Shown here one piece after another: positions 1 through 60,677 of a stretch of DNA of 60,677 nucleotides. The notes beneath the pieces are model-generated. The model had not been told where the DNA came from. It searched no databases and worked only from the letters and a program-made list of their open reading frames with translations. A program made the position numbers and the translations under genes. How positions within the stretch are numbered: the first letter of the stretch is position 1; each line of letters starts with the position of its first letter. Source of the DNA: an uncultured Lachnospiraceae bacterium (GTDB taxonomy: Bacteria; Bacillota; Clostridia; Lachnospirales; Lachnospiraceae); the NCBI GenBank assembly GCA_947385425.1, contig CANDKY010000008.1, positions 1 to 60,677 of the forward strand, read 5' to 3'.

Positions 1-60
1 GATGGTCCGGATTGAGATATATGGTCTGCAGCACCCCGAAAAGCTTAAGTTAATGTCATT
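1..60 (+). repeat. Arm of dispersed palindromic element B
   Basis: This stretch is nearly identical to 60046-60106, the right arm of a complete palindromic element at 59918-60106, including the run CTGCAGCACCCCGAAAAGCTT. The left arm would lie outside the window, so the window probably begins inside another copy. It does not code. Both ends of the window therefore carry the same repeat. Confidence 0.85.
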
Positions 61-89
61 GATACAAATCCTATATTCTCTTATAATGA

Positions 90-155
90 AACTCCCCGCA
101 GCAAGCTGTGAGGAATTAAACCCTTTTTTAGATTAAATAAATCTGCAATATTACG
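90..155 (+). repeat. Short hairpin repeat with T-tract (copy 1)
   Basis: A GC-rich hairpin (CTCCCCGCAG / CTGTGAGGA) is followed by ATTAAACCCTTTTTTAGATTA. A second copy with its own compensated hairpin (CTCTCCGCA / TGCGAGAG) and the same tail lies at 3815-3874. The stem sequence varies while pairing is kept, which suggests selection on the fold. It resembles a terminator or the end hairpin of an insertion sequence. Both copies lie downstream of a tnpA remnant. Confidence 0.7.
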
Positions 156-340
156 CATTATAGACCCAATAGATACTTATAGTATGTCCTAAAATTGCTC
201 TTCTTAAGATTGATTTTCTTGAAATTCCTTTCCCTGAGATGTGCATCACAATTTGTTGGAGATTAAAAGCATATATGCTTTGCAAAATTTAAGAGACATA
301 GCAGGCTGCATTGGTCAAATTTAGCAGACCAAATGCTCAA

Positions 341-424
341 AACTCTTTAGTCTTAATATCGCGCAAAGTGGTGATGCGGTTACACCACGTGCAGATGGCG
401 GGAATAATTTATCAAACACGCCCT
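341..424 (+). repeat. Decayed copy of palindromic element E
   Basis: The core from TCTTAATATCGCGCAAAGTG to the terminal TCAAACACGCCCT aligns closely with the complete element at 7408-7515. The left terminal inverted repeat has decayed and no longer pairs cleanly with the right. The rest of 156-578 shows no gene; the ORFs there have no recognisable product. Confidence 0.75.
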
Positions 425-578
425 GGAGCTTCTCTAATGAACTACTCCGCCGCAAACACTGGAATATCAGAATGCTGCTCCACTACATATAATCGAATAG
501 TAAAAGCTGTTTCTCCATTTGCTTGCTTCTATGTATCTTTTGTACTCTCACCCTGGTACCCCGTTTTTTAATTCCTTA

Positions 579-741
579 TATACCAAGCACTCGCTATTTG
601 CATCATTGCCGCGTTGGTCTACACTCCGTTTCGGTCCGTGCTAAACATGTGCCACCGGCACATAGCATCGTCAGCAGGCGTGTCCACCGCATCGCTTCCT
701 TCCTCCGCCTTGCACTGATACAAATATCAAGCACTTTGTAT
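579..741. repeat. MITE-like palindrome, 163 bp
   Basis: Imperfect inverted repeats of about 31 bp lie at 579-609 and 711-741 (both begin TATAC and share TATTTG and ATCA blocks). The interior contains GCGTTGGTCTACACTCCGTT, which recurs at 59662-59682, and a TTCCTCCGCCTT block that recurs in the element at 7521-7640. No transposase is encoded, so this fits a non-autonomous palindromic repeat. Confidence 0.75.
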
Positions 742-759
742 ACGAGGATTAAGAAAACG

Positions 760-944
760 GTGTACTAGAGTGTGTCTTAAAATTCCTCAATGCCCGTCAA
801 AATGCCGAAAATGAATAAACACCGTATCTAGATTTACTGGTTAAGGCTAATATCTGGATAATTACGTGTGTTATTCTATTTATTATGGATGATTTCATAT
901 TGGGCTTTGTGCAACTTTTAATTTTAAGACACGATCCAGTACAC
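760..944. repeat. MITE-like palindrome, 185 bp
   Basis: Terminal inverted repeats of about 25 bp lie at 760-784 and 920-944, both containing GTGTCTTAAAATT in opposite orientation. The interior is AT-rich and has no ORF. The right end shares its last bases (GTACAC) with the left end of the next palindrome, so the two elements abut or one inserted into the end of the other. Confidence 0.75.
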
Positions 945-1094
945 CATACGGTCAGAAATTAGATTTCCACTCTGCCTATTCACCATTGCCGCGTTAAAAT
1001 TTTTAGTCGATGCACCACATCGCCGTCGAAATTTAGCCTTGAACTGGCGAACCATGCAAAGCGGAAATCTAATTTCTGACCGTATGGAGCACTA
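939..1094. repeat. Palindromic element D, ends tnpA copy 1
   Basis: Inverted repeats of about 37 bp lie at 939-975 and 1056-1092; the shared part includes CATACGGTCAGAAATTAGAT. The right end carries CTAG, and on the minus strand this TAG is the stop codon of the neighbouring tnpA remnant. The interior has CCATTGCCGCGTT, also found in the element at 579-741. Confidence 0.8.
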
Positions 1095-1495
1095 GTTCTT
1101 TACATAATTTGCTATTACTTCTTCATACCCATGTTTACTTACTGTTGCCACATAATATTCATCTGTCCAAAAATTGCCTACCAACAGTTTTTTCTTTACT
1201 TGTGGACACTGTGCAAAAACCGCTCTTGTTGTCAAACTCTTGATTATTATTACTATCTGTGTCGGACTACATTTAGGCACTGATTGCACTAACAGATAAA
1301 TATGTTCTTTATCTGTTTCTATTTCAAAAAACTGAATCGAATACCTTTTTAATATTTCCAAACAAGTTTCTTTTATCACCTGATCCATTTGTTTATTATT
1401 CACTGCTCTTCTATACTTGGCCAGAAACACAAAATGATATACAAGCTTTGATACATTGCCAATTTGTATATATTCATCTGCACGTTTTCTTTCAG
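1092..1495 (-). pseudogene. tnpA: IS200/IS605-type TnpA transposase remnant, copy 1
   Basis: The translation matches the Y1 transposase family: an N-terminal YIQIGNVSKLVYHFVF block, then AKYRRAV, a central LVQSVP segment and YYVATVSKHG near the end. Family members are about 130-150 residues and use an HUH metal-binding motif plus one catalytic tyrosine four residues before a glutamine. Here the motif reads H-I-Y, so the second histidine is lost. The reading frame has no ATG, GTG or TTG between the upstream stop and codon 21 of the conserved region. The protein stops right after the tyrosine (NYVKN), whereas the sister copy at 3042-3506 continues about 27 residues. The stop lies in palindromic element D. 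The copy is therefore dead in at least three ways. Confidence 0.85.
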
Positions 1496-1940
1496 CTCTA
1501 TTGTACTACCCCATCACTTTATGCAAAGTTTCTCGCGCCGCAAGCAACTGGCAATTTATCCTGTTGAAATTAAATTTGGACTCAATGAATATCTCAGAGC
1601 TATATTATTTGAGTCTGAACGAGAGCAAGGCATAATAATATAAAACTTTCATATTGTTACAATTTACAAAAGTATATATGAACATATGTCCCAATACATA
1701 TACTTAAAACTCCTATATTATTTTTAAAGAAAATATTTCATTATATAAATTCAAATAATTACGTCCTTTTTAATATAATTTTTTCTAAAACATATATGTT
1801 TTGATTATAGAGCCTTTCTGGCTGTCCCTGTCCTTACTTAAAAAAAAGTAAAAGAACATAGTACATTTTTTCTTTTGTCTTATAAATTATATATTGTTTC
1901 TGGCAAGTTACCACTTATAACAAATTAATCTCGAAAAAAA
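1496..1940. other. Gene-free AT-rich stretch
   Basis: No ORF, RNA gene or strong repeat is recognisable here. The stretch is very AT-rich from about 1600 onward and leads into the first parS site. Confidence 0.6.
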
Positions 1941-1956
1941 TGTTTCACGTGAAACA
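1941..1956. promoter_or_regulatory. parS: parS chromosome-partition site 1
   Basis: TGTTTCACGTGAAACA is a perfect 16-bp palindrome identical to the Bacillus subtilis parS consensus bound by ParB/Spo0J. All three copies in this window extend to the same 20-bp palindrome AATGTTTCACGTGAAACATT. ParB loads here and spreads to organise the origin region. No parA or parB gene is visible in the window. Confidence 0.95.
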
Positions 1957-2014
1957 TTTTTATTTTCTTTTATATATAATCTATAAATGAACAAATATTG
2001 AAATTTGTACAAAA

Positions 2015-2200
2015 CTACACTACCAATTTCAAAACGGCTTCAAGTGACACATCATTTTTTATGAACTGGTGCAGATTACCGATTCACTCTGTTTTGACTT
2101 GATCTTGAAAATACCGGTATTTATTCTCGAAGGTATTGTATTTCCCGGAATGCATACAGCGCATGTAATGAACCAATGCATGATCAGCCAGTACCGCTCA
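2015..2200 (-). pseudogene. Possible degraded coding remnant
   Basis: On the minus strand a frame reads about 54 protein-like residues (HYMRCMHSGKYNTF, then FIKNDVSLEAVLKLVV) ending at TAG 2017-2015, interrupted by one TGA. It has no start codon and no recognised family. The base composition is less AT-rich than the surroundings, which fits the 3' end of a decayed gene. From 2200 to about 2537 no feature is recognisable, though the same decayed gene may extend there. Confidence 0.25.
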
Positions 2201-2537
2201 ATTCCAAGCCGTATGCGGATCTGATATTTGTTCAGCGCAAGTTGCTCTGACGGAAAAATAATTTGATTAGCTACCGTTCTGTATATGTGTCAAGGATTCT
2301 CTGTGTGGATATTCCGACATTTGTGGATATAAATACCCTCAGCGCTTTCGGATCTCCAAAAGCTTCCCGGGGATAACTGATAATAACCACGGCATTTGGA
2401 ATATCATTGGGTTCCTATTTTGAGTATGTTGTTTGTTGGTACTTTAATTATACATCATTCAACAGCGGGTGTTCTTATCTTGTACAATATTTGGTATCTA
2501 CTCATTTATAAATAATAATATATTCTAAAAGCAAATA

Positions 2538-2813
2538 AAAATATTTCCACCTGTGCTGTTGGCACCCTGTCCCCTTCCGGTGGTCTCTGGCTGCGCTGGA
2601 GAAAAAAATCCAACTGCAAAAATAAGATATTTCTAACGTTTTTTCCAGATATATTTGCTGCCAGGCGGTGACTCCGCCAAAAACAGCAGCAAATATATCC
2701 AGAAAAGCCGTAAGAAATCTCATCATTTTATTGAATGGATTTTTCTTCTCCTGCGGAGCCAAGGGCCGCCGGAAGGGGACAGGATACCAACCACACAGGT
2801 GGAAATATTTTAT
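2538..2813. repeat. Giant palindrome C, copy 1 (about 275 bp)
   Basis: The whole stretch folds back on itself. The outer arms share TTTCCACCTGTG / CACAGGTGGAAA and CCCTGTCCCCTTCCGG / CCGGAAGGGGACAGG. The inner arms share CAGATATATTTGCTG / CAGCAAATATATCCAG. The tip is a small hairpin, GGCGGTGACTCCGCC. A second copy at 3955-4213 keeps the same architecture and tip. ORFs reading through it are artefacts of the palindrome. It could be a non-autonomous mobile element or a structured RNA. Confidence 0.85.
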
Positions 2814-2920
2814 CTATCAATTTTACTTATATACTCTCCTGGACTTTACAAAGTACCCGTCACACAGATGGATATTTAAGCTACATATAAAATATGAAAT
2901 ATACATTTTTTATATTAAAA

Positions 2921-2936
2921 TGTTTCACGTGAAACA
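2921..2936. promoter_or_regulatory. parS: parS chromosome-partition site 2
   Basis: Second perfect TGTTTCACGTGAAACA, again inside AATGTTTCACGTGAAACATT. It sits between giant palindrome C copy 1 and the second tnpA remnant. Confidence 0.95.
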
Positions 2937-3041
2937 TTCTATTTTAATTTCTCAGGGTCTAATTTCCCGCAACTCTGCTGCGTAACAAACTTTTTCAAAT
3001 AGTAGAGGCTGTGATATACTAAAGGAAAAGAGGAGAGTTGT

Positions 3042-3506
3042 AAGACGAGTGAGTATATACACAAATTACACAATGTATCAGTACTTATGTACCATTTTGT
3101 ATGTTCGGCAAAATATAGACGGGTAGTGATAGATGAGGAAGTAGATCAAGTTATCCGGGAGACATGTGAAGAGATAGAAAAACGGTATGAAATGAAATTC
3201 ATAGAGGTTAAAGATCACGTTCATTTTCTGATACAGTCTTTACCAGCATACAGTCCGCAAAAAATAATACAAAGAGTGAAAAGCATAATAGCTAAAGAAA
3301 TATTTGCAAAATGTCCATAGGTAAAAAAGAAATTATGGGGTGGTGAATATTGGAAAGACGGATATTATGTTGCCACAGTAGGAGAACATGGGAATGAAGC
3401 AGTGATATCAAAATATGTAAGAGAACAGGGACAAGAAAAAGAGTATAAGAAACTCTATCAAACCGAACTGGAGCCAAAAGAGTTGAGCTTATGGAATTAT
3501 ATGTAG
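3042..3506 (+). pseudogene. tnpA: IS200/IS605-type TnpA transposase, amber-interrupted, copy 2
   Basis: The reading gives KTSEYIHKLHNVSVLMYHFV, then AKYRRVVIDEE, the HUH motif DHVHFLIQ, and the catalytic region ISKYVREQG with tyrosine and the spaced glutamine. The family is the single-stranded-DNA Y1 transposase. Compared with copy 1, glutamine after AKCP has become TAG at 3318-3320, a single C-to-T change, and the frame stays open on both sides. No ordinary start codon precedes KTSEYIH in frame (TGT is in its place), so the 5' end is damaged too. All catalytic residues are intact, so inactivation looks more recent than in copy 1. The two copies point away from each other. Confidence 0.88.
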
Positions 3507-3814
3507 TAGGAGCAACCCTTCGATACCCCGTAGCTCTTCTTCGGAGTAGTTCATTTTATGAAGAATTTTTCTTCTATCTATATTCAAACTAATTACAATA
3601 TTATATTTACATTGATTAAATTTGGCATAAACAAGGCATAATGTTTTAAAATAGTTGCATTAATAAAAATCACAACTTGTATAATAGGGCATACTCTATA
3701 ACACAACATAAACAAATTCTAATTATATTTAGTAATAATATGACTTAAGCTGTTTTACACTATATTGTATATTTTGTAGACATTAAGTACAATCCTTTAA
3801 AATAGAATAATAAT
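3507..3814. other. AT-rich flank of tnpA copy 2
   Basis: No gene is seen. CTCTTCTTCGGAG at about 3530 is a small hairpin that could be part of the right end of the IS200-type element. The rest is AT-rich without clear structure. Confidence 0.4.
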
Positions 3815-3874
3815 ACTCTCCGCAAAAAACTGCGAGAGATTAAACCCTTTTTTAGATTAATTATTGTAATATTA
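3815..3874 (+). repeat. Short hairpin repeat with T-tract (copy 2)
   Basis: CTCTCCGCA / TGCGAGAG hairpin followed by ATTAAACCCTTTTTTAGATTA, matching 90-155 with compensatory stem changes. It may mark an insertion-sequence end or act as a terminator. Confidence 0.7.
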
Positions 3875-3954
3875 CTGGTAAAAAAATTTATGAACAACAA
3901 GAATAAAACGAAATATAAACAGATAAAAGTATGATTATTTTTCTAATAAAACAA

Positions 3955-4213
3955 AAAATTTTCCACCTGTGCGGTTGGCGCCCTGTCCCCTCCCTGCGGC
4001 TCCTGGCTTCGATCCAACTGCAAAAATGAGATATTTCTAACGGTTTTTCCGGATAGATTTGCTGTCAGGCGGTGACTCCGCCAGAAACGGCAGCAAATCT
4101 ATCCGGAAAAGCCATAAAAAATCTTATTATTTTTTTGAATGGATTTTTCTTCTCCAGCGAAGCCAGAGGCCACAGGGAGGAGACAGGGCGCCAACCGCAC
4201 AGGTGGAAAATTT
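3955..4213. repeat. Giant palindrome C, copy 2
   Basis: Same architecture as 2538-2813: outer TTTTCCACCTGTGCGG / CCGCACAGGTGGAAAA, inner CGGATAGATTTGCTG / CAGCAAATCTATCCG, tip GGCGGTGACTCCGCC. Many differences between the copies are paired changes that keep the stem. The left arm has a short deletion (GGCTTCGATCC in place of the longer GGCTGCGCTGGAG run) that the right arm lacks. A strong terminator follows directly. Confidence 0.85.
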
Positions 4214-4226
4214 ATTTCAATATAAA

Positions 4227-4259
4227 ACTCCCTGCAATATATTGCAGGGAGTTTTTTTT
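4227..4259 (+). terminator. Intrinsic terminator after palindrome C copy 2
   Basis: A 12-bp perfect stem (ACTCCCTGCAAT / ATTGCAGGGAGT) with a tiny loop is followed by eight T residues. No coding gene lies upstream on this strand, so the transcript it would end is the giant hairpin itself. Confidence 0.85.
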
Positions 4260-4639
4260 AAAATTCTAAAAAAGTAGTCTATACCAAATATATTAAAACT
4301 AAAAATTTAACTGCAAATCAAAAATTAATTTTTGAAACCCACAATATTTCATCTATAGCTTACCACAAACAAAAATATACCTTTATATTTGTTCCACAGA
4401 AATTTCAAATCCGCCATAATGACAGAAACAATAATTTCTGTATAAAAATGTTTCACGTGAAACATTTGAATATATTCCAGAACATAAATATCTAAATGTT
4501 ATGTATACATCAAATATTTATACTACATACATAATTACAAATAACATTTATTACATCTGGAATAACACATAATTCAGGGAAGGTACAAAGAATACTTCAG
4601 CAAACGAAATTAACCACATACGACAGACCCATTACATTC
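4260..4639. other. AT-rich gene-free stretch with parS
   Basis: No gene is recognisable. It contains parS site 3 and the 3' flank of the convergent two-component system genes. Confidence 0.6.
4449..4464. promoter_or_regulatory. parS: parS chromosome-partition site 3
   Basis: Third perfect TGTTTCACGTGAAACA in the 20-bp palindromic context. The three sites are spaced about 1.0 and 1.5 kb apart, roughly 11-13.5 kb left of oriC. Confidence 0.95.
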
Positions 4640-5284
4640 CTAAAATAATCTTATCATGTTATTTTTGATAGCAAAGACTGCCGCCTGTGTCCTGTCATTT
4701 ACCTCTATTTTTTTAAATATATTTGATATATGGTTCTTCACTGTCCTTTCACTTATATTTAGATTAAGCGCAATCTCTTTATTAAACATTCCATTGGCAA
4801 CATTAACCAAAACCTCTTTTTCCCTTTTGGTCAAAGAATCAATCTTCATTTTATCACTGTTCCTGTTTACTAATCTGCTGTTTAAAGCGGGAATTAAACT
4901 CGGCTGAATATAATTTTCGCCATTTACAATATTATTAATAGCCTTCTTCAATTCAGCAGATTCGGATTCTTTTAAAATATACCCCTCCACTCCTATATCC
5001 ACAGCCTTTAACAGATATTCTACTTCATTATGAACAGTAAGGATCAATACCTTTATATTCATATTGTTTCTTCTTATTCCTTCTAATACTTCTATCCCGT
5101 TCATTTTAGGCATGTTTATATCCAACAGCAGAACATCCGGTTTTACAGTCTGTAATTTTTCCAGGCATTCAACTCCATCTGCGGCTTCTTCGATCACTTC
5201 AATACTTCCATCAAACTCCAGCAGTTGACGTATGCCTTCACGCATTAAAACATGGTCGTCTGAAATCATAACTTTGATACTCAT
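4640..5284 (-). CDS. NarL/DegU-type response regulator
   Basis: A receiver domain fills residues 1-120, with the acidic pair DD at 9-10 and the phospho-acceptor in LLLDINMP (Asp55). A LuxR-type helix-turn-helix follows at about 150-210 (LTKREKEVLVNVANG, then SERTVKNHISNIFKK). The length of 214 residues is typical. ATG at 5284 is chosen over an upstream TTG at 5290 because AAAGGAG sits about ten bases before the ATG and too close to the TTG. It starts two bases after the kinase stop, so the two form an operon. It should be phosphorylated by the adjacent kinase and bind DNA; its targets are unknown. The divergent hydrolase gene is one candidate. Confidence 0.92.
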   Translation of the reverse strand: MSIKVMISDDHVLMREGIRQLLEFDGSIEVIEEAADGVECLEKLQTVKPDVLLLDINMPKMNGIEVLEGIRRNNMNIKVLILTVHNEVEYLLKAVDIGVEGYILKESESAELKKAINNIVNGENYIQPSLIPALNSRLVNRNSDKMKIDSLTKREKEVLVNVANGMFNKEIALNLNISERTVKNHISNIFKKIEVNDRTQAAVFAIKNNMIRLF

Positions 5285-5286
5285 AT

Positions 5287-6189
5287 TCAAATATCTCCTT
5301 TATCTAATAATGGAATAATGATCTTTATAACCGTTCCCTTATCAGGTTTAGAATCAATTTCCATAGTACCGCACAAGAGTTCTACCCTTTCCTTTAATAT
5401 ATTCAGGCCAAAATGTCTCTGGTGCTCAGATAGAACTTTTTCTGCATCAAAACTTTTTCCATTATCAGCTACTGTTATCATGCAAGTATTTTCTGCAATT
5501 TTTTTCAATTCAAAGAAAACCATGGAACCATTCGAATGCTTAATTGCGTTATTTGTACACTCTTCTATAATTCTGAAAATTGTCATTAAAACCAACGAAT
5601 TATTACAATTAATCTCCTCAATATTATAAAAAACTTCAAAATTAGAAGACTCTTTTAAATGGTCGGATAATCGTTCAAATGATTCCTTCAATCCCAAATC
5701 ATCAAACGTCATCGGACGAAGATCAAAGATAGTGTTACGTATCTCCTTAATCACCGACCTTAAATTTTTATTCACGGAAACAAGTTCCTGTTTCGCCTTT
5801 GCCGCATCCTCATCTATAAACATAGAACTTAATTCTATTTTATGAATAATATGTGTCAGATTCTGCAGCGAAGTATCATGCAGATCTCTCGCGATGCGCT
5901 GCCTCTCCCTCTCCTGAATATCCAAAATCTGAAGTCCACGATTTATATTCACATTACTGACAAAAACTAAATCATTTTTCTTACCATACTTTTGTGTAAA
6001 ATATTGCCTTTCAATAACATTCAATAATGAACTTACCGTTTTAATTTTATCGTCCAAGTCTTCCATTTTTTCATAATATTGATTATCATTTTCATTTGTA
6101 TTATAACCCTTCTTTTCTTCCATTAAGTTTTTTTGAGAAAAGAAATCCTCATAAATTTTCTTTAGACCCTCATACAGTTCATCAGACAT
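5287..6189 (-). CDS. DegS-like cytoplasmic sensor histidine kinase
   Basis: A 300-residue protein without membrane segments. The N-terminal 90 residues are charged and probably coiled coil. A HisKA_3 dimerisation box follows, RERQRIARDLHDTSLQNL (His104). The C-terminal ATPase has ECTNNAIKHS and VADNGKSF. This is the layout of DegS, the soluble kinase of Bacillus DegS-DegU. ATG at 6189 follows a GGGGTAGAGA ribosome site. It is transcribed with the response regulator. The signal is unknown. The gene is more AT-rich than the core genes on its right. Confidence 0.9.
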   Translation of the reverse strand: MSDELYEGLKKIYEDFFSQKNLMEEKKGYNTNENDNQYYEKMEDLDDKIKTVSSLLNVIERQYFTQKYGKKNDLVFVSNVNINRGLQILDIQERERQRIARDLHDTSLQNLTHIIHKIELSSMFIDEDAAKAKQELVSVNKNLRSVIKEIRNTIFDLRPMTFDDLGLKESFERLSDHLKESSNFEVFYNIEEINCNNSLVLMTIFRIIEECTNNAIKHSNGSMVFFELKKIAENTCMITVADNGKSFDAEKVLSEHQRHFGLNILKERVELLCGTMEIDSKPDKGTVIKIIIPLLDKGDI

Positions 6190-6462
6190 TTCTCTACCCC
6201 TTCGATTACCTGCACAAAAATTTTTCAGTTATCCTTTCCTGTTATCTTATTAAATTTATTTATACCCTTCCCTTTTATGAAAATGTGTGAATATTATTTA
6301 GTATAATGTGACTAAATATTCAACTTATCCAACATCTCCATATATTTATAATATAATAAAAATTCAAATATGAAAAGATATTTTCTTTTTTTATTTGTAT
6401 GTTTTTACTTTATCCCTTATAATATTAATATAATAATTTCAAAATGAGGATATATAAGGAAA
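6190..6462. promoter_or_regulatory. Divergent promoter region, kinase / hydrolase
   Basis: AT-rich gap between two divergent start codons. A TATAAT lies at 6302-6307 on the plus strand, but no convincing -35 box accompanies it. No inverted repeat or riboswitch-like structure is evident. Confidence 0.4.
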
Positions 6463-7410
6463 ATGAAAAATAAATTAAACAAATTCATAATCTTGTCAGG
6501 GCTTACGGCAACTGCGATTCATTTTATTAACAGGATAAATTACTCATTATACACTGTTAAAAATTACCTCAACTATCCTGAAAATGCTTATCATGACTGG
6601 CGCTTTGGTAAAATAAGATATATTACAAAAGGAAATGGATACCCGCTCTTGCTTATACACGATTTGACCATAGGAAGCTCCCTGTATGAATTCAGCAAAA
6701 TTATTGACAAACTCTCTATAAATCACAAAATATATGCCATTGATTTATTGGGATACGGTTTGTCTGATAAGCCATGCATAACCTATACGAATTATCTCTA
6801 TGTACAGCTTGTCATTGATTTTATTAAAAATGTAATCGGTAAGAAAACAGACATAATAGCAACAGGTGATTCCACACAGATAGCTGTTATGGCATGCCAT
6901 AACGATCCCGAAGCAATCAACAAAATGATATTTATAAATCCTCAAAATTTATATGATACAAACAAAATTCCTTCCAAACAGACAAAACTGCTTCATCTAT
7001 TGATAGAAACCCCCATCCTGGGTACTTTCCTTTACAATATACTATCCACCAGAACATACATCGAAACTATATTCCGGCAGGAGTATTTGTACAGTCTCAT
7101 TAATCTGGAAGAACAGGATGTATTATCATACACAAAAGCTGCCCATCTGCCTGATTATAGTTCGAAACATGCATTTGCAAGCTATATATCAAAATATATG
7201 AATACAAATATCATACACGCTTTAAAAGAAATAAACCATGGAATGTATATCATAGGAGGACAGGAAGAGACTGATATTGAAACGATAATTGAAAATTATA
7301 CATATTATAACAATTCCATAGAATCGGAGCTCATCCCGTATACCAGACATCTTCCTCATATGGAAACACCGGATGAAATAATACCATATATTAATATGTT
7401 TCTTTGCTAG
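6463..7410 (+). CDS. Alpha/beta-hydrolase fold protein, divergent
   Basis: 315 residues with an N-terminal hydrophobic stretch (residues about 8-22) that could anchor the protein. The fold is seen in LLLIHDLTIGSS (strand 3 and oxyanion loop), YAIDLLGYGLSDKP, the nucleophile elbow ATGDSTQIA, and a late RHLPHMETPDEI with the catalytic-position histidine. The usual elbow is G-x-S-x-G; here the last glycine is glutamine, and the usual HG before the oxyanion hole is HD. Activity may be altered. Substrate is unknown. The gene is AT-rich. Its TAG stop codon (7408-7410) is the first three bases of palindromic element E. Confidence 0.75.
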   Translation: MKNKLNKFIILSGLTATAIHFINRINYSLYTVKNYLNYPENAYHDWRFGKIRYITKGNGYPLLLIHDLTIGSSLYEFSKIIDKLSINHKIYAIDLLGYGLSDKPCITYTNYLYVQLVIDFIKNVIGKKTDIIATGDSTQIAVMACHNDPEAINKMIFINPQNLYDTNKIPSKQTKLLHLLIETPILGTFLYNILSTRTYIETIFRQEYLYSLINLEEQDVLSYTKAAHLPDYSSKHAFASYISKYMNTNIIHALKEINHGMYIIGGQEETDIETIIENYTYYNNSIESELIPYTRHLPHMETPDEIIPYINMFLC

Positions 7411-7515
7411 AGCGTGTTTGAAATTTGTCAAGACTATTTGTCTTAATATCGCGCAAAGTGGTGAAGCGGTTATACCGCGTACAGATGGTGGGAATGATTT
7501 TTCAAACACGCTCTA
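7408..7515. repeat. Palindromic element E, complete, 108 bp
   Basis: Perfect terminal inverted repeats TAGAGCGTGTTTGAAA and TTTCAAACACGCTCTA bound the element. The interior TCTTAATATCGCGCAAAGTG also occurs in the decayed copy at 341-424. The left terminus supplies the TAG stop of the hydrolase gene. It encodes nothing and could also act as a transcript end. Confidence 0.9.
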
Positions 7516-7520
7516 ATTAA

Positions 7521-7640
7521 GCGTACATTTCGCTGGTCTAAATTTCCATCTGCCGTATTGTCGCCAATCAACGTAGCCGCCGCTGCGCCTCATTCCTCCG
7601 CCTTACAGGCTGAAAATTTATCCTTCGCGAGAATGTACCG
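7521..7640. repeat. Second MITE-like palindrome after hydrolase
   Basis: Imperfect inverted repeats (GCGTACATTTCGC at 7521 and GCGAGAATGTAC near 7627, each followed or preceded by AAATTT) enclose a GC-rich core with CATTCCTCCGCCTTACAGGC, related to the core of the element at 579-741. Confidence 0.65.
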
Positions 7641-7671
7641 ATAATTAGTGTGGATTATAATAATCCATCCA

Positions 7672-7743
7672 TAAGGAACTGTAGAAAAATAAGTGATACA
7701 GATTGCGCAGGATATTTCTTCGAGTGCACAAAATTACTACTCC
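7672..7743. repeat. Solo arm of palindromic element A
   Basis: TAAGGAACTGT through GTGCACAAAATTACTAC aligns with one arm (reverse strand) of the complete element at 37573-37806. The partner arm is absent, so this is a truncated copy. It lies just beyond the rsmG stop. Confidence 0.75.
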
Positions 7744-7759
7744 TAAATACTATATTTAT

Positions 7760-8503
7760 TCACATAGGCTCCTTAGCCGGAATCCCTGCCCTTCGCGGAT
7801 ATTTTTTCGGCGTTGCCTTTACCTTATCTATTATAAGTAAGTTTCTGTATATATCAGAACCTGGCAGTATATAGTCTATCTGTCCAGATACCTTTCCTCC
7901 TAAAACAGATATCGCCTTTCCTGCAGCAGAAATTTCATCCGTTAATTTTTCCGATTTATAAGAAATAAATTTTCCTCCGGCCTTTACAAACGGTATGCAG
8001 TACTCTGACAGTGTAGATAAATTGGCTACTGCCCTGGAAACACATAAGTCGTATTTTTCACGGAGCATGTTGGGTTTCGCATAATCTTCCGCCCTCCCGT
8101 GAAGCGCCTCTATGCCTTCCAGCCCTAATTTTTCAATTACTTCATTCAAAAACTTAACTCTTTTATTTAAAGAGTCCAGCAAAGTAACTCTAACATGAGG
8201 GAAAATTATTTTAACAGGGATTCCGGGGAATCCGGCCCCGCTCCCTACATCAATCATTTTCCATCCGCTGTCCTTATCGCATACCGCAGGAAAGTCATAG
8301 GCTTTTACAATAGCCAGGCTGTCTGTAAAATGCTTTTTGCAAACTTCATGAAATCCTTCAATAGCCGTCAGGTTCATAAAAGAATTCCATTCCACCAATA
8401 TTTTATAGTATTCTATAAACAAAGACATTTGCTTCTCATCAGGCATTATCCCCAGTTCTCTTAAATCTGCCATAAAAGATGCCGTATCATAATCGCTCAA
8501 CAT
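7760..8503 (-). CDS. rsmG: 16S rRNA (guanine527-N7)-methyltransferase
   Basis: RsmG (GidB) methylates G527 of 16S rRNA using S-adenosylmethionine. The 247-residue protein has the family signatures: NSFMNLTAI near residue 40, the SAM loop VGSGAGFPGIPVKI near residue 90, and SRAVANLSTLSEY. The start ATG at 8503 lies one base after the mnmG stop, indicating translational coupling. The length is normal. It is the last gene of the minus-strand cluster; parA/parB, which often follow it in Firmicutes, are missing here. Confidence 0.96.
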   Translation of the reverse strand: MLSDYDTASFMADLRELGIMPDEKQMSLFIEYYKILVEWNSFMNLTAIEGFHEVCKKHFTDSLAIVKAYDFPAVCDKDSGWKMIDVGSGAGFPGIPVKIIFPHVRVTLLDSLNKRVKFLNEVIEKLGLEGIEALHGRAEDYAKPNMLREKYDLCVSRAVANLSTLSEYCIPFVKAGGKFISYKSEKLTDEISAAGKAISVLGGKVSGQIDYILPGSDIYRNLLIIDKVKATPKKYPRRAGIPAKEPM

Positions 8504-8504
8504 A

Positions 8505-10556
8505 TCAGCCCATATTCCCTTCTGTCAACGAATTATCCGTCTCCCGTTTTCTGTTATACTGTTCCAAATAGACAAGCAACACGGAAATGTCCGCCGGTGA
8601 TACTCCTGATATTCTGGATGCCTGTCCGACAGATACCGGCCGGTAAGCGATCAGTTTCTGTCTTGCCTCAAGACGAAGGCTTTTTACATCCTTATAGTCC
8701 AGATCCTGCGGTATCCTTTTCTTTTCCATTTTGCGAAACTGCTGTACCTGCCTGAGCTGTCTCGTTATATAACCTTCATACTTCAATTCTATTTCTACCT
8801 GCTCTATCACATCATGCGGAAGGGGCTGCCTGCCCGGATCTAACTCTTCCAATTCGGAATAGGACAATTCCGGCCTGCACATCAGCTCCGCCATAGTTGT
8901 CCCCGTCTTTAACGCAGGGCTTCCTTTTGCTGTTAAAAAATCCTGTACCTTCCTGGATGCCCCAACCGTCTGCTTCTTCAAACGCCCTATTTCCGCCTCT
9001 ATCATTTTCTTTTTGGTAAGCGTCTCCCCGTACAGTTCTTCCGAAACCAGTCCCGCCCTGTAACCCTTTTCACGAAGACGCAGATCTGCATTATCCTGTC
9101 GGAGCAAAAGACGGTATTCCGCCCTGGAGGTCATCATGCGGTAAGGTTCAAAATTATCCTTAGTCACCAAATCATCGATCAATACCCCAATATATGCTTC
9201 CGAACGATCAATGGTAATCTGTTCTTTTCCAAGTATGGAAAGCGAAGCATTGATTCCCGCTATCAAACCCTGGGCAGCAGCTTCCTCGTATCCGCTGCTT
9301 CCGTTACACTGCCCTCCGCTGAAAAGCCCTTTGATATCTTTAAACTCCAGCGTCGGATACAACTGCCTGGGATTAATGCAATCATATTCTATAGCATAGG
9401 CATTTCTCACAATCTTACAATTCTCCAATCCCGGAACCGTCCGGTACATGGCAAGCTGGACATCCTCGGGAAGTGAGGAAGACATCCCTCCCACATACAT
9501 TTCATTTGTATGCAGCCCCTCCGGTTCTATAAATACCTGATGCCTTTCCTTATCCGCAAATTTTACGACCTTATCCTCTATGGACGGGCAATATCTCGGC
9601 CCTGTTCCTTCTATAATACCTGCATAGATAGGTGAACGATCCAGATTCCTGCGTATCACATCATGAGTTTCCTCATTCGTATATGTCAGCCAACAGGACA
9701 CCTGCTCTTTCTGCACATCCTCCGGATCAGTCGAAAAAGAGAACGGTACTATCCTTTCATCGCCAAACTGCTCCTGCATCTTCGAAAAATCAAGACTTCT
9801 CTTATCCATCCGCGCCGGAGTCCCTGTCTTAAACCTTCTCATTTCTATTCCCAGTTTTTTCAGGGAATCAGTCAAATAATTGGCCGCCTGCAGCCCATTC
9901 GGCCCTGTATAAGTAATGGCTTCCCCGCACAGACATCTGGCTCTTAAATAAGTCCCCGTACAAAGAATAACTGCCTTACATGCATATACGGCTCCGGTAA
10001 AAGTCCTGACGCCGGTAATTTTTTTCTTCCCTGTACCGTTATCCAAAGATTTTCCGGAAAACCCTTCCAAATGTTTTCCTTCACACTTTCCCTTATATTT
10101 TCCCTCTCCTTCCTGATTACCTGCCATTGAACAGGAAGCCGGGCAATCCATATCTTCCCAGAGGAACTCACACACCTCAGCCTGCTTTATCGTTAAATGT
10201 TCCTGGTTCTCCAACACCTTCCTCATGGCGCGGGAATATTCTGCTTTATCAGCCTGCGCCCTGAGAGAATGGACAGCGGGCCCTTTTGAAATATTTAACA
10301 TTTTAGACTGGATAAAAGTTTTATCTATATTTTTACCCATCTCCCCGCCCAGTGCATCTATTTCCCTTACCAGATGGCCCTTGGAAGATCCTCCCACATT
10401 TGGATTGCATGGCATCAAAGCGACGCTGTCCACACTGACTGTAAAAATCACCGTCTCCAAACCCATTCTCGCACACGCAAGGGCAGCTTCACAGCCTGCA
10501 TGGCCTGCACCTATCACACATACGTCCACTTTCTCCCTTATCTGCATCGAACACAT
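8505..10556 (-). CDS. mnmG: tRNA uridine-5-carboxymethylaminomethyl modification enzyme MnmG
   Basis: MnmG (GidA) is the FAD-dependent partner of MnmE in modifying the wobble uridine of tRNAs. The FAD-binding [13 protein letters not shown] is at residues 13-25, [20 protein letters not shown] at 48-67, and later [11 protein letters not shown] and [18 protein letters not shown] are the expected signatures. The 683 residues exceed the usual about 630 because of an insertion at roughly 133-178, rich in Gly, Lys and Glu. ATG at 10556 follows ACGGAGGAAG. It runs with mnmE upstream and rsmG downstream. Confidence 0.97.
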
Positions 10557-10574
10557 TTACTATTCTTCCTCCGT

Positions 10575-11996
10575 CTATTTCCCCATGCAAAATTTCGAGA
10601 ATATTTCATTGACCAGATCCTCCCCCACTTCTTCCCCTATAATTGTCCCAAGAAAGGTATAGGCATTCATAAGATCAATTGAATAAAAATCTTCCGGCAT
10701 ATTGCTTTCCAGGCTTTCCTTTACATGCCGCATACTCTCACAGGCATCCTGCATCGCTTCCCTGTGCCGCATATTTGTAATTACCATTTCATCATTAAAG
10801 GAAATCTCCCCGCCAAAAAACATCTCCTTCACTTTATCCGCAAAGATATCTATTCCTGTATTTTCCTTGGTGGAAGTCCTGATTACCATAATATCGGAAG
10901 CCTTTTCCACAGCATCCTTACATGTACCGGCAATTTCGGACAGGAGAATATCTTCTGTAACCACCATATCCAAATCCGTCTTATTTAAAAGGATAATCAC
11001 TTTTTTACCGGAAATTAAATTTAAAATCTCATAATCGCTCTCATCCAAAGGAACCGAACCATCCACGACATAGATAAGCAAATCTGCATCCAAAGCATAT
11101 TTTTTGGCCTTTTCCACACCTATTTTTTCCACGGTATCCTCTGTAAAACGTATTCCCGCCGTATCAATCACATTCAGGCTTATCCCCTGCAGCCTTATGT
11201 TTTCTTCCAAAACATCCCGGGTAGTCCCTGCCACATCTGTAACAATCGCTTTATCCTCGCCTACCAGAAGATTTAACAGAGAGGATTTCCCTGCATTCGG
11301 CTTTCCGACAATAACCGTATTTATACCCTCTTTCAATATCCTTCCCTGGGCCGATTGATCCAACAGCTTTTCTAACCTTAGGATAATGTTCTCTGTCTTC
11401 TCCATCAGCCGGCCCGCATACCCATCCAGGCTGATATGTTCCGGATCATCCAAAGCCGATTCAATAAAGGCTATCTCATAAAGCAGCTCTTCCCGCAGCC
11501 CCTTCACCATATCCGAAACAGAACCGCGAAGCTGGCTTACAGAACTTTTCAGTGCATACTGGTTTTTGGAATGTATAATGTCAATTACAGCCTCCGCCTT
11601 TGACAAATCCATCCTTCCGTTTAAAAAGGCCCTCTTCGTAAACTCCCCTGGCTGCGCAAGCCTCGCACCATGTTTCAGCACAGCCTCAAGCACACGGCGA
11701 AGCACCAGGATCCCGCCGTGGCAATTAATCTCCACCGTATCCTCCGCCGTATAGCTGCGGGGCGCTTTCATCACGCTCACCATAACCTCATCAATTACTT
11801 CTTCCCTGCCGTTTTCATTATCCACAATAAATCCGTAATGCACCGTATGGGAAGCAAACCGGGAAAGCATCTTTTTTCCCGACTTTGTCCTGTATATCCC
11901 ATGTACAATTTGAACCGCATCATCGCCGCTGACCCGGATAATCCCTATCCCGGATTCCGACATTGCAGTAGCCACAGCCGCTATCGTATTTCCCAT
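10575..11996 (-). CDS. mnmE: tRNA modification GTPase MnmE
   Basis: MnmE (TrmE) is the GTPase of the MnmE-MnmG tRNA wobble-uridine modification complex. It has an N-terminal tetrahydrofolate-binding domain (TIAAVATAMSESGIGIIRVSG), a G domain with P-loop GKPNAGKSSLLN, switch DTAGIR and NKTD, and the C-terminal CMGK with the conserved cysteine. ATG at 11996 follows AAGGAG; a TTG five codons upstream overlaps that ribosome site and is rejected. A terminator-like hairpin separates it from jag, so it may have its own promoter. Confidence 0.97.
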   Translation of the reverse strand: MGNTIAAVATAMSESGIGIIRVSGDDAVQIVHGIYRTKSGKKMLSRFASHTVHYGFIVDNENGREEVIDEVMVSVMKAPRSYTAEDTVEINCHGGILVLRRVLEAVLKHGARLAQPGEFTKRAFLNGRMDLSKAEAVIDIIHSKNQYALKSSVSQLRGSVSDMVKGLREELLYEIAFIESALDDPEHISLDGYAGRLMEKTENIILRLEKLLDQSAQGRILKEGINTVIVGKPNAGKSSLLNLLVGEDKAIVTDVAGTTRDVLEENIRLQGISLNVIDTAGIRFTEDTVEKIGVEKAKKYALDADLLIYVVDGSVPLDESDYEILNLISGKKVIILLNKTDLDMVVTEDILLSEIAGTCKDAVEKASDIMVIRTSTKENTGIDIFADKVKEMFFGGEISFNDEMVITNMRHREAMQDACESMRHVKESLESNMPEDFYSIDLMNAYTFLGTIIGEEVGEDLVNEIFSKFCMGK

Positions 11997-12021
11997 ACCA
12001 AACTCCTTCAAACAAAATACA

Positions 12022-12054
12022 CAAAACCCCTGAACAAAAATTCAAGGGTTTCAT
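12022..12054 (-). terminator. Terminator-like hairpin between jag and mnmE
   Basis: On the minus strand AAACCCTTGAA pairs with TTCAGGGGTTT (one G-U) and is followed by TTTTGTGTATTTT. It would partly separate the rpmH-to-jag transcript from mnmE-mnmG-rsmG. Confidence 0.6.
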
Positions 12055-12060
12055 AAAAAA

Positions 12061-12684
12061 CTATCTCTTAAGTGTAACAACCACTCTCCGGAAGGGCTCA
12101 TCACCCTCACTGTGGGTAGTCACATACTTATCACTTTGCAGTGCCGAATGGATAATCCTCCGTTCATAAGGGTTCATAGGCTCAAGGGAAACCGGGCGTT
12201 TCGTCCGTTTAACCTTATAAGCAATATTCTTAGCCAGGTTTTCCAATGTTTCTTTCCTTCTCTGCCTGTAATTCTCCGTATCCACCTTCACCCTTATATA
12301 ATTCTCAGCTTCCTTATTTACCACTAATGACACTAAGTACTGCAGGGAATCGAGCGTCTGCCCCCTTTTGCCGATCAACACGCCCATTTCATCCCCGCTT
12401 AAATCAATATCCATGGAATTATCAAGTTCATCGTATTTTACATCTGTCACTACTGTAAGACCCATAGCTTCAAACACATCATTTAAAAATTGTTTTGCAT
12501 TATCGGTTACAGAATTCTTAACTTTAGCTTTAATGATTGCAGGCTTGGAACCTATCCCAAGGAAACCAGCAGACCCCTCTTCTACTACTTCATATTCCAA
12601 TTTATCACTGGTCACAAGCAGCTTCTGACAAGCTTCAGTGATTGCATCATTAACTGTTTTCGCTGATACTTGAATGTAATCCAT
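12061..12684 (-). CDS. jag: Jag/KhpB-type RNA-binding protein
   Basis: About 207 residues: an N-terminal Jag domain (VSAKTVNDAITEAC, then EEGSAGFLGIGSKPA), a KH domain (GVLIGKRGQTLDSLQYLVS) and an R3H domain (MNPYERRIIHSALQ). Jag (KhpB) is an RNA-binding protein linked to cell elongation and division, usually next to yidC as here. ATG at 12684 with GGGAGGTATAAAT before it is preferred over the in-frame GTG at 12699. The gap to yidC is short, so the two are cotranscribed. Confidence 0.94.
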   Translation of the reverse strand: MDYIQVSAKTVNDAITEACQKLLVTSDKLEYEVVEEGSAGFLGIGSKPAIIKAKVKNSVTDNAKQFLNDVFEAMGLTVVTDVKYDELDNSMDIDLSGDEMGVLIGKRGQTLDSLQYLVSLVVNKEAENYIRVKVDTENYRQRRKETLENLAKNIAYKVKRTKRPVSLEPMNPYERRIIHSALQSDKYVTTHSEGDEPFRRVVVTLKR

Positions 12685-12699
12685 ATTTATACCTCCCAC

Positions 12700-14001
12700 T
12701 TACTTCCTGTTATTCTTCTCATTATACTGCTTCACCATATTTGCCTTTGAAGCGAGGCTTCCCTGCTTTGCATTTTTATTGTAATATTCTGTCGATTTCC
12801 TTACCGCCTCGTCTCTCTGTTCCTGTGTCATGGAAGAATCAGTACTTGCTTTCGATGCTATAGACTTCGTACTCATCGTCGCGTAATCATTTAACATCTT
12901 AGCAGAAACACCCTTCTTTTCTAACTTTTTCTTATTCTTCTCCACATTTTGCTTAATTACTTCCTCCAGATCCATCTTATCAATATGCTTATTGATCACC
13001 ACCTGCTGGATACTTCTTACTACAGAACCGGCAATCCAGTATATGCCCATACCTGCAGGAAACGAATAGCAGAATATTGCCGACATAACCGGCATCATCA
13101 CATTCATTGTTTTCATCGAAGAAGCCATCGGGTTGTCCTGCTGCTTCTTATCGTTGTTTTCCGCCTGCGGCATCAGTTTGGTATTTATCCACTGCGTCAG
13201 GGCAGACAATACAGGAACCGCCAGGGCCGCAATAACCATAAGAAAAGCGCCGCTATCCAATGCTTCATGGACAATATAAGAAGGTGAATTCCCTATATTT
13301 AACCCGAGGAAGTTATTATACCTCTCCAGAATCGCCATCGTATTGTCAACATCTGCTGACAGAGAAGGAAACCTTTCAGAAATACTGAGCCACTCTGCGG
13401 TAGAAGCACGGTTTAACACATCAATAAAAGTATTCTGTATATACTCCGTATTCCCGCCTGTAAACTGTTCACTGGTAAACTGATTTCCAAACATAGACGC
13501 ATCTTTAAAGGTCTGAATGAAATCAGAACTCCCGGCCTGGACAATCAGCTTGTCCACCAAAGGGAAAAACGCATCCTTAATCTTCCCGACATAAGCCGGC
13601 ATTGCGTAAATTACACGGTATAAAGCAAAAAGAATAGGCATCTGTATAAGAAGCTGCAGACAGCTTCCGGTCGGAGACACTCCATACTTTGCATAGACCG
13701 CCTGCGTCTCCTCGTTCATCTTCATCATGGAATCGTTATCTTTCCTGTTCTTATACTTTGCCTGGATCGCCTGAATCTCCGGATTCATCTTAGCAGAGAG
13801 TTTCGAAAACTTCTGCTGTTTCACCGTAAGAGGCAGCATAAGCAGATTCACTACAATTGTAAATAAAATAATCGCAAGACCGATATTCGGTATACCAATC
13901 TTGTCCAGGCAGAAAAAGATCCCTTCCATTATATAACCGAGAAGCTTTGCTATCGGCCCTATAATAAAAGTCTGATTCTGCGTTAAAATAATGCCTGACA
14001 A
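12700..14001 (-). CDS. yidC: Membrane protein insertase YidC/Oxa1 family
   Basis: A 433-residue polytopic protein with the Oxa1/YidC core: NIGLAIILFTIVVNLLMLPL, QAIQAKYKNR, PTGSCLQLLIQMPILFALYR, and the late FPAGMGIYWIAGSVV. It inserts proteins into the cytoplasmic membrane alone or with SecYEG. The C-terminal tail from about 355 is highly charged, as expected for ribosome contact. The start is TTG at 14001 with AGGAGG seven bases upstream. The periplasmic-side insertion around residues 145-240 is longer than in Bacillus SpoIIIJ. Confidence 0.95.
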   Translation of the reverse strand: MSGIILTQNQTFIIGPIAKLLGYIMEGIFFCLDKIGIPNIGLAIILFTIVVNLLMLPLTVKQQKFSKLSAKMNPEIQAIQAKYKNRKDNDSMMKMNEETQAVYAKYGVSPTGSCLQLLIQMPILFALYRVIYAMPAYVGKIKDAFFPLVDKLIVQAGSSDFIQTFKDASMFGNQFTSEQFTGGNTEYIQNTFIDVLNRASTAEWLSISERFPSLSADVDNTMAILERYNNFLGLNIGNSPSYIVHEALDSGAFLMVIAALAVPVLSALTQWINTKLMPQAENNDKKQQDNPMASSMKTMNVMMPVMSAIFCYSFPAGMGIYWIAGSVVRSIQQVVINKHIDKMDLEEVIKQNVEKNKKKLEKKGVSAKMLNDYATMSTKSIASKASTDSSMTQEQRDEAVRKSTEYYNKNAKQGSLASKANMVKQYNEKNNRK

Positions 14002-14105
14002 TTTTTTTCCTCCTATTCCAGTTCCGCTGGAACCCGAAAAGTGCCATCACCCTTCAAAAAAATATCTGTTCCAGCTATTCCAATCCCTCCATCCACAATC
14101 CAATT

Positions 14106-14315
14106 CTACGGAACCGGATCATATCCCCCTTTAGAAAAAGGATTACACCTCAAAATTCTCCACACCGCCATACATCCGCCCTTCCACGCACCATACTTCA
14201 TAACCGCCTCCAACCCATACTCCGAACAGGTAGGAAAATAAGGGCATTTCGTACTTTTCAAGGGAGAAACATATTTCCGATAGAACCTAATCATACAAAT
14301 AAGTAATGTTTCCAT
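14106..14315 (-). CDS. yidD: Membrane protein insertion efficiency factor YidD
   Basis: A small Cys-rich protein of the YidD family (about 70 residues): MIRFYRKYVSPLK, CPYFPTCSEYGLEAV, WRILRCNPFSKGGYDPVP. The family helps YidC-dependent insertion and usually lies between rnpA and yidC. ATG at 14315 is chosen because GGGATGG precedes it; the longer frame to 14363 has no family similarity. Unusually, about 255 bp containing a repeat element separate it from rnpA. Confidence 0.93.
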   Translation of the reverse strand: METLLICMIRFYRKYVSPLKSTKCPYFPTCSEYGLEAVMKYGAWKGGCMAVWRILRCNPFSKGGYDPVP

Positions 14316-14397
14316 AACCATCCCGCAATCTAACCCATCCTGACAGGGAAAAACAATTCCCACCGCACACCATCACAAACCATCCATGAAAACTCAT

Positions 14398-14579
14398 AAA
14401 ACGGATTTGCGATGCTGCTGCACCGCAGCAGCACAAAACCAGCCATAAAAAACCTGGAAGAACGCCTCTTTCCAGGCGTTCTTCCGCGTGAAACGGGTTT
14501 GCCCATGCATCCTGCATGGCAAACCCTAGAAGTTCTTAAGTGGTGTACTTTACCACTTTAGAACTTCTTTTCACGCTAA
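14398..14579 (-). repeat. Palindromic terminator-like element F, copy 1
   Basis: On the minus strand this begins TTAGCGTGAAAAGAAG and contains a 16-bp stem (14529-14544 with 14552-14567), then a GAACGCC / GGCGTTC hairpin followed by a T-rich tract, then a perfect GCTGCTGC / GCAGCAGC hairpin at 14414-14432. A second copy lies at 57491-57655 in the other orientation. Its first nine bases encode the last two residues and TGA stop of rnpA. It divides rnpA from yidD. Confidence 0.88.
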
Positions 14580-14906
14580 GATATGATGAAGTTTCCCAAG
14601 ATGCAGTAACGCGCTCTCTATATCGGCATAAGAAACCGCCGACGCATTGTTCCTTGCAACGACTACTATATCTAAACCACTATTAAATATATTTTCATGT
14701 AGCCGGTAACTCTCTCTCACCAGTCTCGTAACCCTGTGGCGGACCACACTGTTCCCTACTTTTTTACTGACTGATATTCCAAGCCTGTTCCTGTCCATAT
14801 TATTTTCTAACACATACATAACAAGATACCGATTGGCATAGGACTTACCTTTTTTATAAACATTCCTGAAATCATAATTCTTTTTCAAAGATTCTGAGAA
14901 ATCCAT
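14571..14906 (-). CDS. rnpA: Ribonuclease P protein component
   Basis: 111 residues with the RnpA signatures: an early FRNVYKKGKSYANRYLVMYV and the RNR motif GNSVVRHRVTRLVRESYR. The protein binds the RNase P RNA and helps 5' processing of tRNA. ATG at 14906. The last codons (Leu, Ala, TGA) lie in the conserved end of repeat element F, so the natural C-terminus may have been replaced by the insertion. It follows rpmH after a hairpin. Confidence 0.96.
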   Translation of the reverse strand: MDFSESLKKNYDFRNVYKKGKSYANRYLVMYVLENNMDRNRLGISVSKKVGNSVVRHRVTRLVRESYRLHENIFNSGLDIVVVARNNASAVSYADIESALLHLGKLHHILA

Positions 14907-14956
14907 ATTCCATCCATCAAAAATTATAGATTTTACAAAAGAATTTCCATAAGAGA

Positions 14957-14977
14957 AAAGGCCACAATACTGTGACC
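14957..14977 (-). terminator. Hairpin between rpmH and rnpA
   Basis: On the minus strand GGTCACAG / TTGTGGCC is followed by TTTTCTCTT. This is likely a partial terminator adjusting rpmH against rnpA levels. Confidence 0.65.
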
Positions 14978-15111
14978 TATGCTGATAATCTCTTTCTTCC
15001 TTTTGCTCTTCTGGCTGCCAGAACTTTTCTTCCGCCCGGAGTACTCATTCTCTTCCTGAAACCATGGACTTTTTTCCTATGCCTTTTCTTCGGCTGATAT
15101 GTCATTTTCAT
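14977..15111 (-). CDS. rpmH: 50S ribosomal protein L34
   Basis: A 44-residue basic protein, [18 protein letters not shown] then [19 protein letters not shown], the classic L34 sequence. It is too short to appear in many ORF lists. ATG at 15111 is preceded by AAAGGAGG at a ten-base spacing. It is the first gene of the leftward origin cluster and reads away from oriC. Confidence 0.98.
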
Positions 15112-15171
15112 AACCGATACACCTCCTTTATAAACCTCTCCCAAATATATCGAACATAATTAAGGCAAACA

Positions 15172-15199
15172 CTACTATCACAAACACTGCTATTGTCAA
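15172..15199 (-). promoter_or_regulatory. Candidate rpmH promoter
   Basis: On the minus strand a perfect TTGACA (15199-15194) lies 16 bp before a weak TAGTAG (15177-15172), about 60 bases ahead of rpmH. The -35 is good and the -10 poor. Confidence 0.35.
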
Positions 15200-15359
15200 A
15201 AACAATCTGTGTTAGAAAATATCGTTACAATTATAAAGGAAAACGACATTTACGTCAAGTAAAAATCAACCAAAAAATGCCGAAAAAATCATGAAAAATG
15301 CCGATTTTTTCTCAATACCATATCTAGTTGCTTTTCTTTCCCGCAAACCACTAAATATA

Positions 15360-15690
15360 GTTCTAAAAAAGTTATCCACATTTTCCTCCGAATCAACCTA
15401 TCCTGTAAAAAATTATCCACATTATGTGTATAATTTGTGGAAAACTCCTTTATAACCTGTTTAAATGCTATGGATAAATACATCCGTAACCTTATGGACA
15501 ACCCATAATATGCCGATTACAGGAATGCCCCTGTATGTTAATAAGGATTATCACCTTTATGCACATACCGGAATACACAGGAAGCCTTAAAGTCACCTTA
15601 TGCACATGATTATCCCCAATTTGTGTATAACTTCACACTCAAAATTAATCATTTGAAATTTCACATTATTTATATTAATATATAAATGTG
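15360..15690. other. oriC: Chromosomal origin oriC with DnaA boxes
   Basis: The rpmH-dnaA gap contains perfect TTATCCACA boxes at 15372-15380 and 15413-15421, TTATACACA on the minus strand at 15425-15433 and 15622-15630, TTATGCACA at 15557-15565 and 15598-15606, and one-mismatch boxes at 15469-15477 (minus) and 15610-15618. An AT-only stretch at about 15660-15690 next to dnaA is a candidate unwinding element. Gene polarity switches here, as expected for bidirectional replication. Confidence 0.95.
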
Positions 15691-15741
15691 GTGCTTTCTG
15701 CAGACAGGTAAAAGCCGCATTATGGAACCGGAGGAACTCTT

Positions 15742-17121
15742 ATGGATTTTTTCGAAGAAAATGATTTTATACAGGAAAATTGGGAAATGATTAAACAAAC
15801 CATAAAAACAGAGTATGGCCTTTCCAATATATCCTTTAATACCTGGGTTTCCAACCTGGGTTTTTACAGTTCGGAAAATGATATCATATCGATTATCATT
15901 CCCTCCGATAAGGCCCATGCCTTAAACTATATTTCAAACAAATACTCAAATTATTTTAAGGTTGTTATTTCCGAAATGATGGAACACGAATATAATATTT
16001 CCTTTATATTGGAAAATGATATTGCGAAAATAGAAGCCGGCAATAATTCCATGGAAATAAAGCCTCATTATAATATCAACTGTGAAAAGGCAAACCTGAA
16101 TCCAAAATACCGTTTTGACACTTTTGTCGTGGGCAGCAACAACAAATTTGCACATTCCGCTTCCCTTGCCGTTGCGGAATCCCCCGGCGATACCTACAAT
16201 CCGTTGTACATATACGGCGGGGCCGGCCTGGGCAAAACGCACCTTATGCATTCCATCGGACGCTTTATACTGGAACAGAACCAGAACATGAAAGTCCTTT
16301 ATGTTACTTCCGAGCAGTTCACCAATGAAGTGATCCACTCCATCCGAAGCGGTAATGCGGCGGACATGACCAAACTCCGGGATAAGTACAGGACGGTGGA
16401 TGTCCTCCTTATTGATGATATCCAGTTTATCATAGGAAAAGAAAGTACACAGGAAGAATTTTTCCATACCTTTAATGTACTGCATGCGGCAGAAAAACAG
16501 ATTATCATTTCCTCCGACAAACCGCCGAAAGAAATGGAAACACTGGAAGAACGTTTCCGTTCCAGGTTCGAATGGGGGCTTATCGCCGATATACAGCCTC
16601 CCGATTACGAAACCAGAATGGCTATCCTCCAGAAAAATGCCGAACAATGCAATAAAGTAATCGATGACGAAGTGTTCAGTTATGTCGCAACCAATATCAA
16701 ATCCAATATAAGGGAACTGGAAGGGGCTTTTAACAAGATTATCGCTTCCTCCAGGTTAAATAAGATAGAGATCGATCTCGAAATGGCTAAGGAAGCATTG
16801 AAGGATATTATCTATCCGGACAAACCAAAGGAGATCAATCCTACCCTTATTATAAATGTAGTGGCAGAACACTTCGGGGTAAAAGCAGAGGATATCACCT
16901 CCAAAAAGAGAAATTCGGAAATTGTGGAAGCCAGGCAGGTAGTCATGTATCTTTGCCGTTACATGACCGACACCTCCTACCAGAATATAGGGAAAATCCT
17001 TGGGAAAAAAGATCATACCACAATTATCCACGGGGTCAACAAGATTACGGACGAACTGCAAAGTAACAGGGAACTGAACCACAAGATCGAGACTATCAAG
17101 AAAAAACTCAGCCCTACCTGA
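15742..17121 (+). CDS. dnaA: Chromosomal replication initiator DnaA
   Basis: 459 residues. Domain I is at 1-90, a linker runs to about 115, the AAA+ domain carries Walker A GGAGLGKTH (159-167) and Walker B VLLIDDIQF, and the C-terminal domain IV has the box-binding signature DHTTIIHGVNKI. DnaA binds the boxes just upstream, melts oriC and recruits the helicase. ATG at 15742 follows GGAGGAACTCTT. It likely controls its own promoter within the box cluster. Confidence 0.99.
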   Translation: MDFFEENDFIQENWEMIKQTIKTEYGLSNISFNTWVSNLGFYSSENDIISIIIPSDKAHALNYISNKYSNYFKVVISEMMEHEYNISFILENDIAKIEAGNNSMEIKPHYNINCEKANLNPKYRFDTFVVGSNNKFAHSASLAVAESPGDTYNPLYIYGGAGLGKTHLMHSIGRFILEQNQNMKVLYVTSEQFTNEVIHSIRSGNAADMTKLRDKYRTVDVLLIDDIQFIIGKESTQEEFFHTFNVLHAAEKQIIISSDKPPKEMETLEERFRSRFEWGLIADIQPPDYETRMAILQKNAEQCNKVIDDEVFSYVATNIKSNIRELEGAFNKIIASSRLNKIEIDLEMAKEALKDIIYPDKPKEINPTLIINVVAEHFGVKAEDITSKKRNSEIVEARQVVMYLCRYMTDTSYQNIGKILGKKDHTTIIHGVNKITDELQSNRELNHKIETIKKKLSPT

Positions 17122-17454
17122 AAGAAAGGTTTTACTTTTCCTGTTGATTATTATGTGGTTAAGTCCGGGATAAGTGGATTTTGTATGTTGATAACTATGT
17201 TTAAACTAAGGTTTATGATGATGTTAAAATTGTAACGGTATTTCATATATGTGAATAATTCAGCCTTAATTTTAAAGTTATATGGAGTTTTTCACAGGAT
17301 AGACATTCCTTTTTTCCCTGAAAAATAGTATAATAGATAGGGTTTTACACAAATCAACAGCCCTTAATAAGGATATTAAGAATTACTTTATATATAAAAT
17401 ATCTGCACGCGCAGTCAAAAATGAATCCCGTATTTTGCGAAAGGAGCAAACAGT
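17122..17454. promoter_or_regulatory. dnaA-dnaN intergenic region
   Basis: A 333-bp AT-rich gap. A one-mismatch DnaA box (TGTGGTTAA, 17154-17162) and a good -10 hexamer TATAAT (17329-17334) are visible, without a clear -35. In some Firmicutes the origin is bipartite around dnaA; the box evidence here is weak. It probably holds the dnaN promoter. Confidence 0.5.
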
Positions 17455-18564
17455 ATGAAATTAGTATGCACAAAATCGGAATTATTAAACGGAGTACAGA
17501 CAGTATCCAAAGCTGTTCCAAATAAAACGACCATGTCCATCCTGGAATGTATCCTTGTAGATGCCAGGGATGCAGAAATCCGGCTGCTGGCAAATGATAT
17601 GGAACTGGGAATAGAGACTATTATTGAAGGCGATATTGTTGAAAGGGGCATTATCGCATTGGATGCAAAGATTTTTCTGGAAATTGTGAGGAAGCTTCCG
17701 GACAGTGAAATCACGATTGTAACGGATGACAATCTTAAAACGACAATTACCTGTGAAAAAGCGAAATTTAATATCATAGGCAAATCCGGAGAAGACTTTT
17801 CGTATCTTCCATCCATAGAAAAAATAGACTCGATAATTTTATCCCAGTTTACCCTGAAGGAAGTGGTAAGGCAGACTATTTTTTCTATTGCGGACAATGA
17901 CAATAATAAACTGATGACAGGTATATTGTTTGAAATCAACGAAGATATACTGAAAGTAGTATCTTTGGACGGGCACAGGATATCGATCCGTAAGATCAGG
18001 CTCAAGAATTTTTATATGCCGAAGAAAGTAGTCGTCCCGGGAAAGACCCTGAATGAGATTAGTAAGATTTTATCCGGTGATATGGAGAGCGATGTACATA
18101 TATTCTTCACGGATAAGCATATTGTCTTCGAGTTTGATGAGACTACTGTAGTTTCCAGGCTGATTGAAGGGGATTATTTTAAAGTAGATCAGATGCTCTC
18201 CAGCGATTATGAAACCAGGGTAAGGATTAACAAAAAAGAATTGCTTAGCTGTATCGACAGGGCTACTCTGCTTGTAAAAGAGGGGGATAAGAAGCCGATC
18301 ATCATAAATATAACGGATGAAATGATGGAATTAAAGATAAACTCGGCAGTCGGCAGTATGAATGAAGAGATCGATATAGAGAAAAAGGGAAAAGACATCA
18401 TGATTGGTTTTAATCCCAAATTTCTTATTGACGCCCTGCGGGTAATCGATGATGAAGAGGTGGATATTTATCTGGTAAACCCGAAAGCGCCGTGTTTTAT
18501 AAGGGATGCAGAGGAAAACTATATTTATCTGATATTGCCGGTAAACTTTACGACAGTCAGCTAA
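17455..18564 (+). CDS. dnaN: DNA polymerase III beta sliding clamp
   Basis: 369 residues, the normal length for the beta clamp, with three similar domains and the typical start (LVCTKSELLNGVQTVSKAVP), the EDFSYLP and SLDGHRISIRKI landmarks and a C-terminal YLILPV. The dimeric ring tethers polymerase to DNA. GGAGC lies ahead of the ATG at 17455. It is followed by yaaA, recF and the gyrase genes on the same strand. Confidence 0.98.
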   Translation: MKLVCTKSELLNGVQTVSKAVPNKTTMSILECILVDARDAEIRLLANDMELGIETIIEGDIVERGIIALDAKIFLEIVRKLPDSEITIVTDDNLKTTITCEKAKFNIIGKSGEDFSYLPSIEKIDSIILSQFTLKEVVRQTIFSIADNDNNKLMTGILFEINEDILKVVSLDGHRISIRKIRLKNFYMPKKVVVPGKTLNEISKILSGDMESDVHIFFTDKHIVFEFDETTVVSRLIEGDYFKVDQMLSSDYETRVRINKKELLSCIDRATLLVKEGDKKPIIINITDEMMELKINSAVGSMNEEIDIEKKGKDIMIGFNPKFLIDALRVIDDEEVDIYLVNPKAPCFIRDAEENYIYLILPVNFTTVS

Positions 18565-18595
18565 TTTTTTCAAATAAGGTTTAGGAAGGGAAATT

Positions 18596-18813
18596 ATGGA
18601 AATAATAACTATAAGAGATGACTTTATTAAGCTTGGCCAGGCACTGAAACTTTCCGGTTTTGCCCGGACAGGTGCGGAGGCCAAGATAATGATAGGCGGC
18701 GGCGACGTAAAGGTAAACGGTGAAAAGGAATTACAGAGAGGGAAAAAACTCCGTCAAGGGGATATTGTGGAATATAATGGTAAAAAATTCCGGATTGATG
18801 CTGCCGGCAGGGT

Positions 18814-18817
<4 letters not shown>
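18596..18817 (+). CDS. yaaA: S4-domain RNA-binding protein YaaA
   Basis: 73 residues consisting of one S4 domain: IKLGQALKLSGFARTGAEAK, then GDVKVNGEKELQRGKKLRQG. The family (YaaA/YlmH-like) sits between dnaN and recF in most Firmicutes; its exact role is unclear, though a ribosome or rRNA link is likely from the domain. The stop overlaps the recF start. Confidence 0.93.
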
Positions 18818-21947
<3,130 letters not shown>

Positions 21948-21959
21948 TGGAGGTTAGCG

Positions 21960-24602
<2,643 letters not shown>

Positions 24603-24668
24603 AAATTAGAAAATGGGATTTCCTGAAAAATAGGGGTTTTATATTTACACAGGATGACAAGATATCAG

Positions 24669-24736
24669 GGGACTGTCATGGAATAATTTGTATATGCTGT
24701 GCAGAATTACAGGTTATTTCGTGACAGTTCCTTAGT
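24669..24736. repeat. Short palindrome related to element A
   Basis: GGACTGTCATGGAATAA pairs imperfectly with TTATTTCGTGACAGTTCC. The right end, ACAGGTTATTT followed by ACAGTTCCTTAG, matches the right terminus of element A at 37573-37806. It may terminate the gyrA transcript. Confidence 0.6.
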
Positions 24737-24765
24737 TCCGGTTTATCCGGGTTAGGAAATAGCAG

Positions 24766-25500
24766 ATGAAAATAGTAATATGTGACGACAGCCTTGAGGA
24801 TTTGAGCAAAATAGAGAAACTATTGCTAAAGTATAAGGAATTGAATGCAGATGTTGATTTCGAATTGGAAAAATATTCCGACGCGTCCAGGTTATTCAGG
24901 AAAATAGAGAAAAATGAACTGGCGGATATTTATATATTGGATATGATTATGTCGGTGAAATCCGGTATAGACATCGGGAAACAGATACGGAGCATGGATG
25001 ATGAGAGTGTGATTGTTTATATCACATCTTCCGAAGATTTTGCGTTGGATGCTTATGATGTAAAAGCAATAAGATATCTGGTAAAACCGGTACGTAACGA
25101 GAAGTTTTTCGAAGCGATGGATTATGCCTTTGCATATACAAACGTAAAAAGGGATGCGGTATTTCTCGTAAAGACAAAGGACGGATTGGTATCGCTTTCC
25201 TGTTCCAAAATAGAATATATCGAAAATTCTTCGAGAATGCTGGAAATATGTCTGGCAGGCGGGAAACTGGTGCAGAGTATTTTTATAAGGAAATCTTTTG
25301 ATGAGGAGATAAAGGAACTGCTCCTGCAGGATAATTTCCTGCAGGTTCATAAATCATTTATAATTAATCTGAAATATGTGAAAAAGATGGCGCAGAGCAA
25401 TATGGTGATGGAGAGTGATAAGATAATCCCTGTCAGCAAAAAAAGGATAGCCGATGTGAAGAGAAAATATCTCTTGTTTGTATCAGGGCAGTACAGGTAG
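24766..25500 (+). CDS. LytTR-family response regulator
   Basis: 244 residues: receiver domain with ICDD at 5-8 and phospho-acceptor in YILDMIMSVKSG (Asp59), Lys in RYLVKPV, then a LytTR DNA-binding domain from about 138 (IEYIENSSRM, DNFLQVHKSFIINLKYVKKM). This is the AgrA/VirR/LytR type. ATG at 24766. It is followed ten bases later by an AgrC-like kinase, so the pair forms an operon. No AgrD-like peptide gene was found beside it. Confidence 0.92.
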   Translation: MKIVICDDSLEDLSKIEKLLLKYKELNADVDFELEKYSDASRLFRKIEKNELADIYILDMIMSVKSGIDIGKQIRSMDDESVIVYITSSEDFALDAYDVKAIRYLVKPVRNEKFFEAMDYAFAYTNVKRDAVFLVKTKDGLVSLSCSKIEYIENSSRMLEICLAGGKLVQSIFIRKSFDEEIKELLLQDNFLQVHKSFIINLKYVKKMAQSNMVMESDKIIPVSKKRIADVKRKYLLFVSGQYR

Positions 25501-25509
25501 GGTGCGGGA

Positions 25510-26799
25510 ATGGATTATTTTAAAAATATATCATATATGGTGAGCCATATTTTTTTAATGTCTTTTTTTTATCTTTTTGCGGTTCGGGGTTTTTCGAAAG
25601 GGAAAACTGTTTTTATATGTATATGTTCTTTTCTTTCTTTATGTTTTTTGGACTGTTTTAAACTGAATATATATGCGGACAATAATCTGAGTTATTTTAT
25701 AGTAACTATATTACAGATATTGCTTGTACAGTTTACCAATATCTTTATATCAAGGATAAGGGACAGCAGGGTATTATTCATGGGGCTGAGCGCTTCCAAT
25801 TATGTGATAGCAGGAAGCATAACGACTTCTGTCGTTTACATACTGACCGGCAGCCGGGCAGCTTCCCTGGCAGCCGGCACATCGATCCATATTGTGATCC
25901 TTTTATTGCTGTATGCAAAAATAAAAGGGGTATGGAAAAAATGTTGTGAAAAAGAATATATTGGCAACTGGTGGGAATTATGCCTGATTCCTGTATTTTT
26001 TTACTGCGGATTTACTTTTCTGGCATTTTTCCCCTTTAAGCTGGAACAGAATCCGAATAATATTCTAGGCGTTATGGTTTTTATTATCACGATGTTTGTC
26101 TCCTATGTAGTGGTGCTCCGTTATGTGGAGAGCGAAGCGAACAGGAATGATATTTACTGGAAAAATATACTTTCCGAATATTATATCAAGGATCTGGAAA
26201 ACCAGTACCGTTCTGTGGAGCAGTTTGAACAGAACCTTAAGATTCTGCGTCATGATATCAGGCATTATTCCGGGATGATAGACCATCTTTTAGATCAGAA
26301 GGAGTACGGGGAAGTAAGGAAAATCGTAAAATATATTAACGAAGTGGTGGATGAAAATAAAATTACAAAGTATTGCCATAACTTGATTGTTAATACGGTT
26401 ATTTCCAATATGATGGAGAAAGCCCGTTCCCTGGATATAAGTGTCAGCCTGAATCTCCTGATTCCGAAAGAACTTCCTGTAAATGTCTATGAATTTGCCT
26501 CTGTTATTGCAAATTTATTTGAAAATGCTTTGATTTGCGCGGAGGATTTGGAGGAGCGGAAGAAGTATGTGGAAGCCAAAATCCATTGCACCGGGGATCA
26601 TCTGATTCTTGAGTTTAAAAATGAATACGAGAAAGAAATTGTTTTAGATTCCGTGACAGGGCTGCCGAAAAGCAAAGGAGGGAAAACTCATGGTTTTGGG
26701 ATGCAGAGTGTCCTGGCTTTTGCGGACAGGATAGGAGGGAACGTCGGATGCCATTGTGAGAACGGGATTTTCAGGATAATATTATTTGCGAAGTTTTAA
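25510..26799 (+). CDS. AgrC-like membrane histidine kinase
   Basis: 429 residues. About six hydrophobic segments fill residues 1-205. A histidine box follows, ILRHDIRHYSGM (His248), then a GHKL ATPase with NLFENALICAEDLEE and GKTHGFGMQSVLAFADRIGG. This is the HPK10-like quorum/peptide-sensing layout. GTGCGGGA precedes ATG 25510. It is the natural partner of the LytTR regulator. The ligand is unknown. A hairpin terminator follows at 26906. Confidence 0.9.
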   Translation: MDYFKNISYMVSHIFLMSFFYLFAVRGFSKGKTVFICICSFLSLCFLDCFKLNIYADNNLSYFIVTILQILLVQFTNIFISRIRDSRVLFMGLSASNYVIAGSITTSVVYILTGSRAASLAAGTSIHIVILLLLYAKIKGVWKKCCEKEYIGNWWELCLIPVFFYCGFTFLAFFPFKLEQNPNNILGVMVFIITMFVSYVVVLRYVESEANRNDIYWKNILSEYYIKDLENQYRSVEQFEQNLKILRHDIRHYSGMIDHLLDQKEYGEVRKIVKYINEVVDENKITKYCHNLIVNTVISNMMEKARSLDISVSLNLLIPKELPVNVYEFASVIANLFENALICAEDLEERKKYVEAKIHCTGDHLILEFKNEYEKEIVLDSVTGLPKSKGGKTHGFGMQSVLAFADRIGGNVGCHCENGIFRIILFAKF

Positions 26800-26905
26800 C
26801 CTTATTTTGTGAAGAACTGGATGTTCCCCTTTGAAAAAAAGAGAAGGAAATCAGTTATAATAAAACAGATGTAATTAATTGCATGTGGTATCTCTATGGT
26901 AATGG

Positions 26906-26941
26906 TAAAAGAAGGCATTGGTAACGGAATGTCTTCTTTTA
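26906..26941 (+). terminator. Terminator after LytTR/kinase operon
   Basis: TAAAAGAAGGCATT pairs with AATGTCTTCTTTTA (one G-U), with a T-rich 3' arm. Confidence 0.65.
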
Positions 26942-26985
26942 TCGTATAAGGGAATGCCGCGAAATTTAAAGGAGAAGCTGAAGGC

Positions 26986-28713
26986 TTGGAAAGGATTAAG
27001 GTTATAAAAATGAATTTGAAAGTGAAAATGTTATCCCTCTCTCTGATCCCGATGGTATTAATAGGGATAAGTATGTTTTTGGTTGCGGCAAACAGGATGC
27101 AGAGCGGAATTTATGACGAGGCTTATGTGGGTATGTATGCGACTACATTGGCGATCCGGGATATTTTCGAGATAGGCTATGAAGGGGAGTACCGGATGGA
27201 TGACAACGGAGAATTGTGGAAGGGGGAGGAATTTAATATTTCACAGGCGGAGGATATCGTTGACCATATTAAAGGAAATACGGGGTTGGAAGTAACAATA
27301 TTTTGGAACGATACAAGGGTGCTTACTTCTATTATAGATGATAAGGGGAACAGGCAGGTTGGGACAAAGGCTTCTGAGGAAGTAATACGCAGGGTTTTAA
27401 AAGAAGGAGAGCCCTATAAGGACAGGAATGTTGATATCTTAGGCACAGAGTATGTGGTATATTATGTTCCCATATATCAGGTTGGGACGGAGGAAGCGGT
27501 GGGGATGATTTTTCTCGGGACACCGCAGGAGACGGTTTACAGCATCATACATAGGGCAAAAATACAGTTGCTGGCAGTTGTTGCGATAGGTGTGGTTTTC
27601 ACTGCCATAGTGGTATATTACCTGGTAAACAGTATTGTGTCTTTATTGTATAAGAATATGGATTTTCTGGGCCTTGTTTCACAGGGAAAATTGAATATCC
27701 GTGTAGACAGCAGTATTTTGCAAAGGAAAGATGAGATAGGGGGGATTGGCCGGAGTATCGACAACCTTAAGGATAAGCTAGGCAGTATTGTAGAAGGGAT
27801 TAAGGCAGAAAGTGACCGTTTCCATGAGGAATCGGAAAATCTGAAGGATATTTCGGAGGAAGTTTATCATATTATAAAAGAAGTGGACTGTTCCGCACAG
27901 GAAATGGCGAAAAGCTGTATGAACCAGGCGGAAGGGGCCTCCCATGCAAGCAGGAATGTGACAGAGATGGGGGAAATGATAAAAGATAACAGCTATGAAG
28001 TAATGAAGATCAATGATATTGCAGTGGGGATGAAGGAAGTTTCGCAAGAGGCCATGGGGCAGTTCATGGAATTAAATGAGGTAATGGGAAATGTAAAAGA
28101 ATCTATCCATATACTCATGGAACAGGCAGGGCTGACGGAGACTTCAGTGAATAAAATAAGCGCCGCTACGGAATTGATAACCGTGATTGCATCCAAAACA
28201 AAGCTGCTTTCCCTGAATGCAAGTATAGAGGCGGCAAGGGTTGGGGAAGCCGGGAGAGGGTTTGCGGTGGTAGCCTCCGAGATCCAGGATCTTTCCGAAC
28301 AGTCCAACACGGCAGCCGGGAAGATAAAAGAGATTGTGGCTGATTTGAACACGAATACTTCACATACCTTGGACAGGGTGGAGGATATGAAAAATGTAAT
28401 CGATATGCAGGAGGGGAATATAAAGAGGACAAACGATAGTTTCCGGAGCGTGCGTAAAGGGATCGATGAGACGGTAAACGGAATGGAAGATATTATGAGG
28501 AAGGTGGAAAAACTGGAGGAAATAAGGATGAATACGGTAGCTATTGTCCAGAATGCCGCGGCTGTGTCAGAAGAAAATTCCGCCAGTGTGGAAGAGATTA
28601 TGGCCTCCATAGGGACTGTTTACCAGAATATCGAGGGAGTATCCAAAGATGCCAAAGTGTTGAATGAACTTTCACAGGAAATGAGGGCAAAGGTCAATGT
28701 ATTTGTACTCTGA
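26986..28713 (+). CDS. Methyl-accepting chemotaxis protein
   Basis: 575 residues: membrane segment 1 near residues 15-35, an extracellular Cache-like sensor to about 185, membrane segment 2 near 192-218, HAMP, then a cytoplasmic signalling domain with the hairpin tip LLSLNASIEAARVGEAGRGF. It should couple ligand sensing to CheA/CheW; no other chemotaxis genes are in the window. The start is uncertain: TTG at 26986 has AAAGGAG 11 bases upstream, while ATG at 27010 has only a distant AAAGGA. The ligand is unknown. Confidence 0.92.
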   Translation: MERIKVIKMNLKVKMLSLSLIPMVLIGISMFLVAANRMQSGIYDEAYVGMYATTLAIRDIFEIGYEGEYRMDDNGELWKGEEFNISQAEDIVDHIKGNTGLEVTIFWNDTRVLTSIIDDKGNRQVGTKASEEVIRRVLKEGEPYKDRNVDILGTEYVVYYVPIYQVGTEEAVGMIFLGTPQETVYSIIHRAKIQLLAVVAIGVVFTAIVVYYLVNSIVSLLYKNMDFLGLVSQGKLNIRVDSSILQRKDEIGGIGRSIDNLKDKLGSIVEGIKAESDRFHEESENLKDISEEVYHIIKEVDCSAQEMAKSCMNQAEGASHASRNVTEMGEMIKDNSYEVMKINDIAVGMKEVSQEAMGQFMELNEVMGNVKESIHILMEQAGLTETSVNKISAATELITVIASKTKLLSLNASIEAARVGEAGRGFAVVASEIQDLSEQSNTAAGKIKEIVADLNTNTSHTLDRVEDMKNVIDMQEGNIKRTNDSFRSVRKGIDETVNGMEDIMRKVEKLEEIRMNTVAIVQNAAAVSEENSASVEEIMASIGTVYQNIEGVSKDAKVLNELSQEMRAKVNVFVL

Positions 28714-28893
28714 TTTCCTGCGAAAATAGGTATAAATCTGATAATAAAGGGAAAAATAATAAAAATTTAATGGCTTTAGTAAAAAAAGGTGTATTTTTTC
28801 CGTTTTCCGTGATAAAATGGTGGAACAGGAGTAAAGTTTTTCTTTACGTTTATTTTAAGTTAAGGATAATTTTATGAAAGGAGAGGAAGGGAA

Positions 28894-29154
28894 ATGGAAT
28901 CGGTCAAAGTTATGTTTCATTCAATGGAAGAAGCTCAAAAGTTTGTATTGTCGGTTGAAAATTATCCGTTCAACGTTGATTTATTATGCGGAAGGCGGGT
29001 TATTAACGGAAAGTCGATGCTGGGGATATTGGGTTTCGGACTTCATCAAATGTTGGAGCTGCGTGTCCATACGGACGACTGTGCGGCACTGGATGGATTT
29101 CATGACAAGATTAAAGGTTTCATTTGTGGGGATGTGATGGAAGTTGCTATTTAG
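28894..29154 (+). CDS. HPr-like protein without the phospho-histidine
   Basis: 86 residues, the size of PTS phosphocarrier HPr. The second half matches the HPr fold: GRRVINGKSMLGILGFGLHQ followed by ELRVHTDD, like the regulatory-serine helix of HPr, with serine in GKSMLGIL. The region that should carry GLHARPA with the active histidine reads FHSMEEAQKFV, so phosphotransfer by EI is not expected. It could be a Crh-like regulator or a binding protein. It is a single gene with its own terminator. Confidence 0.75.
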   Translation: MESVKVMFHSMEEAQKFVLSVENYPFNVDLLCGRRVINGKSMLGILGFGLHQMLELRVHTDDCAALDGFHDKIKGFICGDVMEVAI

Positions 29155-29192
29155 GATCCGGTGACGAAAATAATCAATGATAAGGGTATTAT

Positions 29193-29218
29193 GCTGCCGG
29201 GCATTCCGGCAGCTTTTT
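29193..29218 (+). terminator. Terminator after HPr-like gene
   Basis: GCTGCCGG / CCGGCAGC perfect 8-bp stem followed by TTTTTAT. Confidence 0.85.
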
Positions 29219-29307
29219 ATATACATGGGTGCGTAACACAAAGGTGTTCTTTCCCATTCGGTTATAACAGGGAAATTGTAACTTAAAAAATTATAGGGAG
29301 GAAAAAA

Positions 29308-32109
29308 ATGCAAATTTATGACATGAAGGTAAACCATCTGACCAATCCGCTTGGATTTAGGATGCCGCGTACTGTTTTTACATGGAAGGTAAAAGATGCG
29401 GAGGGAAAGAAACAGGAAGCAGCCAGGCTGCAGATTGCGGCAGATGAAGAAATGGGAGATATCCTTTTTGATTCCGGTTTTGATGCTGGTGCGGACAGTC
29501 TGGGCTGGAAGGCAGATTTGAATTTGGAACCCCGTACACGTTATTACTGGACAGTGACAGTACGCACGGAGCTGGGAGAAGAGGCTTCGGGCGAAGTTCA
29601 GTGGTTCGAGACGGCTAAGCTGCAGGAAGAGTGGGAAGGTAAATGGATAACCTGCGACAGCAGTGAAAAACGCCATCCTTATTTTGAGAAAGATATAACG
29701 GTAACGAAACCGGTAAAAAACGCCAGGCTGTATATCAGCGGGCTTGGGCTGTATGAAGCTTATTATAAGACCGGGGAAGGGAGCGGTAAAGAGGAACGTA
29801 TCGGTGAAGAATATCTGACGCCTTACAGCAATGATTACAATGAATGGGTGCAGTACCAGACTTATGACGTGACGGAGCTTTTGCAGTCGTCGGGAAAACT
29901 GTCGGTGCTTCTCGGCAATGGCTGGTATAAGGCCAGGTTCGGTTTCTCGGCATTTGAAGATACCGGTTTTTACGGGAATGAGTGGAAGCTGATTGCGGAG
30001 CTTCGCATTGCCTATGAAGATGGGACAAAAGAGGTTGTCGGGACGGATGAAAGCTGGTCTGTGGTGCGGAGTAAAATTACATTTTCCAATTTATATGACG
30101 GGGAGATGCGGGATGACACCCTGCCTGATTTGGAAGCCTGCAGGGCAGAAATCTGTGATCCGCCTAAGGGTGTGCTGACGGAGAGGATGAGCCTGCCGGT
30201 TACGGTCCATGAAATTTTTGATCCGGAGGAACTGATCCATACGCCTGCCGGTGAGCAGGTTTTTGATATGGGCCAGGAATTTACCGGTATTTTTACCCTC
30301 AGGGTACAGGAGCCTGCCGGGACAAAAATACATATCCAGACAGGGGAAATACTGCAGGGCGGCAATTTCTACAATGAGAATCTGCGCACGGCAAAGTCGG
30401 AATATATCTATATTTCAGACGGCAGTGAGAAGGTGATTGTCCCTCACTTTACTTTTTATGGATACCGGTACGTAAAGATACAGGGGATAGCGGAGCTGAA
30501 AAAGGAGGATTTCAAGGGCCTGGCGCTGTACAGTGATTTTGAAGAAACCGGATATATGAAGACCGGCAATGGTCTGGTCAACCGTTTTATCGAAAATGTA
30601 CGCTGGGGGCTTAAGGATAATTTCGTGGATGTACCTACAGACTGTCCGCAGAGGGATGAGCGTATGGGCTGGACAGGGGATGCGCAGGTATTCTCTCCGA
30701 CGGCAATGTATCTGACGGATTCCTACGCGTTCTATGCAAAATACCTGTATGATATGGCCAAGGAGCAGAGTGTGCTTGGCGGGGCAGTACCTCATGTGGT
30801 ACCTTCCTGCGGTGTGGAAGATTCGGCCAGCGTATGGGGCGACGCTTCCTGTATCATTCCGTGGAATATGTACCTTTTCTACGGGGACAGGAGTATTTTG
30901 GAAGATCAGTTTGAAAGTATGAGGAGCTGGGTAGACTATATCGGCAGAGTGGATGGGGATAATCACGGATGGCGGGAGGTTTTCCATTTTGGGGACTGGC
31001 TGGCTCTTGATCACCCGGAAGCAGGGGAGGAGCAGCCTTTAGGCGGTACGGACGAAGGGTTTATCGCAAACCTTTACTATGCAGTGAGTGCGGGCCTGGT
31101 GGCGAAAGCAGCCCATGTGCTTGGATACAAAGAGGAGGAAGAACGGTACGAAAGACTGTCGGAAAGGGAATTCGGGAATGTAAAGACAGAGTATTACAGC
31201 ACTACCGGACGGTGCTGTATCAAGACCCAGACGGCGCTGCTCCTGACTCTGAAATATCATTTGTCGGAAAATGAAGAACTGGTAAAAAAACAGCTTCTGC
31301 AGTTGTTCCGGTACAGCCACGGCAAGCTGCGGACCGGATTTGTGGGAACGCCGCTTATGAATAATATCCTTTCGGACAATGGCATGGATTCCCTGTCCTA
31401 TAGTCTGCTGTTAAATGAAGAATATCCGGGATGGCTCTATGAGGTAAAGCTGGGTGCGACTACGGTCTGGGAACGCTGGAACAGCCTGCTTGCGGACGGG
31501 ACCATATCCGGGACAAGTATGAACAGTATGAACCATTATTCTTATGGATCCGTACTGGAGTGGATGTTCCGGCATGCGGCGGGGATTGACAGTATAGATG
31601 ATGCGCCCGGGTTCCGTCAGGCAAGGATTGCGCCTGTGCTTAACCGCAGGCTTGGCAGTATGGAGGCGTCCTATAATTCCGCTTCCGGCGTATATGCCTG
31701 CAGGTGGGAATTAAAGGACAGGGAGCATGTGACGCTGTCTGTGGAAGTGCCTTTTAACTGCAGCGCCCTTTTATGCCTGCCTTTGGCGCCGCAGGAGATA
31801 TATGGCGATAAGGCTAACCCGGTTTTTGCAGATGTAAGGGAAGGCGTATGTTATCTGCAGGCCGGCAGTTACGCAGTATCTTACCGGCTGTCGGAACCCT
31901 TAAGTAAAACTTACGATCTTGACACGCCTATGTGGAAGCTGAAAGCGGAGCCGGAGGTAGTCAGTGCTCTGGAAGGGCTGATTGGCCTTGCGGAAATAGG
32001 GGAAGAATATATGGGCCGTTCCATACGGGAATATCAGGATATGTTTAAAGGTTCCATCAGTAAAGAGAAGATGGGACGGATTGAGGAGGTTTTGGCGGAA
32101 TGTGAGTAA
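29308..32109 (+). CDS. Alpha-L-rhamnosidase, GH78
   Basis: 933 residues of the bacterial alpha-L-rhamnosidase family: N-terminal beta-sandwich domains, then the (alpha/alpha)6 catalytic barrel with VPTDCPQRDERMGWTGDAQ (carrying the conserved acid residues) and ATTVWERWNS. It removes terminal rhamnose from plant glycosides or rhamnogalacturonan. No signal peptide, so it is cytoplasmic. GGGAGGAAAAAA precedes ATG 29308. The C-terminal about 65 residues after the beta domain include a helical extension. Neighbouring uronate genes fit pectin-derived substrates. Confidence 0.93.
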   Translation: MQIYDMKVNHLTNPLGFRMPRTVFTWKVKDAEGKKQEAARLQIAADEEMGDILFDSGFDAGADSLGWKADLNLEPRTRYYWTVTVRTELGEEASGEVQWFETAKLQEEWEGKWITCDSSEKRHPYFEKDITVTKPVKNARLYISGLGLYEAYYKTGEGSGKEERIGEEYLTPYSNDYNEWVQYQTYDVTELLQSSGKLSVLLGNGWYKARFGFSAFEDTGFYGNEWKLIAELRIAYEDGTKEVVGTDESWSVVRSKITFSNLYDGEMRDDTLPDLEACRAEICDPPKGVLTERMSLPVTVHEIFDPEELIHTPAGEQVFDMGQEFTGIFTLRVQEPAGTKIHIQTGEILQGGNFYNENLRTAKSEYIYISDGSEKVIVPHFTFYGYRYVKIQGIAELKKEDFKGLALYSDFEETGYMKTGNGLVNRFIENVRWGLKDNFVDVPTDCPQRDERMGWTGDAQVFSPTAMYLTDSYAFYAKYLYDMAKEQSVLGGAVPHVVPSCGVEDSASVWGDASCIIPWNMYLFYGDRSILEDQFESMRSWVDYIGRVDGDNHGWREVFHFGDWLALDHPEAGEEQPLGGTDEGFIANLYYAVSAGLVAKAAHVLGYKEEEERYERLSEREFGNVKTEYYSTTGRCCIKTQTALLLTLKYHLSENEELVKKQLLQLFRYSHGKLRTGFVGTPLMNNILSDNGMDSLSYSLLLNEEYPGWLYEVKLGATTVWERWNSLLADGTISGTSMNSMNHYSYGSVLEWMFRHAAGIDSIDDAPGFRQARIAPVLNRRLGSMEASYNSASGVYACRWELKDREHVTLSVEVPFNCSALLCLPLAPQEIYGDKANPVFADVREGVCYLQAGSYAVSYRLSEPLSKTYDLDTPMWKLKAEPEVVSALEGLIGLAEIGEEYMGRSIREYQDMFKGSISKEKMGRIEEVLAECE

Positions 32110-32289
32110 AGCAGTGAAGGGTTTATTGCATGAAAGCAACCGGAAGGATATCTTATAAACGGGTGATACGGGGAAAAGGAAATGTTTGTTGTGTGCAGGA
32201 AGGGGAAAGTCTATGGCAGGGAAACTCGGCATCGGCCATCAGGATTTTGAAGTAATTCAGGAACAGCGGATAAAACGGAGGGACGCAGA

Positions 32290-33660
32290 ATGAAAGCAAT
32301 GAGCAATGAAGAAAAATACAAAATGATGACGGAGACTCCGGTCAGCCGCCTGATTCCCAGGCTGGCAGTGCCGACTATTATCAGTATGCTGATTACCTCT
32401 GTTTATAATATGGCGGATACCTTTTTTGTAAGCCAGTTAAGTACAAGCGCCTCCGGCGCGGTGGGCGTGAATTTTTCCCTGATGGCCATGATCCAGGCCA
32501 TTGGTTTCACTCTTGGCATGGGAAGCGGGAATTATATATCGAGGATGCTTGGGGCAAAGGAACAGGAAAAGGCGCAGCGGGCATGTTCTACGGCGGTATA
32601 TACGGCTTTTGTTTTCGGCCTTGCCCTTGCTGTCCTGGGGATTTTGAATATCGACAGGCTGGTACATATTCTTGGAGCTACGGAAACGATAGTCCCTTAT
32701 GCGAAAGATTACGGAAAATATATATTGATCGCGGCGCCCTATATGACGGTATCTTTTGTGTTTAACAATCATCTCCGTTCGCAGGGGAATGCGGCGCTTT
32801 CCATGATTGGAATTACTACAGGCGGTGTATTGAATGTGATCCTGGATCCTGTCCTGATTTTTGGTTTCGGCATGGGGATTTCCGGGGCGGCGATTGCAAC
32901 GATTTTCAGCCAGTTTGTAAGTTTCATAATTTTATTGGTTTTGGTGATCCGTTCAAAAAACGTGCTGAAGCCGCTGCCGAAATACTATACCTTCAAGGTA
33001 TGGGTTTATGGGGAAATATTGTCTGCAGGCCTGCCGACTCTCGGACGGCAGGGACTGGCAAGCGTAGCATCAGTCCTTTTAAATGTAGCCGCATCCGGTT
33101 TCGGGGATGCGGCAGTGGCGGCTATGTCTATTGTGACGAGAATAATGATGTTTATAAATTCGGCGTTAATTGGATTTGGCCAGGGATTCCAGCCTGTATG
33201 CGGATTTAATTTTGGGGCGAAACGTTATGACCGGGTGTTGGAGTCTTACTTTTTCTGCCGCCGGGTGGCGCTCGTCTTTCTGTTGGTGATGGGAGTTATT
33301 ATGTTTGCCGTTTCCACGCCGATTATGAGGCTGTTCCGGAGGGAGGATGCGGAGGTGGTCCGTATCGGTGCGCTGGCATTGAAGATGCAATGCTGTATGC
33401 TTCCTTTTCAGTCATATGTAATTATAGGGAATATGCTGACACAGTCTATTGGATACAGCTTCCGGGCGACACTCACGGCAATCAGCAAACAGGGGCTGTT
33501 TTTTATCCCGGCAATCCTGATCCTGCCTTATATTTTCGGTGTAACGGGCCTTCAGTTGGCACAGCCCGTTGCGGACGGCCTTACTTTTATACTCACACAG
33601 GTTATCGTTGTTATGGTAGTAAAGGAACTGCGGGAGATGGCCGGATCTCTTAAGAGTTAA
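32290..33660 (+). CDS. MATE-family efflux transporter
   Basis: 456 residues with twelve predicted membrane segments and the MATE pattern (LIPRLAVPTIISMLITSVYN, MADTFFVSQL, and later NSALIGFGQGFQPVCGFNFG). Members export cationic compounds or drugs using Na+ or H+. GGAGGG precedes the ATG. The 3' end overlaps the convergent AraC regulator by 11 bp. The substrate cannot be deduced. Confidence 0.93.
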   Translation: MKAMSNEEKYKMMTETPVSRLIPRLAVPTIISMLITSVYNMADTFFVSQLSTSASGAVGVNFSLMAMIQAIGFTLGMGSGNYISRMLGAKEQEKAQRACSTAVYTAFVFGLALAVLGILNIDRLVHILGATETIVPYAKDYGKYILIAAPYMTVSFVFNNHLRSQGNAALSMIGITTGGVLNVILDPVLIFGFGMGISGAAIATIFSQFVSFIILLVLVIRSKNVLKPLPKYYTFKVWVYGEILSAGLPTLGRQGLASVASVLLNVAASGFGDAAVAAMSIVTRIMMFINSALIGFGQGFQPVCGFNFGAKRYDRVLESYFFCRRVALVFLLVMGVIMFAVSTPIMRLFRREDAEVVRIGALALKMQCCMLPFQSYVIIGNMLTQSIGYSFRATLTAISKQGLFFIPAILILPYIFGVTGLQLAQPVADGLTFILTQVIVVMVVKELREMAGSLKS

Positions 33661-34552
33661 ACTGTGCATATTTTTTCGGCGATATACCAACTGCTTTTGT
33701 AAAGGATTTCAGGAAATTGCTGTAGTCGTTGAAGCCGCATTTTTCACATGCGTCCGTTACGGAATAACCTTCTGTCAAAAGGGATTTCGCAATGGTAATC
33801 CGGCGTGCGGTTATATATTTATTGATAGTCGTGCCGGTAGTGGATTTAAAGATCCTGCACAGGTAAGAACTGCTCAGATAAAAATGGGAGGATAAATTTT
33901 CCAGTGAGAGTTCTTCTGAAATATTCTGGTTGATATAAGTCAGGATATCGTCAACCTGTGCATGGTTAGCGGCCGGATTTATTGTCTGTGCGCTGTGGCA
34001 GTTCTCGTAAAAGATTTTGTTCACGAAAACCATAAGCTCCGTCAGGGCGCATTGCCCGGTCAGATCTTCGCCGAAACCATTGGCATCCGTTATTTTATGT
34101 ATCAGATATATAAAGCGTTTGCTCATTTCCGTATCGAAATGAAGTTTATGCGTGATTCCATCGTCCCGGTATGTAAAACAGCGGCTCAGATCCGTATTTG
34201 CGGAGGAGAGGGACTGCAGATAATCAGGGTAAATGGAAAGGACAATTCTTTCATGGATACCCGTATCTACCTGTGAAAGATAATGGCTTTCAAACTGGTT
34301 GATAAAAAAAATATCTCCGGGGACGATGTCATAAAAGCGGTTGTCAATCAGGAATTGTTTTCCTCCCGAAATGGAATAATAGATTTCATAGCAGTCATGT
34401 ATATGCATATCCATGGGTTTATCATCTTTATATAAATGGGCGACGGCAAAATATTTGTTGTCAATACAATATTTCATCGCCGCCTTACATGAAGTAAATT
34501 CTTTCATTTTTTTCGTATCCCTTTTCACAGACAGGTATGGTTTATAAGGCAT
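33650..34552 (-). CDS. AraC-family regulator with cupin sensor
   Basis: 300 residues: an N-terminal cupin-like sensing domain (MHIHDCYEIYYSISGGKQFLI) and a C-terminal double helix-turn-helix (LSSSYLCRIFKSTTGTTINK, then ACEKCGFNDYSNFLKSFTKA). It is divergent from the SDR/isomerase/aldolase genes and is their likely activator, with a sugar acid as the inferred effector. The start is uncertain between 34552 and 34507; neither has a clear ribosome site. Confidence 0.88.
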   Translation of the reverse strand: MPYKPYLSVKRDTKKMKEFTSCKAAMKYCIDNKYFAVAHLYKDDKPMDMHIHDCYEIYYSISGGKQFLIDNRFYDIVPGDIFFINQFESHYLSQVDTGIHERIVLSIYPDYLQSLSSANTDLSRCFTYRDDGITHKLHFDTEMSKRFIYLIHKITDANGFGEDLTGQCALTELMVFVNKIFYENCHSAQTINPAANHAQVDDILTYINQNISEELSLENLSSHFYLSSSYLCRIFKSTTGTTINKYITARRITIAKSLLTEGYSVTDACEKCGFNDYSNFLKSFTKAVGISPKKYAQFNS

Positions 34553-34740
34553 TTTATAGGTTTATTATATAATGGTTGTTCAAAATGTGCAATATTTGTG
34601 AAAAAATAAAACAGGAATTGGTATAATTGATATGGTATGATATTTACAGTAAATGAAAAAGCAGTCTGCCGTAATTTATCAAATGGAGCATCAGAGGGTG
34701 AAAGGGAATGAAAAATACCCGTGTGGGACAGGAGGGAAAA

Positions 34741-35547
34741 ATGAGCGATTTAATGAAGAAATTTTCACTGGAAGGGAAAACAGCGTGGATAACAGGAGCA
34801 TCTTATGGTATTGGGTTTGCCATTGCAAGCGCCTATGCAGAAGCAGGTGCGACAATAGTATTTAATGACATTAAGCAGGAATTAGTAGATAAAGGCCTGG
34901 CCGCTTATGAAGAAAAAGGCATCCGGGCATACGGATATGTATGTGACGTAACCGATGAGGAACAGGTGCAGGCTACGGTTGCACAGATTGAGAAGGAAGT
35001 GGGTGTTGTCGATATACTTGTAAATAATGCAGGGATTATCAAACGGATCCCAATGTGTGAAATGACGGCAGCGGAGTTCCGACAGGTTATTGATATTGAC
35101 CTCAACGGGCCTTTTATTGTTTCGAAAGCGGTGATTCCGGGCATGATAAAAAAGGGACATGGCAAAATTATAAACATCTGCTCCATGATGAGCGAATTAG
35201 GGCGTGAAACGGTATCCGCCTATGCGGCCGCCAAGGGAGGCTTAAAGATGCTGACCAGGAATATAGCGTCCGAATACGGTGAATTTAATATCCAGTGCAA
35301 CGGTATCGGGCCTGGTTATATCGCGACACCGCAGACAGCTCCGCTCAGGGAGACTCAGCCGGACGGAGCGAAACATCCTTTCGATCAATTTATTATCGCA
35401 AAAACACCGGCAGCACGCTGGGGGGAGACGGAGGACCTGCAGGGGCCGGCGGTATTCCTCGCTTCCGACGCTTCGGATTTCGTAAACGGGCATATTTTAT
35501 ATGTGGACGGCGGTATCCTGGCTTATATAGGAAAACAGCCGCAGTAA
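34741..35547 (+). CDS. SDR oxidoreductase, gluconate 5-dehydrogenase / KduD-DhuD type
   Basis: 268 residues of the classical short-chain dehydrogenase family: TGASYGIG at 18-25, NNAGI, and the catalytic S-Y-K set in ICSMMSELG and SAYAAAKGG. Best fits are gluconate 5-dehydrogenase or the reductase that converts 3-deoxy-D-glycero-2,5-hexodiulosonate to 2-keto-3-deoxygluconate (KduD, DhuD). ATG at 34741 follows AGGAGGGAAAA and is preferred over the upstream in-frame start at 34708. An RpiB-like isomerase and a KDPG aldolase follow, supporting the uronate role. Confidence 0.85.
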   Translation: MSDLMKKFSLEGKTAWITGASYGIGFAIASAYAEAGATIVFNDIKQELVDKGLAAYEEKGIRAYGYVCDVTDEEQVQATVAQIEKEVGVVDILVNNAGIIKRIPMCEMTAAEFRQVIDIDLNGPFIVSKAVIPGMIKKGHGKIINICSMMSELGRETVSAYAAAKGGLKMLTRNIASEYGEFNIQCNGIGPGYIATPQTAPLRETQPDGAKHPFDQFIIAKTPAARWGETEDLQGPAVFLASDASDFVNGHILYVDGGILAYIGKQPQ

Positions 35548-35661
35548 GCAGACGTATACGGTTTTGGTATGGTGTAATCGGAAAAGGGCCAAAAAGTCCC
35601 CCTGCCCATATTATCACTGGTGACACTGCATATATGCGGCATAGGGATTTCCTTTGAGAGA

Positions 35662-35693
35662 GGAATGTTGTTACAGGAGGAATGTTGCTACAG
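35662..35693 (+). repeat. Short tandem duplication before RpiB-like gene
   Basis: GGAATGTTGTTACAG and GGAATGTTGCTACAG occur 17 bases apart, each with GGAGG-like context. The gap 35548-35731 otherwise shows no structure. Confidence 0.6.
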
Positions 35694-35731
35694 TAACGCA
35701 GACATGATCTGCGATATGCGGAGGTATGAAA

Positions 35732-36370
35732 ATGAAAATTGCATTAATAAATGAAAACAGCCAGGCGACGAAAAATGAGATGGTATATGAAACCTTGAAG
35801 AAAGTAGTGGAACCCATGGGGCATGAAGTATTTAATTACGGAATGTACAGTGCGGAGGATGGGCATCCGCTTACTTATGTGCAAAACGGTATTCTTGCGG
35901 CGGTACTCCTTAATTCCGGCGCTGCGGACTATGTAGTCACGGGGTGCGGCACAGGCGAGGGCGCCATGCTTGCATGCAATGCATTCCCCGGGGTACTTTG
36001 CGGACATATCGTGGATCCTTCCGATGCATATATGTTTGCGCAGATAAATGACGGCAATGCGATCGCTCTTCCGTTTGCGAAAGGCTTCGGGTGGGGTGCG
36101 GAATTAAACCTGACTTATATCTTTGAAAAATTATTTGAGGGTGAAAGCGGGCAGGGATATCCGAAAGAGAGGGCGGTACCGGAACAGAGAAATAAGAAAA
36201 TCCTTGATGAAGTGAAGAAAATAACCCATCAGGACATGGAAACCATATTGAAAAACCTTGACAGGGAGTTAGTAAAGGGTGCTTTGGCAGGGGATAAATT
36301 CAGGGAATATTTCTTTGCAAATTGTAAATGTGAGAAAATGGCGGCGTGCGTAAAAGAAATTCTTGGTTAA
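35732..36370 (+). CDS. RpiB/LacAB-family sugar isomerase, DhuI-like
   Basis: About 213 residues in the ribose-5-phosphate isomerase B / LacA-LacB fold: KIALINENSQATKNE, ADYVVTGCGTGEGAMLACN and the substrate loop GVLCGHIVDPSDA. It is longer than RpiB (about 150), as in the DhuI-type isomerases that act on 4-deoxy-5-keto-uronate released from unsaturated uronic acids. ATG at 35732 is chosen because GGAGG ends only one base before the ATG at 35726. It lies between the SDR and the aldolase, in the order expected for that pathway. Confidence 0.75.
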   Translation: MKIALINENSQATKNEMVYETLKKVVEPMGHEVFNYGMYSAEDGHPLTYVQNGILAAVLLNSGAADYVVTGCGTGEGAMLACNAFPGVLCGHIVDPSDAYMFAQINDGNAIALPFAKGFGWGAELNLTYIFEKLFEGESGQGYPKERAVPEQRNKKILDEVKKITHQDMETILKNLDRELVKGALAGDKFREYFFANCKCEKMAACVKEILG

Positions 36371-36459
36371 ATTTGTCCTTTATACTAAACATATTCCGGA
36401 AATTGTTGTATAATATTTGTTGAAACTATTGTCCCCAATATGATCAGAAAGGAAAAATT

Positions 36460-37422
36460 ATGAATCCTGTAGTAGAAGAAATCAGTAAAATCGGCATAGT
36501 ACCGGTAATTGCCCTGGATGATGCAAAAGATGCGAAACCATTGGCGGAAGCGTTATGCAAAGGGGGGCTTCCCTGTGCGGAGGTAACTTTCAGGACGGAT
36601 GCTGCGGAAGAGTCCATCCGTATTATGGCGGAAGAATTTCCCGAGATGCTGGTGGGCGCGGGAACAGTTCTGACTACTGAGCAGGTTGACCGTGCCGTGG
36701 GCGCAGGGGCAAAATTTGTCGTAAGCCCCGGTTTAAACCCTAAAGTCGTATCTTACTGTGTGGAAAAGAACATCCCGATACTTCCCGGAACGTCCAATCC
36801 AAGCGATGTGGAAGCGGCGATTGAACTGGGGTTGGAAGTGGTGAAATTCTTCCCTGCGGAACAGGCAGGCGGAATCAATATGATTAAGGCGATGAGCGCG
36901 CCTTATACAAAAATGAAATTCATGCCTACCGGCGGCGTGAATGCAAACAACCTGAAAGATTACCTTGACTTCAATAAGATTGTAGCATGCGGCGGAAGCT
37001 GGATGGTGAAAAAGGATCTTGTGGCAGCAGGCAAGTTTGATGAAATCGAGGCGCTGACAAGGGAAGCGGTAAACAAGATGCTGGGCTTTGAATTAAGGCA
37101 CGTCGGTATCAATGAAACGGATGAAGAGTCTGCAGAAAAGACGGCAAGCGCTTTCGAGGCTATATTCGGAATGACAAAGAAAGCAGGGAACAGTTCCATT
37201 TTCGCCGGTACGGCAGTAGAGGTAATGAAGAAACCTTATCTCGGAGCAAAGGGGCATATTGCAATCGGGACAAACTATATCGAAAGGGCTGTGTACCATT
37301 TGGAGAGGCAGGGCGTAGTGTTTGATGAGAGCACGGCTTCGAAGGATGAAAAGGGACGCATGAAGGCTATTTATATGAAGGATGAAATCGGCGGGTTTGC
37401 GGTCCATCTTTTGCAGAAATAA
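36460..37422 (+). CDS. KHG/KDPG aldolase fused to a VOC-like domain
   Basis: Residues 1-205 are a class I KHG/KDPG aldolase: EVTFRT (Glu41, Arg45), GAGTV, and the Schiff-base lysine in VVKFFPAEQ (Lys129). It cleaves 2-keto-3-deoxy-6-phosphogluconate to pyruvate and glyceraldehyde 3-phosphate. Residues about 208-320 form an extra domain (LRHVGINETDEESAEKTASA, IERAVYHLERQGVVF, GFAVHLLQK) that looks like one glyoxalase/VOC module. Ordinary KdgA is about 210 residues, so this is a fusion. A terminator follows. No KDG kinase gene is present in the window. Confidence 0.9.
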   Translation: MNPVVEEISKIGIVPVIALDDAKDAKPLAEALCKGGLPCAEVTFRTDAAEESIRIMAEEFPEMLVGAGTVLTTEQVDRAVGAGAKFVVSPGLNPKVVSYCVEKNIPILPGTSNPSDVEAAIELGLEVVKFFPAEQAGGINMIKAMSAPYTKMKFMPTGGVNANNLKDYLDFNKIVACGGSWMVKKDLVAAGKFDEIEALTREAVNKMLGFELRHVGINETDEESAEKTASAFEAIFGMTKKAGNSSIFAGTAVEVMKKPYLGAKGHIAIGTNYIERAVYHLERQGVVFDESTASKDEKGRMKAIYMKDEIGGFAVHLLQK

Positions 37423-37443
37423 AAAGCGGGGTAATGTAATTGC

Positions 37444-37477
37444 GGGGGAACTGCCGGCAGGGCTGGCGGTTCCTTTT
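37444..37477 (+). terminator. Terminator after KDPG aldolase
   Basis: GGAACTGCC / GGCGGTTCC stem followed by TTTTTG. Confidence 0.85.
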
Positions 37478-37572
37478 TGTGCAGCCCCATGCAGAGATTA
37501 TTGAATAGTATTTTTGGGAAAATGAGATAACGTCCGAAGAGTTCTTCTGTATGTTGCAACGGAATTACATAT

Positions 37573-37806
37573 GCTTAGGAAGTGTATGTAAATAACCTAT
37601 GCCGTTTGCTGGTCTTTTTCTCCGATAGCAAGTTACTACGTAACTGCCCAAAATCAGTTACATAGCCCTAAGGAATCCACCATTCTGATACCCCCTTAGG
37701 GCAAAGCCCGCTATGCGCCCGATTTTGGGTAATTACGTAGTAATTTTGCACACTCAGAGAAAAATCCAGCGCAACTGTCACAGGTTATTTACATACAGTT
37801 CCTTAG
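37573..37806. repeat. Palindromic element A, complete, about 234 bp
   Basis: Outer arms (CTTAGGAAGTGTATGTAAAT on the left; the reverse strand of the right end reads CTAAGGAACTGTATGTAAAT) pair over about 85 bp, including GTTACTACGTAA / TTACGTAGTAA and CCCAAAATC / GATTTTGGG. The interior has a CCCTAAGG / CCTTAGGG hairpin. Partial copies occur at 7672-7743 and 24669-24736. On the minus strand the right terminus supplies the TAA stop of the next gene. Confidence 0.9.
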
Positions 37807-38609
37807 TCGTCGGGGTTCTGCAAAAGATGGATATTATCCTTTGCGTCATGGATATCTTCCAATGTATCACGGATATCATACAACGTAAACAGGTATTTGA
37901 TATATTGGATTACCGTTTCCGTCCGCGGCGTATTCGCAATCACGCCCAGATACACCGTATCCCCAAAACCGGCCGACCGGATCAGTTTTGTTTCGGATAA
38001 GTCCAGCCCGTAGCAATGTTCTTTCGTTACTGCCTGATAGGGCAGGGACGGGTCAAGGGCAAGGTCATCCGCATTGTCTTCCAGAATGACGATATTGCTG
38101 GCAAGGGCAGGTTTCAGGGTTTCGTATAAATCCGGGTCATTTGCGGCGAGGAAGCCGTCAAGGTCATACAGATATCCGTTTTGGGAAAAGGCGTCGAAGG
38201 CTTCCTTATTCATGAGGACTATGTCCATCAGCTTCCCTTCAATAGCGGCCAGGATTTTCATACGCGAAGCATAGGTATATTCGTGGTAAGCATTCAGTTC
38301 GTCGTCCGTCAGATAAAGTCCGGTATACAGCTCCAGTTCACAGGAGGAAGGATCCGCTTCCAGATAATCAAGAAAATCGTTTTCTAACGTTTCCGTCAGG
38401 GTTTCCCCGGTGGTCACGTTTACCAAAGCAGTGTAGAGAAGGATGTCCTTATGGGTGAGTCTGCCATAAATGTGATAGCCGGTAAAGTACAGGAAGATGC
38501 AGAGGATGGCAAGGGGAAATTTATAGTAGCACAGGATATGCTGCATTTTTTTTCGTCCGTGCAGTGTATTCAGATTGTCATCTTTCAGCAATACAGACAG
38601 ATGTTTCAT
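37803..38609 (-). CDS. Membrane-anchored extracytoplasmic protein of unknown function
   Basis: 268 residues with a basic cytoplasmic N-terminus, one membrane segment at about 33-50, then a soluble domain. No named family is recognised. Parts of the soluble domain (KLMDIVLMNKEAFDAFSQNG, YLYDLDGFLAA) resemble the core of solute-binding proteins, so it may be a degenerate sugar-binding sensor. It follows a YesL-like gene by 42 bp in the same orientation. The TAA stop lies in palindromic element A, so the original C-terminus may be altered. Confidence 0.7.
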   Translation of the reverse strand: MKHLSVLLKDDNLNTLHGRKKMQHILCYYKFPLAILCIFLYFTGYHIYGRLTHKDILLYTALVNVTTGETLTETLENDFLDYLEADPSSCELELYTGLYLTDDELNAYHEYTYASRMKILAAIEGKLMDIVLMNKEAFDAFSQNGYLYDLDGFLAANDPDLYETLKPALASNIVILEDNADDLALDPSLPYQAVTKEHCYGLDLSETKLIRSAGFGDTVYLGVIANTPRTETVIQYIKYLFTLYDIRDTLEDIHDAKDNIHLLQNPDD

Positions 38610-38651
38610 AGTTTTTTTGTAAACCTCCTCCCAGATGGATTTTTATTTCTG

Positions 38652-39308
38652 TTATTCCGCTTCCTGATCTGCAGTCTGTCCGTTTTCAGGCGCTTCCGCT
38701 TTTTCGGCACAAAGTTGCAGGATATTGGCCAGAAAATAGGAACACAGCAGGGCACAGAGCCCTTCTCCAAAGATGATTGCCGGTGTAAAAATATTGATGA
38801 CAATAAATGCCATGGCAAAATAGATAACAGCCATAAGCGCGGTGCACAGGAGAAAACGCATGCCCAGCATGATGGAATTTAAAAACATGGCTTTGATTGT
38901 ATTTTCAAACCTTGCAAGGAGCGGGAATATGTACATCAGGATAATGGCATAAGCAGCCAGGATAACGAAGAAGATTGCCGTGCCCAGCGTCCAGATGGCA
39001 CTTTCGGAGTGCATATGGTAAAAAATGTAACCATCCAAAGCAAGGATGATACCCAATGCCAGAAGAATGAGCCAGATTACGGTGGCTTTTTTGAAATTCT
39101 GGCGGAAGGCACGGAAAAAGGATTTAGTGATATTGCCTTCTTCGTCCTTTGCCAGTTTCAAAGTTACATAAAAGAGTGCCGTTGTGGATGCTCCTGCTGT
39201 CACAATGGGCAGGCAGCAGAAGAACCATAAGACATTCAGGTAAGCGCTGTAGGCTATTTTGGTAAAAACAAGCATCAGTTTTCCTTCCGGATTCAGCAGA
39301 CTGTTCAT
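38652..39308 (-). CDS. YesL-family (DUF624) membrane protein
   Basis: About 218 residues with five or six membrane segments and the family start (NPEGKLMLVFTKIAYSAYLN, then WFFCCLPIVTAGASTTALFY). YesL proteins accompany carbohydrate ABC transporters and YesM/YesN systems; their function is unknown. ATG at 39308 is preceded by AGGAGGAAAATT; the open frame to 39380 lacks family similarity. A LacI-operator-like AACGTTTGTT lies just upstream at 39352. Confidence 0.85.
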   Translation of the reverse strand: MNSLLNPEGKLMLVFTKIAYSAYLNVLWFFCCLPIVTAGASTTALFYVTLKLAKDEEGNITKSFFRAFRQNFKKATVIWLILLALGIILALDGYIFYHMHSESAIWTLGTAIFFVILAAYAIILMYIFPLLARFENTIKAMFLNSIMLGMRFLLCTALMAVIYFAMAFIVINIFTPAIIFGEGLCALLCSYFLANILQLCAEKAEAPENGQTADQEAE

Positions 39309-39349
39309 AATTTTCCTCCTAGTTGGTTTATGATATGCCGTCATGTATG

Positions 39350-39366
39350 GCAACGTTTGTTTAATA
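39350..39366 (-). promoter_or_regulatory. LacI operator-like site before yesL-like gene
   Basis: CAACGTTTGTTTA shares AACGTTTGTT with the reverse strand of the AAACGTTT site before the second LacI gene (46176-46188). On the minus strand it directly follows a TATATT hexamer, a typical repressor position. Confidence 0.5.
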
Positions 39367-39399
39367 TAAAGACAGTTCACGGAACGCGCTGTCTGTTGT

Positions 39400-40461
39400 T
39401 TAGTCGCTGGTGGATTCCCTGTAGATCAGGCTTGTTTCCGTATGCATAGTCCGGAAATTCAGGGATGGCTGCCTGATTCTGGACATCAATAGATGTACTG
39501 CGGAGAATCCCATAATCTGGCTGTGGATATGGATAGTGGTAAGAGTGGGCGTTACAATCTTGGATTCCGGGGAATCGTCAAACCCGCAGAGCCATATATC
39601 GCCCGGAACGGATACACCCATATCCTTCAGGATCTTTAGTGTATCCAATGCCACGAAGTCATTGGCACACAGGAAGGCTTCCGGCATGTCATCTTTTTTA
39701 AGGCAGTCTGCCAGATATTCCAGGTAATTATGACTATCGGGGTTTTTTATATCCTGTCTGTTACCGATGATGCAGTCCTTCTCAAGACAGGGAATGCCTA
39801 AAAGGTGCATGGCGTTCCGGTAGGCCATATATCGTTCAAAAAAGGAATGGCAGTGCATGCATTCCCCTATGAAGCCGATCCGCTTCTTTCCCCGCCTGTT
39901 CAATTCGCGGATAAGGGAAAAGATGTTATTCTGGTTTTCCATATAAATGCAGTCTGCTTTAAAGTAAATTCCCGGAACGATTACAGGGGAATCTACAAAT
40001 AGGACAGGAATCCCAAGTTCGCAGAGCATGGCAGCATAATCCCGGTGGAACATTTCCAGACAGAGGAAACCGGCAGTCTTTTCTTTATTATAAGAAAGGG
40101 GAAGCTGTAATCCTTCTATTTCCTCCCCGCAGACCCTGTGCATGCTCAGACTGTAGCCCAGAAGAGAAATCTCCCGTTGGAATTTATCAAGCATGGTAGA
40201 GGCAAAATGGGAGTTACCGATAAAGCTGGTGCTGATCAATGCGATTTCATTTTTTTCTATGGCGGGTTCCGGCCTGCCTCCTTTCAGATTGGAGAAGGTT
40301 AGGTAGGAAAATTGTTTATATCCCATGTCTGCGGCTTTCTGTAGAATCCTTTCCCTTGTGGCATCGGCCAGAAGTCCTGTGTTGTTGATAGCTTTTGAAA
40401 CGGTATTTCTGGATACGCCCAGCTCATCTGCGATATCCTGTATTGTCACTCGTTCTGCCAT
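39400..40461 (-). CDS. LacI-family transcriptional regulator 1
   Basis: 353 residues: an N-terminal helix-turn-helix (VTIQDIADELGVSRNTVSKA) and a periplasmic-binding-protein-like sensor ending in WLCGFDDSPESKIVTPTLTT. It is divergent from the sugar ABC operon. A near-twin lies at 46214-47275 with the same recognition helix (SRNTVSKAINNTGLL), so both should read the same operator. It is probably a repressor of the fructan/sucrose locus. Confidence 0.92.
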   Translation of the reverse strand: MAERVTIQDIADELGVSRNTVSKAINNTGLLADATRERILQKAADMGYKQFSYLTFSNLKGGRPEPAIEKNEIALISTSFIGNSHFASTMLDKFQREISLLGYSLSMHRVCGEEIEGLQLPLSYNKEKTAGFLCLEMFHRDYAAMLCELGIPVLFVDSPVIVPGIYFKADCIYMENQNNIFSLIRELNRRGKKRIGFIGECMHCHSFFERYMAYRNAMHLLGIPCLEKDCIIGNRQDIKNPDSHNYLEYLADCLKKDDMPEAFLCANDFVALDTLKILKDMGVSVPGDIWLCGFDDSPESKIVTPTLTTIHIHSQIMGFSAVHLLMSRIRQPSLNFRTMHTETSLIYRESTSD

Positions 40462-40869
40462 AGCGTTTATAACCCTCCTTTGCTTTCTTTTTAATATAAT
40501 AAGCTGACACGCGAAGAAAATCAGTGTATGTTTCCTTTGCTTTTAGTATAATGCACAAGTTGAAATGTGTCAAATGTAAAATTAAATAATTCATTTATAA
40601 TGAGAAATTATAATTACTATGTCTTTTAATATGAAATATAGTATAAAATTACTAAAAAAATGAACATTTATAAAAAAGAAATAAAAAAATATGTTTCAAA
40701 TGTAAAATAAAAGTATTGACCGAAAAATAAATGTGTGATATTGTATAGTTACAAAAATAAAAAATGTTTTACAAATGCACAATATGCGCGTGACGGGAAG
40801 GGAGGAAAAAGCAAGAGTGCAGAAAGGTAAAACAGAGAGCAGAAAATAAAAATAGAAAGGAGAAAATCT
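40462..40869. promoter_or_regulatory. Control region of sugar ABC operon
   Basis: A promoter TTGACC-17-TATTGT lies at 40716-40744. The motif TCAAATGTAAAAT occurs at 40569 and 40695, and a related GCATTTGTAAAAC on the minus strand at about 40766-40778, flanking the promoter. These repeated sites are candidates for regulator binding. The region is otherwise very AT-rich. Confidence 0.6.
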
Positions 40870-41820
40870 ATGAAAACAAATGTGAAGTCCGTGTCTCCAC
40901 CAGGGAACGGCACAGGGAAAAAGGGATTAGCCGGTACGCTCCTCTACATGCGGCAGCATTGGCAGCTATATATTATCTTTATGCTGCCTGCCGTTGCCCT
41001 TACAATTATATTCAGGTATATACCCATGGGAGGCATTTTGATTGCCTTTGAGAATTACAATCCGATCCAGGGCTTGTTGAACAGCCCATGGGTGGGCCTG
41101 GATCACTTCAAACGCTTCTTGTCATCGCCGGACTTTTTAAGCTATCTGGTCAATACATTGAAGCTGAGCGTCTATGGGATGCTGTGGGGATTCCCGATTC
41201 CGATTATCCTGGCTTTTTTGCTGAACAGGGTGGAAAGCATCAGGCTGAAACAGAAGATACAGTTGGTGCTCTATATGCCGAACTTTATTTCCGTTATTGT
41301 ACTCTGTGGTATTGTGAAGATTCTTTTGTCGGTCACAGGTCCTGTCAATATGATGCTGGGCACATCCACTGATTTCATGACTATGCCGGAGGCATTTCGG
41401 ACGATCTACATTGCCAGCGGTATCTGGCAGGGGGCAGGATGGGGATCCATCATGTATACGGCAGCCTTGTCAAATGCCAGTGCGGAATTAAAAGAGGCGG
41501 CAATCATTGACGGGGCAAATATCTTCCAGCAGATTAAGGCGGTGGAATGGCCGGCAATCAAGGATGTGGTTATTATCCAGTTTATTATGCAGGCGGGCAA
41601 TATTATGAGCGTAGGTTTTGAAAAGGCTTACGCATTGCAGACAGATCTGAATATGCGCTCTTCGGAAATTATTGCCACTTATGTATATAAGAAAGGTCTT
41701 TTGGACGGCGATTACGGCTTTTCTACTGCGGTGGGCCTGTTTAACACGGTTATTAACGTTATCCTTCTGGTAACGGTAAATAAGATTGTGTCAAGGATGA
41801 ACGAAGGCAGAGGTCTGTAA
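40870..41820 (+). CDS. Sugar ABC transporter permease, LplB type
   Basis: 316 residues, six membrane segments. The ATPase-contact EAA loop is ELKEAAIIDGANIFQQIKAV. The start resembles LplB/YteP permeases (YIIFMLPAVALTIIFRYIPM, WVGLDHFKRF). It forms the channel with the next gene. No ATP-binding subunit is encoded nearby, as usual for systems that share an MsmK-type ATPase. GAAAGGAG precedes ATG 40870. Confidence 0.92.
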   Translation: MKTNVKSVSPPGNGTGKKGLAGTLLYMRQHWQLYIIFMLPAVALTIIFRYIPMGGILIAFENYNPIQGLLNSPWVGLDHFKRFLSSPDFLSYLVNTLKLSVYGMLWGFPIPIILAFLLNRVESIRLKQKIQLVLYMPNFISVIVLCGIVKILLSVTGPVNMMLGTSTDFMTMPEAFRTIYIASGIWQGAGWGSIMYTAALSNASAELKEAAIIDGANIFQQIKAVEWPAIKDVVIIQFIMQAGNIMSVGFEKAYALQTDLNMRSSEIIATYVYKKGLLDGDYGFSTAVGLFNTVINVILLVTVNKIVSRMNEGRGL

Positions 41821-41832
41821 AGGAGGGGCAGG

Positions 41833-42729
41833 ATGACAAAGAAAAAATTCAGAAGATATTCCTTACAGGATAAGACGCTGTTATTGACAGGCTACATATT
41901 ATTGGGATTGTTCGTGGTAGCAATCATTATCCCCATGATCTATATCGTGGTAGGTTCGTTCATGGATCCTATTACCCTGCAGAATAAGGGCATAACATTT
42001 GATTTCAGCAAATGGACGATTACTGCTTACCAGCGTGTGTTCTCTAATGCGCAGATATGGGTCGGGTTTAAAAATGCAGTGGTCTATTCTGTTGTATTTA
42101 CAGTGATTTCCGTATTTATTACCCTTCTGGCGGCATATCCCATGTCAAGGCCTGATTTTAAAGGAAGGGGTTTCATCAACGTGATTTTTGTGATTACCAT
42201 GTTTTTCGGGGGCGGCCTGATACCTACCTATTTGCTGATCAACAATCTGGGAATAAAGAATACCATATGGGCAATTGTGATTCCCGGTGCTTTCAGCGTA
42301 TGGAACATGATTATTGCAAGAACGTATTATCAGGGGATTCCTTCAGAACTGCGAGAAGCGGCTGATGTGGACGGGGCAAACGAGATGCGGTTTTTCTTTA
42401 TGATACTGCTCCCGGTATGTACCCCTGTGATTGCGGTGCTGGCTTTGTGGCAGTTTGTAGGTATGTGGAACAGTTATTTTGACGCCTTGATTTATCTGGA
42501 CGATACAGCGAAACAGCCTTTGCAGGTAGTGCTTCGTGCCATATTGATTCAGAATAAGCCGGAATCCGGCATGATTTCAGATATGCAGAGTACCGCAGAG
42601 AGGGCACAACTGGCCGAACTTTTGAAATATGCAACGATCATTGTGTCCAGCCTTCCCCTTCTGGTGATGTACCCTTTCTTCCAGAAATATTTTGACAGCG
42701 GAATTATGGTAGGTTCCGTAAAAGGATAA
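41833..42729 (+). CDS. Sugar ABC transporter permease, LplC type
   Basis: 298 residues, six membrane segments, EAA loop ELREAADVDGANEMRFFFMI, and the LplC/YtcP-type end FFQKYFDSGIMVGSVKG. It pairs with the upstream permease. AGGAGGGGCAGG precedes ATG 41833, 12 bases after the previous stop. Confidence 0.92.
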   Translation: MTKKKFRRYSLQDKTLLLTGYILLGLFVVAIIIPMIYIVVGSFMDPITLQNKGITFDFSKWTITAYQRVFSNAQIWVGFKNAVVYSVVFTVISVFITLLAAYPMSRPDFKGRGFINVIFVITMFFGGGLIPTYLLINNLGIKNTIWAIVIPGAFSVWNMIIARTYYQGIPSELREAADVDGANEMRFFFMILLPVCTPVIAVLALWQFVGMWNSYFDALIYLDDTAKQPLQVVLRAILIQNKPESGMISDMQSTAERAQLAELLKYATIIVSSLPLLVMYPFFQKYFDSGIMVGSVKG

Positions 42730-42816
42730 GGTTCAAATGTCTGCGGAAGCAGACGGACGGGTGTGATTATGAATAAAATTATGCCGCCGGGAGAGACGGC
42801 GGAATGGAGGTTATGG

Positions 42817-44487
42817 ATGAAAAAGAATTATTGGAGACGGATTATTGCAGCCGGGCTGGCGGCAGGCATGATGATTTCCCTGACAGCGTGCGGCAAGGCA
42901 AAGATAGAATTGAACGATGGAACTTTCAGGCCCATGGAAGCTTCGGAACTGCAGTTTCCCCAGGCTGACGGTACAACGCTGACCGGTTTGATCAGCTATC
43001 CGGCAAATACGGAGCCGGATCCAAACAACCGTACGATTTTCAAAAGGCTCGAAGAAGCTACTAATGTACATATTGAGTGGAATGCCATCCCCGGCAACCA
43101 ATGGGGTGAAAAAATCCAGACGATTATGGCAGACCCTAATTCTTTGACAGACTTTATTTTTACAGCCGGATTCGGGGAAAATGACCTGTTAAGGTTTGCT
43201 GATCAGAAAGTCATCATTCCGTTGGAAGAATACATCGATAATTATATGCCGAATCTGAAAGCGGTTTTTGATAAGTATCCTGAATACAGGAAGATGAGTA
43301 CGGCAGCAGACGGGCATATCTATTCCCTTCCGTGGATTGAGCAGCTAGGGGCAAATAAGACGGCGATCCAGACGGTTGGAAACATGAGCTTTATTAATAA
43401 GAAATGGCTGGATGATTTGGGGCTTGAAATGCCGGAAACCGTGGAAGAATTTGAGCAGGTCCTGATTGCTTTCCGCGACAATTCGGCGAAGCTTCAGACG
43501 GACTTTGGAATCGAAGGGGATATCATTCCCATGTCCTGTATCGTAAATGACGGTGATCAGGATCCAAGTATCCTTATTAACAGCTTTGGCGAAGGATATG
43601 GAGATCCGGACAGGGGAAGGCATATCGCGGTAACAGATGACAAACAAGTGATTTTTACCGCTACGCAGGAAGGCTTTAAGGAAGGGATGAAATGGCTGCA
43701 CTCGTTGGCAGAGCAGGGACTGATAGACCCGGAATGCTATACCCATGAATGGTCCCAGTATGTGGCAAAGGGCAAGGCACACCGTTATGGCGTATTCTTT
43801 AGCTGGGATCCGGCTAATATTGACAATCTGGAAGACTACGTCCCCCTGCCTCCGCTGGCGGTGGACGGACAGAGAATTCTCACGCCGCAGAATGGTTCCT
43901 TTACAAGCGGTTATGACCGTGGACGCTGTGTTGTTACCGCAGTGGCACAACAGCCTGCATTAGTATGTACATGGCTTGACCAGATGTATGCTCCGCTCCA
44001 GTCTCCGCAGAATAACTGGGGGACTTACGGCGAGGATGATGAATTTGATATTTTTGAACTTGGCAAAAATGCAGAAGGTGAGGATATGCTGCAGCATGCA
44101 CCTTTAGGGAATGCATCACCGGTAGAAGTAAGGGAAGCGGAAGCAGTCGGCGGACCGTTAGCTGTCCTGGATGAGTATTATGGCATCTATGTGACCTGTC
44201 CGGACGATGCGCAGTACCGTCTTGACTGGATTGAAGAGTTTTACACACCATACATGACAAGAAATTATGTATATCCGAATGTTTTTATGAGCCAGGAGGA
44301 TGTAAAGGAACTGTCCAATCTGCAGGCGGACATTGAGAAGACCGTCAGGGCGAAAAAGTCCGAGTGGATCAGGGACGGAGGTATTGACGAACAGTGGGAT
44401 GAGTATGTTAAGTCTTTAAATGAATATGGATTGCAGGAGTATCTTGCACTGTTCCAGAAATATCTTGATGCATATTTTACCGAATAA
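42817..44487 (+). CDS. Extracellular sugar-binding lipoprotein
   Basis: About 556 residues. A signal peptide ends in the lipobox LTACGK, giving a lipid-anchored protein outside the membrane. The length is that of LplA-type binding proteins for large oligosaccharides (WNAIPGNQWGEKIQ, FIFTAGFGENDLLRFA, IIPLEEYIDNYMPNLK). ATG at 42817 follows GGAGG by six bases; upstream in-frame starts would spoil the signal peptide. It delivers substrate to the two upstream permeases. GH32 downstream suggests fructose-containing sugars. Confidence 0.92.
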   Translation: MKKNYWRRIIAAGLAAGMMISLTACGKAKIELNDGTFRPMEASELQFPQADGTTLTGLISYPANTEPDPNNRTIFKRLEEATNVHIEWNAIPGNQWGEKIQTIMADPNSLTDFIFTAGFGENDLLRFADQKVIIPLEEYIDNYMPNLKAVFDKYPEYRKMSTAADGHIYSLPWIEQLGANKTAIQTVGNMSFINKKWLDDLGLEMPETVEEFEQVLIAFRDNSAKLQTDFGIEGDIIPMSCIVNDGDQDPSILINSFGEGYGDPDRGRHIAVTDDKQVIFTATQEGFKEGMKWLHSLAEQGLIDPECYTHEWSQYVAKGKAHRYGVFFSWDPANIDNLEDYVPLPPLAVDGQRILTPQNGSFTSGYDRGRCVVTAVAQQPALVCTWLDQMYAPLQSPQNNWGTYGEDDEFDIFELGKNAEGEDMLQHAPLGNASPVEVREAEAVGGPLAVLDEYYGIYVTCPDDAQYRLDWIEEFYTPYMTRNYVYPNVFMSQEDVKELSNLQADIEKTVRAKKSEWIRDGGIDEQWDEYVKSLNEYGLQEYLALFQKYLDAYFTE

Positions 44488-44510
44488 TATATAGATAGCA
44501 GGTGATGGTT

Positions 44511-45998
44511 ATGACAAGTCAGACATTGAGGGAAGCCCGCAAATATGAGGAAGCTTCCGAAAAGATGATATCTACAGAAGAGAGGCCGGCATTCCATTTA
44601 TCCACACGTACGGGCTGGATGAATGATCCCAATGGATTTTCATGGTATAACGGGAAGTATCATTTGTTTTACCAGTATAATCCCTATGATTCTTACTGGG
44701 GCCCCATGCATTGGGGCCATGCAGTGAGTGAAGATTTGCTGCATTGGGAATATCTTCCGGCATCCCTGGCTCCTGATGAAGCTTATGACAGGGACGGGTG
44801 TTTTTCAGGGAATGCGGTGACGCTTCCCGATGGACGGCAGCTTTTGATGTATACAGGCGTAGTCAGGGAGCGTCTGGAAAGCGGCGGTTACAGCGAGGTA
44901 CAGACACAGTGCCTTGCAACAGGGGATGGGGTGGACTATGATAAGTATGAAAATAATCCTGTCCTTAATGAAAAGGATATACCAAAAGGGAGCAGCAGGT
45001 ATGATTTCAGGGATCCGAAGATATGGCAGGAAGGGGACGGAACCTACCGTTGTATCGCCGGGAACAGGGATGCGGAAGGCAGCGGTCAGATATTGATGTT
45101 TTCCAGTCCGGATGGTTTTCAGTGGAAGTATGAAAAAGTACTCGCAGCAAATAAAGGACGTTTTGGAATGATGTGGGAATGCCCGGATTTCTTTCCGCTG
45201 GATGGAAAATGGGTTCTGCTGGTCAGCCCGCAGGATATGCTTCCTTCTGGTTTTGAGTATCATAATGGAAATGGTACACTCTGCCTGATTGGGGATTATG
45301 ACAAAGGGACGGGAGAATTTAAGGAAGAAACGGATCAGGCGGTCGATTATGGGATAGATTTTTATGCCTCCCAGACGGTGCTTACGCCGGATGGGCGCAG
45401 GGTCATGATTGGCTGGATGCAGAATTGGGATACCTGTAATCACCGGAGAAGGCATGACGAGGCATGGTTTGGGCAGATGAGTATCCCACGCGAATTGTCC
45501 ATAAAGAACGGGAGGCTGTATCAGAGGCCAATCAGGGAATTGGAAGAAATGCGGCAGAATAAAGTAGCCTATGAGAATGTCACTGTTTCCGGGGTGATGA
45601 AACTGGATGGCATTAAAGGACGAAGGATTGACATGGAACTGACAGTCCGGCCAGAGGAAGGGTGTGACCTTTACCGGAAGTTTGCTGTCCGCTTTGCTCA
45701 GAACGATGTATACCATACTTCTTTAAGTTTCCGTCCGGGAGAGTCCGTGCTGAAAGTGGACAGGAAATTTTCCGGTTCCAGAAGAGCTATTATCCATCAG
45801 AGGCGGAGCAAGGTAAGCCATGACGGCGGAGTATTAAAGTTACGGATTGTACTGGATCGGTTCAGTGCAGAGATTTTTGTAAATGATGGGGAGCAGGCTT
45901 TAAGTGCTGTTTTGTACACGGATCAGGAAGCGGATGGAATTTCCTTTATTGCAGATGGAACAGTGAGCCTGGACGTAGTAAAATATGATTTGTTGTAA
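44511..45998 (+). CDS. GH32 beta-fructosidase
   Basis: About 495 residues of family GH32: nucleophile Asp in WMNDPNG near residue 39, the stabiliser motif FRDPKIW, and the acid/base Glu in MMWECPDFF, followed by a beta-sandwich domain. It hydrolyses sucrose, its 6-phosphate, or fructo-oligosaccharides. No signal peptide, so it acts on imported sugar. ATG at 44511 is one of several closely spaced starts (GTG 44502, ATG 44505). It is the last gene of the ABC operon, closed by a hairpin. Confidence 0.93.
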   Translation: MTSQTLREARKYEEASEKMISTEERPAFHLSTRTGWMNDPNGFSWYNGKYHLFYQYNPYDSYWGPMHWGHAVSEDLLHWEYLPASLAPDEAYDRDGCFSGNAVTLPDGRQLLMYTGVVRERLESGGYSEVQTQCLATGDGVDYDKYENNPVLNEKDIPKGSSRYDFRDPKIWQEGDGTYRCIAGNRDAEGSGQILMFSSPDGFQWKYEKVLAANKGRFGMMWECPDFFPLDGKWVLLVSPQDMLPSGFEYHNGNGTLCLIGDYDKGTGEFKEETDQAVDYGIDFYASQTVLTPDGRRVMIGWMQNWDTCNHRRRHDEAWFGQMSIPRELSIKNGRLYQRPIRELEEMRQNKVAYENVTVSGVMKLDGIKGRRIDMELTVRPEEGCDLYRKFAVRFAQNDVYHTSLSFRPGESVLKVDRKFSGSRRAIIHQRRSKVSHDGGVLKLRIVLDRFSAEIFVNDGEQALSAVLYTDQEADGISFIADGTVSLDVVKYDLL

Positions 45999-46004
45999 AG
46001 TTTT

Positions 46005-46045
46005 GAAAAAGGCGGGCTATATGCAGGTATAGCCCGCCTTTTCAA
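46005..46045. terminator. Bidirectional-looking terminator after GH32
   Basis: AAAAGGCGGGCTAT pairs with ATAGCCCGCCTTTT around an 8-base loop, a strong GC-rich stem with T tracts on both strands. Confidence 0.88.
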
Positions 46046-46137
46046 TAAAAAAGAAGCGGAGGCAGATGCCTGGTTTCCTTTTTGTAAAATTGAGAAGAGG
46101 CAAAATTTTATCTGGATTGGGGAAAAGTAAAACTTTA

Positions 46138-46188
46138 TTGACATCAAATAGTAAAAGTGATAAATTGTTTTAAAGAACAAACGTTTAT
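46138..46188 (+). promoter_or_regulatory. Promoter and operator of LacI gene 2
   Basis: TTGACA (46138-46143), 17-bp spacer, TAAATT (46161-46166), then AACAAACGTTTATT with the central palindrome AAACGTTT at 46179-46186. The operator position after the -10 suggests autorepression. Confidence 0.7.
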
Positions 46189-46213
46189 TTACTTAAATGA
46201 AGAGGGTGGAACT

Positions 46214-47275
46214 ATGGCTGCACGGGTTACATTACAGGATATAGCAGATGAACTTGGCATTTCTAGAAATACGGTTTCCAAAGCGATTAATAACACTGGT
46301 CTTTTAGCGGAGGGAACACGGGAGAAAGTTTTAAAAAAAGCCATAGAAATGGGATACAAACAATTCTCATATTTAAATTCGATTGTTGAGCAATCGGAGA
46401 TGCCGGTGAAAGGTATAACAGGGGAGATTGCATTATTGACTATGGGATTTGCGGGAAATACAAGTTTTCTTCCAATTATGCTGGATCAGTTCCAGAGGGA
46501 ATTTGCCCGGATGGGTTATAGTTTTACTATGCACAGGGTCAGAAAAGAGGATGAGGAAAATCTGCAGTTGCCGTCTTCCTTTGACAAAGAAAGGGTATCA
46601 GGCATTTTATGTATTGAAATGCTTGAACGTGGATATTGTTCTATGCTCTGCGGAATGGATGTTCCGGTTTTATTTGTAGACTCTCCAGCAGAGGGAGTAA
46701 ATGGGATTCTTAAAGCAGATGTCATTTATCCGGATAATTATTCGGCTATTTATAGTTTTGTGGGGGAGATGGTTCGAAGAGGAAAGAGACAGATTGGTTT
46801 TATCGGGGAATATATGCACTGCCAGTCTTTTTTTGAGCGATACATGGCATACCGGAATGCCATGTATCTGGAAGGTTTACCTTGCAGGGAGGAGTATTGC
46901 ATTATTGGCAATAAGAAAGGGATTAAAAATCCGGGTTCAGAGGAATATCAAGAGTATTTGACAGAGTGTTTCTCCAAACTGGATGTATTGCCGGAGGTGT
47001 TTATCTGCGCCAATGACTATGTGGCATTTGATGTAATTCGAATGTTTAAGAAACTGGGGATATCAGTGCCAAAAGATGTCTGGATATGTGGCTTTGATGA
47101 TACTATGGAATCCCAGATTATGACACCTTCTCTTACCACTGTCCATATCCATAGCCATGCCATGGGGAATTGCGCAGCATATTTGTTGTCGTCCAGAATT
47201 AAGGAACCTTCTTTGTGTTTTCGAAGGATGCATACCCAGGCAGGCATGTGTTATAGAGAAACCACGGAGGATTAG
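46214..47275 (+). CDS. LacI-family transcriptional regulator 2
   Basis: 353 residues, a close paralogue of the regulator at 39400-40461 over its full length (VTLQDIADELGISRNTVSKA; WICGFDDTMESQIMTPSLTT). The recognition helix is identical. ATG at 46214 follows AGAGGGTGG; the upstream frame to 46157 is rejected. It sits after GH32, so the operon is bracketed by twin regulators. The sensor domains differ more than the DNA-binding domains, so they may respond to different sugars. Confidence 0.92.
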   Translation: MAARVTLQDIADELGISRNTVSKAINNTGLLAEGTREKVLKKAIEMGYKQFSYLNSIVEQSEMPVKGITGEIALLTMGFAGNTSFLPIMLDQFQREFARMGYSFTMHRVRKEDEENLQLPSSFDKERVSGILCIEMLERGYCSMLCGMDVPVLFVDSPAEGVNGILKADVIYPDNYSAIYSFVGEMVRRGKRQIGFIGEYMHCQSFFERYMAYRNAMYLEGLPCREEYCIIGNKKGIKNPGSEEYQEYLTECFSKLDVLPEVFICANDYVAFDVIRMFKKLGISVPKDVWICGFDDTMESQIMTPSLTTVHIHSHAMGNCAAYLLSSRIKEPSLCFRRMHTQAGMCYRETTED

Positions 47276-47360
47276 AGGGTAACAGCAGATAAAATTTTAA
47301 TGTATAAAGCAGATTTAATCAGGTAGAAAAAGTATAAGAAAGGTATTGTGGGAGATGGTT

Positions 47361-48752
47361 ATGAAGGAGAAAGCGGGGATTGGGAAAGACACGTTTTATA
47401 ACAGTATATTTAAACTGGTACTGCCGATTGTTGTGCAGAACCTGCTGAGTGCTGCCGTCAGTTCCGCGGATGTGGTAATGCTCAATTATGTGGGGCAGTC
47501 GTCGATATCCGCAGTATCGCTGGCCGCACAGTATGCTTCCGTGCTTTTTATGGTGTTTTATGGTCTGGGGACCGGGGCGACTATTTTGTGCGCGCAGTAT
47601 TATGGAAAGGGGGATATGCATGCGATCCAGGTAGTGGAAGGGATTGCCATGCGTTTTTCGCTGTTGATTTCCCTGCTGTTTGCGGGATGTGCGCTGTTTC
47701 TGCCGGAGGGGATGATGCGCATATTTACCAATGATGCGGAGCTGATCACAATAGGCGCGTCTTATCTGAGATGTATGAGTGTCTGCTATTTATGCTGGGG
47801 TATAACGGAAGTTTATCTGGCAGTCTTAAGAAGTATCGGCAGGGTAATGATCAGTACAATAATGAATGTGCTGGCTTTCTCGCTGAATGTACTGCTGAAT
47901 GCGGTGTTCATCTTTGGCTTGTTCGGTGCGCCGAAGTTAGGGGCGATGGGTGTCGCCATTGCTACTTCCCTGTCCCGGTTGATTGAACTGGCGGCATGTT
48001 TTGCGGTTTCTTTCTTAAGTAAGGATATAAAACTGGATTTCAGATATTTATTTGCAAAAAACAAGGCGCTGTTTTCCGATTTTGTCAGACTGTCACTTCC
48101 TGCTTTGGGAAATGATATCAGTTGGAGCGTGGCGTTTTCCATGTATTCCGTTATTTTAGGACATCTCGGGACGGATGTAGTGGCGGCGAATTCTTTTGTC
48201 ATAGTGGTGAGGAATTTCGGCACGATTCTGTGTTTTGGTATGGCAAGCGCGGGAGGTATATTGTTAGGGAATATTATCGGGGAAAATAAGCTGGAAGAGG
48301 CGGATGCGGGTGCAAAAAAATTAATGAAGCTTACGGTTATTACCGGGGCGATCGGAGGAATCATTATTCTGGCTGCTACCCCTTTGGTGCTGAAATATGC
48401 CGCATTGTCGGAGCAGGCGATGCATTATCTGAAATATATGCTATTGATTAATACATATTATGTAATGGGGGCAGCCGTAAATACGACATTGATTGCAGGC
48501 GTTTTCCGGGCAGGCGGGGACAGCCGGTTCGGATTTATATGCGATACGATTGATATGTGGGTTTACGCAGTCCCGTTTGGTTTCCTGGCGGCTTTTGTCT
48601 TTAAGCTTCCTGTTATGTGGGTATATTTCCTTTTATGTACGGATGAGTTTGTAAAATGGCCATGGGTAATAAAACATTACCGGAGCCGGAAATGGCTGAA
48701 GAATATTACGCGGGATGATTTATTTGCGGATGGGGAGGCTGCTTTAAAATAA
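47361..48752 (+). CDS. MATE-family efflux transporter 2
   Basis: About 463 residues, twelve membrane segments, MATE pattern (KLVLPIVVQNLLSAAVSSAD, VVMLNYVGQSS, YGLGTGATILCAQYYGKGD). ATG at 47361 is preceded by TGGGAG six bases upstream. It is only distantly similar to the MATE at 32290-33660. The substrate is unknown. It lies alone between the LacI gene and a convergent glycosidase. Confidence 0.92.
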   Translation: MKEKAGIGKDTFYNSIFKLVLPIVVQNLLSAAVSSADVVMLNYVGQSSISAVSLAAQYASVLFMVFYGLGTGATILCAQYYGKGDMHAIQVVEGIAMRFSLLISLLFAGCALFLPEGMMRIFTNDAELITIGASYLRCMSVCYLCWGITEVYLAVLRSIGRVMISTIMNVLAFSLNVLLNAVFIFGLFGAPKLGAMGVAIATSLSRLIELAACFAVSFLSKDIKLDFRYLFAKNKALFSDFVRLSLPALGNDISWSVAFSMYSVILGHLGTDVVAANSFVIVVRNFGTILCFGMASAGGILLGNIIGENKLEEADAGAKKLMKLTVITGAIGGIIILAATPLVLKYAALSEQAMHYLKYMLLINTYYVMGAAVNTTLIAGVFRAGGDSRFGFICDTIDMWVYAVPFGFLAAFVFKLPVMWVYFLLCTDEFVKWPWVIKHYRSRKWLKNITRDDLFADGEAALK

Positions 48753-48810
48753 GCCGGGCCAAGCGAAATTTCTGGCTGTATGGAGTATTGTATTGGTTAT
48801 ACAAATGGAA

Positions 48811-48845
48811 AAAGCCGCGGGGGATATGGATTCCCTCACGGCTTT
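48811..48845 (-). terminator. Terminator between MATE and GH31 genes
   Basis: AAAGCCG / CGGCTTT with an inner GGGGA / TCCCT pairing; on the minus strand it is followed by five T residues, so it chiefly serves GH31. Confidence 0.7.
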
Positions 48846-48890
48846 AACCGTCTGCAGCCGGTTTTTTCTGCAGATTTTAAAGATATTTTT

Positions 48891-50915
48891 TTAAATTTTT
48901 TCAAATACAGGCATATAGTCAATGGGTGCGTCTGCATTTACCACACAGTTTCCTTCATATACGGTGCCTGTGGAGGTGAGTTTCCACTTCCCTTCCGGTA
49001 AATAGACATCGCGTTTGAACTGGTTCAAATGAAGGATCGGGGCTGCCAGGTATTTACTGCCGAACATATACTGATCCTGGATTTCCCAGCATTTGCCATC
49101 CTGCGGGAATTCATAGAACATAGCGCGCAGCAGAGGGGAGCCGTTTAAGTGGGCTTCTTCGTACAGGGATTTTATGTATTCGTGCATGGATCTGCGTATA
49201 TCATAGTATTTTTTCATAATGGCATAATTGTCTTCCCCATAGCTCCACAGTTCATTGGATTGTCCGGTATACAGGTATCCGCCTCCCCAGTCCCTGTCGT
49301 CCAAGGGCGGGATATTATGCGGGCCGCGGTCTCCGTGCATACGCAGCACCGGGGAGTATACGGCAAACTGGTACCAGCGGATTAAGAGCTGCCGGAAGTC
49401 CGGATCCTCCACATCATCAGTCATAAAACCGCCGATATCCGTTGTCCACCAGGGAATGCCGGCCAGCCCCATATTCAGCCCGCACTGGATCTGGTCTGCG
49501 AAAGCTTCAAAAGTACTGGGTACGTCGCCGGACCATACCACATTGCCGTATTTTTGGGAACCTGCCCATGCACAGCGCAGAAGGTTGACTACGGGCCTGT
49601 CCTGGGCTTTGCTCATTTCATCATAAAATATACGGCTGAACATCTGCGGATACATATTGCTGATTGCAAGCGCCGGCCCGTCGCAATAGCGGTAATGGCC
49701 GAAATCATATACGCCGAAATCTGGCTCGGAATTATCGAGCCAGAACGCATCGATACCTAAATCATAATAGTTTTTTCTGCATACTTCCCATACGTATTTT
49801 CTTGTCTCAGGGTTAAAAGCATCGATTTCCACACAATCCCCCTGGAAATCATAGGTCTGTGCGGCGCCCCTCTCCGTCCGGATGAGCAGGCCCTTTTCCA
49901 TCATCGGAAGAAAGTTCTCACTTTTGCGGTCTACGGACGGCCATACGGATACGATTACTTTGATACCCATAGAATGCAGTTCCTCTACCATGGATTTCGG
50001 ATCCGGCCAGTATTTCGGGTCAAATTTCCAGTCGCCCTGCAGTGTCCAGTGGAAGAAATCAATGACAATCTGGTCAATATGGATACCTTTTTCCTGGTAC
50101 TGGCGGGCGACGGAAAGAACCTCGTCCTGCGTCCGGTAACGAAGCTTGCATTGCCACAGGCCCATCAGGTCCTCCGGGAACATCCCGGCACGCCCGGTAA
50201 CGGAAGTATAATTTTCCAATATTTGTTTCGGAGTGTCCGCAGCCGTGATCCAGTAATCCATTTCTTTTGTTGAACCGGCAATCCATTCATAATAATTATT
50301 GCCAAAGGTTACGCGGCCCACTGCCGGATTGTTCCATAGGAAACCATATCCAAGGGAGGATACGGCAAAGGGTACGGAAATCTGGGAATTACGCTGTGCA
50401 AGCTCCAGGACACAGCCTTTTAAATTCATACAGTCCTGCTGGTACTGTCCCATCCCGAATAATTTTTCCCCTTTGCTGCTTTCAAACTTTACATTCAGTG
50501 AATACTCGGATCCTCCGATAATCCCTTTCCACTCCCGGTTAATGATTTTCAGGCATCTGCTCTCCTTTGACAGCGTTCCGAGATAATACCGGAAATATTC
50601 CCGGAGGATTAACTGTTCCTTTCTGTAAAAGGAAATTACCCCTGAAAAGTTTACCACTGCTTTGATCTGCCCGTTTATGATTGTGGCAGTTTCCGCCCTG
50701 GCTGTCTTACCGTCCGGAAGCAGGATATCTTCTGTATTAATGGCAATCTTTGTGCCGCATTGTTCCGGTTTTTCGGTCAGGGCCCATACATTCCCGCTAA
50801 AATGGGGGAGCATGCCCGCGCGTACACGGAAAGAATCTTTCCCCCATGCTTCAATACGGACATGTTCTCCCTGATGATAGAATACCAACGCCCCGTTATC
50901 GTTTTCAAATCTCAT
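48891..50915 (-). CDS. GH31 alpha-glycosidase (xylosidase/glucosidase type)
   Basis: 674 residues. The catalytic barrel has the nucleophile in IDAFWLDNSEP (Asp394) and the acid/base in NVVWSGDVPSTFEAF (Asp464), with GIPWWTTDIGGF and RMHGDRGPHN as further GH31 landmarks. Related enzymes are YicI-type alpha-xylosidases and alpha-glucosidases. No signal peptide, so it is intracellular. It is divergent from an AraC regulator that probably controls it. The exact substrate cannot be assigned. Confidence 0.92.
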   Translation of the reverse strand: MRFENDNGALVFYHQGEHVRIEAWGKDSFRVRAGMLPHFSGNVWALTEKPEQCGTKIAINTEDILLPDGKTARAETATIINGQIKAVVNFSGVISFYRKEQLILREYFRYYLGTLSKESRCLKIINREWKGIIGGSEYSLNVKFESSKGEKLFGMGQYQQDCMNLKGCVLELAQRNSQISVPFAVSSLGYGFLWNNPAVGRVTFGNNYYEWIAGSTKEMDYWITAADTPKQILENYTSVTGRAGMFPEDLMGLWQCKLRYRTQDEVLSVARQYQEKGIHIDQIVIDFFHWTLQGDWKFDPKYWPDPKSMVEELHSMGIKVIVSVWPSVDRKSENFLPMMEKGLLIRTERGAAQTYDFQGDCVEIDAFNPETRKYVWEVCRKNYYDLGIDAFWLDNSEPDFGVYDFGHYRYCDGPALAISNMYPQMFSRIFYDEMSKAQDRPVVNLLRCAWAGSQKYGNVVWSGDVPSTFEAFADQIQCGLNMGLAGIPWWTTDIGGFMTDDVEDPDFRQLLIRWYQFAVYSPVLRMHGDRGPHNIPPLDDRDWGGGYLYTGQSNELWSYGEDNYAIMKKYYDIRRSMHEYIKSLYEEAHLNGSPLLRAMFYEFPQDGKCWEIQDQYMFGSKYLAAPILHLNQFKRDVYLPEGKWKLTSTGTVYEGNCVVNADAPIDYMPVFEKI

Positions 50916-50960
50916 ACCATACCTCCTGAAAGATAAATAGAGTCCTTTGCTTCATATACT

Positions 50961-50989
50961 CTTGTGCAAGTAAAAATATCTTGTGCAAG
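50961..50989. promoter_or_regulatory. Tandem palindromic direct repeat, likely AraC site
   Basis: CTTGTGCAAG occurs twice, 19 bases apart, with AAAAATAT after each. It lies between the divergent GH31 and AraC start codons. Two half-sites on about two helical turns is the usual AraC arrangement. Confidence 0.65.
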
Positions 50990-51080
50990 CAAAAATATAA
51001 TGATATAATACTATTTTATATAGACCAATACTACTGTTAAACTATGAAAAAATAATACTATTCTATTTTAGGAGAGAGTT

Positions 51081-52007
51081 ATGATACCCAACAGGGATAA
51101 TGAGGAGAGAAGGCGGCACAGTACATCTTATAAACCTTATAGCTATTACGAGTGCCGGATTCCGTATGATTTTGTAAACGTCCCTATGCATTGGCACAGT
51201 GAATTTGAGATTAACTATGTTTTGCGCGGGGAGGGGGATTTCATATGCGGCAATGACAGATTCCGTGCGAAGCAAGGGGATATGTTTGTGATACCGCCGA
51301 ATATGCTCCATGCCGCTTATCCGGGCCGGGATAAGGAACTGATTTATCAGGCCCTTGTGTTCCATCCGGTAATGCTTGGAGCCAATTTAAATGACAGATG
51401 TACAATAGAATGCATCCGGCCCCTTATGAACGGGACGGCAATGATCCGGACAATGGTTACACGGGATGCAGTGAATTACGGGCATATAAAAGCATGTATG
51501 GAACAAATCTTTATGTGTGTTACCGAAGAAGTACTATATGCGGATTTACTGTTAAAGAGTGAACTTATGAAGCTGTTCTGGCTGTTGGAGACGGATGGGG
51601 AGAGACTGTGCAGGGAGGATACGGGGATTGATTATTGTGAGATAATACGTCCTGCGCTGGAGTATATGATAATAAATTTCAGGGAGAATGTGTCTGTCGT
51701 GCAGTTGGCGGATCTCACCCATCTGAGCCAGAGTTATTTTATGGGATGTTTCAAAAGGGCAGTGGGCATCAGTGCAATCGGATATCTGGCGCAGCTACGT
51801 ATCAATGCCGCCTGTGAATACCTCTCTTCTACCGGGAAAAAAATTTCGGATATTGCGTTTGAATGCGGTTACGGAAACCTTTCTAATTTTAACCGTCAGT
51901 TTAAAAAGATAACCGGTTATTCGCCGAATGAATACCGGAAATATGGCACACGGCTTGTAAATCCGCTGAACTTGTCTGACAGGGATTATAATCGGGGCAA
52001 GGTGTAA
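51081..52007 (+). CDS. AraC-family regulator with cupin sensor
   Basis: 308 residues: N-terminal cupin (MHWHSEFEINYVLRGEGDF, MFVIPPNMLHAAYPG) and C-terminal AraC double helix-turn-helix (LSQSYFMGCFKRAVG, IAFECGYGNLSNFNRQFKKI). It is divergent from GH31, with direct repeats between them, so it is likely the GH31 activator. GGAGAGAGTT precedes ATG 51081. Confidence 0.92.
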   Translation: MIPNRDNEERRRHSTSYKPYSYYECRIPYDFVNVPMHWHSEFEINYVLRGEGDFICGNDRFRAKQGDMFVIPPNMLHAAYPGRDKELIYQALVFHPVMLGANLNDRCTIECIRPLMNGTAMIRTMVTRDAVNYGHIKACMEQIFMCVTEEVLYADLLLKSELMKLFWLLETDGERLCREDTGIDYCEIIRPALEYMIINFRENVSVVQLADLTHLSQSYFMGCFKRAVGISAIGYLAQLRINAACEYLSSTGKKISDIAFECGYGNLSNFNRQFKKITGYSPNEYRKYGTRLVNPLNLSDRDYNRGKV

Positions 52008-52122
52008 AGTTTCCAGGGCATGTTTGAAAATATGTCCCTCTGGAAGAATGGATTTCTAAAAATCTCCCAAGCTGATGGTATGAATATGATATGCTTCAGG
52101 AGTTTAACAGGAGGGTTATCGG

Positions 52123-53868
52123 TTGGAAAACATATTAAAGAAAGGGCCGGGAACAGACGGTAAAAGTTTTACGGGAAGGATATGGAGGATTGTCGCTGCA
52201 TTTCTTGTGCTTGTTGTGCTTTTTTTCAGTGTAAATGTCAGTGCGCGGTATGTGCTGAGCCAACAGATGAAAAGTTCCGTGGAATCAATTGCGGATTCGT
52301 ATGTAAAAGAAATCGGATACCGGTTTGATGCGGTGGACAACTATCTTTCCAACCTGGCTTTTTTTGACAGTGATGTGGCAAGCGCAAATTTTAAATATAA
52401 AAATAACCATCTCGGATTTATTAAATCTGCCCAGAATGTGAACGATAAGCTGAACAGCTATTGTTTTGCATCAGGGGATCAATTCCATTTTATGGTATAT
52501 TATGCAGGCCATGATTATTTTAATATGTCAGATCGCGGTTTCCTTTCCAGCAGTGAATTAAATGATTTGAAAGGGTTGTTAAGGGATTTTATGGCAGAGG
52601 ATAAAGGGGATATACAGGCATATATGGGAACCGAGTGGAAAATCCTTCCTGCAGGGGATAAATGGTATGCTGTAAATTACAGTTACTACCATGAGGTATA
52701 CGCATGCGGATTTGTAGAACTGAAAAATCTGGAAGAATTGGTGAACAGGATTGAATTCGGGGAAAACAATCATATCGCTTTTGTATCGGGGGGGGGTATT
52801 TTCTACACCCATGAGGAGGACGTGGAGCATTACCGGGTATTGCAGAAGTCTTTGGAAGAAATAGAAAATGTGGATTTTTTCGGATACCGCTATTTTCTGG
52901 TTGGCAGGGAGATTCCCGAGATGGATTGTGCCCTGCTGCTTGTAGTGGAAAATACGGGGGATGTGACGGGCAGTATGATTATGCAATGGTTTTTGCTGGT
53001 AATTATGCTGATAGGAGCAGCCTTCATGGTGTGGATGAGTTATTATGGGAAAAAAGCGCTGCTTGACCCTCTCAGGAGTTTTTTTGACAACCTGGGGAGG
53101 ATTTCGGAGAATGAAGAGCGCGCGTATTTTGAGAACAGCGAAATCGCCGAGCTGCAGAGGGCAAATAAATTATATAAGAAGATTCTGGAACAGGCACGGC
53201 AGTTAAAAATAGAAGTTTACGAGAAAACGGAGGAACAGCAGAGACTGCAGATTGAATATATGCAGTTGCAGATTCAGCCTCATTTTTACATCAACTGTAT
53301 GAATATGATTTACAATATGTCCTGTATGGGGGATGATGAGGGGGTACAAAAGATGGCATCCCATGTTTCGGACTATTTCCGGTATATTTTCGGAAATAAT
53401 CAGGATAAGGTAAAACTGACCGAGGAACTGAAGCATATTGGAAATTACCTTGAAATTTGTAAAATCCGTTACCGCCTGAAACTGGATTACCGGATTCAGG
53501 TCCCGGATGATTTGTCCGGTATTGTAATTCCGCCGTTGTTTTTACACACTTGCGTGGAGAATTCCGTGAAGTATGGATGCAGGCAGGGGGATATTTCCAT
53601 GATTGCCATCCGGGTGGTACGGGATGGGGATTATGTAACGGTGGAAGTAACGGACGACGGGCCGGGGTTTGAACCAGGGATACTGCAATGCCTGGAACGG
53701 GGTGATGAGATTGTGACGGATCGGGGGACAAGGGTGGGAATTGGCAATATGATGAAGCGTATGAAACTCATATATGGGGATAACTGCCGGATACGGTTTT
53801 CAAACCGTGCAGAGGGCGGCGCCAGGGTCAGTTTTCAAATACCGGACAAAGCGGGGTATGCAGAATGA
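52123..53868 (+). CDS. YesM-type sensor histidine kinase
   Basis: 581 residues: membrane segment at about 21-39, extracellular sensor to about 280, second segment 284-308, HAMP-like linker, coiled coil, then the His_kinase domain with QLQIQPHFYINCMNM (His387) and an ATPase with VENSVKYGCRQG and DDGPGFEPG. The start is TTG at 52123, eight bases after AGGAGG. It overlaps the response regulator by four bases. A run of nine G at 52788-52796 lies in the sensor (Gly223-225). It likely controls the ABC genes downstream. Confidence 0.93.
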   Translation: MENILKKGPGTDGKSFTGRIWRIVAAFLVLVVLFFSVNVSARYVLSQQMKSSVESIADSYVKEIGYRFDAVDNYLSNLAFFDSDVASANFKYKNNHLGFIKSAQNVNDKLNSYCFASGDQFHFMVYYAGHDYFNMSDRGFLSSSELNDLKGLLRDFMAEDKGDIQAYMGTEWKILPAGDKWYAVNYSYYHEVYACGFVELKNLEELVNRIEFGENNHIAFVSGGGIFYTHEEDVEHYRVLQKSLEEIENVDFFGYRYFLVGREIPEMDCALLLVVENTGDVTGSMIMQWFLLVIMLIGAAFMVWMSYYGKKALLDPLRSFFDNLGRISENEERAYFENSEIAELQRANKLYKKILEQARQLKIEVYEKTEEQQRLQIEYMQLQIQPHFYINCMNMIYNMSCMGDDEGVQKMASHVSDYFRYIFGNNQDKVKLTEELKHIGNYLEICKIRYRLKLDYRIQVPDDLSGIVIPPLFLHTCVENSVKYGCRQGDISMIAIRVVRDGDYVTVEVTDDGPGFEPGILQCLERGDEIVTDRGTRVGIGNMMKRMKLIYGDNCRIRFSNRAEGGARVSFQIPDKAGYAE

Positions 53869-55469
53869 ACATTTTAATTATGGATGACGACGAATATACG
53901 GTAGAGACTATCAAAACAATGGTAAACTGGGAAAAAATAGGGATTGACAATATATTTTCCGCAACGACGGTTTTCAGTGCAAAGCAGATATTTGAAGCGG
54001 CGCAGTTGGACATTATGCTCTGTGATATAGAGATGCATGAGGAAAACGGCCTGAATTTCGTGGAATGGGCCAGGGAGCGGGGAAGCATGGCGACAGTCAT
54101 CTTCCTTACAAGCTATGCGGAATTCTCCTATGTACAGAAAGCGCTCCAACTGCAGAGCCGGGAATATGTCCTGAAACCTATAGAGTATCAGGTTTTGAAT
54201 GATATATTGGAAAAGGCCGTGGAACAGGCGAAAAAATATATAAGGGAACGGGGAAAAAAGGAGAAATGGGAACAGTCGATGAAATTCCGCAAGGAGGGAT
54301 TCTGGAAACGCTTGATTTGGAAGGAGGTGACAGAACGGGAGGAGGTGGAGACGGAAAGGCAGTTTTTGGAGCTGCCCTATCAGGCGGAGGACTATTTCCT
54401 GCTTTTTGTCATTGAAATTTACGATTTTTGCACTATTCTGGAGAAAGTAGAAAGGGCAATGTACGATTTCATTATACAGAATATCACGGAGGAAATGCTG
54501 GCGACGGAGGGTTTCCATACAGAAACGGTTTTGCGTATGGATTCGGAAGATGCGGTCAGATGGAATGTGATCCTGAAAGTGGAGAGGCAGGCAGTTGGGC
54601 ATTATAAGGAGTCCTTGTTACATATCGGGAAAAATTACATAAGGCAGATTCGACAGAAGCTGGACAGCATTATCGGCTGCTATGCAGGGATCCCGGTCTG
54701 CTATACGGAGATTCCAGGACAGGCAGGGAGGCTGTTTGATATGATGCAGGAAGATGTCCTTGGCGCCAACCAGGTCCGTTTTCTGGAAAATTATTCTTTT
54801 GGGATGGTACCTTATGAGAGGCCGGAATTTGCGGACTGGGAGGAATTGCTTCTGGAAAAGGATGAAAAGCAGCTTCAGGGGCAGATAGGCGGATATCTGC
54901 TGAAACTGGAGAAGGAGGGGAAGGCTAATGTCGAGAGCCTTGGACAGTTCCAGACCGATTTTAATTATATGATTATGTTTGCCCTGAAGCAGCGGAATAT
55001 CGCTACATCTTTATTTTGGGATAATATCAGGACAGAAGAGAAAAAGGAGGCGCTCAAGAGTATCCATAATATGCAGCAATATGCAGGCAAGCTATGCGGC
55101 AGGGCCCTGGATTACTTAAATCAGATTGACAAGGAAAAAACGATTGTATATACGGTGAAGAAATATATCAGTAAACATTATGCAGAGGAACTGACAAGAG
55201 ACAGCCTGGCACAGCTTGTATACCTCAATCCGGATTATCTTTCAAGGATATTCCGCATGGAAACAGGGGACAGCCTGAGCAATTATCTGATCCGGTTCCG
55301 GATAGGCAGGGCACAGGAGCTTTTGATAAATACGGATTTGCCAATCCATCAGGTCGCAAGTGCGGTAGGTTATACAAATTTTTCTTATTTCGCTAAAATT
55401 TTTCGTAAATATGTACAATATAATCCAAATGAATACCGTAAAAAGATGACAAACAACACAAATCATTAA
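53865..55469 (+). CDS. YesN-type AraC response regulator
   Basis: 534 residues: receiver with MDDDE near residue 6 and phospho-acceptor in IMLCDIEMHEENG (Asp54), Lys in EYVLKPIEY, a long middle region, and a C-terminal AraC helix-turn-helix (YLSRIFRMETGDSLSNYLIR, then VGYTNFSYFAKIFRKY). Partner of the kinase whose last four bases it overlaps. It likely activates the ABC transporter operon next door. Confidence 0.93.
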   Translation: MNILIMDDDEYTVETIKTMVNWEKIGIDNIFSATTVFSAKQIFEAAQLDIMLCDIEMHEENGLNFVEWARERGSMATVIFLTSYAEFSYVQKALQLQSREYVLKPIEYQVLNDILEKAVEQAKKYIRERGKKEKWEQSMKFRKEGFWKRLIWKEVTEREEVETERQFLELPYQAEDYFLLFVIEIYDFCTILEKVERAMYDFIIQNITEEMLATEGFHTETVLRMDSEDAVRWNVILKVERQAVGHYKESLLHIGKNYIRQIRQKLDSIIGCYAGIPVCYTEIPGQAGRLFDMMQEDVLGANQVRFLENYSFGMVPYERPEFADWEELLLEKDEKQLQGQIGGYLLKLEKEGKANVESLGQFQTDFNYMIMFALKQRNIATSLFWDNIRTEEKKEALKSIHNMQQYAGKLCGRALDYLNQIDKEKTIVYTVKKYISKHYAEELTRDSLAQLVYLNPDYLSRIFRMETGDSLSNYLIRFRIGRAQELLINTDLPIHQVASAVGYTNFSYFAKIFRKYVQYNPNEYRKKMTNNTNH

Positions 55470-55622
55470 GTCGGATTTGTGTTGTTTTTGGTCTTAATAG
55501 TGTTAGAGAAAAATATTTTCTTTTTTTATAATTTGAGTATTGGGATACTGCATAACGGCCGGATGCAGAATGAAAACGGTCTCCGCCCGGCCAGACGGAC
55601 GGAGACTGGAATGGAGGTAATT

Positions 55623-56576
55623 ATGGCAAATGTTGAGACGGCAAAAGCAAAAGCCCTTTCGAAAAAGAAGCTGCAGTTTAAGACATGGGCGCCTATTTTT
55701 CTGATGATGCTTCCCGGTTTAGTCTATTTGTTCATCAATAACTATATGCCAATGGCCGGTTTGGTAATTGCATTTAAGAAGGTGAACTTTACGGACGGAA
55801 TCTGGGCAAGCCCGTGGGTAGGATTTAAGAACTTTGAATTTCTTTTTAAGACGAAGGATGCATTTATTATTACAAGGAATACGATCTGTTATAACCTTGC
55901 ATTTATTTTAATCAATACTGTCCTTGGGATCGCACTGGCTATTCTGATTACCGATATCCGTAAGGATGGTTTGAGGAAACTGTACCAGAGTGCAATTTTA
56001 GTCCCGTTCTTAATGTCTATTGTTATTATAAGTTATATTACATACGCATTTTTGAGTGCGGAGAACGGCCTTATTAACAACAGTATCCTTCCGTTGTTCG
56101 GAAACACGGAAGGGATTAGCTGGTATATGGAGAAAAAGTATTGGCCCTTTATTCTGGTACTGGTAAATACGTGGAAGGGCATCGGGTACGGCGCATTGAT
56201 TTACATTTCCAGCATTAACGGTATTGACCGGAGCCTTTATGAGGCTGCCAGCCTGGACGGGGCGGGTAAATGGAAGCAGATTACGAATGTGACATTGCCT
56301 TCGCTTAAAGGGACGGTGATCACGATGACACTTTTGAACATAGGGCGGATTTTCTATGCGGATTTCGGCCTGTTCTATCAGGTGCCCATGAACTCCGGGC
56401 AGTTGAATGAAGTGACAAATGTAATCGATACTTATGTGTACCGCTCACTGTTACAGATGAACAATACAGGTATGTCTGCTGCCGCAGGTTTTTACCAGTC
56501 CATTGTAGGGTTTATTCTGGTATTAATCGCGAATTTGATTGTAAGGCGGATTGATGCGGACAGCGCGTTATTTTAG
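55623..56576 (+). CDS. Sugar ABC transporter permease, LplB type (system 2)
   Basis: About 317 residues with six membrane segments, EAA loop SLYEAASLDGAGKWKQITNV. ATG at 55623 follows GGAGGTAATT; the frame open from 55479 is a non-homologous extension. A loop around residues 150-180 is longer than in system 1. It forms the channel with the next gene. No ATPase is nearby. Confidence 0.92.
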   Translation: MANVETAKAKALSKKKLQFKTWAPIFLMMLPGLVYLFINNYMPMAGLVIAFKKVNFTDGIWASPWVGFKNFEFLFKTKDAFIITRNTICYNLAFILINTVLGIALAILITDIRKDGLRKLYQSAILVPFLMSIVIISYITYAFLSAENGLINNSILPLFGNTEGISWYMEKKYWPFILVLVNTWKGIGYGALIYISSINGIDRSLYEAASLDGAGKWKQITNVTLPSLKGTVITMTLLNIGRIFYADFGLFYQVPMNSGQLNEVTNVIDTYVYRSLLQMNNTGMSAAAGFYQSIVGFILVLIANLIVRRIDADSALF

Positions 56577-56588
56577 AAGGAGGGTCCT

Positions 56589-57494
56589 ATGATACAGTCA
56601 AAGAGTGAAAAAATATATCAGGTTGTGGCCCATATCATACTGATGTTAATGGTGTTTTGTGTGGTTATGCCTTTTATACTGCTGTTTATGTCGTCCATTA
56701 CCGATGAAAATACGTTAATCCAGAACGGTTATTCTTATTTCCCGGAGAAATTCAGCCTGACTGCATATAAGTATATATGGAACCAGCGCAGTAAAGTGTT
56801 CAGGGCATACGGTATGACGATACTGGTAACGGCAGCAGGTACCATGATAAATGTAGGGATGTCGGCTATGCTGGCTTACGGCTTATCCAAGGCAAAGCTT
56901 CCCTGCAGAAGGTTTTTCTCCTTTTATGTATTCTTTACTATGCTGTTTAATGGCGGGCTCGTTCCGACTTATATGATGTATACGGGAACCTTCCATATCA
57001 AAAATACAATTTTTGCATTGATTGTCCCAAGTTTCATGATGAGCGCAATGAATGTTATCCTGATACGGACTTTTTATCAGAGCAGCATTCCGGATGCTTT
57101 ATATGAAGCGGCGGAGATAGACGGAGCAGGCCCGTTTAAAGTATTTACAACAATAGCGCTTCCTCTCGGCAAGCCGATTCTGGTAACAATGGGATTGTTT
57201 TCTGCATTGGGGTACTGGAATGACTGGACAAACGGCCTGTATTATTTATCCGGTACGGAGGGGCAGAATCTGTATACAATACAGAACCTGCTGAACCAGA
57301 TGATGTCTCAGATTGAGTTCCTGTCGTCGAACAGTACTGCGGCGAGCGCGGCAAGCTCCGATATAGCAAAGGTACCGCAGACAGCCGTGCGTATGGCTAT
57401 CGCATTTGTGGCGATGCTGCCGATGCTGGTGATTTACCCGTTCCTGCAGAAATATTTCCAGAAAGGGATTGCGCTTGGTGCCGTTAAAGGTTAG
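56589..57494 (+). CDS. Sugar ABC transporter permease, LplC type (system 2)
   Basis: 301 residues, six membrane segments, EAA loop ALYEAAEIDGAGPFKVFTTI, end FLQKYFQKGIALGAVKG. GAAGGAGGG precedes ATG 56589. The TAG stop (57492-57494) lies in the conserved first bases of repeat element F. The end KG matches the permease of system 1, so the C-terminus appears intact. Confidence 0.93.
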   Translation: MIQSKSEKIYQVVAHIILMLMVFCVVMPFILLFMSSITDENTLIQNGYSYFPEKFSLTAYKYIWNQRSKVFRAYGMTILVTAAGTMINVGMSAMLAYGLSKAKLPCRRFFSFYVFFTMLFNGGLVPTYMMYTGTFHIKNTIFALIVPSFMMSAMNVILIRTFYQSSIPDALYEAAEIDGAGPFKVFTTIALPLGKPILVTMGLFSALGYWNDWTNGLYYLSGTEGQNLYTIQNLLNQMMSQIEFLSSNSTAASAASSDIAKVPQTAVRMAIAFVAMLPMLVIYPFLQKYFQKGIALGAVKG

Positions 57495-57655
57495 CGTGAA
57501 AAGAAGTTCTAAAGTGGTAGAGTACACCACTTAAGAACTTCTAGGATTTGCCATGCGTAGCATTGCAAATCCATTTCACGCGGAAAAACGCCGGGAAAGA
57601 GGCGTTTTTCCAGGTTTTTTATGGTCAATTTGTGCTGCCGGAGCGCGAATCCATT
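57491..57655 (+). repeat. Palindromic terminator-like element F, copy 2
   Basis: Begins TTAGCGTGAAAAGAAG like the copy at 14398-14579. It carries the 16-bp stem 57503-57518 / 57526-57541, then GAAAAACGCC / GGCGTTTTTC with a T tract. The second hairpin unit is repeated imperfectly at about 57645-57700. TTAGCGTGA contains TAG and TGA in two different frames. Confidence 0.88.
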
Positions 57656-57787
57656 TACGCGGAAAAATACCGGGAGAGAGGCGTTTTTCCAGATTTTTGC
57701 AATAAATTATTGGGGAATTGAGGGAAATGTTCCTGATAAGGGATAAATATTCTATAAAAATCTAATAAAGGAAGGAGAAAGATTATT

Positions 57788-59359
57788 ATGAAAAAGAAAA
57801 GAGTATTGGCACTTATGCTTTCAGCGGTGTTGGCAGTGTCTGCGTTGGCGGGCTGCGGCGGGAGCAGTGGAGGAGGGGATTCTGCCGGCGGTTCCGGGTC
57901 GTCCGGAGGCGGGGAGCCGGCAGGGGAATCGGAAGGGGGAGCGGCGACGGTAACTGACGGCGCGGATCCGTCTTCGTTGGATCCTTATGAAATCCAAATG
58001 GCGTTTGTCGGTGAGAGTTATCCGGATACGGATAAGATTGAAGGGAAAATTAATGAGATTATCCAGCCTAAATATAATACGACTCTTAATATTATCCCTA
58101 TGAGTTGGGGAGAGTTTACCAATAAGCTGAATCTGATGCTTTCCGGTGATGAACAGCTTGATCTGGTGCCCTGTATCGGGACCTCCAATGGCGTTACTTA
58201 TATGAACAATGGGCAGGTGTTGGATATTAAGTCAATGTATCAGAAGTATGCGCCGGATGTGGCAGGGGTTGTAGGCGAGGATAATGTGGAAATCTGCACC
58301 GTAGGCGGAAAGATGTACGGCCTTCCGGTTTATAAGGAATATTCCTGTGCTACAGGCGTTATGATGAGGAAGGATCTTCTGGAAGCTTCCGGCCATACGG
58401 TGGATGAGATTAAGACATTGGATGATCTTGCAGCGGTTTATGCGGACGTCAAGGCACAGAACCCGGATATGATTATGTTAGCCGGCCGTCAGGGAGGTAC
58501 GCCCGGTGTGGATCTTATAGCGGGTTTCAGGGATGAATTGAATGATAACTTTGGCGTTATTATGGCGGATGATAAAGAAGGTAAAGTAATCAACTATTTT
58601 GAAACTGATGAGTACAAGGAAATAATGGAAAAAATGTATGAATTTGCCCAGGCCGGATACATTTCCAAGGATTGTGCGACTATGACGGATGCACGGCAGA
58701 ATCAGGTAAAAGCCGGGACTGCATTTTCCTATTTTACGACGCTTAAACCTGGCGTGGATCTGCAGGACTCTCTGGATACCGGTTATGAAATGGTATATTC
58801 CACGCTTTCCCCTACCTGGAGGGCAACCGGCCAGGTGGCATGGATTGGCTGGGGGATTGGAAGGAACTGCAAGTATCCGGAACGTGTGCTTGAGACTTTC
58901 AATGAGTTTTATACAAATGTAGATATCATGAATTATTTTAACTGGGGAATCGAAGGGGAGCATTATGTTTTTGTAGATCAGGAAAAAGGCATCATCGGTT
59001 ATCCGGAAGGAATTGATGCACAGAATAAAACTTACGGATACAATGCCGGTTATGCAATTCCGAATCAGAAGATTGCATATGTATGGGAAGGGAACGATCC
59101 TTCCATTTGGGACGAATATGATAAATTTAACAGCGCGGATCCTCTGATCTGTACAGGGTTTATCTTCGATAATGCAAATGTAAGCACGGAAATTTCCGCA
59201 TTGAATAATGTATATGAATCTTACCGTGACGCATTAGGCGCAGGGGCGGTAAATCCGGAAGAGGTTTTGGAGCAGTTCAATTCCGAACTCTATAATTCCG
59301 GGCTGCAGGCGGTAATGGATGAGAAGCAAAGCCAGTTGGATGCATTTCTTGGCAAGTAG
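57788..59359 (+). CDS. Extracellular sugar-binding lipoprotein (system 2)
   Basis: 523 residues. Signal peptide with lipobox LAGCGG, then a Gly/Ser-rich flexible linker of about 30 residues before the binding domain (IQMAFVGESYPDTDKIEG, NIIPMSWGEFTNKLNLMLSG). This is the LplA-like family. GGAAGGAGAAAG precedes ATG 57788. It serves the two upstream permeases but lies beyond repeat element F, so it is probably transcribed partly from its own promoter. The ligand is unknown. A very strong terminator follows. Confidence 0.93.
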   Translation: MKKKRVLALMLSAVLAVSALAGCGGSSGGGDSAGGSGSSGGGEPAGESEGGAATVTDGADPSSLDPYEIQMAFVGESYPDTDKIEGKINEIIQPKYNTTLNIIPMSWGEFTNKLNLMLSGDEQLDLVPCIGTSNGVTYMNNGQVLDIKSMYQKYAPDVAGVVGEDNVEICTVGGKMYGLPVYKEYSCATGVMMRKDLLEASGHTVDEIKTLDDLAAVYADVKAQNPDMIMLAGRQGGTPGVDLIAGFRDELNDNFGVIMADDKEGKVINYFETDEYKEIMEKMYEFAQAGYISKDCATMTDARQNQVKAGTAFSYFTTLKPGVDLQDSLDTGYEMVYSTLSPTWRATGQVAWIGWGIGRNCKYPERVLETFNEFYTNVDIMNYFNWGIEGEHYVFVDQEKGIIGYPEGIDAQNKTYGYNAGYAIPNQKIAYVWEGNDPSIWDEYDKFNSADPLICTGFIFDNANVSTEISALNNVYESYRDALGAGAVNPEEVLEQFNSELYNSGLQAVMDEKQSQLDAFLGK

Positions 59360-59452
59360 GCATAAGGGGATGATTTCCAGTCATTCCGTACCGGGTATTT
59401 TTTCTTATGCTGCAATATGGGACTGCATATGCTGTAATTCCGTCAGGTAACA

Positions 59453-59496
59453 AAAAGAAAGCAGGGTGTACCGTATGGCACACCCTGCTTTCTTTT
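59453..59496 (+). terminator. Strong terminator after binding-protein gene
   Basis: AAAAGAAAGCAGGGTG pairs perfectly with CACCCTGCTTTCTTTT (16 bp) around a 12-base loop. Confidence 0.92.
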
Positions 59497-59547
59497 ATGC
59501 ACAGGGATGCGTAAGGAAATTAGCAGCTTTGCTGCACGCACCCCGCG

Positions 59548-59583
59548 CGTCGAGTAGGGGGAAAAGCCTCCTCCCCTACTCGA
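59548..59583. repeat. GC-rich hairpin
   Basis: CGAGTAGGGG pairs with CCCCTACTCG around AGCCTCCT-type loop sequence. It could be a second terminator. The stretch 59584-59917 shows no gene; 59655-59705 repeats part of the element at 579-741. Confidence 0.65.
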
Positions 59584-59917
59584 TTTGGTGAGGTTAACCG
59601 TTTGAGCCAGTCTGTTCCTCTTCATCTGGAGCATGTTTTGCTTGGCTAAATTTCTATCTGCGTCGTTGGTCTACACTCCGTTTCGGTTCACACTGAACAT
59701 GTGCCACTGGGCTTTTTTAGCATCATTTTCTAAACCGTCAATATCATCTGATATTTTGACCTCTAGAATAAATGCCCCTGTCGGCAATGGTTTCCTCATT
59801 ATCATATATCCATCATAATACCGTTTTTCATATTATACTCTGTCTTCCCCTGTTTCACAATCAGTTTCGTTTAGCAGCCGGGAAGCTGTCTCCTGAATAC
59901 GTTACAGTTCACAATTC

Positions 59918-60106
59918 AATGTCATTAACTTAAGCTTTTCGGGGCGCTGCAGACCACATATCTCATCCGGGCGCGCTTTCGCTCAGCGGCAGACGCAACG
60001 GCACTAAGGCGCCAAAACACGTCGCCTAAGTGCCGGCGTCTTTCAATGGTCCGGATTGAGATATATGGTCTGCAGCACCCCGAAAAGCTTAAATTAATGA
60101 CATTGG
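59918..60106. repeat. Palindromic element B, complete, about 189 bp
   Basis: The left arm 59918-59970 and right arm 60046-60106 pair over about 53 bp with a few changes (AAGCTTTTCGGGG / CCCCGAAAAGCTT, CTGCAGACCA / TGGTCTGCAG). The core has a second hairpin, GCACTAAGGCG / CGCCTAAGTGC flanked by GACGC / GGCGTC. A single arm occurs at 1-60 and the terminal AATGTCATTAACTTAAG again at 60613-60629. Confidence 0.88.
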
Positions 60107-60150
60107 TTCACAATTAAGTATTTAGCCATATCTCATAACCTCCAAATAAA

Positions 60151-60189
60151 AAGTGTAAAGCTTTTGATAATTGAATAGGCTTTACACTT
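60151..60189 (-). terminator. Terminator of small coiled-coil gene
   Basis: On the minus strand AAGTGTAAAGC / GCTTTACACTT, an 11-bp perfect stem, is followed by TTTTTATTTGG. Its upstream half is part of the inverted repeat 60163-60201 / 60502-60539. Confidence 0.8.
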
Positions 60190-60539
60190 TGGGTTTGTGA
60201 TATTATTTAGTTGTGGCTGTTATGCAGTTTTCTTTTCTAATTCTTCAATCCGCTTTTCCAGTTGATCTATTTTCTTAATCAACAAACCTATTGAATCTCT
60301 TTCGAGTTTACAAGCGTTTACTTCATGGTGAAGTGATTCCAATTCATTATTGATTTTATCAAAACGCTTTTGCATATCATCAAAACGTTCATCCATCCTT
60401 TTATTAATTCTGTCTTCCATTCTACCCATTTCATCAATAATGGAATTGACCATCATTTTCATTTCGTTATCCATATGCTTATACCTCCCGTATAAGTAAG
60501 TATATCACATCCAAAGTGTAAAGTCTATTCAATTATCAA
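60163..60539. repeat. Inverted repeat enclosing the small gene
   Basis: Arms 60163-60201 and 60502-60539 match over about 37 bp in opposite orientation (both contain ATTGAATAG and TTTACACTTTGG on one strand, and end GTGATAT). Together they enclose one ORF with its ribosome site. Confidence 0.85.
60220..60474 (-). CDS. Small coiled-coil protein of unknown function
   Basis: 84 residues, almost wholly charged helix with heptad-like spacing (IIDEMGRMEDRINKRMDERF, then LIKKIDQLEKRIEELEKK). One cysteine, no membrane segment, no recognised family. ATG at 60474 is preceded by GGGAGGTATAAGC, a good ribosome site, and a terminator follows, so it is a genuine gene. It lies in a 37-bp inverted repeat amid other repeats. 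It may bind a partner through coiled coil or be carried by a mobile unit. Confidence 0.8.
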   Translation of the reverse strand: MDNEMKMMVNSIIDEMGRMEDRINKRMDERFDDMQKRFDKINNELESLHHEVNACKLERDSIGLLIKKIDQLEKRIEELEKKTA

Positions 60540-60677
60540 TGTTCCTCTTTTGCTGTCGATGCAAAAAAATCAAATGGGTGCCAGAGCCGCGCATAGGGTG
60601 TGGGAGTGAACCAATGTCATTAACTTAAGGGGATTTCTGTGTTTCCAATAGGAATCTTCTTTTTTACCCCTAACTCG
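60475..60677. other. Promoter side of small gene and repeat fragment
   Basis: Holds the right arm of the inverted repeat, with TATACT (minus strand) as a possible -10, and AATGTCATTAACTTAAG at 60613-60629, the end sequence of element B. Nothing else is recognised. Confidence 0.5.

Follow-up and report, generated by a model that had tools for sequence, protein, structure and literature searches.

A family of structured, REP-like repeats at the stop codons of genes in an uncultured Lachnospiraceae bacterium

RAYTs prefer hairpins that carry mismatches. In GTAG-tagged REPs (repetitive extragenic palindromes), the termini are reported often to supply the TAG stop codon to flanking ORFs (PMC3733652). 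Of 4,072 REPs in E. coli, 446 are reported to be no more than 15 nt from a stop codon and are in that sense translation-linked (PMC12306157). Here, similar overlaps were analyzed in a 60,677-nt stretch of DNA (the window) from an uncultured Lachnospiraceae bacterium, which is an entire contig of a 4.42 Mb, 198-contig genome.

A preliminary description of the window had named five places where palindromic repeats of four unrelated families (A, D, E and F) supply the stop codon of a neighboring gene, and all five overlaps are present in the sequence when the junctions are re-read. An ABC transporter permease gene (56589–57494, plus strand; Pfam BPD_transp_1) ends GGT TAG, its TAG (57492–57494) being the start of TTAGCGTGAAAAG in the first copy of element F (57491–57620, plus strand). 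The ribonuclease P protein gene rnpA (14571–14906, minus strand; Pfam) ends TTA GCG TGA, with the TGA (14571–14573) inside the second copy of F (14447–14579, minus strand). An alpha/beta hydrolase gene ends TGC TAG at 7408–7410 (plus strand) on element E, and the first copy of an IS200-type transposase gene, tnpA, stops with a TAG (1092–1094, minus strand) carried by the edge of element D (930–1095). Finally, a gene without a Pfam match (37803–38609, minus strand) stops with a TAA (37803–37805) inside the right-hand TTA of element A. The overlaps are real, but they have two explanations: A and E have the look of ordinary MITEs, and F is different.

Both A and E have the terminal inverted repeats and target duplication of a MITE and resemble common mobile repeats that landed by chance at stops. 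The ends of A (37578–37802, plus strand; TTA repeated at 37575–37577 and 37803–37805) read GGAACTGTATGTAAA, with identical three bases (TTA, TAA or TAT) on either side in 13 of 16 two-ended copies, counted by eye. Those of E (7410–7513, plus strand; 14-bp terminal inverted repeats; TA repeated at 7408–7409 and 7514–7515) read GAGCGTGTTTGAAA, with TA on either side in both two-ended copies (n = 2). The hydrolase TAG combines the target TA with the opening base of E; were E absent, the flanks would give TGC TAA. Because the stops at 37803 and 7408 sit in the duplicated target, they probably predate the insertions, as judged from the flanks. Ends within 5 nt of a stop amount to 3 of 27 for A and 3 of 44 for E (retrieved stretches, frames of at least 80 codons), which fits a TA-containing target between genes. 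The excess over chance proposed in the preliminary description reduces, for A and E, to the small one expected from such a target. Read as a rule for all four families the proposal is not supported: it holds for F, but A and E mostly lie away from stops. Element D, which offered a single usable end for the stop-distance count, truncated the first tnpA copy, which stops about 24 residues short of where its closest relatives end (identity 63% and 59%).

The window contains two Y1 transposase genes (1092–1430 and 3075–3428), and no others were found in this genome; an in-frame TAG lies in one, and the other is shortened by element D. Direct repeats of 210 nt (85% alike) at 2608–2817 and 4012–4221 flank the second transposase gene. 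One repeat is common to both contig ends (2–66 and 59917–60110, with a long palindrome at 59917–60105), and the contig probably breaks there because of it.

Copies of F were collected by searching the genome with the window copy, which gave at least 47 matches after the scoring of 40 out of 88 candidates. Near matches within the retrieved stretches were also taken, and the copy number is a lower bound and not a census, at least two further copies lying outside the sample (C70:15038 and C96:11626). The 47 near-complete copies, drawn from 100 stretches, were aligned (46 of the 47 in alignment A1, which omits L046). Four are second units of head-to-tail arrays and were excluded from stop counts, leaving 43 first units. 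A stop was counted when a frame of at least 80 codons ended within 5 nt of the element end (−5 to +5). By this measure, the stop of the upstream sense gene falls at the first bases of F in 37 of 43 first units. The corresponding figures are 1.8% for 20,000 positions drawn at random from either strand of these stretches and 6 of 71 ends for A plus E (Fisher p = 2e-17 for F against A plus E). Read antisense, and with unit length assumed, the right end of F is at a stop in 2 of 47 copies. Among the 41 first units with a frame of at least 80 codons, the distance is 0 (TAG or TAA) in 16 and +5 (TGA) in 17; the others are at −1 (two), −3, −4, +18 (two), +40 and −64. Six first units do not fit the stop focus (L014, L016, L017, L023, L030 and L100).

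The genes upstream of F are real genes, since 23 of the 30 scanned have a Pfam family at 1e-8, as do the permease and rnpA. They include GalK, FtsX, FlgK and SipL domains, a PASTA kinase, NIF3, PBP, a MutS domain, MCP and glycosyl transferases. The longest frame downstream is co-directional in 35 of 43 cases, for example galK-galT (frames rather than gene calls). F sits sense-oriented on or beside the stops of ordinary genes far beyond chance, and its first bases often do the stopping; the preliminary description had supposed such an excess at stops for all the repeats. Two copies without a long frame ahead (L030 near 2501 and L014 near 2565) have a TATAAT-like sequence immediately before the element; a free-standing RNA or insertion behind a promoter is possible there.

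The ends of F-bearing genes were compared with those of relatives. For galK, rnpA and ftsX, the less distant 46 of 75 relatives' loci were considered (16 of 21, 15 of 25 and 15 of 29, respectively), and 36 of the upstream proteins were compared against the retrieved loci, with at most five relatives shown per gene. In all 15 relatives shown, FtsX ends RKHLRV at the same codon with no element, and 83 of 84 permease homologues end at the same residue, although these are mostly not orthologues (63% identity or less) and one is a paralogue in this genome. At these two genes a native stop was already in place when F landed there. The stop codons of rnpA, galK and nif3, by contrast, are element-borne. 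RnpA ends HHILA here, HHILKIFFY in the nearest relative and HHIIKIFFYEV in most congeners, and is 3–6 residues shorter than in the 12 congeners shown, but not so against the more distant G018 and G072. GalK ends GPSKLV on the TGA of F, whereas endings such as GPSVL, GPSVLD and GPSEICN occur in the 16 relatives shown; its length is within one residue in 15 of them, and G010 is three residues longer. NIF3 is within one residue in 15 of 15 relatives shown. Three genomes have elements of different variants behind nif3 (this one, G015 and G004, the last with its element a codon earlier), and in the other 13 relatives shown no element was seen by eye in the next 117 nt.

Altogether, ten F genes were compared, five with the stop at 0 (permease, ftsX, L037, L012 and L046) and five with TGA (nif3, L031, L045, galK and rnpA). 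The ends at L037 (five relatives), L046 (one) and L012 (one) match those of relatives, the single L012 relative (G037) carrying an element there too, and those at L031 and L045, each with a single relative, are one residue apart. The L037 gene of G009 has TAT TAG at its end, which means that a TTAG was available. The preliminary description had set an element-borne stop against one shared with orthologues lacking the element; the genes divide between the two, permease and ftsX sharing their stop and rnpA, galK and nif3 ending on that of F. The relatives without F point to insertion, although intergenic DNA between species is too diverged to place the right junction or a clean empty site.

The start of F offers stops in two frames, as first described, and both TAG/TAA and TGA are used as gene stops. 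One frame analysis used 129 of 132 matches (omitting the partial matches L122 1601–1651, L137 1601–1651 and L290 1596–1647). The main frame test covered this genome and G001, G004, G009, G012, G013 and G015. In these seven genomes, whose copies are not fully independent between related species, 72 two-stop first units have a gene frame. The gene runs into the element in 56 of them, of which 31 stop at TAG/TAA (0), 23 at TGA (+5) and 2 are in the third frame (with one third expected, binomial p = 9e-8). In the remaining 16 the gene stop lies upstream of the element, more than 5 nt away in 11. Of 14 copies that keep TAG/TAA but lack TGA, 11 are entered and all 11 stop at 0 (Fisher p = 0.006). 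This genome alone gives 14 at 0, 15 at +5 and 1 in the third frame, with 3 of 3 TGA-less copies at 0, and over all genomes analyzed the third frame accounts for 3 of 57. Such a distribution bears the signature of selection for an immediate stop. By itself, however, selection leaves unexplained why F is scarce slightly past the stop in this genome, which argues for targeting, or for a benefit at that place.

The left end of F reads (T)TAG-YGTGA. In 44 copies (one second unit besides the 43 first units), TA is preceded by T in 34, G in 8 and A in 2; the next positions are T in 37, A in all 44, and G in 40 or A in 4. Most copies carry NTAG. The base before TA is likely target sequence, at least in part, because near-identical copies differ there. 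Complete units end ..GGCAGCATGTTGG or close to it, with TTA next in 12 of 13, mostly starting another unit, and one copy (L033) has GTA on its left and TTA on its right. An 8-bp inverted repeat closes the left module only, and the right-hand junction is not clean, most copies running into further repeat units. A second unit type (TTAGTGTGAAAT..ATTTCAC..GCCCGC..GCGGGC..GGGAG) is strung with F in arrays and has the start motif in common (L015 at about 2675–2750; L017, L041 and L043).

Over its 130–170 nt, F has four helices and is predicted to fold as a three-way junction plus a terminator-like hairpin. The folding energy of the window copy as RNA is −68.5 kcal/mol (z −8.5), with the outer stem GCGTGAAA/TTTCACGC around two hairpins. 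The consensus comprises an 8-pair outer stem, a long hairpin whose CUAAG/CUAAG helix contains an A-A mismatch, another hairpin and the terminator-like hairpin. Double changes occur at 14 of 41 pairs in 45 distinct copies. Of five covariation measures, four lie above every shuffle, the exception being the number of pair types. Between species, 11 of 21 pairs have double changes. The outer stem contributes 7 of its 8 pairs (10 sequences), its sequence being almost wholly altered, whereas the CUAAG hairpin varies little. Searches of the window and four relatives against Rfam gave no match at gathering score, the weak matches being far below.

The observed position, orientation, frame bias, presence and absence between species, and conserved fold of F can be joined in one account, which we hold with moderate confidence: F would be a species-level expansion of an older structured, REP-like family, inserted in the sense direction at gene ends, with a stop that is either native or its own. 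The element would insert at or close to the native stop, beside a probable TTA or GTA target. Translation entering its left end would stop at once in two of three frames, and third-frame copies would mostly not be kept. The resulting stop would be either a native one, now common to gene and element, or the element's own. In the RNA, the junction and hairpin would form right behind the stop, mostly between co-directional genes, where F probably affects mRNA 3' ends, read-through or translation termination as intercistronic REPs do. The element would be mobile, although no mobilizing enzyme was found.

Alternatively, F could be functional cargo, kept at stops since it is useful there (by 3'-end protection, as a downstream brake, or by slow termination, as for REPs within 15 nt) and lost elsewhere. 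We regard this as a real possibility, if somewhat short of an even one. Sense orientation, compensatory structure and a place mostly between co-directional frames all agree with it, as do relatives of the element in other genomes. A covariance model found the family in 18 of 116 genomes, including this one, in 7 genera; a single weak match in G052 (L128) looks false, which leaves 17 genomes in 6 genera, five besides its own. No match to F was found in plasmids and phages. In five genomes of two genera (G001, G002, G003, G011 and G046), a relative of F immediately follows rpsH (S8) (L287, L291, L295, L123 and L120), and in G004 and G015 one immediately follows the S14 gene (L248 and L260), S8 and S14 being named from sequence alone. 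These elements sit inside the ribosomal protein operon, with an outer stem altered by compensatory pairs between species. Since G011 has no listed match apart from the S8 one, they speak for a working RNA, at least at those sites.

Against functional cargo, the F-bearing genes have no evident common theme, copy numbers differ sharply between congeners, and the variants behind nif3 are not the same in three species, one sitting a codon earlier.

As a point against the main account, stop overlap varies between carriers. Among best matches, which are no census, stops lie within 5 nt in 16 of 20 framed copies in G004 (23 first units in all), 10 of 16 in G012 (25), 6 of 8 in G013 (9) and 8 of 13 in G015 (14), and in 0 of 4 in both G057 (8) and G014 (5). 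In G057, G014 and G008 most or all framed copies lie 23–81 nt past the stop, and the stop focus is therefore not a property of the whole family. A variant with ..AAAACATTAAGAAAC.. at its start often has TAA/TAG at or just before its first bases (L270, L271 and L273–L275 in G013; L259, L263 and L265 in G015).

The family might instead belong to the GTAG-REP superfamily and have been moved by a tyrosine transposase that is now lost or not recognized. NTAG at the foot of a stem, a mismatched hairpin, a place behind genes and TAG used as the stop all recall what is reported for GTAG REPs (PMC3733652). However, F is 130–170 nt long instead of 20–40 and begins mainly with TTAG, and several carriers lack a Y1 gene (Pfam Y1_Tnp was not found in G012, G057, G001 and G037), so we consider such membership rather unlikely. 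A Y1 transposase as the present mover of F was rejected, as Y1 counts do not follow F. No F copy lies near either Y1 gene of this genome. A likeness of the ends to group II introns or integron attC sites was weighed and dropped.

Portable intrinsic terminators, one of the explanations offered in the preliminary description, would account for the terminator-like hairpin of F (helix 4; 57582–57611, plus strand). It has 11 pairs followed by AGGTTTTTTA, was called as a terminator-like site in the first window copy, and is kept in the 46 aligned copies. A second, partial copy of this module (repeat family D2) lies at 57654–57698 on the plus strand. Yet with the downstream frame mostly running in the same direction, related elements inside a ribosomal protein operon and the T tract interrupted in a number of copies, this explanation is unlikely.

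A more speculative proposal, and an improbable one in our estimate, is that F homes to stop codons, being guided to the end of translation. Its own two-frame stops would make a landing within about a codon of the native stop harmless, and an old 3'-end RNA structure, found also behind ribosomal protein genes, would have turned mobile in some species. The route could be, for example, single-stranded sense DNA exposed where ribosomes leave nascent RNA, or insertion at the RNA level. Very unlikely is a history in which F inserted at random at TTA and harmful copies were then purged, with neither targeting nor function: purging is evidently at work, the third frame being rare and TGA-less copies absent from the TGA frame, but alone it predicts that insertions some way past the stop are commonest, as for A and E here, and these are rare for F.

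If such repeats can be aimed at stops, or are kept mainly there, they would give genes a mobile layer of ends, exchangeable between operons with the proteins left intact. With many copies, element-free sites and species-specific variants, F makes the role and arrival of REP-like structures at stop codons directly testable. A literature search covering titles and the openings of abstracts found no published description of the family, which is not proof of absence.

Among known systems, F resembles MITEs, such as A and E here, in being short and repeated, with palindromic ends and no coding capacity seen, but terminal inverted repeats with a target duplication of 2–3 bp were seen at A and E, which are rarely on stops. 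With intrinsic terminators F has in common a sense-oriented hairpin and a T tract, but this hairpin is part of a larger conserved fold and lies mostly between co-directional frames. Like the E. coli REPs near stops, F places a stable structure directly behind the stop; in E. coli a minority of REPs lie so near (PMC12306157), whereas F often contains the stop itself. The closest known kind is the GTAG-tagged REPs, likewise palindromic and located behind genes, with NTAG marking one end and termini that often supply TAG stops (PMC3733652). F is similarly present in many copies (47 near-complete), with 41 of 43 first units downstream of a frame of at least 80 codons. Membership in the GTAG REPs fails on size and transposase: in place of a 20–40 bp palindrome, F has a three-way junction and a second hairpin, mostly with TTAG, and it is sense-oriented, arrayed head to tail and concentrated on stops, without a matching RAYT/Y1 gene. 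By this comparison, F would work like the stop-proximal REPs.
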